This document shows, piece after piece, positions 1 to 32,916 of a stretch of DNA of 32,916 nt (position 1 is its first letter; every line of letters begins with the position of its first letter). Both the position numbers and the translations under genes were made by a program. Source of the stretch: Candidatus Poribacteria bacterium (lineage in GTDB: Bacteria > Poribacteria > WGA-4E > WGA-3G); assembly GCA_028820845.1 (NCBI GenBank), contig JAPPII010000075.1:1-32916 (forward strand), in the 5' to 3' direction. Under the pieces are notes generated by a model that made no database searches, was not told the origin of the DNA, and worked only from the letters and a program-made list of their open reading frames with translations.

Positions 1-1720
1 GGATGTCCGTTGGCACTTGGACGGGTGTTGTGTCGTCGGTTGTATCTGTTGTATCAGTCGTGCCAGTGACATCAAGTGTAGCAGATGCCGATACAGGCGT
101 TCCTAACACATTCGCACTCACAGTGAGTGTCGTATCCGCACTCGGGAGCGTGAAGGTGTGCGATACTTGCCCACTCGTATTCGTTGACAGCACGACAGGC
201 GTGAGGGATCCGACTTGGAAGGTTACCGCGATGCCCGGTGCAAGACTCGTGCCGCGCTGGACAGTCGCCGTAACCGTCTGTGAACTCCCCGCTGCGCCTG
301 AGATTGTTGTTGATGAGAGTGTGAGGGATGGCGTTGTTGATACAGGTGTTGGTGTGGGCGTTGTAGGTGTCGTTGTAGGCGTCCTTGTCGTTGGAAGTGC
401 CTGTCCTCTATACTCAAACACAATCGTCGCGCGCGGTGCAGTACGATCCTCACCCGCAAACCAGACATGAACCTCGTTAGAACTGTTATTCGTTTTGAGA
501 TACACGTTGGAACCTTGATGCACTGACAACGTTGAGCTTGGCCTTGTATACTCCTCTTCAAGTGTTCCCACATACAGGGATCCACTTCCTTTCACAATCT
601 CATAACGAATCCTATGATTTCCAGTAGTAGGGGTAACAGTGAGTTCGGCACTTACGGGTACAACAGCGTCCTGCACCGGTATCCTTTGGTTCCCAGGTCC
701 TATATTATCACTCTCCGCTATATCTGTGCTAGACGGCGTTACACGAAGTGTGAACGTTGTCCTTGCCCGCGGTCTATTGTTACTGGGCACCGCGTCCGGC
801 GGAAAATCAACGAGCGGTGTCGCATCCCAGACTTTTATTCTATGTATTCCTACAGTAGCATCTTCATAAACTAAACTTATAGTACTGGGAAGACCTATAT
901 CTACCCGCTCCTGTAGGGACCGGGTTGATACATCAGTTGTAGTTGAACCAGATTCATCATCTGATCTACCTGGAAGAACGTAAGAAGGTCTTTTCAGCTT
1001 AAGAGTTCCCGCAGGAGTAACCCCGTCAGGATTACCAGTTCGCTCAATCCAAAACTCAATCGCTTCATCGTTGTAATAGAAAGCATTACTTTCAGTTACC
1101 CAATTTCGGGTGGTAGTTGTAATGGCGAGTCCGACAACTGTTGTTGTGTCCACAGCCGATGTCGTGTAATAATCAGTGTCGCCAGCAGTCCAACCTGCAT
1201 CTACAGTCCTACTAACAGCAACATTAGAACGGATTCGCTCCTCGGCCGCATATTGACGATCCGTTAAATCCCCTGACGTCCAAGTTTTACCAGCTGGCAG
1301 GTCAGCATCATCACTGCGTGAAATCCCCCAATTTCGGGTGGTAGTTGTAATGGCGAGTCCGACAACTGTTGTTGTGTCCACAGCCGATGTCGTGTAATAA
1401 TCAGTGTCGCCAGCAGTCCAACCTGCATCTACAGTCCTACTAACAGCAACATTAGAACGGATTCGCTCCTCGGCCGCATATTGACGATCCGCTACTTGGG
1501 CTTTGATATGCCTACTATTTGAATTGAAATCATTTATGTCTTTAGGGTTATTCAGTCCTACCCTAAATGACATCTCAAATGTAGATCCCATTCGTGCCGA
1601 CTGACTTACACTGGACGTTGCCGTTAGTGTAAGTGCCTCTACAACTCCTTGCACCCCAAACGCCAGCACGAGAGCTATCAGCAGACCAAAAATGAATTTC
1701 TGTGTCATTAAATGTTTCAT
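1..1720 (-). CDS. Secreted repeat-containing protein with Thr/Pro linker and Ig-like domain, C-terminus off the window
   Basis: The frame is open from an ATG at 1718-1720 to the window edge, giving 573 residues with no stop, so the C-terminus lies outside. A site GGAGAAGG precedes the ATG by 8 nt. Residues 1-29 form a signal peptide (MTQKFIFGLLIALVLAFGV core, likely cut after VEA). Residues about 77-131 and 153-207 are identical copies of one segment. A beta-rich region follows to about residue 435. A Thr/Pro linker (TPTTTPTTPTPTPV) spans about 440-455. From about 460 comes a Big_1/invasin-type Ig-like domain (SLTLSSTTISG, then VTFQVGS, then GQVSHTFTLP), and the visible part ends in another Thr/Asp-rich stretch. 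This architecture suits an exported surface or matrix protein. The specific function is unknown. The open frame, signal peptide and RBS make it a confident gene. Confidence 0.85.
   Translation of the reverse strand, partial: MKHLMTQKFIFGLLIALVLAFGVQGVVEALTLTATSSVSQSARMGSTFEMSFRVGLNNPKDINDFNSNSRHIKAQVADRQYAAEERIRSNVAVSRTVDAGWTAGDTDYYTTSAVDTTTVVGLAITTTTRNWGISRSDDADLPAGKTWTSGDLTDRQYAAEERIRSNVAVSRTVDAGWTAGDTDYYTTSAVDTTTVVGLAITTTTRNWVTESNAFYYNDEAIEFWIERTGNPDGVTPAGTLKLKRPSYVLPGRSDDESGSTTTDVSTRSLQERVDIGLPSTISLVYEDATVGIHRIKVWDATPLVDFPPDAVPSNNRPRARTTFTLRVTPSSTDIAESDNIGPGNQRIPVQDAVVPVSAELTVTPTTGNHRIRYEIVKGSGSLYVGTLEEEYTRPSSTLSVHQGSNVYLKTNNSSNEVHVWFAGEDRTAPRATIVFEYRGQALPTTRTPTTTPTTPTPTPVSTTPSLTLSSTTISGAAGSSQTVTATVQRGTSLAPGIAVTFQVGSLTPVVLSTNTSGQVSHTFTLPSADTTLTVSANVLGTPVSASATLDVTGTTDTTDTTDDTTPVQVPTDI
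1099..1263. repeat. 165-bp exact direct repeat, copy A (C-terminal copy)
   Basis: Identical base for base to 1327-1491, at an offset of 228 bp (76 codons). Both copies lie in frame inside the secreted protein gene and are separated by 63 bp of unique sequence. Each copy encodes 55 residues starting DRQYAAEERIRSNVAVSR. Confidence 0.95.
1327..1491. repeat. 165-bp exact direct repeat, copy B (N-terminal copy)
   Basis: Partner of 1099-1263. The lack of any synonymous change points to a very recent duplication, active gene conversion, or an assembly artefact. Confidence 0.95.
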
Positions 1721-1744
1721 AAGAAATACCTTCTCCATTTATTT

Positions 1745-1763
1745 GTAGGAGGGGTTCTACCCC
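1745..1763. repeat. GTAGG-headed palindrome in the 5' leader
   Basis: GTAGGAGGGGTTCTACCCC is a small inverted repeat (GGGGT/ACCCC) in the leader of the secreted protein gene. Its head and core match the copy at 16872-16892, so it belongs to a dispersed palindrome family. Confidence 0.6.
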
Positions 1764-1814
1764 TGAATTTTCTGTTGTAATCTCAATGTTTCGATGTGTA
1801 AAAGGGTTGGTGGG

Positions 1815-1835
1815 GAAACACCCAAGCAAAAACAC
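1815..1835. repeat. 21-bp dispersed repeat, copy 1
   Basis: Exactly repeated at 6004-6024 in the same orientation. It contains CACCCAAGCAAAAACAC. Both copies are intergenic; this one is about 95-115 nt upstream of the secreted protein start. Function unknown. Confidence 0.7.
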
Positions 1836-1910
1836 CCAACCTGTAAAGAAAGCAGTTCCATTTTTTTACCGTTGAAAATATGATGTTAGATAATATTCCT
1901 GTCTGAAGCA

Positions 1911-1946
1911 GGATTTTCAGGATTACAGGGATTTTCAGGATTACAG
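1911..1946. repeat. 18-bp tandem repeat x2
   Basis: GGATTTTCAGGATTACAG occurs twice head to tail (1911-1928 and 1929-1946). It forms part of the left arm of the inverted-repeat element. Confidence 0.9.
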
Positions 1947-2016
1947 CACTTTTTGACGGATCCCTGTTTTTGGCTGCAAGCAGATTGGTTTCTGACACGC
2001 TCCTTGTCTCTTTGTA

Positions 2017-2036
2017 GCACAATCTTTAGATTGTGC
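2017..2036. repeat. GTAGC-headed palindrome 1
   Basis: GCACAATCT-TT-AGATTGTGC is a perfect 9-bp stem with a 2-nt centre, preceded by TTTGTA so that the unit reads GTAGCACAATCT on the plus strand. Confidence 0.85.
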
Positions 2037-2045
2037 ATTTCAGCA

Positions 2046-2064
2046 CGCAAACTGGAAGTTTGCG
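2046..2064. repeat. GTAGC-headed palindrome 2 (minus orientation)
   Basis: CGCAAACT-GGA-AGTTTGCG is a perfect 8-bp stem. On the minus strand it is headed GTAGC, the same head as the neighbouring palindromes but with a different stem sequence. Confidence 0.85.
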
Positions 2065-2163
2065 CTACGGCAACTGATACACCCTTCCGCCTGAAAATCC
2101 CAATCAATCTTGAAAATCCTGCTTCAGACGATTTCCGATAATCCGCGTCCATCCGATTATTAT

Positions 2164-2184
2164 GCACAGGCTAACAGCCTATGC
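2164..2184. repeat. GTAGC-headed palindrome 3 (minus orientation)
   Basis: GCACAGGCT-AAC-AGCCTATGC is a 9-bp stem with one mismatch/wobble. On the minus strand it reads TTTGTAGCATAGGCT, the same TTTGTAGC head as palindrome 1. Confidence 0.8.
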
Positions 2185-2199
2185 TACAAAAGAAGATAG

Positions 2200-2235
2200 A
2201 AAAAAATAAAGGCGGTGTAGGGATACACCGCCTTT
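2200..2235 (-). terminator. Intrinsic terminator of the lamin-tail protein gene
   Basis: A perfect 12-bp stem (AAAGGCGGTGTA at 2208-2219 with its complement at 2224-2235) has a 4-nt loop. On the minus strand a T-rich tract follows it. It lies about 60 nt beyond the stop codon of the gene at 2298. Confidence 0.9.
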
Positions 2236-2297
2236 ATCGGTTGGTAGGTTAGTTCAAATAGACTGTATCCCTGAAATAACCTTGTTTGCTCCGCAGC

Positions 2298-5165
2298 TTA
2301 GTCAACATCTTTCAAATCACCCCACGTCGTGGTGACCTTCCCGGCTGCAGAGACATGACCTTTCAGACGCGTCGTCGCAAGCGTCGTGCGGTTGCCAGCT
2401 AACGACACATCCTCGATTTGATAATAGTAAACAACGTTGGGTTTCGCCGTGGTATCCGTCCATTCGTAGACATGCTTTTCAGATGTCGTGCCGTGTCCAG
2501 GAACAATACCTTTGACGTTGACGACCTTGAATTCACCCGTCTTGGTTTCACTCCGCAGGATGTTGAATCCGGCGTTGTTGAGTTCAGACTGTGTAATCCA
2601 ACGGACGACGACGTGTCCCGTTGCGTCATCACGCACGGGACGGAAGCTGGAGAGCGAGACGGGCAGTGGACCACCGAGACGGTAGCCGGGAGTTCCGACA
2701 TCATTACGATGTCCGTAGAAACTGATACCTGCACCCGCGATGTCGGACTGATTCCAAGAGGTAGACATCGTCCCATCACTCGCCATGTCAGCTGTACCAT
2801 CAATCTGACGCGTGCCGTATTGACGGACGAGGGATTGACGCACATCACCACGTGTGGGGAGATCCCATACATGTTTGCGGGCTGCGCCTTCCACCATCAC
2901 GTTACCCGCTTCGTCCATGACCATCATCTCTGATGCACCACCAACATTGATTTTCGCACTGAGCTTGAGGTAGAAACCTGCACTGCTCAGGAGTCTGCTA
3001 TCGCGAGCGACAAGACCCAGTTCACGACGGTGTTCTGCGTAGAGGTTATAGACGCGATTGTTATCTACATCGTTAACACCTGTGCCGGAAACGAGGAGCA
3101 ACGTCTGGTTGGGCTGAATAAAGACATCACTGTCGAACTCAAAACTGGAATCCACGAAGGACTCGACGTCTGTCTGTTCGTTGCGAATTTCCATCATCCA
3201 CCCGTTCAGGTTGATTGTTTCCATCATGGACGAGTTGTAGAGTTCAATCCACTGGATGAGATTCCAGCGTGGACCCGCGTCGTACATGATTTCGCTGATC
3301 GTGACCGTGCCACCGAAGGCGTAATCAGACTTGCCAGCGGCGTTATCCCGATCATCAGCAACGACGTTGATGGAGACATTCGCGTACCCCGGTGTTCCCG
3401 GTGCATAGTTCGTATCAACGTTGCGATCATAGCCCGTGCCCTGGTATCCAAAACGCTGCCAATGATCCTTATGGAGCCTATTGCCACCGCTGTTGGGCCA
3501 GTAGACACCTTTATCGTTCAGACCAATGGTCCGTCCGAAGGATTGACTGGTGCTGGCGAATGTGTTACCGCCACCGAAGTCACCACCATCATCACGATCA
3601 CCAGGAACTTTCCAGTTTGCCAAGGGCCAGACATTCGTCTTGTTATTCAAAGTTGGCGTTTCTACCCCTTTGTTAATGAATCCGTTACCGGCGATATCCT
3701 TGACTTTCTCGTGCGATTTGTTCTTATCAGTCCCTGTTCTGAGGATGATAAGGAACTTCCCACTATTCGGTAGATTCAAATCGGAACTAACTACATACTT
3801 GTGTGAGGCACCCTTTTCAACGTGCTCTCGCGCGGCGACTTTTTCAACATTGACACCGCCTGCAAGGATAGTATCCCCTGGATCGCGGTTGTAGATAACG
3901 AGATATTCGCCCGGTTGGAGTTTGTAACTTGGCAGCTTGGCAAGGACTATCTCTTCATCAACCTTTTTGACAAGACTGAGTTGCCAGTTGTTGAGATTTT
4001 GCGGAACAGCACCCGCGGCACTCGGATCGGTGTTGTTGAAGAGTTCAATCCAGTCGAGGTTTGCTTCGGAGGTATCGTTACGCACCTCGTTGATGATAAC
4101 ACCCGTCGCTGAGAGAGAGGCGGGGTTCGCTGCCGGACGTGGTAGATTGACACCGACACCGCTGGAGGTTTCGTGTGCTCCGGGTGTGGCAATTACAGAA
4201 ACAGTAGCATTAGCTGTTCCATCACCCGGAACTCTTACGTTGTAAAGTGCAGCGGTTGCACCCCAACGACCTGCATCGCTACCGTCTCCAACAAATCGGC
4301 GCTCAGTTTGTGCCTTTTGGGTATCGTTATCGTCGTTAATATTCGTGGCACCGTGTCCATTAACGGCTTTATAGTTTGTCCCGTTCCATCCCTTACGATA
4401 CGCAGAAACGAGGGGGACAGCTGGAACGCCTGCAACTGCAATGGTAGTGGAGGCTGGAATTGCTGTGAGACGCCCCTCTGCGGTACCGGGTAGCATGAAT
4501 AGATTACCATTCTGGGCACGTGTGCTCACACGGTCAACGACTCTGTAGTTCAAAGTAACAGCGTCGTCTGCTACAGAAGGTGTATATGGACCAGGTGCAG
4601 CCTCAGTAGTACCAGATGCGAATTTGAGAGGCTGCTTTTCCATCTGGACACGCCTGTTACTGGTGAACAAGAGATGTACCCGATCATTTGCTGATAAAGG
4701 GGCACCGTTGTTGAAAATTTCTATCCACTGAATCCCGGCACCATCAGCAGCACCTGCATCCGGGTCAGCATTAACTCCCCAAACGATTTCGCTGATAACG
4801 AGGCGAGGCCCCTTCTCGTGCACATATTTACCGTCTGTGAGACTGGTATCGGCCGCTTCTCTCAGCAAGAGTTCAACCGTCCCACCACCCGCGAACAGAG
4901 TCCTTAGATTTGGAAAAGCTGTAGCAGGAGTGGCTAAAACCTGAGCTACTGCAGTATCAAGTGTCCCAGTGCTTGCCTCGGTAGATCCATTCATTTCAAA
5001 AAGAACGAATCCATTCATACCTAGAGGACCTGAAGTGGCATCGCTATCACCATTAACATTCAGGTTATTACTGATCCACATCTGCTGTGCAAATGCTGGA
5101 GCCGCAACGAGCGCTAATGCCAAAACGAAAACTAAGGAAAATGTCAATTTCTTTGACAACATCAC
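2298..5165 (-). CDS. Large secreted protein with three lamin-tail-like modules and a C-terminal Fn3-like domain
   Basis: A protein of 955 residues with a signal peptide ending AAPAFAQQ (about residue 27). Three modules match the lamin-tail (LTD) pattern of SEI/NEV, a spacer, then WIELFNN. They begin near residues 121 (LVISEIVWGV, IQWIEIFNN), 355 (VIINEVRND, LDWIELFNN) and 621 (VTISEIMYD, IQWIELYNS). From about 836 a beta-sandwich-like domain starts (PLPVSLSSFRPV, then VVVRWITQSELNNAGFNILR), a type often found at the C-terminus of exported bacterial proteins. The coding start is either GTG at 5163-5165, 6-7 nt after AGGAGA, or the adjacent ATG at 5160-5162. Its role is probably extracellular or envelope-associated. 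The substrate is unknown. It is a single-gene unit ending at the terminator near 2200. Confidence 0.88.
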   Translation of the reverse strand: MMLSKKLTFSLVFVLALALVAAPAFAQQMWISNNLNVNGDSDATSGPLGMNGFVLFEMNGSTEASTGTLDTAVAQVLATPATAFPNLRTLFAGGGTVELLLREAADTSLTDGKYVHEKGPRLVISEIVWGVNADPDAGAADGAGIQWIEIFNNGAPLSANDRVHLLFTSNRRVQMEKQPLKFASGTTEAAPGPYTPSVADDAVTLNYRVVDRVSTRAQNGNLFMLPGTAEGRLTAIPASTTIAVAGVPAVPLVSAYRKGWNGTNYKAVNGHGATNINDDNDTQKAQTERRFVGDGSDAGRWGATAALYNVRVPGDGTANATVSVIATPGAHETSSGVGVNLPRPAANPASLSATGVIINEVRNDTSEANLDWIELFNNTDPSAAGAVPQNLNNWQLSLVKKVDEEIVLAKLPSYKLQPGEYLVIYNRDPGDTILAGGVNVEKVAAREHVEKGASHKYVVSSDLNLPNSGKFLIILRTGTDKNKSHEKVKDIAGNGFINKGVETPTLNNKTNVWPLANWKVPGDRDDGGDFGGGNTFASTSQSFGRTIGLNDKGVYWPNSGGNRLHKDHWQRFGYQGTGYDRNVDTNYAPGTPGYANVSINVVADDRDNAAGKSDYAFGGTVTISEIMYDAGPRWNLIQWIELYNSSMMETINLNGWMMEIRNEQTDVESFVDSSFEFDSDVFIQPNQTLLLVSGTGVNDVDNNRVYNLYAEHRRELGLVARDSRLLSSAGFYLKLSAKINVGGASEMMVMDEAGNVMVEGAARKHVWDLPTRGDVRQSLVRQYGTRQIDGTADMASDGTMSTSWNQSDIAGAGISFYGHRNDVGTPGYRLGGPLPVSLSSFRPVRDDATGHVVVRWITQSELNNAGFNILRSETKTGEFKVVNVKGIVPGHGTTSEKHVYEWTDTTAKPNVVYYYQIEDVSLAGNRTTLATTRLKGHVSAAGKVTTTWGDLKDVD

Positions 5166-5906
5166 TTATATTCTCCTTAAATACTAAATATAAAGATAAA
5201 CATTTATCGGCGGCGTGGATTTCAGGATCCCCACCCTTCCGATGTCTCTAACACTATATACATAAGAATGTGTATCCAGAGATGTGGATATCTATTCTTT
5301 TTTGAACCTAACCTAATGTGCTGCAGCGTCTGCAGCGGTAACGAGGTGTTTTGCTACGCTGCCTATTTGAATACAGCGTCGTCCATTTTCAAACTCTTGC
5401 CGTAGGTTACATTTATCCCTATGTGAGCCATTCCTTAAAGAGAAGCGTTATTTTCCTATTTCCCTTATTATTTTTTATAGGAGAAACCCCTCGCGTCTCG
5501 GAAATCGACTCGTCCACTGGCAAAACGTGTGTGAAAATTAACTTTGTAACACTCGTTGCTATTAAGTATAAGACATTTAACGTAAAACGTTATTTTCAAC
5601 ACTTTTTATAGGATAAGTAAAAATGAAAATATTTCGGTAGGAAGGCTGGAAGGGGCGCGTTACATACTATATAGTGGCACTCATTATCACTTTTTGGATA
5701 ATTTTTGACGCGCGAAACTCCCCACGTTCAGATTTTTTCAGAAAAAAATAACAAAAACCACAATTTTTTAAAAAAAAACACGTAATTTCATGTTTTTTTT
5801 ACTTTTTTTCATTTTTTTTGTATTTTAACTTGACAAAGTACGTTAAACGTAACCTTCAGAGGAAAACGTAACCTTCGCCGCAAAAGGTGTAAATATTTCG
5901 TTGAAG

Positions 5907-5942
5907 CATTTCTACAGAGATGTCACCCCTACGGGGTTGAAG
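5907..5942. repeat. Probable dispersed repeat with ACCCC-TAC-GGGGT hairpin
   Basis: The segment runs from CATTTCTACAGAGATG into a perfect 5-bp palindrome (5925-5937). A related stretch (CATTTCTGCGGAGGGG) lies about 70 bp downstream. Its resemblance to repeat motifs of environmental genomes is from memory and not checked. Confidence 0.45.
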
Positions 5943-6003
5943 AACAGAGCCATTCAATTGTCGGTTTTTTTAGACATTTCTGCGGAGGGGTCGCGAGCCT
6001 AAA

Positions 6004-6024
6004 GAAACACCCAAGCAAAAACAC
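6004..6024. repeat. 21-bp dispersed repeat, copy 2
   Basis: Exact copy of 1815-1835 in the same orientation, about 175 nt upstream of the dehydrogenase gene. Confidence 0.7.
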
Positions 6025-6137
6025 TCGCTCGGACAACGCAAAGTGCTTCGGCAGAAAATCAAAATTATTGGAGAATTGAATGCCTCTAGGTTGAAGAAAG
6101 AACAAAAACTTTACACACCCTCAAAATTAGATTTTGC

Positions 6138-6166
6138 TTGATAGATACTTGCTCCTCTGCTAAAAT
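6138..6166 (+). promoter_or_regulatory. Sigma-70-type promoter for the Ldh-type gene
   Basis: TTGATA (6138-6143), a 17-nt spacer, then TAAAAT (6161-6166), about 30 nt before the start codon. Both hexamers match consensus at five of six positions. Confidence 0.65.
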
Positions 6167-6197
6167 AGGCGGATAATTCACGATTGGAGAAGATGTT

Positions 6198-7226
6198 ATG
6201 CAGGAAATTGTGGTAAATTCAGCGAAGTTACGGGATTTCGCTCGAACGCTCTGTGAAAAGGCAGGACTCCGTTCGGAAGATGCGGCAACAATCGCGAGAC
6301 ATCAGGTGCTCACCGACTTACGCGGTGTCCATTCACACGGGACACGTGCCTTGCCGGGCTACCTCAACCTCGTTCTTGAGGGTAAGATGAATGCGAAACC
6401 CGAACTTCGTATTGCAACGGATGGACCGAGTTTCGCCGTTGTTGATGGCGATAACGGGATTGGACATCTTGCAAGCACATTGGCAATGGAAACAGCGATA
6501 GCAAAAGCCGAGACAACTGGTATTGCGGCGGCAGGTGTCCGCAACGCTGGGCATTTCGGTGCGGCGGCGTGCTATTCAATCATGGCGGCATCAAAACAGA
6601 TGATCGGATTTTCGACGACGAACACTGGCGGTGCCTCTATTATAGCACCGGGCGGCGCGGAGGCGGTAGTCGCAAACAACGCCATGAGTTACGCCTTGCC
6701 TGTTGGTGATGGACATCCCATCGTACTGGATATGGCATGTGGCGTTTCTGCTTGGGGGAAAATCGGCACACTCCGAATGTATGGTAAACCGATTCCTGAA
6801 GGATGGCTTATAGATGAGACAGGTCAACCGACGAGCGATCCAGATAAGGGACGTTTCCTCGCACCCGCAGCGGGACCTCGTGGTTACGGATTAGCACTTA
6901 TTATGGGCATCCTCGCGGGTCCTCTATGTGGCGGTTTGATGGCGTGTAATAAATCCGGCGATCCATCTGAACACTTCTTTTTCGCGCTGAATGTTGCGAG
7001 CTTCACGGATTACGAAGGGTATACCGAGGAAATCCAGCGCGGTATCGGTAAGATTCACACTTCAAAAACAGCAGAAGGCGTGGCGCAAGCCTATCTTCCC
7101 GGTGAAATCGAGTGGAATAACTACGATAACTATCTTGAGAACGGCATTCCGATCCATGTAGACCATTTACGTGGTCTCGCAGACCTCGCAGAGAAGTTAG
7201 ATGTCCCAATTTGTTGGGAATGGTAA
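6198..7226 (+). CDS. Ldh family oxidoreductase (malate/L-lactate/ureidoglycolate dehydrogenase type)
   Basis: A 342-residue protein, a normal length for the Ldh2/malate-lactate dehydrogenase family, which uses NAD(P)H to oxidise or reduce 2-hydroxy acids and related compounds in the cytoplasm. Family marks are RGVHSHGTRALPGYL (about 42-56), GVRNAGHFGAAACYS (about 113-127) and STTNTGG followed by IAPGG (about 139-150). The ATG follows GGAGA with normal spacing and a promoter lies just upstream. The transporter gene follows 65 bp later on the same strand, so the two may be co-transcribed and handle the same small molecule. Substrate specificity cannot be read from the sequence. Confidence 0.9.
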   Translation: MQEIVVNSAKLRDFARTLCEKAGLRSEDAATIARHQVLTDLRGVHSHGTRALPGYLNLVLEGKMNAKPELRIATDGPSFAVVDGDNGIGHLASTLAMETAIAKAETTGIAAAGVRNAGHFGAAACYSIMAASKQMIGFSTTNTGGASIIAPGGAEAVVANNAMSYALPVGDGHPIVLDMACGVSAWGKIGTLRMYGKPIPEGWLIDETGQPTSDPDKGRFLAPAAGPRGYGLALIMGILAGPLCGGLMACNKSGDPSEHFFFALNVASFTDYEGYTEEIQRGIGKIHTSKTAEGVAQAYLPGEIEWNNYDNYLENGIPIHVDHLRGLADLAEKLDVPICWEW

Positions 7227-7291
7227 GAAATAGACAATAACATCTCAATGTCTCAATCCACAATCAAAACCTAAAGAGAGAAGGTAATAAT

Positions 7292-8788
7292 ATGGCAGAA
7301 ACCAAAGAAACTGTAGATGGCGGTACACTTCCCGATTGGGAGGTTGACGATTTACCTGCACCACCACCGTATCAATTTGGGAAAGCGTTCCGAAATATCT
7401 TAGGTCCCGGTATTATTGCGTTAGGGGGTTCAATTGGAAGTGGTGAGTGGCTGCTGGGTCCTGCGATTACCGCACAATACGGGGGTAGGTTGCTCTGGAT
7501 TGCGACAATCGCCATCTTGCTTCAGGTTATCCTGAACACAGAAGCAATTCGCTATACACTTTACACCGGCGAACCGATGATGAGCGGTTATATGCGATGT
7601 AAACCCGGCGCGCCTTTTTGGATGACTTTCTACTCAGGTATCAACTTTTTCGGGATTTGGCCCGGCTGGGCAATGACGGCTGCGACGGCATTGGCTGCCG
7701 CATGGCTCGGTTATATGCCACAAGACGCAGATGGCGGGACGGTGCGTGTGTTCGCATATCTCATCTTTTTCTCCTGCTTAGGGATTGTGCTATTCGGTGG
7801 AAAAATTTACAACTCGCTTGAAAAAGTACAACTCTTTATGGTCATTTGGATCATCAGCTACCTTGTCGTCATAGACCTGTTTATGGTGTCGCCGAAAGTC
7901 TGGTGGAGCGTTATCAAAGGGTTCTTTAGTTTCGGAGCACTCCCGACTGCAGGAGAAAACGGGCAGGTCAATTGGCTGTTGGTCGGTGCATTCGCGGCGT
8001 ATGCGGGTAGCGGTGGCTTAGGCAATGTTGGCATTACGCATTACGTCCGCGATAAAGGGTGGGGCATGAGCAGCCTTGTCGGTGCGATTCCCTCCATGAT
8101 TGGTGGCCAGCACGTAACCCTCTCACACTGGGGCAAAGTGTTTCGTATTACACCCGAAAACCTACAGAAGTTTAAAGAATGGTGGAAATATGTCAAGTTT
8201 GAACAGTATTATATTTGGATGATCGGGTGTTTCGTCGGTATCGCGTTGCCTGCAATGTTGACCTTGCAGTACGTGCCTCAGGGACAGGAGATGGAACAGT
8301 GGTCGGCAGCGGCAATGCAAGCGGAGGGACTTGAGGAAAAAGGTGGTAGGAGTCTCTGGTACCTTACACTGCTCTGCGGTTTCTGGGTTCTGTTCTCGAC
8401 ACAACTCGGTGGCGTAGATGGCGTGCCGCGCGGTTTTACCGATATTATCTGGACTGGGGTAAGACGGGCAAGAAACTTGGGTGAAAATAGCGCGAAATGG
8501 ATTTATTATCCAATTCTGGCGGTTTATATTCTCTGGGGCATCATTGCAATGTATCTCGCCAAACCGTTCTTTATGATCCTCGTATCGGCAACGATTGGTG
8601 GGTATCTACTCGTATTTTCGGCATTACATACGCTTTACGTGAACCGAAAATTCTTACCGCCAGAGATCCAAGCACCGTTGTGGAAACAGATTGGATTGGT
8701 GCTGTGCGCTGGGTACTATTCGATTTTCGGGACTATCACCGTCTATCAAAAAGTGCTTGTGCCTTATGTTTTCCCGATTTTCGGGTAA
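7292..8788 (+). CDS. Nramp-like multi-spanning membrane transporter lacking classical metal motifs
   Basis: A 498-residue polytopic membrane protein with a soluble N-terminus (about 35 residues) and roughly eleven hydrophobic segments. The first segment (NILGPGIIALGGSIGSGEWLLG, residues about 35-56, read as two halves) and its overall pattern recall the Nramp/natural-resistance transporter fold. The TM1 DPGN metal motif is replaced by a GSIGSGE stretch. In the region expected to carry the TM6 MPH motif I see GITHYVRDKGWG then AIPSMIGG and no MPH. The cargo is therefore probably not, or not only, a divalent metal. The RBS is GAGAAGG. The preceding Ldh-type gene, 65 bp upstream, suggests linkage to organic acid use, which is inference. 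Confidence 0.8.
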   Translation: MAETKETVDGGTLPDWEVDDLPAPPPYQFGKAFRNILGPGIIALGGSIGSGEWLLGPAITAQYGGRLLWIATIAILLQVILNTEAIRYTLYTGEPMMSGYMRCKPGAPFWMTFYSGINFFGIWPGWAMTAATALAAAWLGYMPQDADGGTVRVFAYLIFFSCLGIVLFGGKIYNSLEKVQLFMVIWIISYLVVIDLFMVSPKVWWSVIKGFFSFGALPTAGENGQVNWLLVGAFAAYAGSGGLGNVGITHYVRDKGWGMSSLVGAIPSMIGGQHVTLSHWGKVFRITPENLQKFKEWWKYVKFEQYYIWMIGCFVGIALPAMLTLQYVPQGQEMEQWSAAAMQAEGLEEKGGRSLWYLTLLCGFWVLFSTQLGGVDGVPRGFTDIIWTGVRRARNLGENSAKWIYYPILAVYILWGIIAMYLAKPFFMILVSATIGGYLLVFSALHTLYVNRKFLPPEIQAPLWKQIGLVLCAGYYSIFGTITVYQKVLVPYVFPIFG

Positions 8789-8830
8789 GCTGCCTCATTA
8801 AGTAGGGCTATGCCTGGATCAAAACTTGCT

Positions 8831-8859
8831 TTGACTTTGTATCCAAGATAGGATATACT
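8831..8859 (+). promoter_or_regulatory. Promoter for the small coiled-coil gene
   Basis: TTGACT (8831-8836), a 17-nt spacer, then TATACT (8854-8859). Each hexamer has one mismatch to consensus. It lies about 60 nt upstream of the start at 8922. Confidence 0.75.
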
Positions 8860-8921
8860 ATAGACATAGGCAATGACTTCTGGCTATGCCCTTTCAAATA
8901 TTCGCAAACAGGGGGAACCCA

Positions 8922-9236
8922 ATGCAAGCAAATGAACAGATCCTCCAAAAACTGGCGGATATAGAGAAGCGTTTTACAAATCTTGAGTCCGATGTAAAAG
9001 CACTTGATGCTGCACAGAAGGCACGTGACGACCTCCAGAAAGTCCAAAACGACGCACAAGAACAGCGATTGAACCGGATCGAGTCTGAATTGAAGGAAAC
9101 TCGAACGGAAATGATTGAGCTCCGAAAAGAGGGTACCGACCTGCGTGTGAGTCAGACGAGAGTTGAAGCAAAACTTGATGGGCTTATTGATCATATAAAG
9201 GAACAAAAAATTGACAAAAGTGAAACTGGAAAATAA
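8922..9236 (+). CDS. Small coiled-coil protein, probably frameshifted before its C-terminal membrane anchor
   Basis: The ATG at 8922 is chosen because AGGGGGAA precedes it at good spacing; a further in-frame ATG at 8886 has no RBS. The product is 104 residues, almost entirely heptad-rich and charged (QKLADIEKRFTNLE, then RIESELKETRTEMIELRKE). It stops at TAA 9234-9236, just after an A4 run. One extra base in that run would continue the frame through ITGIVASILIGVAAFLKSFF to a TAA at 9299-9301. That would give about 125 residues with a C-terminal transmembrane helix, an XhlA-like layout (coiled coil plus anchor). The gene may be a real frameshift mutant, a sequencing error, or a soluble form. 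Confidence 0.75.
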   Translation: MQANEQILQKLADIEKRFTNLESDVKALDAAQKARDDLQKVQNDAQEQRLNRIESELKETRTEMIELRKEGTDLRVSQTRVEAKLDGLIDHIKEQKIDKSETGK

Positions 9237-9353
9237 CCGGAATCGTCGCTTCTATTCTCATCGGTGTGGCAGCCTTCTTGAAATCTTTCTTTTTCGGATA
9301 AGCTGCCTCTCCCCCCGGCGATAGCATATCTTGCAAGATTGAACTGCTACATC

Positions 9354-10877
9354 TCACGTCCTTTGGTACTCTCCAATAATTGTCTCTCCAAGGCTTTCTA
9401 TTGAGGTTTCCCTCGCAAGCACATCAACCTTCACACCATTCTCTACGGCTGTCTTTTGCGTTGTGGGACCAATCACGGCGACCTTGACATCAGCGAGTAA
9501 TACTTCAGGAGCATGTGTCGGGAACATCTCCAAGAAGTTTGTAACCGTTGAGGAACTGGTGAACGTGACGATATTAATCCTGCCGCTCAAGAGGTCGGCT
9601 TCAATTTCATCTCGATTTTTGCTTACGACTTTGATGGTATCGTAGAGAGCGACCTCATCAACAATTGCCCCTTTCTCGCGCAAACCGTTGGGTAGGTAGG
9701 CAGTGGCGATTTTCGCGCGTGGCAGGAGTATTTTTTTCCCCCTCATGTCCTCCATTTCAGCAGCGATAGCACTTCCACCGGAGTGCGATGGAACAAAATC
9801 GGGATGAATGCCGATGTGGTTAAGAGCATTCACTGTTTTTGGTCCAACGGCACAGATTTTGTTTGTGCTGAATGCGCGAGCATCCTTCCCATTTTCGCGT
9901 AAGCGTTCATAGAAGATTTCCACGGCGTTAACACTTGTAAAGATAATCCAATCGTATCCTTTCGGAGAAGGTATGTCCACGTTCTCAATAGGTTGAATCT
10001 CTATGGTAGGGAATTGGATAACTTCGGCACCGTTTGCCTCCAAAAGTTCAGCGAACCCGCTCGCTTGGGCACGGGCGCGTGTAACGAGGATTCGCTTCCC
10101 GAAAAGCGGTTTGGTGTCAAACCATCGGAGTTGTTCACGGAGCCGGTTCACTTCACCGACGACGATAACTGCCGGACTTTCCAGTTGGGCTGCTTCAACC
10201 TTTTGAACAATATCATCCAAGGTGCCTTGGACGACCTGCTGTTGTGGTGTGGTCCCCACACGGACCAAACTCACAGGGGTTTGCGGGTCTCTGCCGTGTG
10301 TTATAAGCCGTTCAGCAATCTGATGCAGATGGGCAACACCCATGTAGACGACGAGCGTATCTACCGCTGTGGCAAGATGCTCCCAATTGATGTTTGAATC
10401 GGGACGCAATGCGGCGGAATGCCCTGTAACAAACGCTACCGACGAAGCATAGTCGCGATGTGTGACAGGAATGCCAGCATAAGCGGATGCAGCAATCGCA
10501 GAAGTAATCCCCGGAACCACCTCAAACGGAACACCCGCCTCGGTGAGAGCGACTGCCTCTTCGCCACCCCTTCCGAAGATATAAGGGTCTCCGCCTTTGA
10601 GACGCACGACCACTTTACCGGCTTTCGCATGTTCAACAAGCATCTGATTGAGTTCAGTTTGGCGCGTCGCTCGGATTCTTGGGTCGGGCGCTCGGATTTT
10701 CTCGGTGTGCGCCGGGCAGTGTTCCAAGAGGGCATCGTTCAGCAATAAATCATAGATGACAACATCTGCGCGTTGGAGACACTCTACACCTTTGAGTGTG
10801 ATAAGTTTTTGATCGCCTGGACCCGCACCTACAATATAAACAATGCCGGTATCCGATTTATCTGAAGATGCGTTCAT
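9354..10877 (-). CDS. cobA-hemD: Fused uroporphyrinogen-III C-methyltransferase / uroporphyrinogen-III synthase
   Basis: A 507-residue fusion. The N-terminal half (about 10-245) is an SAM-dependent uroporphyrinogen-III methyltransferase (VYIVGAGPGDQKLITLKG near 13-30; RLKGGDPYIFGRGGEE near 97-112; later VVYMGV). It makes precorrin-2 from uroporphyrinogen III. The C-terminal half (about 258-505) is HemD (KRILVTRARAQASGFAELL; DWIIFTSVNAVEIF; NIVTFTSSSTVTNF), which cyclises hydroxymethylbilane to uroporphyrinogen III. The fusion links the branch-point step to the sirohaem/corrin branch. It is the last gene of the hemA-hemC-cobA/hemD run, 11 bp after hemC. Such fusions are known in anaerobes and Gram-positives. 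Confidence 0.95.
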   Translation of the reverse strand: MNASSDKSDTGIVYIVGAGPGDQKLITLKGVECLQRADVVIYDLLLNDALLEHCPAHTEKIRAPDPRIRATRQTELNQMLVEHAKAGKVVVRLKGGDPYIFGRGGEEAVALTEAGVPFEVVPGITSAIAASAYAGIPVTHRDYASSVAFVTGHSAALRPDSNINWEHLATAVDTLVVYMGVAHLHQIAERLITHGRDPQTPVSLVRVGTTPQQQVVQGTLDDIVQKVEAAQLESPAVIVVGEVNRLREQLRWFDTKPLFGKRILVTRARAQASGFAELLEANGAEVIQFPTIEIQPIENVDIPSPKGYDWIIFTSVNAVEIFYERLRENGKDARAFSTNKICAVGPKTVNALNHIGIHPDFVPSHSGGSAIAAEMEDMRGKKILLPRAKIATAYLPNGLREKGAIVDEVALYDTIKVVSKNRDEIEADLLSGRINIVTFTSSSTVTNFLEMFPTHAPEVLLADVKVAVIGPTTQKTAVENGVKVDVLARETSIESLGETIIGEYQRT

Positions 10878-10888
10878 CAGGAGTTCCC

Positions 10889-11800
10889 CTATAACCTCAA
10901 CAGTTCAGTTGCCCCACTACTTTGAAGTTTTTCGGCTACGATTTCGCCCAAGTATTTTGCTGCATCAGGTGTCCCGGTGGCAGTCTCTACAATACGATGG
11001 ATTCCTTCCGGGTGACACACGGCGGCAATAAGCGAAAGTTCACCATCAGCATGCCAAGCATGCGCACCCACAGGGATTTGGCATCCACCGCCGAGGCTTT
11101 CCAATACAGCCCTTTCAGCAGTAGCCTCAGCAACCGTCTGCGAATCGTTGAGAGGTGCGAGCAAAGCCTCGACAGTCCTATCGCCTTCCCGTGCTTCAAT
11201 CGCCAGGGCACCCTGTCCGACAGCGGGGACCATCCGTTCTATATCAAAATATTGTGTGATAATTTCGGGTTCGAGGAGGCGTTTGATTCCCGCCGCAGCG
11301 AGTATAATGCCGTCAAGGTCAGTTTCACGAAGTTTGCGTAACCGCGTATCAATGTTCCCTCGGACATCAACGACCCGCAGATTCGGACGCATACCCAGAA
11401 GTTGCGCCTTCCGACGTGGACTTGTAGTGCCGATCTTTGCACCACCGAGCAAATCTTCCAAGGGGAATCCCGTAGCAGTGATAAGCACATCTCGGGGATC
11501 CTCTCGCTCTGGAATAGCAGCGATGCAGAGACCTTGTGGCAGCTCTGTCGGAAGATCCTTCAAACTATGGACTGCGATGTCAATGTCCCGCGTCAAGAGC
11601 GCGTCTTCTATCTCTTTGGTAAATACCCCTTTACCGAGCCCAAGGAGTGAAGCCTCTGGATTGGTGTCCCCAGTGGTTTTGATGACCTCTATATGGACTT
11701 CAAGATTCGGAAAATGGGTTTCCAATTGATTTCTAACGAATTGTGCTTGCCAGCGCGCGAGTTGACTACCACGTGTGCCGATTGTAAGCGAGTTCTGCAT
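10889..11800 (-). CDS. hemC: Hydroxymethylbilane synthase (porphobilinogen deaminase)
   Basis: A 303-residue protein, normal family length, that joins four porphobilinogens into hydroxymethylbilane in the cytoplasm. It shows IGTRGSQLARWQAQ (7-20), HSLKDLP with the catalytic Asp82, TSPRRKAQLL (126-135) with substrate-binding arginines, and ESLGGGCQIPVGAHA, where Cys240 should carry the dipyrromethane cofactor. I chose the ATG at 11798-11800 over the TTG just before it because AAGGAA lies 5 nt upstream of the ATG. Its neighbours are hemA upstream (52 bp) and cobA-hemD downstream (11 bp), consistent with one transcript. Confidence 0.96.
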   Translation of the reverse strand: MQNSLTIGTRGSQLARWQAQFVRNQLETHFPNLEVHIEVIKTTGDTNPEASLLGLGKGVFTKEIEDALLTRDIDIAVHSLKDLPTELPQGLCIAAIPEREDPRDVLITATGFPLEDLLGGAKIGTTSPRRKAQLLGMRPNLRVVDVRGNIDTRLRKLRETDLDGIILAAAGIKRLLEPEIITQYFDIERMVPAVGQGALAIEAREGDRTVEALLAPLNDSQTVAEATAERAVLESLGGGCQIPVGAHAWHADGELSLIAAVCHPEGIHRIVETATGTPDAAKYLGEIVAEKLQSSGATELLRL

Positions 11801-11852
11801 CAAAGTTCCTTGTGACTTAAAGGGGTGTGTAATGACCGAGGTATAGATTTAC

Positions 11853-13154
11853 CTACAACTCCGAATTATCATCGTTAACATCCAGTTCAAACAGTTCTTG
11901 TAAGGCTTGGACATATTGCGCGTGATCGGCATCACCATCGTTGACAGCACATCGGAGATTTTGCATGGGATGATGGAGCAGTTTTTTAACGATAGCCTGC
12001 GTCATAGAGGTGATAGCAGCCTCCTGCTGATCGGAGAGTGTTGTTTTGTAGAAGCACGCTTGCAATTCGCTATCAGCGACCTGCCGAAACTGCTGATGGA
12101 TTGCCTTAATTGTAGGATTAACCTGAAAGACTTGTAATTGGTTGTAGAACCGTTTGGCTTCTTCAGTGACGATCCGTTCTGCCTGGACGGCTTCTTGCTG
12201 TCTGTCTTGGAGGTTGGAGGCAACAACAGCTTCAAGGTCATCAATATTGTATAGGAAAGCATGATCAACCTTACTCACGTCGGGGTCAATATCGCGTGGC
12301 ACTGCAATGTCAATGAGAAACATATATCGGTGCTTGCGTCTGCGCATGATGTCCGCAAGGGGTTGTCGATTGATGAGATAATACGGTGCATCCGTAGAAC
12401 TGATGACAATATCTGCATCCATGAGGAAATCAAGGTTGCTATCATAAGGGAGAGGTGTTCCGTTAAACTTCTCGGCGACTTTGACGGCGCGCGTATAAGT
12501 GCGGTTTGCAACGATGACCTTGGAAACACCATTCGCAACAAGATGCTTCGCAGTCAGTTCACTCATTTCACCGGCTCCAAGAATCGCGACAGTTTTGCCT
12601 TCAAGCGTATTAAAAATTTTCTTGGCGAGTTCAACAGCGGCGTAACTAATAGAGACAGCACCCGTAGTGATTGCTGTCTCGGAACGGACGCGTTTACCAA
12701 CACTAAAGGCTTTGGTGAAAAGTCGATTGAGGATAGAGCCTACAGCACCCGATGAACGCGAAAGGTCGTAAGCGGTTTTGATTTGCCCCAATATTTGGGA
12801 CTCACCGACGACCATAGAATCAAGGCTCGATGTCACTCTGAAGAGATGCTGGATCGTCTCAAGGTTATGGTGGAGATAGCACCATTTCTTGAGCGATTCG
12901 ACGCGCATCTGATGGAATTGGGCAAGAAACTCAAGGAGCATTTTGGCGGCTGCATCAGCATTTCGAATTGCATGCGCAACCGCATAAAGTTCCACCCGGT
13001 TACAGGTAGAGAGAATCACTGCCTCTTGAACCTGATCAGATTCGCACAAGCGTTGGAGGGATTCAATAAGTTGTTCTTCGGAAAACGCCAACTTCTCCCT
13101 AAACTCAATGGGAGCAACATGATGGCTGGTTCCGACGGAGACAAGCTGGTTCAT
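11853..13154 (-). CDS. hemA: Glutamyl-tRNA reductase
   Basis: A 433-residue protein of usual length that reduces glutamyl-tRNA to glutamate-1-semialdehyde with NADPH, the first committed tetrapyrrole step. The N-terminal catalytic domain shows VGTSHHVAPIEFREKLAF and ILSTCNRVELYAV, with nucleophile Cys51. The middle Rossmann domain shows TVAILGAGEMSELTAKHL (near 186-203), and a helical dimerisation domain follows. No clear Shine-Dalgarno site precedes the ATG; the leader is short and A-rich. A perfect sigma-70 promoter lies about 45-75 nt upstream, so this gene opens its own hemA-hemC-cobA/hemD unit. The next step enzyme, hemL, is in the same cluster at 19025. Confidence 0.96.
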   Translation of the reverse strand: MNQLVSVGTSHHVAPIEFREKLAFSEEQLIESLQRLCESDQVQEAVILSTCNRVELYAVAHAIRNADAAAKMLLEFLAQFHQMRVESLKKWCYLHHNLETIQHLFRVTSSLDSMVVGESQILGQIKTAYDLSRSSGAVGSILNRLFTKAFSVGKRVRSETAITTGAVSISYAAVELAKKIFNTLEGKTVAILGAGEMSELTAKHLVANGVSKVIVANRTYTRAVKVAEKFNGTPLPYDSNLDFLMDADIVISSTDAPYYLINRQPLADIMRRRKHRYMFLIDIAVPRDIDPDVSKVDHAFLYNIDDLEAVVASNLQDRQQEAVQAERIVTEEAKRFYNQLQVFQVNPTIKAIHQQFRQVADSELQACFYKTTLSDQQEAAITSMTQAIVKKLLHHPMQNLRCAVNDGDADHAQYVQALQELFELDVNDDNSEL

Positions 13155-13200
13155 TTTTTTTCAAGAAATTTAAAAAGATGTACACGCGTGTATTTGGTAA

Positions 13201-13229
13201 ATTATATCACAGATTACGGCTCATGTCAA
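13201..13229 (-). promoter_or_regulatory. Consensus sigma-70 promoter upstream of hemA
   Basis: On the minus strand TTGACA (13224-13229), a 17-nt spacer and TATAAT (13201-13206). Both hexamers are perfect and the spacing is optimal. Confidence 0.9.
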
Positions 13230-13268
13230 ATTTAGGAAGCAAGCGAGTCTGAGGGTCCTAAAAACTGT

Positions 13269-14825
13269 TTAATTCCCTCGTGGACCTTCAATTTCCGAAT
13301 TCAATTCCGCAGCTTTCTGAAAATTATCTTTCGCCTCTTCTTGTAGTCCAAGGCCTTGCTTTGCGAGTCCGCGATTGTAGTAGGCATCTGCGTAATCAGA
13401 TTTTAGGCGGATCGCTTCAGTATAATCTTCTATAGCAGCGCGATAATGGCTTTCTGCTTGATCCATATTATTCTGGGCAGTTTTAAGTTTAGCAAGGTAA
13501 AGCTGCGCATCACCACGATTTTTGTAGGTATCAACGTTTTCTGGTTCAAGCCTGTATTTCGCATAAACGCGCATCAAGGAGTCTTCAGCATACTCTGAGC
13601 TCAACTTGATAGCCTTCGTACAGTCCTCAATGGCTGTTTGATAATGTATCCGCGCTTTGTCTACATTTCCTTGGGTGACTTCAGATTGAGCCAATCTAAT
13701 CTTCGTATAACCGCGATTGCTGTAGGCCCCAGCGTACTCCGGGTTAAGTTTGACAGCTTCATTAAAGTGTGCAATTGCCTGGTTATAGTAATCCAATGCT
13801 TCGTCTGCATTTCCTTTAGTATCTTCAAATTCACCAAACTTAGTTTTCGCATAACCGCCGAATCTGTAAGCTTCTGGTAAACCTGAATCGTCTGGACTTA
13901 GTTCAATGTCTTTGTTTAAGTCTGACATCGCTTCGTTATAGCAATTCTGTGCTTCCTTTCTATTTCCCTTAGCCTCTTTAGACTCACCAAGAAGCCACTT
14001 TGCCCACCCGCGATATCCATAGAAGATATCAGCCCCTTCTGGGTATAGATCAATCGCTTTATCAAACGCACCTATTGCTCCAATGTAATCCCCACGAAAG
14101 ATTTCACGCCGTCCCCGCATTACGTGGGTATAAGCACGGACAAGGTCTCTTTTCCGAAATTGTTTCAGAGATTCTATTGAATCTGATTGGGCAAGTAGTA
14201 ACTTGAGAACATTTGACGCAACGGCAATACCATCAATTCCTGTACTGGCAGCAGCAACCCCTATGACTTCCCTTTTGCTGTTCAGTACGGGCCCACCACT
14301 CATGCCACCAACATACTCGGCTTTCACTCGAAACGCTTTGCGGTTATCGCTAATACCATGTATGATACCTGCCGTGACCCTGTATTTTGTTTCAGGGTAC
14401 CCCAAGGTAGAGACTGGTTCGCCGATTTCAACAGCATCGCTGTCCCCAAGGGAAAAGGGTACGCCTGCTCCTGATACCTTTAAAATAACTAAATCATGTT
14501 CGACATCAAATGCTGTGACCCCTTCAACCTCCAATATTGTTTTTTCGTCAGTTAACTTTGCAAAGACGAGATTTTTGGTAGCGACATTGTGAAAGTTGGT
14601 TGCAATTTTATCACGCGCCACAAAGAAACCACTACCAATCTGAGCTAATTTGCCGGATGCTCTAACCAAGCGTATTTGTACTGTAGAACCTTCTCCTTTT
14701 TCAACTGCTAAGCTACTTACGGACGTGATGTTTCCTTTGGCAATTTGCTGGGGAGCCCGCGTACATGAAAAAAGAATTCCTAATAAAACGAGCAAAGCAG
14801 ATAAGAATTTTCTGTTATAGTTCAT
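13269..14825 (-). CDS. Trypsin-like serine protease with TPR repeats, probable lipoprotein
   Basis: A 518-residue protein. The N-terminus has a hydrophobic stretch ending LLGILFSC, so Cys21 is a likely lipidation site (Phe at -2 is not ideal). Residues about 45-212 form a trypsin/HtrA-like protease: His79 in IATNFHNVAT, Asp111 in VEHDLVILKV, Ser176 in GGMSGGPVLN, so the catalytic triad is complete. No PDZ domain is seen. From about 225 to the end come about six TPR-like helical repeats (for example GAYSNRGYTKIRLAQ and DAYYNRGLAKQGLGLQEEAKDNFQKA). The likely site of action is the outer face of a membrane. The RBS is AAGGAAG. It lies between the CcsA/HemX-like gene (23 bp upstream) and hemA. 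A direct role in tetrapyrrole metabolism is not evident. Confidence 0.88.
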   Translation of the reverse strand: MNYNRKFLSALLVLLGILFSCTRAPQQIAKGNITSVSSLAVEKGEGSTVQIRLVRASGKLAQIGSGFFVARDKIATNFHNVATKNLVFAKLTDEKTILEVEGVTAFDVEHDLVILKVSGAGVPFSLGDSDAVEIGEPVSTLGYPETKYRVTAGIIHGISDNRKAFRVKAEYVGGMSGGPVLNSKREVIGVAAASTGIDGIAVASNVLKLLLAQSDSIESLKQFRKRDLVRAYTHVMRGRREIFRGDYIGAIGAFDKAIDLYPEGADIFYGYRGWAKWLLGESKEAKGNRKEAQNCYNEAMSDLNKDIELSPDDSGLPEAYRFGGYAKTKFGEFEDTKGNADEALDYYNQAIAHFNEAVKLNPEYAGAYSNRGYTKIRLAQSEVTQGNVDKARIHYQTAIEDCTKAIKLSSEYAEDSLMRVYAKYRLEPENVDTYKNRGDAQLYLAKLKTAQNNMDQAESHYRAAIEDYTEAIRLKSDYADAYYNRGLAKQGLGLQEEAKDNFQKAAELNSEIEGPRGN

Positions 14826-14848
14826 AAGGGTCTTCCTTATTTTTCGTA

Positions 14849-15691
14849 TTAGCGGTATGTATGCATGCTGTCTAAAAAGAGGTCTACACCAACATAGGTA
14901 CAGAGAACAGCAACAAACCCGAGGATTGCGGCGTAGGCGGCTCTACGTCCGTGCCATCCCCAAAACTGGCGGCAACCGATTTGCGCTACATAGATAAGCC
15001 ACGTCACCAATGTAGAGATCACTTTCGCATCAATCCATCTCCACGGCACATCTCGGATATATTGTGTCCAGAGACTTCCAACGATAACTCCCATTGTGAG
15101 CAGAATTACGCCGAGAATCGTGCAGCGATATCCAAGTTCATCGGAAATACCGAGAGAGGGTAGAAGGTTGTCAAGAAGAGCATCCGCTTTTCTACGAATT
15201 TTCCGCTCTGCTATCAGATACATCAACCCAAATCCAAAGGCGGCGATGAATGCGGCGTAGGCAAGAAAAATAAGTGAGGTATGCGCCAGAAGCCAGTAGT
15301 TTTGCAAGGGTTCGGGGAGGGCAGCGGTGTGCGTTGCGAAGCTATATGAAATGAGTATCGCAATAAAAGCAACCGGCATGACGAAGCTGCCGAGTGTGCG
15401 GAGCTGCGTTAAACGCACAATGAGTAGATAAATCAGCGTGATCGCCCATGCGAAAAAAGCAATGGAGTCGGTCCAGTGTGTCATCGGAAAATGCCCCTGC
15501 AGTAGCCACCAAAGTGCGATAAAAACAGTCAAAAAGGCGAAACCGATGATAGTACACCAAAAAGCAATTCGTTCGATAGTTGGGCGAATTACGGAGGCTT
15601 CAGTCCGATTGCCGATAGCCAGCGAAAGGGTGTGAAAAATGCTTGCTGCTAAGTATATTAAAAGGGTGACGAGAAACAGAAAATTTATCAT
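14849..15691 (-). CDS. CcsA/HemX-like cytochrome c assembly family membrane protein
   Basis: A 280-residue integral membrane protein with about eight hydrophobic segments. It matches the CcsA/HemX type: a conserved His in LLAHTSLIFLAYAAF, a long cytoplasmic loop, and near residue 205-230 GSLWTQYIRDVPWRWIDAKV. That last stretch corresponds to the family's tryptophan-rich WxWDxKE haem-handling motif, here in divergent form. Members either handle haem for cytochrome c assembly or, as HemX beside hemA, affect GluTR levels. The location in a hem cluster favours HemX-like or haem export/assembly work. Only a weak GGGAAT precedes the ATG. The Uma2 gene ends 63 bp upstream. Confidence 0.85.
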   Translation of the reverse strand: MINFLFLVTLLIYLAASIFHTLSLAIGNRTEASVIRPTIERIAFWCTIIGFAFLTVFIALWWLLQGHFPMTHWTDSIAFFAWAITLIYLLIVRLTQLRTLGSFVMPVAFIAILISYSFATHTAALPEPLQNYWLLAHTSLIFLAYAAFIAAFGFGLMYLIAERKIRRKADALLDNLLPSLGISDELGYRCTILGVILLTMGVIVGSLWTQYIRDVPWRWIDAKVISTLVTWLIYVAQIGCRQFWGWHGRRAAYAAILGFVAVLCTYVGVDLFLDSMHTYR

Positions 15692-15754
15692 ATTCCCTGC
15701 TTTTTGAGACCATAAGGGCAGACAGCGTGTAGATATAACTGTCCTGCTGATGTG

Positions 15755-16618
15755 TTATTCGTTTTCATTTTCAGAGTTGGCGAGTTGTGCTTGGAGACGT
15801 TTTAACTCGGCTTCTATTGCCTGTCGTCGCTCTGATTCTTCTCTGGCGAGTCTTTCAGCAGCGAGGCGGCGTTCGGATTCGCTTACTGCGCGTTCTTCTG
15901 CTGCGAGGCGGCGTTCGGATTCGCTTACTGCGCGTTCTTCTGCTGCGAGGCGTAGGTAATGTTCTTCAACAGAAGTTGTAATGGGGGTGCCATCGGGGAG
16001 ATAGGGGCGTAACAATCTGACATGCGTATGCAGTTGATCCTCCCATCGGAAATAGAGGTTTAGTGCTTGACTAAATAGCCCGCCTTGTACGTCTGGGACG
16101 ATTTCAAGGATATCCCCCGATGGGCTTCGCCGCCACCCTCGAAACTCTGGGGGTTTCTTCATTTCAGGTTGATGGATGTAGTACTCTTGCGCCCCCATAT
16201 CGTCGAGATAGACTTCAAATTTTCCATGCCGATCCCGATAGGCTGTTGAATCGGAAAGAAATTCAAAAATAGCTGTAGGGACGGCACCTTCTGACCATGT
16301 ATAAAAACTCCGCCGCTGTGGATACTTCTCGACACCAAAAACAACAAAAACATCCGGAGCAACGAATTTTCCGATGTCGCCTTCACGGTAGTAGATAAAA
16401 CTGTCAACACCGACATAAATGTGTGGATGGGTTTGAAAGTATCGCGAGATCTGGTCAGAAAAAACACGAATTTGTTCAGCGTGGTATCCGGTTGCGGACA
16501 TAGGCTCGTCGTCCTCATAAGGGTAGCCTTGTATAAAAACGGTCGGTTTTCCGCTCGCTTTTGGAAAGACCGGCATATACTTTCTTTGCTTGAATTCAAA
16601 ATCGTTTCGCGTATTCAT
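15755..16618 (-). CDS. Uma2 family (DUF820) PD-(D/E)XK endonuclease-like protein with coiled-coil tail
   Basis: A 287-residue protein. Residues about 50-190 match the Uma2/DUF820 restriction-endonuclease-like fold: VAPDVFVVFGV, then PTAIFEFLSDST, then DRHGKFEVYLDDMGAQEYYI, with the Asp and Glu expected of the PD-(D/E)XK core. The C-terminal about 65 residues form a charged coiled coil with an exact tandem repeat of LAAEERAVSESERR. Uma2 proteins are abundant in cyanobacteria and Poribacteria-like genomes, and their cellular role is unsettled. RBS AGGAAG. A promoter-like sequence lies in the 3' end of the preceding gene, so it may be transcribed separately from the hem genes around it. Confidence 0.88.
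   Translation of the reverse strand: MNTRNDFEFKQRKYMPVFPKASGKPTVFIQGYPYEDDEPMSATGYHAEQIRVFSDQISRYFQTHPHIYVGVDSFIYYREGDIGKFVAPDVFVVFGVEKYPQRRSFYTWSEGAVPTAIFEFLSDSTAYRDRHGKFEVYLDDMGAQEYYIHQPEMKKPPEFRGWRRSPSGDILEIVPDVQGGLFSQALNLYFRWEDQLHTHVRLLRPYLPDGTPITTSVEEHYLRLAAEERAVSESERRLAAEERAVSESERRLAAERLAREESERRQAIEAELKRLQAQLANSENENE
15861..15952. repeat. 42-bp tandem repeat in the Uma2 coiled-coil region
   Basis: Two exact 42-bp units (15861-15902 and 15903-15944) and the start of a third. Each encodes the 14-residue unit LAAEERAVSESERR. The in-frame unit length means copy-number change would lengthen the coiled coil without breaking the protein. Confidence 0.92.
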
Positions 16619-16735
16619 GATTTTCTTCCTTTGTGCATCAAGGCAGGAATGTCTCTTATCCCCGTGAGATCGTTAAAGCAGTTCTCAACCGTTTTGAAAG
16701 TCTCGAAAAAGGCGTAACGTTTTTATTCTGATGCA

Positions 16736-16764
16736 ATTTTAGCAACATTGGTGTGCTTTGTCAA
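16736..16764 (-). promoter_or_regulatory. Promoter for the Uma2 gene, overlapping the upstream gene end
   Basis: On the minus strand TTGACA (16759-16764), a 17-nt spacer and TAAAAT (16736-16741). It overlaps the last codons of the Met8-like gene and lies about 120 nt upstream of the Uma2 start. Confidence 0.65.
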
Positions 16765-17914
16765 GTAGTTTGGAGACAAAGGCATTCGCATGTTCCAGCC
16801 TACCATTCCGAACCCAGTTGAAGAGGCATTCAGCAGAACACTCCGGATTTGTAAGTCCAAGGCAGCATTTTGTAGGAGGGGTTTGTAACCCCGATACTGT
16901 ATCTTCAACGCTGTCAATGAGCAACTCAAAAAAGTCAGCACGCTTCTTGGATGTCGGAAAAGACTTGAGAATTTCAGAGCGGCGTGCACCGAGGAATTCG
17001 ATAAATGCCCCGTACCCATTGTTTTCAAATTGGTTCGCGAGTTTCTTACGGAGTTGTTCTGCCTTCTCAGTTCCCGCACTGCTTCTGGCAGCGACGCTAA
17101 TTATCAGGTTATCATCTGTTACAAGATGGGGTGTGAAATGGGTCCCGGCACCCGGTTCATCAAGATACTCCCAAATGAATCTGTCTCCATTTTCACACGG
17201 CGTGTTCACCGTAGATGTTTCGTCTGCAATAACGAGGAACGCATCTTCAAGATAATGCCGATCCACAGTGTCGGGTGCCGGACATAAAACCGAAGCACCA
17301 GACTGGCGTAACAGCGAAACACGACGTTCAATCTCCTCCGTTTTCTGCTCACATAAAACAACACATTTTCGATTTTCTAACAGGAGATAGACCGGATACG
17401 GCAGTCCTTGATTCTTAATCGGTACAGGTTTTTCAGCCTCATAACCGAGCGTGTATAACGAATCTGCGTTTAGGAGTGTCTCAAAATATTCACGGATACG
17501 GCGGCTGGTTGCGGGACTTTTACCACTCGTTGAGATGCTAAGCATGAGTTCGCCGTCGGTTACGACCGAGGCAGCAGCGAAGGTGCATTGCGGGATAACG
17601 TCAACGACGTTGACTAAACGGATTTTGTTCTTCTCGTGTGCTTCCGCGAAAACAGCGGAATTGATATCTGTAAAATCAGTGGCAGCACAGACGAGGAAAT
17701 AGCCGTTGGTATCACCTGCCTTCAGCTGTCGCTTATGCCAACGAATTGTGCCGAGATGTGAGAGGAACGTTAGCAATTCCGTTGCGTCTGGACTGATTAC
17801 GGTAACGTCCCCACCGCTGAGAAGCATGGTAACGACTTTTCGTTCGGCAACGGTGCCGCCACCGACAACGAGACATTTTCGGTCTTGAAGGTTTATGTAT
17901 GCTGGATAAAACAT
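16739..17914 (-). CDS. Precorrin-2 dehydrogenase-like (Met8/SirC) protein with two tandem Met8-type domains
   Basis: A 391-residue protein, about twice the usual Met8/SirC core. Residues 1-150 are a complete precorrin-2 dehydrogenase domain: CLVVGGGTVAERKV (14-27) for NAD, VNVVDVIPQCTF with the presumed catalytic Asp105, and ISTSGKSPATSRRIRE. It should oxidise precorrin-2 to sirohydrochlorin and may insert iron. Residues about 173-300 repeat the pattern (YPVYLLLENRKCVVL against YPAYINLQDRKCLVV) but lack the glycine-rich loop; Asp252 aligns with Asp105. The tail after about 340 contains a dispersed palindrome in frame and a Cys-rich segment. No clear RBS precedes the ATG. It lies in the hem cluster beside the polyprenyl synthase. 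Confidence 0.87.
   Translation of the reverse strand: MFYPAYINLQDRKCLVVGGGTVAERKVVTMLLSGGDVTVISPDATELLTFLSHLGTIRWHKRQLKAGDTNGYFLVCAATDFTDINSAVFAEAHEKNKIRLVNVVDVIPQCTFAAASVVTDGELMLSISTSGKSPATSRRIREYFETLLNADSLYTLGYEAEKPVPIKNQGLPYPVYLLLENRKCVVLCEQKTEEIERRVSLLRQSGASVLCPAPDTVDRHYLEDAFLVIADETSTVNTPCENGDRFIWEYLDEPGAGTHFTPHLVTDDNLIISVAARSSAGTEKAEQLRKKLANQFENNGYGAFIEFLGARRSEILKSFPTSKKRADFFELLIDSVEDTVSGLQTPPTKCCLGLTNPECSAECLFNWVRNGRLEHANAFVSKLLDKAHQCC
16872..16892. repeat. GTAGG-headed palindrome inside a coding region
   Basis: GTAGGAGGGGTTTGTAACCC plus one C, with a GGGGTT/AACCCC stem and a TGT loop. It has the same head and core as 1745-1763. It lies inside the Met8-like gene and is translated on the minus strand as part of GLQTPPTKC. 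Confidence 0.75.
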
Positions 17915-17925
17915 TTTAATGGTTG

Positions 17926-17954
17926 TCGGTCATCAGTTTTCAGTTATCGGTCAA
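17926..17954. repeat. Degenerate CAGTTATCGGTCA-type short repeat
   Basis: Several near-copies of (G/C)AGTTATCGGTCA and GGTCATCAGTT run head to tail in the 85-bp gap between the Met8-like gene and the polyprenyl synthase. A related stretch (GCAGTCAGCCATCAGCAGTC) is at 28455-28480. Confidence 0.4.
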
Positions 17955-17999
17955 AGAAGGTTCTAATTAACCATGCCCGTCTTAACCGACGACTATTTC

Positions 18000-18980
18000 T
18001 TATGACTCTCGTGAGACGACGTAATTTGCGAGTTGTTGTAGCGCGAGACGGGCAGGTGTCTCAGGAAAGGCTGCTAACGCTGCTTTGGCGCGGTCGGCGT
18101 AATCTTGTGCGATTTTCAGGCAATAGGCTTCGACCCCATACCGCTGGAACAGAGATTCAACAAAAACGATTGCCTCTGTTTCGTCTGTGTTGGGATTCAG
18201 GACTTTTTCCAGCATCTGTTTCTCATCATCATTACAAACACTCCGAGCATAAATGATCGGAAAAGTGAGTTTCCCTTCACGGAGGTCCCCGAACGTGTTT
18301 TTTCCCAATTTATCTGGATTTTCTGCAAAATCAAGGACATCATCAACAATTTGGAAGGCAATCCCAATTTGTTGTCCATAGACAGTAAGTGCCTCAATCT
18401 GTTTGGAATCGGTTGTGCCGAGATGCGCACCGAGGGTACAAGAAGCCGTAATCAGTTTACCCGTCTTGAAACTGATAATTTTGAGGTATTCGGTTTCGGA
18501 GATGTCAAAATCGCCACTTTTGTATGCGTGTATGACTTCACCTTCACACATCGCTTGCGTGGTATCAGCGAGGATCGCCATCGCTGGATCATCGGCGCGA
18601 CGGGAGACGAGCATAGAGAGGACACGAGCGTGTAAGTAGTCTCCAACGAGGACTGCAACTTTATTACCCCACCTTGCATGTAAAGTTTCGCGCCCGCGGC
18701 GGATAGCTGCTTCATCAAGCACATCGTCGTGAACAAGTGATGCGACATGGATGAGTTCAACAACAGCAGCGAGGGTATGTGCATCGCTGCCCTCATATCC
18801 ACAGACTTTAGCAGAAAGCACAACAAGAATTGGACGGAGACGCTTACCACCCCCTCCAACGACGTGCTGGACTGCCATGTCAACGAAACTATATTCACTT
18901 GCGCTCTCTTCAGTAAGTCTCGTCTCAACAGCAGCGAGGTCGTCGGCAATCAATTGGACGATTTGATCAAAGTTGGACAT
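18000..18980 (-). CDS. Long-chain trans-polyprenyl diphosphate synthase
   Basis: A 326-residue protein of the IspB/HepT/GerC3 class, which extends allylic diphosphates with isopentenyl diphosphate. The first aspartate-rich motif is DDVLD at 85-89 (VHDDVLDEAAIRRG) and the second is DDVLD at 213-217 (FQIVDDVLDFAENPDKLGK). GGGGKRLRP (42-50) binds diphosphate. Small residues just upstream of the first DDxxD (VASLVH) fit a long-chain product such as a quinone side-chain precursor, but chain length cannot be fixed by eye. It sits between hemL (44 bp upstream) and the Met8-like gene (85 bp downstream), with repeats in both gaps. The pairing suits respiratory cofactor supply (quinone plus haem). Confidence 0.93.
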   Translation of the reverse strand: MSNFDQIVQLIADDLAAVETRLTEESASEYSFVDMAVQHVVGGGGKRLRPILVVLSAKVCGYEGSDAHTLAAVVELIHVASLVHDDVLDEAAIRRGRETLHARWGNKVAVLVGDYLHARVLSMLVSRRADDPAMAILADTTQAMCEGEVIHAYKSGDFDISETEYLKIISFKTGKLITASCTLGAHLGTTDSKQIEALTVYGQQIGIAFQIVDDVLDFAENPDKLGKNTFGDLREGKLTFPIIYARSVCNDDEKQMLEKVLNPNTDETEAIVFVESLFQRYGVEAYCLKIAQDYADRAKAALAAFPETPARLALQQLANYVVSRES

Positions 18981-18983
18981 AAT

Positions 18984-19008
18984 GTAGGGGCAGCCCTTAT
19001 GGCTGCCC
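18984..19008. repeat. GTAGG-headed hairpin between hemL and the prenyl synthase
   Basis: GGGCAGCC (18988-18995), loop CTTAT, GGCTGCCC (19001-19008), preceded by GTAG. The perfect 8-bp GC-rich stem fills most of the 44-bp gap. No U-tract follows on the minus strand, so it is unlikely to be a strong terminator, but it could shield or process the mRNA. Confidence 0.7.
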
Positions 19009-19024
19009 TTCCCGTATTTTCCCC

Positions 19025-20308
19025 TTAGAGATCAGCCAATACTTGTGTTGCGGCTTGAACGGTTTTGTTGATATCGTCTTCGGAGTGAACCAAAGAGACA
19101 AAACCTGCCTCAAACTGAGAGGGTGCGACATAGACACCCCGTTCTACGAGTCCCCAGAAGTATTGTTGAAAACGATCCGTATCCGCTGTGCGGGCACCAT
19201 CGGCATCTGTGACGGTTTCCGGCGTGAAGTAAAGCATCAACATCGAACCGACACGACTGTGCCATGCGTCAACATTGTGTTCTTCTGTCGCCTCAGCGAG
19301 ACCGTCTGCGAGCGCAGCAGCACTGTTCTCAAGTTGTTCATAAACCCCTGGTTCAGCGAGCTTTTTCAGCGTTGTTATGCCTGCAGTAACGGCTAACGGA
19401 TTACCCGATAGTGTTCCTGCCTGATAGACATCGCCTTCCGGTGCAACGCATCGCATGATGTCCCGTTTCCCGCCGTAAGCCCCAACAGGTAAACCGCCCC
19501 CAATAATCTTTCCTAAACAGGTCATGTCTGGCGTGACGTTATAGCGAGATTGTGCGCCGCCATAAGCCACTCGAAACCCTGTGATAACTTCATCAAAAAT
19601 GAGTACAATGCCGTGCGCCTCCGTAATCTCACGGAGCTCATTGAGATAACCATCTCTGGGAGGGATGATACCCATATTCCCCATAATCGGTTCCAGAATG
19701 AGACATGCGATTTCGTCTGGATTGGCTTCTATAGTTTCTCGGACAGCATCGGCGTCGTTAAATGGTACGGTGAGTGTATTGCGTGCGAAATCTTCAGGGA
19801 CACCACCGCTATCAGAAAGCCCGAAAGTAGCGACCCCTGAACCTGCTTTTGCCAAGAGATAGTCCACGTGACCGTGATAGCATCCGTCAATTTTAATGAT
19901 CTTATCGCGCCCGGTATACCCGCGTGCGACGCGAATCGCAGTCATTGTGGCTTCAGTGCCAGAGTTGACGAGACGGACTTGCTCGATCGAAGGCACTGCA
20001 TTAACAATGATTTCGGCGAGTTCCGTCTCCAATGTTGTCGGCGCACCAAAACTGGTGCCGTTTGCTGCTATCGCACTGATAGCGTCTACAACACTCGGAT
20101 GGGCGTGTCCCAAAACCAAGGGACCCCAAGAGGCAACATAGTCAATATATTCATTTTCATCGATGTCGTAGATTTTCGAGCCTGCCCCGCGGGCGATGAA
20201 ACGCGGGTGACTACCGACCTTACTGAAGTTTCGGACAGGACTGTTAACACCGCCCGGAATGAATTGTTGTGATTTTTGCCATGCGGTTAAGGATTTACTG
20301 TCCTCCAA
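19025..20308 (-). CDS. hemL: Glutamate-1-semialdehyde 2,1-aminomutase
   Basis: A 427-residue PLP enzyme of normal length that converts glutamate-1-semialdehyde to 5-aminolevulinate, directly following HemA in the C5 pathway. It shows [12 protein letters not shown] (17-28), [17 protein letters not shown] (114-130), [16 protein letters not shown] with the PLP-binding Asp, and [17 protein letters not shown] with PLP lysine Lys267. The best start is TTG at 20306-20308, 7 nt after a strong GGAGG; no in-frame ATG suits better. hemB ends 18 bp upstream, indicating co-transcription. Confidence 0.96.
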
Positions 20309-20326
20309 AGCGTTTCCTCCAATTTT

Positions 20327-21298
20327 TTATAGCCATTCCACAACGGACTTGGCAAAGTAGGTTAGAATCATGTCAGCACCGGCGCGTTTGATGCTGGTTA
20401 GCAGCTCCAGTGCAACCCGCTCCTCATCAATCCAGCCATTTTGTGCTGCTGCTTTAACCATAGCGTACTCGCCGCTGACGTTGTAAGCAGCAACAGGCAC
20501 CTGAAATTCTGTTTTGACCCGATGAATGACATCGAGGTAAGAAAGGGCAGGTTTTACCATGAGGATATCTGCTCCTTCTTCAATATCAAGTGAGACCTCT
20601 CGTAACGCCTCTGCAGCATTCGCTGGATCCATCTGATAGGCACGGCGATCCCCAAATTGCGGCGCAGATTCTGCTGCCTCACGAAAGGGACCGTAAAAGG
20701 CAGATGCGTATTTGGCAGCATACGCCATAATCGGAATGTTTTCGTATCCGTTCTCATCTAATGCCGTGCGAATTGCTCCAACACGTCCGTCCATCATGTC
20801 CGATGGGGCAATGACATCGGCACCAGCACGGGCATGCGAAAGACTCTCTTTAACAAGGAGCTCAAGCGTAGGATCGTTTTGGACTTCACCCGCCTCAACG
20901 ACCCCGCAGTGTCCATGATCCGTGTATTCACAGAGGCAGACATCCGTCATCACAAGTAGGTCAGGCACAGCATCTTTAACGGCGCGCACCGCCTGTTGAA
21001 TGATACCATCGTCGGCATAAGCTTCTAAACCGAAAGGGTCTTTTGCTGCCGGAATTCCGAACAAAATTGTTCCAGGGATTCCAAGTGCAGCGAGCTCTTT
21101 CGCAGCTTTGATGAGATTGTCAATTGAATACTGATAACATCCAGGCATTGCAGAAATTTCAGTTGCGATCTCACGCCCATGAACGACGAACATCGGGTAG
21201 ATGAGGTCATTCACAGAGAGTGCTGTTTCGCGAACCAGTCGGCGCAGATTTTCATTTGCGCGAAGTCGCCTTGGACGATAGATAGGGAAGGTACTCAT
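20327..21298 (-). CDS. hemB: Porphobilinogen synthase (5-aminolevulinate dehydratase), zinc type
   Basis: A 323-residue enzyme that condenses two 5-aminolevulinates to porphobilinogen. The metal site is the cysteine type: Cys121, Cys123 and Cys131 in [14 protein letters not shown], implying zinc. The Schiff-base lysines are Lys196 ([16 protein letters not shown]) and Lys249 ([12 protein letters not shown]). The start codon overlaps the stop of the upstream lipoprotein gene (ATGA arrangement), so translation is probably coupled to it. hemL follows after 18 bp. Confidence 0.96.
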
Positions 21299-22215
21299 TC
21301 GCTGTCTGAACCTGATTTGATTTCGTACTGTATCAATTCAAAGTTTTTTTCTTCGGGCGGTGTCAACCCAAGTGCATCGGACCCAGCGTCTTGCTGGTGT
21401 TCCTGTGTAAACTTAACAATCCCGACGTTCGGTGCCAACCAGATGGTCGTGACGGAAATCCCCGCCTGTTCTTGTATACCCGGCTGCTGTGGGACTTCCA
21501 CAGACAGAGCCGTTTCAGATGATAGGTCTGTCCGGTATTCAACCACCAAACAGTCTTCAAAAGTGCCGGCGTCTGTCTCTACTGTTTCTGTCCCTGTGAC
21601 GTTCCCCATCTCTACGTAAGTCATGTAGGTTGTAACCGTTTGGGTTGAACCTCCGGGTATTTCCATCGGCAGCCCTTTGAGGTCAATCGTCAGGGTTAGC
21701 ACAACATTCACCTCAATCGCCGTCCACTCTTCGTTGAAAGTGGCAGGTGTCGGTAGGAAATAGAAGTAATCTTGGGATGTTACGTCAATCTCGTAGTCAA
21801 TGTCAAATGAGACGTTCAACCCTTCAGGCATCTGTTCCTGCATCGCCTGACGCATCACAACGAGTGCCTCCTCCATCTGCTCTATTAGAGATGCCTTCGC
21901 GGCGTTTTCAACCTCTGTGCCGACAAAGAATGCCACCCAATCGTCTCCGACTTGATAATAATACGGGTGGATGTAGTGTTCAAAGTCCGCCCAATTCTCC
22001 AAGCCGGGATCATAAGTGAAAGCCCGATAGGTTTCGCCGTCAATATTCTCTGGTTCTATTGCGTACCGCGTCAATTCGTCGCCGTTCTGGTCTTCGTAAA
22101 CCCAGTAATTTCCGAGTGCATCCGGAAAGTAGTAGTTCGCCCATTCGTTTCCCATCAAGGTCGTGCTGCAACCAAAAATGAGTAAGAGAGCGAGGGTAAA
22201 CCGGATTTTTCTCAC
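21295..22215 (-). CDS. Probable lipoprotein of unknown function, coupled to hemB
   Basis: The start is GTG at 22213-22215, 9 nt after GGAGG. A longer frame reaching 22470 is rejected because it runs through the next gene and has no RBS. The 306-residue product begins [15 protein letters not shown], a signal sequence with lipobox IFGC (Cys16), and continues as a soluble, acidic, beta-rich domain: [20 protein letters not shown], then [14 protein letters not shown], and a C-terminal part with [16 protein letters not shown] and [14 protein letters not shown] recognise no enzyme motif. It opens the hemB-hemL transcript and overlaps hemB by 4 nt. A link to tetrapyrrole metabolism is unproven. Confidence 0.8.
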
Positions 22216-22263
22216 AATGGTATTCCTCCAAAATTTTTTACTTTTCCAATTATCTACCTGAAT

Positions 22264-22292
22264 AGTATACAGAATTTTACTGGAAACAACAA
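22264..22292 (-). promoter_or_regulatory. Promoter for the lipoprotein-hemB-hemL unit
   Basis: On the minus strand TTGTTG (22287-22292), a 17-nt spacer and TATACT (22264-22269). The -10 is good and the -35 weak. It sits about 50 nt upstream of the GTG start. Confidence 0.5.
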
Positions 22293-22330
22293 GGAAAACA
22301 TGACGTGTTGCGCAGTCGCGAAAACCGTGT

Positions 22331-23416
22331 TCAACGTTTCTCGTATTCAAACGGGAAAGAGACAGGCGCGCCGTCATTTGCCCATGAACGCGCCATAGCG
22401 ACATCAATCTCGCGGTCTTTCCGACCGTTGTAGGCACCATATTCAGGCTCTGTGTCGTTCCGAACCGCATCCACGAGACTCATCAACTCTGATGCGACGG
22501 TGATTTCACCATCACTGAGTGGATAATTTTGCAAAGGGTTCTCCCAGACGACTTCAGGCTCCGTATCGGCAACAAGCGCAGAGAGTGTCTCATAGCCGTC
22601 GACGTTGTTGGTTCTACGTGAAATGTTAATCGGACGTTGGGCATCAGCCGCTTCGTTCAAGATGACTGCATCATTTCGGAAACACATTCCGCGTTCTGCA
22701 TAGAACTTTGAGCCGTTAAAACCGCGGAGCGGAGAACCGTAAGAGAGGCCGCTAAAATTGAAGATACCGATAGCCCCGTCCGCAAACTCAATCACTGCAT
22801 GCTGCCAATCCTCAGTATTTCGTTCGGGTTGTCCCTGCCGCCAGACGTGGTTCTGGACGTTATATCCTTTTCGGAAGCCGTAAACTCGGACCGGTTCATT
22901 TTCAAAACCGACGTAGCTGCGAATGAGACCTATACCGTGGTAACCGTGTCCTCGGAAGTCATTGTATGCGACATTGACTTTGCCGAAGACCCCGGCGAGA
23001 ATCATTTCTCGTTTTATCCGTTCCGTCGGGACGCGATAATAGTTTTCATTGACTTCCAACTTCGTCCCGTTGGCTTGTGCGGACGCAATCATTTTGTCTG
23101 CCCATCCGAGATCTGTATCAATAGGTGTTTCAGTGCAATAACTGACACCATGTTCGGAGCAGAGGAGTCCAGGGATATGATTGTTACTGGGTGTAATAAC
23201 GATTGCGCAGATATCTGGCTTAACACTGTCTAACATCTGCTCAGTGTCTGTGTAAGCAGGGACGTTGTATTTATCGCCCTGTTCGGTGACGCTTTCTTCT
23301 TGTTGGTCGCAAACGGCGACGAGTTCAAGGTCGTCCGTCAATTTCGAGATAATCGGCAGATAGGTTCCGCTCCCGCGTCTACCCGTACCAATATGTGCGA
23401 TTTTCAGTTTATCCAC
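22331..23416 (-). CDS. Gfo/Idh/MocA family oxidoreductase with altered EKP motif
   Basis: A 361-residue protein with an N-terminal NAD(P)-binding Rossmann domain (LKIAHIGTGRRGSGTYLPII, 4-23) and the C-terminal alpha/beta domain of the Gfo/Idh/MocA family, which oxidises or reduces sugars, inositols and related compounds. The usual EKP motif, whose Lys normally takes part in catalysis, reads ETP here (CTETPIDTD, 95-101). The downstream stretch NENYYRVPTERIKREM is otherwise typical. It is the second gene of a possible two-gene unit with the lipoprotein at 23460 (43 bp gap). It may be an enzyme with changed chemistry or a non-catalytic binding protein. Confidence 0.9.
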   Translation of the reverse strand: MDKLKIAHIGTGRRGSGTYLPIISKLTDDLELVAVCDQQEESVTEQGDKYNVPAYTDTEQMLDSVKPDICAIVITPSNNHIPGLLCSEHGVSYCTETPIDTDLGWADKMIASAQANGTKLEVNENYYRVPTERIKREMILAGVFGKVNVAYNDFRGHGYHGIGLIRSYVGFENEPVRVYGFRKGYNVQNHVWRQGQPERNTEDWQHAVIEFADGAIGIFNFSGLSYGSPLRGFNGSKFYAERGMCFRNDAVILNEAADAQRPINISRRTNNVDGYETLSALVADTEPEVVWENPLQNYPLSDGEITVASELMSLVDAVRNDTEPEYGAYNGRKDREIDVAMARSWANDGAPVSFPFEYEKR

Positions 23417-23459
23417 GGTTTTCTCCTTCCGGTTGTAAATAGATAGGAGTTTACCTGCA

Positions 23460-23945
23460 TTATTCTACCCAAAAAATATGGCTCCGCTCGAAGAGATCAT
23501 CAAGATAGATTTCAACGAACCACTCACCGGTATCATCGGGTAGGTCTATGTAAAACCATGTAATTTTATCGCCGGTCGTTGAGGTGAGGGTTTTCTCTTC
23601 ACTCCAGAACGGCGGATCGTCCAGGTCGTCCTCTGGTGAGAACCATGAGACTTCAACCGTATGTTGTTCTGCGACATTCCCCCACAGAATCCATAAAAAC
23701 ACTTGGTCGTTGACCCCAGCGGCAAAGGTCGTAGTGATGCCATCGGGCCTATCATCAAAGACGCTAATTGCTAAAACAGAATCAACGATAGTCGGTTCAT
23801 CGCGTCCTACATCCGTAAAACCGCTGCCACCAGAAGCAGTCTCACTACAACTGCTCAACACAACCATCAACGGCAATAGGGCTACCCCTAACGTGACATA
23901 CGGATTTACGAGCAAAGTTCTGATGAAAGCGTAGGTTTGACGCAT
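23460..23945 (-). CDS. Small lipoprotein of unknown function
   Basis: The start is ATG at 23943-23945, chosen because AGGAGAAG precedes it by 5 nt; a longer frame to 24038 has no RBS and would place residues upstream of the signal peptide. The 161-residue product has the signal LGVALLPLMVVLSSC, with lipobox LSSC near residue 30, then a soluble acidic domain with many aromatic residues (FLWILWGNVAEQHTVEVSWF and EWFVEIYLDDLFERSHIFWV). The beta-sandwich look suggests a ligand-binding or structural surface protein. A strong promoter lies upstream, and the oxidoreductase gene follows 43 bp later. Confidence 0.8.
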   Translation of the reverse strand: MRQTYAFIRTLLVNPYVTLGVALLPLMVVLSSCSETASGGSGFTDVGRDEPTIVDSVLAISVFDDRPDGITTTFAAGVNDQVFLWILWGNVAEQHTVEVSWFSPEDDLDDPPFWSEEKTLTSTTGDKITWFYIDLPDDTGEWFVEIYLDDLFERSHIFWVE

Positions 23946-24009
23946 GCGCTCTTCTCCTATTGTGGTGTAAGAAATACCCGAATGAATTTGGCAATGAATC
24001 CTAACCAGT

Positions 24010-24038
24010 ATTGTATCAAGGGTTGGATTTTTTGTCAA
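24010..24038 (-). promoter_or_regulatory. Promoter for the lipoprotein/oxidoreductase unit
   Basis: On the minus strand TTGACA (24033-24038), a 17-nt spacer and TACAAT (24010-24015); eleven of twelve hexamer bases match consensus. Confidence 0.8.
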
Positions 24039-24077
24039 AGCAAATCACTGGAAGACCGTCTCTACGTAAGTTTTCCG

Positions 24078-24106
24078 TTGACATACATCGCTTCCGGTGA
24101 TAGGTT
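24078..24106 (+). promoter_or_regulatory. Possible promoter for the amidohydrolase gene
   Basis: Perfect TTGACA (24078-24083) followed at 17 nt by the weak TAGGTT (24101-24106). It faces away from the minus-strand promoter in the same 185-bp divergent gap. Confidence 0.35.
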
Positions 24107-24130
24107 AAATCAACAATTGAGGAGATGCTT

Positions 24131-25678
24131 ATGAGATTTGACACAATTATTTCTGGCGGAAATATTATCGATGGAACAGGGAAACGAGAACCGTTTGTAG
24201 CAGATATCGGTATCCAAGGCGACCACATTGCTGCTATCGGAGACCTTGAGCAGGCGGAAACAGCGCATAGAATATCTGCGGAAGGACAGGTAGTTTGTCC
24301 GGGTTTCATTGATGTACATGTTCATTCTGAGATTGCACTACTCAGTGGACGAGATCAATTCGCAGCCGTTAGTCAAGGCGTAACGACGCACTTAGCCGCG
24401 CCAGACGGTTTTGGATGGGCACCTCTATCACCAAAACAAGCGCAAGAAATGTGGCACTACACACAATTCGCTTACGGAGACGATGAAGTCCCTCTCAACT
24501 GGCAAACGCCAGAGGCGTATCTGAGTATGTTCGACGGGCGGATCCCGGCGAACCTCTATCCACAGGTACCGCACTGTGCCGTTCGCCTCAATGCGATGGG
24601 GTGGGATCCACGTCCGGCAACACCAGACGAACTGAAAGTGATGGAATACATCACCCGTGAGTGGTTGGAAGCAGGTGCGTGTTGTCTCTGCTTAGGTCTC
24701 GACTACCAACCCTCGGCGAATGCGGATTTGCATGAATTGGTTTATCTCTCAAAGATCGCTGCGAGTTACGATGCCATCTACGCCGCGCACATCCGTTACC
24801 GTATCCTCGGCAGAAAACAGGCGTGGGAAGAGACGATCGAGATTGCACAACGCGCTGAGATTCCTGTCCATATCTCACACGAACGCGTTGACGACGAAGC
24901 CGCTGAAATCCTCGAACGTGTCGAGAGAGAGCAGATAGATTTGACCTTTGAATCCTACCTCTATCCTGCAGGCATGACCCATCTGGCAATGATGCTTCCG
25001 ATGGAATTTCAGACCGGCGCCCCTAACGATATGTTAACAAACCTCGAAGACCCTGAAGTCCGAGAAAAATCAATCACACATCTTAGCGGTGAACTACGCC
25101 AAGGCAATCAGATTGTCGGATATAACCGTTCTGGTAGGTTTATCGGGATGACGCTCGCGGAAGGCGCTAAAAGCGTCGGTAAATCTAATGAAGACTTCGC
25201 CTTTGACCTCATCTGTGAAGAAGCCGCCATTGAAACCTTTGTGATGCCGTGGGCAACACCGCCTGAAGAAAATGAACGTATTTTGAATCGCACTGCGAAC
25301 CACCCTCGCATGATGATTGCGAGTGATGGTGTCTACAATATTCCACACCCACATCCGCGAAGTTATGGGTGTTTCGTGCAGTATCTGGGCAAGTTTGTGC
25401 GCGAACGCCAACTAATTTCTCTCCAAGAAGCCATCTATAAAATGAGCGGTTTTCCAGCGGAACGCTTCCGGCTGTCCGACCGAGGTAGAATTAACCGTGG
25501 TCTTGCTGCGGACATCGTTGTTTTCAACCCGGAAACTGTTGCAGACCGCTCTACATGGTTCGATCCGGTGCAATCACCTGTCGGTGTAAACTGGGTACTC
25601 GTTAACGGCGTTTTAGTTGTCGAAGACGGAAACGTGACGGGCCAGTTGCCCGGCAAGGTACTCCGTCAACAACGGTAA
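24131..25678 (+). CDS. N-acyl-D-amino-acid deacylase-like amidohydrolase
   Basis: A 515-residue protein from the ATG at 24131, 6 nt after GAGGAG; an ATG two codons earlier overlaps the RBS. The fold is the amidohydrolase superfamily: N-terminal beta domain (DTIISGGNIIDGTGK), metal-binding GFIDVHVHSE (His63 and His65), later IYAAHIRYR and PVHISHERV histidines, ASDGVYN with a catalytic Asp, and a C-terminal GRINRGLAADIVVFNPETV returning to the beta domain. This layout fits D-aminoacylase/N-acyl-D-amino-acid deacylases, which free D-amino acids or clear acylated turnover products. Dihydropyrimidinase-like substrates cannot be excluded. The reductase gene follows 25 bp later. Confidence 0.9.
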   Translation: MRFDTIISGGNIIDGTGKREPFVADIGIQGDHIAAIGDLEQAETAHRISAEGQVVCPGFIDVHVHSEIALLSGRDQFAAVSQGVTTHLAAPDGFGWAPLSPKQAQEMWHYTQFAYGDDEVPLNWQTPEAYLSMFDGRIPANLYPQVPHCAVRLNAMGWDPRPATPDELKVMEYITREWLEAGACCLCLGLDYQPSANADLHELVYLSKIAASYDAIYAAHIRYRILGRKQAWEETIEIAQRAEIPVHISHERVDDEAAEILERVEREQIDLTFESYLYPAGMTHLAMMLPMEFQTGAPNDMLTNLEDPEVREKSITHLSGELRQGNQIVGYNRSGRFIGMTLAEGAKSVGKSNEDFAFDLICEEAAIETFVMPWATPPEENERILNRTANHPRMMIASDGVYNIPHPHPRSYGCFVQYLGKFVRERQLISLQEAIYKMSGFPAERFRLSDRGRINRGLAADIVVFNPETVADRSTWFDPVQSPVGVNWVLVNGVLVVEDGNVTGQLPGKVLRQQR

Positions 25679-25703
25679 TAGAACAGTGTGGAGAGGAATG
25701 GAT

Positions 25704-27131
25704 ATGTATGATTTGACAATCATCGGCGGTGGCAGCGCGGGTCTTGTGCTCGCGGTGGCGGGCGCAAAGTTAGGCAAAAAGACAGCACTTGTGGAAAAGC
25801 ATCGTATTGGCGGTGATTGCCTCTGGACGGGATGCGTGCCATCGAAAGCACTCCTGAAAGCGGCGAAGGTCGCGAATTACATACAGAACGCAGAGAAATA
25901 TGGCGTTGCAGCCACAGACGGTACACCTAACTGGCAGCGGGTGATGGAATACGTGCAAAGTACGCAACACACAATTGAAGAGGAACACGACAATCCTGAA
26001 CGGTTCCGCGAGATGGGAGTCGATGTTATCTTCGGAAGCGGACACTTTGAATCGTCCGATACTTTCGTCGTAGAAGATGTTGAGAATAACGAGACACGCA
26101 CCCTCAAAAGCAAAAAATTCGTGATTAGCACGGGGTCTCGCCCCCTTGCCCCTCCTATACCCGGATTGGAACTCTGTGATTATCTTGATAGCGAAACAGT
26201 TTGGGAATTAGAAGAGTTCCCTGAACGGCTGTTGGTTGTTGGTGCGGGTCCAATCGGTGTTGAGCTCGGACAGGCATTTCATCGTCTCGGTGCCGATGTG
26301 ACGATAGTCCAACGGAGTGAACGCATCTTGACGAAAGAAGATACCGATGTCTCTGAACAGATGCTCCACTACCTTCGCGCAGACGGTCTCACCCTCCGAC
26401 TCAACACGAATATAACAGCGGTCGCACAAAATGGAGAAGGCACAAAGGTGGTTCTCAGCAGTAGTGAAGGGGGTAGTACAGAACAGACGTTCGATAAAAT
26501 CCTAATCGCTGCAGGTCGCGCACCGAACGTTGAGGGTTTAGAACTCGATAAAATCGGAGTTCAGGTAGGTAGACGCGGAATCGAAGTGAACAACAAACTT
26601 CAGACGAGCGTCAAAAATATTTATGCTGCAGGTGATGTGATTGGACACTATCTGTTTACGCACGTCGCAGCGTTTCAAGCGCAGCTGCTCATCCGCAATA
26701 TCTTTTTCCCTTTCTCCAAAACGATTAACTACGGTGTCGTCCCGTGGACGACCTTCTGTGATCCAGAAGTCGCTCGATGCGGATTGACGGAGGTAGAGGC
26801 ACGCGAGAAACATGGTGATGTTGACGTGTTCACACTCGACCAAACGGATGTTGATAGAGCGGTTGCTGAAGGTGAGACGCAAGGTTTCACAAAAGTTATT
26901 GCGAGTCGGTGGAGTGGGAAAATATTAGGCGTTCACATTGTGGGAGCTAACGCGGGTGAAGTTATCCATGAATACGTCTTGGCGATGCAGACGGGAATTC
27001 CCTTGCGGAAATTGAGTGGTATGATCCACGTGTATCCGACTTTTTCGAGCAGTACGTGGCGCGTGGCAGGGAAATGGTTCTCAGAGGGAACGTTGATTCA
27101 GACTTTGCGGAAATTGGTTCGGTCAAGTTGA
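25704..27131 (+). CDS. FAD-dependent pyridine nucleotide-disulfide oxidoreductase (dihydrolipoyl dehydrogenase/mercuric reductase-like)
   Basis: A 475-residue protein from the ATG at 25704, 7 nt after GGAGAGG; earlier in-frame GTG/ATG codons crowd the RBS. The N-terminal FAD motif is LTIIGGGSAGLVLAVAGAKL. The redox cysteines are Cys39 and Cys44 in GGDCLWTGCVPSKALL. A second Rossmann fold (LLVVGAGPIGVELGQAFHRL) binds NAD(P)H. IYAAGDVIGHYLFTHVAAFQ precedes the dimerisation domain, which has a MIHVYPTFSSSTWRVAG region with the catalytic-type His. It has neither the heavy-metal-associated domain nor the C-terminal Cys pair of true MerA, so the substrate is uncertain. No lipoyl enzyme genes are nearby. 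Confidence 0.92.
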   Translation: MYDLTIIGGGSAGLVLAVAGAKLGKKTALVEKHRIGGDCLWTGCVPSKALLKAAKVANYIQNAEKYGVAATDGTPNWQRVMEYVQSTQHTIEEEHDNPERFREMGVDVIFGSGHFESSDTFVVEDVENNETRTLKSKKFVISTGSRPLAPPIPGLELCDYLDSETVWELEEFPERLLVVGAGPIGVELGQAFHRLGADVTIVQRSERILTKEDTDVSEQMLHYLRADGLTLRLNTNITAVAQNGEGTKVVLSSSEGGSTEQTFDKILIAAGRAPNVEGLELDKIGVQVGRRGIEVNNKLQTSVKNIYAAGDVIGHYLFTHVAAFQAQLLIRNIFFPFSKTINYGVVPWTTFCDPEVARCGLTEVEAREKHGDVDVFTLDQTDVDRAVAEGETQGFTKVIASRWSGKILGVHIVGANAGEVIHEYVLAMQTGIPLRKLSGMIHVYPTFSSSTWRVAGKWFSEGTLIQTLRKLVRSS

Positions 27132-27134
27132 CCT

Positions 27135-27389
27135 CTAATAGACGCTGCTACGATGTCCAATCCGGTGAACAATCACCACTTGCTCTCGCGTATCAAAGGA
27201 ATATACGATTCGATAGCTCCCTACTGGGACACTGAACTTTCCCCTATCTTTTCCTTTTAGTGCTTTGTGCCGGCCCATTGGACCAGTTTCGCATAACCTA
27301 TCCATTTTTTTGCGAACCCTCGGGACTATTGTAGCATCCAACTGAGCTAAGCCATCTTCAGCTTTTGGCATGATTCTTAATCGATACAT
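27135..27389 (-). CDS. RelE/ParE-family toxin-like protein
   Basis: An 84-residue basic protein from the ATG at 27387-27389; TTG at 27395 is an alternative. It has the RelE-type pattern: YRLRIMPKAEDGLAQLD, a helix with paired basic residues (RVRKKMDRL), a GSYRIVYSFD strand and an end HRIGHRSSVY with the conserved His/Arg and Tyr. Such toxins cleave mRNA in the ribosome or, as ParE, poison gyrase. It overlaps the end of the upstream gene by 13 nt, the usual antitoxin-toxin arrangement, and converges on the reductase gene with only a 3-bp gap. Confidence 0.85.
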   Translation of the reverse strand: MYRLRIMPKAEDGLAQLDATIVPRVRKKMDRLCETGPMGRHKALKGKDRGKFSVPVGSYRIVYSFDTREQVVIVHRIGHRSSVY

Positions 27390-28081
27390 TCCCAATCCAA
27401 CCCAAGTTTTTCCGCCACCTCTTCAATGGGAATCGCTTTAACTTTCCCAGACTCGTAATCCGCGATGCTCTGATCAATCTCTGCGGCAACTTCGGGCCGT
27501 AATTCCAATCCCTCGTCTGGATCATAATGATATGGGTCTAATACCAGTTCAAAAAGTTCGTAGGCGACGAACAACTCGCGAAACGATGCATCTAACTGTT
27601 GACGCGAAGGATTCTCCTGCAGCAACGCAACAACCTGTTCGCGGACACTAAAGAGTTCCTCTGCAACGAGAACACGGAGCAACGCTCGGAATTCCGCTGG
27701 TGGCAGCTCGGATACCTTTATCTCTGGTACCGACTCGCTTTCTAAGGGGATACCCATCCGTTTGTCCATTCGGTCATCAAGCGTTGTTTTCCGATTGGCG
27801 TGAATGTAGTCGAGGTGCCGCCTCAGTTTTTTCGCAAGCGCGGTGTGCGTATCTAAGCCCTGAAGCGGATTCTCTTCGTATTCCTCTAACCACAAGGCGA
27901 GAGATGTGTATTCGCAGAAAAATTCTCGGAATTCTGCTACCAATTCCGCCTCACTTTCTGCCGAAGGTGGCGCGTTGAGCAAACGCATGAGGCGTTTATG
28001 TGAATCAAAAAAGTCCTCATGGGTAACGCGTTGGAGCAGTTCATAGATGTCGTCACGGGACATATCGGCAAGTTTTTTCAT
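27377..28081 (-). CDS. Large duplicated-domain partner of the RelE-like toxin (probable antitoxin)
   Basis: The start is ATG at 28079-28081 with a GGCGGAG site; a longer frame to 28237 crosses the promoter and is rejected. The 234-residue, acidic, helix-rich protein has two similar units: residues about 14-90 (YELLQRVTHEDFFDSHKRLM, FREFFCEYTSLALWLEEYEENP) and about 133-204 (RALLRVLVAEELFSVREQVV, FRELFVAYELFELVLDPYHYDP). A short tail (SIADYESGKVKAIPIEEVAEKLG) resembles the C-terminal toxin-binding ends of RelB/Phd-type antitoxins. Typical antitoxins are 70-100 residues, so the duplicated N-terminal part is extra. I know no named family for it. Overlap with the toxin implies translational coupling. 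Confidence 0.75.
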   Translation of the reverse strand: MKKLADMSRDDIYELLQRVTHEDFFDSHKRLMRLLNAPPSAESEAELVAEFREFFCEYTSLALWLEEYEENPLQGLDTHTALAKKLRRHLDYIHANRKTTLDDRMDKRMGIPLESESVPEIKVSELPPAEFRALLRVLVAEELFSVREQVVALLQENPSRQQLDASFRELFVAYELFELVLDPYHYDPDEGLELRPEVAAEIDQSIADYESGKVKAIPIEEVAEKLGLDWECID

Positions 28082-28115
28082 CGGTTTCTCCGCCAGGATT
28101 TCAAATTTTAGGGCA

Positions 28116-28144
28116 ATTATCACATATTTTTGGGAGGGTGTCAA
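28116..28144 (-). promoter_or_regulatory. Promoter for the toxin/antitoxin-like pair
   Basis: On the minus strand TTGACA (28139-28144), a 17-nt spacer and GATAAT (28116-28121), about 40 nt upstream of the start. A 7-bp inverted repeat GTTTCGT/ACGAAAC (28147-28165) sits just upstream of the -35 and could be an operator; that is speculative. Confidence 0.7.
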
Positions 28145-28454
28145 CAGTTTCGTGACTAACGAAACCGTGTCGAGCTCGAATGAAAAAAATAGATTGGAGA
28201 AAAAGGAGCCGGAAACCACACTTCCAGTCGGTTCCAAGAGGTTCAGGGTCCTAACCTAACTCACGCATGCAACAGAGGCTTGCAAACTACACCTTTTAGG
28301 AAATATGGCTCCGGCTTACCCAAGGAGGCTTACATAGGGACGTGCAATTTTCGTGCCAATCAAAAAGGGGCTGTTTTGGGTGATTTATAAGGCGGAATTG
28401 CCTATTTTTTGAACAGACTCAAATAAAACTGATAAAAAAATAGACATTGGCATA

Positions 28455-28480
28455 TAGCAGTCAGCCATCAGCAGTCGGCA
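28455..28480. repeat. CAGTCAGCCATCAG-type short repeat
   Basis: Head-to-tail near-copies of AGCAGTC and AGCCATC, related to the stretch at 17926-17954. Confidence 0.35.
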
Positions 28481-28498
28481 GGATCATAATTGCACACG

Positions 28499-28520
28499 GT
28501 AGGTCCGGTTTGTAACGAAC
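28499..28520. repeat. GTAGG-headed palindrome just downstream of rtcB
   Basis: GTAGGTCCGGTTTGTAACGA followed by AC. The GTAGG head and GGTTTGTAAC core match 16872-16892, while the stem flanks differ. Confidence 0.55.
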
Positions 28521-28539
28521 AGCAGGTCCATACTACTTT

Positions 28540-29994
28540 TCAACCTTTTACAACACCGATAGGACGGAGGCGGGCGACGCGTCGGGAGAGTCCTGCCTTG
28601 TCAACGACGCGGACGACCTCATCAACATCTTTGTAGGCTTCGGGGACCTCTTCCTGGAGCGTGCGCCTGCCTTCCGCGCGCACATAGATGCCCTGCGCTT
28701 CCAAGTCTTTCTGGATAGAACGTCCCTTCGTCAAAGCAATTGCTTTCCGCCGTGAGAGCACTCTACCGGCACCGTGGCAGGTTGTACCCCATGTCTCTGC
28801 CATCGCTCCCGGATTCCCAACAAGCACGTAAGAGGCAGTCCCCATGTCGCCGGGAATTAAGACGGGTTGTCCGATTTTCTGGTATTTGTCAGGTATCTCT
28901 GGATGACCTGCTGGGAAGGCGCGGGTCGCACCTTTGCGATGGATAAACAACTCACGTTCTTTTCCATCTACGGTGTGTTTTTCAAACTTTCCGATGTTAT
29001 GTGCAACATCGTAGACGAGTTCCAAACCGAGTTCATCTTCTGTCGTTTCAAAAAACTGCATGAAGGTCTGACGAACGAGGTGCATGATACACTGCCGATT
29101 GTTCCACGCATAATTTGCACTACATGCCATTGCGGTAATGTAGTCCTGTCCTTCGGGTGAGTTAATCGGTGCAGAGGCGAGCTGCCGATCAGGGAGATTG
29201 ATGCCGTATCGTTCTGCAACTCTGACCCAACTCTTGACGTGTTCATCGCAAATCTGATAGCCAAAACCGCGTGAACCCGTGTGAATCATGACACAGATAT
29301 TGCCTTCGCGTAACCCCATAGCATCAGCGGCTTCTCGGTAAAAGACGCGGTCAACGGTTTGGACCTCAAGGAAATGGTTGCCAGATCCGAGGGTACCGAG
29401 TTGATTTTTGCCGCGTTCTAAGGCACGTTTGCTCGCAGCATCGGCGTTGGCGTGCTGGAGGAATCCGGTCGCTTCGGTAAAGTCAAGATCCCCGGGATGT
29501 CCGTATTCGCGCTCAATTGACCAGAGTGCCCCTTTTTCCAACATCTGACGTTCCTCTTGGACAGTCAAGCGAATTTTGCCTTTTGAACCGACACCACACG
29601 GAACGTTCTCAAACAACTTGGCGACGAGTGATTTCCGTTTTCCCTCAAGTTGCGAGACATCAAGGTTCGTACGGATGAGTCGGACACCACAATTGATGTC
29701 GTATCCGATGCCGCCGGGAGAGACGACACCATCTGCTTGGGGATCTGTCGCAGCGACACCACCGATAACAAACCCGTATCCCCAGTGTAAATCGGGCATT
29801 GCGAGGGAGTGCTTAACAATACCGGGAAGATGCGCAACGTTTGCGACCTGTTGCAGTGCTTCGTCACTTTTTGCCTGATCGAGAAGCTTTTCGTTGGCAT
29901 AGATGATGCCGTCAACACGCATCCCTTTCATGTAGCTTTTCGGGATACGCCAGCGATATTCGTCGATCTTTTGAAGTGTTATGTTTCCTGCCAT
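28540..29994 (-). CDS. rtcB: RNA-splicing ligase RtcB
   Basis: A 484-residue protein, close in length and motif positions to archaeal RtcB. RtcB joins RNA ends with 2',3'-cyclic phosphate or 3'-phosphate to 5'-OH ends, using GTP and Mn2+, in tRNA splicing or RNA repair. Metal ligands visible are Asp99 and Cys102 (GIGYDINCGVRLI), His207 (GSGNHFLE), His238 (MIHTGSRG) and His332 (DVAHNIGK). The guanylylated residue is His407 (GTTCHGAGRVLSRRKA). No archease or RtcA gene is nearby. Instead a membrane-protein gene ends 1 bp before this start codon. The RBS, GAGAG, is weak and lies inside that upstream gene, suggesting coupled translation. Confidence 0.96.
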   Translation of the reverse strand: MAGNITLQKIDEYRWRIPKSYMKGMRVDGIIYANEKLLDQAKSDEALQQVANVAHLPGIVKHSLAMPDLHWGYGFVIGGVAATDPQADGVVSPGGIGYDINCGVRLIRTNLDVSQLEGKRKSLVAKLFENVPCGVGSKGKIRLTVQEERQMLEKGALWSIEREYGHPGDLDFTEATGFLQHANADAASKRALERGKNQLGTLGSGNHFLEVQTVDRVFYREAADAMGLREGNICVMIHTGSRGFGYQICDEHVKSWVRVAERYGINLPDRQLASAPINSPEGQDYITAMACSANYAWNNRQCIMHLVRQTFMQFFETTEDELGLELVYDVAHNIGKFEKHTVDGKERELFIHRKGATRAFPAGHPEIPDKYQKIGQPVLIPGDMGTASYVLVGNPGAMAETWGTTCHGAGRVLSRRKAIALTKGRSIQKDLEAQGIYVRAEGRRTLQEEVPEAYKDVDEVVRVVDKAGLSRRVARLRPIGVVKG

Positions 29995-29995
29995 G

Positions 29996-30433
29996 TTAAT
30001 CTCTCAACCAAACAAGTAGGGATACAGCACTCGCGCCAACGATGCCTACCGCGGGATAATAGACCCATTTCCAGCGGTTGTATTTCTTCTCCAGGGCTTT
30101 CCGCCGTTCCTGAATTTTCATAATCGCCTTTTTCGCTTTTTCGAGAGAGGCTGCATCATCGTAGAGTAACATCCAACGTTCAATGAACGCTTCATCTTGC
30201 TTGAGTTTGCGAATCTCAGCCTGCCAATCATCTAAAGGGGTCAGCCAATTTCCCAAACCGACGGTGCCGAGTATGACCAGCGTTGAAAGATAAAAAGTTT
30301 CAGCCTCAGTACGATTTGATGTTTTGTCAGGCGAATCATTTGATGTTCTATCGGCTGTTGCGACTGAAGCATTTGCCAATACCATTGCAAATATTAATAT
30401 CCAGATACCCACAAAACGCAGTGTAAAGTTCAT
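29996..30433 (-). CDS. Small membrane/coiled-coil protein in an operon with rtcB
   Basis: A 145-residue protein with strong RBS GGAGG before the ATG. The N-terminal hydrophobic stretch (VGIWILIFAMVLANASVATA) is a signal peptide or anchor. A second weakly hydrophobic segment (TFYLSTLVILGTVGLGNWL) follows, then a charged helical part (QAEIRKLKQDEAFIERWM; KAIMKIQERRKALEKKY), and a C-terminal transmembrane helix (WVYYPAVGIVGASAVSLLVW) with a short RD tail. No family was recognised. Its stop lies 1 nt from the rtcB start, so the two are co-transcribed and probably co-translated. A role as a membrane partner of RtcB is inference. Confidence 0.8.
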   Translation of the reverse strand: MNFTLRFVGIWILIFAMVLANASVATADRTSNDSPDKTSNRTEAETFYLSTLVILGTVGLGNWLTPLDDWQAEIRKLKQDEAFIERWMLLYDDAASLEKAKKAIMKIQERRKALEKKYNRWKWVYYPAVGIVGASAVSLLVWLRD

Positions 30434-30544
30434 GATTATCCTCCGATAAGTTTGTGAAAAAAAGCATCATGCTTAGGAACACTCGAAGCGTTATGAATCA
30501 GTAATTTCGCTGATGGTTTATGTTACCGAGGGCATTCCATACAG

Positions 30545-30574
30545 GTTATACTACAAAAGAGTGCGCTGCGTAAA
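30545..30574 (-). promoter_or_regulatory. Possible promoter for the membrane-protein/rtcB operon
   Basis: On the minus strand TTTACG (30569-30574), an 18-nt spacer and TATAAC (30545-30550). It is moderate in quality and leaves a leader of about 100 nt. Confidence 0.35.
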
Positions 30575-30653
30575 TCTTAAGTTTGTATCAAATGCCCCTA
30601 TGCGTTAGACTCATCTTCTGCATTCACCTAACCGGTACTCGCTTTCTGTCGGC

Positions 30654-31730
30654 TTATGCATCTACCTGTTCTTGGAAGGCGTGAAAGGAGACTACGATAG
30701 ATGCCTCGATATTGAGTTGCTTGAGTCGGTTGAGGTCCGCAATAGCTTCAAGTGTAGGCGTGAGTGTCTGAACGTCAGCGTCAGGGAAGCGAGTGTTGAG
30801 GATAGCGAGGGTGCTTTCGATACTCGTCCGACGCGCCCCTTGTTCTATGCCTTGTTCTATACCGAGTTGATGTCCGCGTTGTTCGCTGAGTTCAATGATG
30901 GATGCTGCCATGTCTACGATCTCCTGATTCTGTGCATCCTCTCTTGTGAGGATACGAAGTAAGTCTTGATGTTCTGAGGCGTCTCTCCGGTGTAGGATCA
31001 GCAGGAAGATATACAAAATCGCACGCCTATACTGATCCGCATCGTCTGTGTGTAAATCCCTCAGCCCTTCTAAAGCCTCAAGGAGGGCTTGCCGCATCAC
31101 AGGGGCATCGGAGTCCTCATGCTGTAAGATGCTCAACAACCATCCCAAGGGATGACCGGCTGCCGTCAACGCGTCGGGGGCCGTGGCTTTGACATCGAGG
31201 AGCAAGGCATCGAAAGTCGGGACGAAACGGGTAAGGACTTCCGGGATGTCCAAGAGTGGGGTGAGAGACAACGGTGCCCGCCATTCTCCTTTACCGGTAT
31301 AAAAGACGATCGGCACGATAGGTGTCAGCTGCCACTCGCTCTGTGGACGTTTTTCTTCCTGCCACTGCCGGCGTTCCTCCATCCATATCTGAACCATGTA
31401 AGAGAGCAAGCGAAGTCCCATGGAGGGATCGACCGTGGATTGGTGTTCTATGAGCAGATAGACGATGACTTCCTGACGCGTCTGCGTTGGGGACCGAAAC
31501 GGCACTCTGAAGATCATATCGGATTCTTGGGGTCGGAGTTCATCGGAGATGAAACTTCGATTGAGTTGTTCGACGTGTGCGAAGTCAAGGGCATCGGCGA
31601 TCTGTCCTGCGACCATTCTCAGCACCGCTTCGAGATGTTCGCGCTGACGGATCAGCCATTTCGCGCTCCTATCGGGGAAGTGGTGGCTCGAAACATTCGA
31701 CAACTCCCGCAGTTCGCGTTCTATTACCAT
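30654..31730 (-). CDS. YhgA-like / Rpn family PD-(D/E)XK nuclease (transposase_31 type)
   Basis: A 358-residue protein. The N-terminal half (about 15-190) matches the YhgA-like/Rpn recombination-promoting nuclease family: Asp71 in ESDMIFRVPF, then VIVYLLIEHQSTVDPSMGLRLLSYMVQIW with Glu95 and Gln97 of the D-ExQ active site. A middle helical part follows, then a Gln/Glu-rich stretch (GHQLGIEQGIEQGARR) and a C-terminal helical region. Escherichia coli Rpn relatives are DNA endonucleases that raise RecA-independent recombination and have been tied to phage defence. The RBS GAGGAAA and a TTGACA promoter lie upstream. An IS3 remnant is adjacent. The protein appears complete. Confidence 0.88.
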   Translation of the reverse strand: MVIERELRELSNVSSHHFPDRSAKWLIRQREHLEAVLRMVAGQIADALDFAHVEQLNRSFISDELRPQESDMIFRVPFRSPTQTRQEVIVYLLIEHQSTVDPSMGLRLLSYMVQIWMEERRQWQEEKRPQSEWQLTPIVPIVFYTGKGEWRAPLSLTPLLDIPEVLTRFVPTFDALLLDVKATAPDALTAAGHPLGWLLSILQHEDSDAPVMRQALLEALEGLRDLHTDDADQYRRAILYIFLLILHRRDASEHQDLLRILTREDAQNQEIVDMAASIIELSEQRGHQLGIEQGIEQGARRTSIESTLAILNTRFPDADVQTLTPTLEAIADLNRLKQLNIEASIVVSFHAFQEQVDA

Positions 31731-31788
31731 GCGTTTTCCTCTTCGGACAGGGAGGCATCCGCAGCCCCGCCGCCTACGTATATGAGAG

Positions 31789-31818
31789 AGTCTAACATAT
31801 TTCAGATCCTTTTGTCAA
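31789..31818 (-). promoter_or_regulatory. Promoter for the YhgA-like nuclease gene
   Basis: On the minus strand TTGACA (31813-31818), an 18-nt spacer and TAGACT (31789-31794). Confidence 0.5.
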
Positions 31819-31923
31819 CACGTTTTCGCGTTTGAAACACAGCATTTCTTGAGGAAGCTGCCAGCGGAACCAACGCAACCCACTCGGAAATGATCGCTGG
31901 AAAACTAATAAACATCAGCCTTC

Positions 31924-32374
31924 CCGTACGTCCGCCTCAAAGGACGCTTCATCTATGTCGCGCTGCTCATGGATGTCTTCACCCGCATTGATTAGAGAGT
32001 CGCACCTCGGTCAACACTTGACGCAATCTCTAACGTTGGAACCCTTAGAGCAAGCATTAGACGGCCGGGTTCCGGAGATACACCACTCCGATCAAGACGC
32101 GCAGTATCTTTCAAGGGCTTATCTCTCACTGCTCAAAGCACACGGTATTCAGATTTCGGTAGCTCACAGAGGGCATCCTTGGGAGAACGGATACGCCGAA
32201 AGACTCATCCGCACCCTCAAGGAAGAAGAAGTTCACCTCAATGATTACCAAGATATTACCCAGGCGCGAGAACACATCGGGCAGTTTATCGCATAGGTGT
32301 ATCACCACAAACGCCCACATTCGGCGTTAGGGTATTTGACACCTATGGAATTTCAACGAAAAAACTTGTCTTAA
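31924..32374 (+). pseudogene. IS3-family (IS150-like) transposase orfB remnant
   Basis: Pieces of an rve/integrase-core transposase lie in broken frames. YVRLKGRFIYVALLMDVFTR ends at a stop at 31993-31995. One base of shift leads into HLGQHLTQ, then IHHSDQDAQYLSRAYLSLL with a catalytic Asp, and GHPWENGYAERLIRTLKEEE with the catalytic Glu. A TAG at 32294-32296 interrupts before VYHHKRPHSALGYLTPMEFQ. The upstream part including the first DDE Asp and orfA is not recognisable. At least one frameshift, one stop codon and an N-terminal truncation make it non-functional. Confidence 0.88.
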
Positions 32375-32413
32375 CTTTAGGGAATTGTGGCCCTAATAAA
32401 TGGTGGCACTACA
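32375..32413. other. Possible right end of the decayed IS
   Basis: After the transposase remnant comes TTAGGG-8nt-CCCTAA (32377-32396) and then GGTGGCACTACA ending in CA at 32413, as expected for an IS3-type terminal inverted repeat. No matching left end (TGTAGTGCCACC) was found upstream, so the element is probably truncated. Confidence 0.35.
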
Positions 32414-32461
32414 GACTTTTGTTAATCGCCTCATATTTCAATAGTGATTAGCAAAAACGAT

Positions 32462-32498
32462 TAGGCTTGCCTTTTCTAAGGTGAGCCTATATTTTTTT
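32462..32498 (+). terminator. Intrinsic terminator
   Basis: TAGGCTTGCCTT, a 4-nt loop, then AAGGTGAGCCTA: a 12-bp stem with two G-T pairs, followed by a run of seven T (32492-32498). It lies downstream of the IS remnant on the plus strand. Confidence 0.7.
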
Positions 32499-32563
32499 AA
32501 ACACGCGGCACTTTCTATCGATTGTGAGTATAGCATGCACAGATCGCGTTTGTCAAGTTAAAA

Positions 32564-32740
32564 TTATGGATGCTTTTCGAGATGCCTATCTATACGTTGG
32601 TTTATATTTCTAATTTCAGTTTTTAATTCATCAATGTTATCTTTAGTCGCAAATCTAAACGATCTAAGAAAACTTGCGATTGATATTGCTGCAACAATAC
32701 CCGAAAATACAACAGTTAAAATCGTTCCCCAAAGTGGCAT
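32564..32740 (-). CDS. 58-residue membrane micro-protein with helical tail
   Basis: The ATG at 32738-32740 is preceded by AAGGAG at 8 nt. The product is one hydrophobic helix (WGTILTVVFSGIVAAISIA) followed by a basic turn (FLRSFRFATK) and a charged heptad-like tail (DNIDELKTEIRNINQRIDRH). It is too short for ordinary ORF cut-offs, but the near-perfect promoter and RBS support expression. A small membrane-anchored coiled coil is the mirror image of the 8922 protein plan (coiled coil then anchor). Function unknown; a holin-like or membrane scaffold role is possible but unsupported. Confidence 0.75.
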   Translation of the reverse strand: MPLWGTILTVVFSGIVAAISIASFLRSFRFATKDNIDELKTEIRNINQRIDRHLEKHP

Positions 32741-32821
32741 GATATAATCTCCTTATCTGCGTTTTGTTGTTAGTTGTGTCGGTTGCCACACAGTAGGATC
32801 GACACGATTTACACTTAAGAA

Positions 32822-32850
32822 ATTATATCATGGTTTATTTTCTGAGTCAA
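32822..32850 (-). promoter_or_regulatory. Near-consensus sigma-70 promoter for the micro-protein
   Basis: On the minus strand TTGACT (32845-32850), a 17-nt spacer and a perfect TATAAT (32822-32827), leaving a leader of about 75 nt. Confidence 0.85.
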
Positions 32851-32916
32851 ACAAAAGTAATTGGCCTGATATTTCTCAAAAGTGATTGTAAAGCAGTGCT
32901 TATCAGGGTTCCTTTG

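What the first reader, a model, noticed from the sequence alone, without database searches (positions are those of the whole stretch)
27135..28081. RelE-like toxin paired with an unusually large, internally duplicated partner
The 13-nt overlap and the toxin pattern give a typical antitoxin-toxin operon. The partner, however, is 234 residues with two similar helical units (about 14-90 and 133-204) before a RelB/Phd-like tail. The duplicated unit may be a new sensor or neutralising domain, making this the strongest candidate here for an undescribed toxin-antitoxin type.
Basis: partly seen in the sequence, partly recalled or inferred. Interest (0 to 1): 0.6.

Follow-up and report, generated by a model that had tools for sequence, protein, structure and literature searches.

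The report
Two-headed antitoxin paired with RelE toxin
In sponge-dwelling Poribacteria, a common growth-arresting RelE toxin is paired with an unusually large antitoxin that looks like a small ordinary antitoxin enlarged by two extra helices and then copied head-to-tail, with only the second copy keeping the toxin-blocking tail.

Summary
On the minus strand a 234-residue protein (27377-28081) overlaps an 84-residue RelE-superfamily protein (27135-27389) by 13 nt. The duplication is real and larger than described. Residues 2-113 align with 121-230 (profile-profile E 1e-24, 109 columns), so each unit holds a three-helix body plus an antitoxin-type arm. The second arm matches Pfam PF09720 (Unstab_antitox). 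The first arm has lost that consensus and carries a conserved basic RKT..R..RRMG motif. The family is confined, in what was searched, to one Poribacteria family (GTDB f1), with up to nine matches per genome. In 38 congeneric genomes, 76 of 79 clade toxins have this antitoxin directly upstream, and the other three toxins are truncated. About a quarter of antitoxins lack a toxin, several with toxin scars. A 74-residue antitoxin in a sister family, in one genome followed by RelE, aligns end-to-end to unit 2 with a ~40-residue insertion. This shows how the large form relates to a canonical RelB-like antitoxin. So this is a type II RelBE-like module with a rebuilt, duplicated antitoxin: a new variant of a known kind, not a new TA type. 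The body matches no known fold. No activity has been tested.

The parts
27135..27389 (-). toxin gene, RelE superfamily, 84 aa (ATG at 27389)
   Evidence: PF05016 38.5 bits; PHROG 1213 RelE-like 8e-13; a homologue's model matches RelE structures at Z 13.3; K51, R60, R80, Y84 conserved in 86 toxins
27377..28081 (-). antitoxin gene, 234 aa, duplicated (ATG at 28081)
27848..28081 (-). unit 1 body (residues 1-78): three helices
   Evidence: hhalign; AF2 model
27743..27847 (-). unit 1 arm (residues 79-113): aligns with the neutralising tail but carries basic RKT....R..RRMG instead
   Evidence: dN/dS 0.024 against L144
27512..27727 (-). unit 2 body (residues 119-190): three helices
27380..27511 (-). 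unit 2 arm and tail (residues 191-234): putative toxin-neutralising segment, PF09720
   Evidence: PF09720 at 193-222; distances track toxin distances best; dN/dS 0.039
27377..27389 (-). 13-nt overlap of antitoxin end and toxin start
28116..28144 (-). promoter-like site TTGACA-17-GATAAT, 11 of 12, extended -10 TG
   Evidence: 2.0 such sites expected in the region by chance, so only suggestive
28147..28165 (.). perfect 7-bp inverted repeat GTTTCGT-N5-ACGAAAC beside the -35: candidate operator
   Evidence: not shared by L144 and near chance level across the family
27131..28199 (.). approximate extent of the cassette: absent between the same two flanking genes in congener G073

Best explanation
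This is a chromosomal type II RelBE-like toxin-antitoxin module. The toxin is a RelE-family ribonuclease expected to cut mRNA or rRNA at the ribosome (inferred from fold and residues). The antitoxin is a RelB-type protein rebuilt in two steps. A two-helix hairpin was added to the N-terminal part of a short 74-residue-type antitoxin, and the enlarged ~110-residue unit was then duplicated in tandem (homology shown; order and direction of the steps inferred). The two bodies probably pack as an intramolecular pseudo-dimer, replacing the dimer that ordinary RelB makes from two chains. The second arm, which keeps the PF09720 consensus, wraps and blocks the toxin. The first arm has lost that consensus and probably became part of the folded core or a nucleic-acid contact (inferred). 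Predicted stoichiometry is therefore one toxin per antitoxin chain. Translational coupling through the overlap keeps the antitoxin made first.
For: Duplication including the arm. Repeated predicted helix order, with arm 1 at high confidence (block pLDDT 86-97) and arm 2 lower (77-87) in the toxin-free model. PF09720 tail on unit 2 (15 of 33 members). RelE fold and conserved catalytic-type residues (residue roles from PMC12620021). Pairing: 101 of 135 antitoxin frames have the toxin directly downstream, with junctions in mainly three fixed classes, -13, -1 and +2 nt. In 38 genomes 76 of 79 clade toxins have the antitoxin and the other three are N-terminally truncated. Orphan antitoxins carry toxin scars, e.g. 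L130 fused to the toxin end SRIRHRSSVYE. Arm-2 distances track toxin distances best (partial r 0.49 against 0.28-0.38). A 74-residue antitoxin aligns 74/74 columns to unit 2 with a ~40-residue insertion (E 7.5e-17), and its N-helix alone scores 17-18 bits against a maximum of 8.8 in 5000 shuffles. Purifying selection on both genes.
Against: No complex was modelled with readable contacts. The linked antitoxin-toxin model gives no coordinates or interface score here, and its single-residue linker biases the arm towards the toxin. Intramolecular pairing of the two bodies is inferred from the duplication and the single-chain model, not shown. TIGR02574, TIGR02385 and the other NCBIfam models stay below their cut-offs. 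About a quarter of copies persist without a toxin, so the antitoxin may have another role. Arm 1 is strongly constrained in the closest pair only (0.024; other pairs about 0.1-0.36).
Confidence: 0.72

Rival explanations
1. The duplicated body is a sensor: it keeps the antitoxin folded or stable until a trigger (phage protein, ligand, stress) binds it, then the antitoxin is unfolded or degraded and RelE is released.
For: The body matches no known antitoxin dimerisation or DNA-binding domain by sequence and has no clear fold match. It varies faster than the arms (dN/dS 0.20-0.25 against 0.02-0.04). Multi-copy expansion.
Against: No partner gene or trigger is conserved beside the pair. Several orphan copies suggest ordinary TA decay. 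Absence from defence-gene models is neutral.
Confidence: 0.15
2. Both arms bind toxin: the antitoxin is a true two-headed neutraliser holding two RelE molecules, arm 1 having diverged to bind a different or the same toxin.
For: Arm 1 aligns with arm 2 and keeps the same predicted helices. Arm 1 is strongly constrained between the window protein and L144.
Against: Arm 1 lacks the I-P-x-E-E-V-A-x-x-L-G-L consensus and is basic. It tracks toxin divergence less well than arm 2. It is predicted at higher confidence than arm 2 without toxin.
Confidence: 0.15
3. The large protein acts mainly as a stand-alone regulator or as an antidote that protects against related toxins elsewhere; the linked toxin is dispensable.
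For: About 25% of copies have no toxin, including two of six in the window genome.
Against: Toxin remnants at several orphan loci, near-fixed junctions in the rest, conserved catalytic-type residues and purifying selection on the toxin.
Confidence: 0.1

Closest known systems
RelBE modules: RelBE1 (9g12) and RelBE2 (3g5o) of Mycobacterium tuberculosis, E. coli RelBE (4fxe)
   Same: RelE fold (Z 11.9-13.3), conserved catalytic-type residues, antitoxin gene first, overlapping genes, C-terminal arm
   Different: E. coli RelB is 79 residues and dimerises through an N-terminal ribbon-helix-helix (PMC3507626); here the antitoxin is 234 residues, duplicated, almost all-helical, with no recognised DNA-binding domain
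PF09720 Unstab_antitox / TIGR02574 addiction module component
   Same: C-terminal 30 residues match the second half of the profile above Pfam's cut-off
   Different: Pfam profile is only 54 positions and its N-terminal half is not matched; TIGR02574 is below its cut-off
74-residue antitoxin of Poribacteria family f3 (L251, followed by RelE; also L141/L249, L250)
   Same: Aligns end to end with unit 2; in L251 directly followed by a RelE gene
   Different: One unit only, lacking the two extra helices; the other copies read (L249, L250) have no toxin next to them

Membership tests
RelE superfamily toxin | Sequence family PF05016 above curated cut-off | tested here: met
   38.5 bits against 23
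RelE superfamily toxin | RelE fold | tested here: met
   Homologous toxin in L206 model, Z 13.3 to 3g5o_B and 9g12_B
RelE superfamily toxin | Catalytic-type residues (E. coli K52, R61, R81, Y87) | tested here: met
   Equivalents K51 (76/86), R60 (86/86), R80 (84/86), Y84 (86/86); roles from PMC12620021
RelE superfamily toxin | NCBIfam TIGR02385 cut-off | tested here: not met
   21 bits against 27.9; this limits the name RelE/StbE subfamily, not the superfamily
RelE superfamily toxin | Ribosome-dependent RNA cleavage | not testable with these tools
   needs an assay
PF09720 Unstab_antitox | Curated score | tested here: met
   24.2 bits against 23.3, profile positions 25-54 only
TIGR02574 addiction module component | Curated score | tested here: not met
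   26.7 bits against 31.9
RelB antitoxin (classical) | N-terminal ribbon-helix-helix or other known DNA-binding dimerisation domain | tested here: inconclusive
   No sequence match in Pfam or NCBIfam; the model has helices only in the bodies apart from two-residue bridges; the fold search gave no clear match
Type II toxin-antitoxin operon | Adjacent, co-oriented, coupled genes conserved together | tested here: met
Type II toxin-antitoxin operon | Toxicity of one gene and rescue by the other through protein contact | not testable with these tools
   needs an assay

The most novel reading that the evidence does not exclude
A lineage-specific class of type II antitoxins in sponge-symbiont Poribacteria in which a tandem-duplicated helical body with a previously undescribed fold acts as a built-in trigger sensor, with one arm repurposed (basic RKT..RRMG) for operator or RNA binding while the other neutralises RelE.
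Probability: 0.15. Interest if true: 0.7.

Novelty: new variant of a known kind. Interest (0 to 1): 0.45.

Why it matters
Ordinary RelB-type antitoxins are small and work as dimers of separate chains. A family in which the antitoxin has been enlarged and duplicated inside one chain, with a likely single-unit relative still visible in a sister family, lets one ask directly what a dimeric antitoxin gains from becoming a single chain, and how one of two neutralising arms is freed for a new job. It also describes an abundant, apparently unreported TA family in uncultured sponge symbionts.

Tried and rejected
Relatives outside Poribacteria: none in viral contigs, plasmids or phages; all 80 genome-contig loci kept are Poribacteria (105 matched, 25 not seen). 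Known fold for the body: Foldseek best E 0.36, VIA best Z 5.2, in the range of chance for helical bundles, so neither a known nor a new fold is claimed. PDB sequence search with the family profile: nothing. Operator search: one perfect palindrome in the window, not shared by the nearest relative; family-wide 5 of 32 upstreams against 2.1 in controls (maximum 5), so inconclusive. Different toxins beside orphan copies: none recognised; orphans mostly end before unrelated genes. RtcB next to the module was considered as an RNA-repair partner and dropped: the RtcB flank is joined directly to the other flank in G073, which lacks the module. A second Poribacterial antitoxin family (L233 and others) shares only the arm, not the body, with this one.

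Full report
What is there. The window lies in a Candidatus Poribacteria genome: an almost identical record is VXZL01000191.1, and every one of the 80 related loci kept is Poribacteria. On the minus strand an ATG-started gene of 234 codons (27377-28081) is followed, with a 13-nt overlap, by an 84-codon gene (27135-27389). The ATG at 28081 is the likely start: the DNA is highly similar to the nearest relative, L144, from that codon onward and hardly similar before it. A good sigma-70-like promoter lies 35 bases upstream, though such sites are expected by chance.

The toxin. It matches PF05016 above its cut-off and the PHROG RelE-like family. A homologue modelled in an antitoxin-linked chain has the RelE fold, Z 13.3 to M. 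tuberculosis RelBE2 and RelE1. In 86 aligned toxins the positions equivalent to E. coli RelE K52, R61, R81 and Y87 are K51 (76), R60 (86), R80 (84) and Y84 (86). The roles of these residues are taken from PMC12620021. A ribonuclease acting on ribosome-bound RNA is therefore the expected activity, but it was not tested.

The duplication. A family alignment of 75 non-redundant antitoxins was cut in half and compared profile to profile: probability 99.6, E 1.1e-24, 109 columns, 23% identity, covering residues 2-113 against 121-230 of the window protein's numbering. Both halves of paralogues also hit each other directly. The predicted structure (mean pLDDT 89, pTM 0.79) shows the same order of helices twice. 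Each unit is a three-helix body followed by an arm of one long and one short helix. The second arm is the antitoxin-type tail (PF09720). The first arm has the same helices but a different sequence, with R97, R104 and R108 invariant in the 33-sequence alignment.

Where the unit comes from. In a sister family (f3) of the same order a 74-residue antitoxin is found in several genomes; in one of them (L251) it is directly followed by a RelE gene. Its profile aligns with unit 2 over 74 of 74 columns with one insertion of about 40 residues, E 7.5e-17; its N-terminal helix alone scores 17-18 bits, against a best of 8.8 in 5000 shuffled versions. So unit 2 equals a short RelB-like antitoxin with two extra helices, and unit 1 is a diverged second copy. 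Direction (growth in f1 rather than loss in f3) is inferred as the simpler reading and was not polarised with an outgroup.

Pairing. Of 135 antitoxin reading frames, including some fragments, 101 have a detectable toxin frame directly downstream on the same strand. Among 63 pairs read in detail the junction is mainly one of three types: 13-nt overlap, 1-nt overlap, or 2-nt gap. In 38 genomes of the genus, 79 toxins of this clade were found at E below 1e-11. Comparing them by hand with the antitoxin list, 76 have the antitoxin next to them; the three others were read and are N-terminally truncated. Conversely about a quarter of antitoxins lack a toxin, and several of these show scars: the antitoxin of L130 runs into the last residues of a toxin, and L087, L090, L091, L133, L048 and L028 keep toxin ends. 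This asymmetry, antitoxin surviving alone and toxin not, is what addiction predicts. The window genome itself has six copies: three intact pairs, one pair with a stop in the toxin, and two solitary antitoxins.

Which part binds the toxin. Across 73 non-redundant pairs, sequence distances of the second arm follow toxin distances best (r 0.65; partial 0.49 after the rest), ahead of the bodies and of the first arm (partials 0.28-0.38). This is correlation on related sequences, not proof. Between the window pair and L144, dN/dS is 0.02 for arm 1, 0.04 for arm 2, 0.20-0.25 for the bodies and 0.13 for the toxin. Arm 1 is thus constrained there although it no longer carries the neutralising consensus; in another subgroup it is not more constrained than the rest.

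Distribution and mobility. Matches occur in 55 of 85 Poribacterial genomes, nearly all in one family; a profile of the unit finds only that family, 47 of 83 genomes. None was found in viral contigs, plasmids or phages. In congener G073 the two genes that flank the module here, a pyridine-nucleotide-disulphide oxidoreductase and RtcB, are joined directly, without the 1.07 kb between 27131 and 28199. The module is therefore an accessory cassette gained or lost as one piece.

Mechanism proposed. The best-supported reading is a RelBE-like type II module whose antitoxin is an intramolecular pseudo-dimer with one working neutralising arm. Shown by sequence: duplication, arm homology, pairing, toxin family, link to a short antitoxin. 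Inferred: toxicity, neutralisation by arm 2, packing of the two bodies as a pseudo-dimer, the 1:1 stoichiometry, and the role of arm 1. The body matches no solved structure clearly, so a sensor or regulatory function for it cannot be ruled out.

Literature. Searches of the open library for Poribacteria with toxin-antitoxin, for duplicated or pseudo-dimeric antitoxins, and for PF09720/TIGR02574 listed no paper whose title or abstract points to such a protein. Most of these papers were not read in full, and the library lacks most subscription journals.

Noticed in passing
L233 749-1323; L240-L244: A second Poribacterial antitoxin family (107-162 aa, motif YAExLVYDAYSRYDP, tail VIPMEEVAEELGIKW) with a RelE toxin; in several loci a third small gene downstream repeats the antitoxin's helical unit. 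It shares the arm but not detectably the body with the window antitoxin.
   Followed up: partly
L097 776-1942, L102, L110, L116, L132: Five antitoxins carry a shared N-terminal domain of about 165 residues; the same domain begins a separate 330-aa gene just upstream of the solitary antitoxin in L006 (weak MIT_C hit at its C-terminus). It looks like a gene fusion with an unknown partner.
   Followed up: partly
L036 (1507-3335), L020 (118-2394): Two copies of the module stand in tandem in genomes G028 and G027.
   Followed up: no
L231 77-903: Another large (about 200 aa), apparently unrelated protein with an antitoxin-like tail (IEAGEEIPWEDVKQEFDIRLS) upstream of a RelE-like gene.
   Followed up: no
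window 28540-29994: RtcB RNA ligase gene directly upstream of the module, same strand; in G073 it lies next to the oxidoreductase without the module, so probably a chance neighbour.
   Followed up: partly
window 30654-31730: YhgA-like PF04754 protein (Transposase_31 family) close to the module.
   Followed up: no
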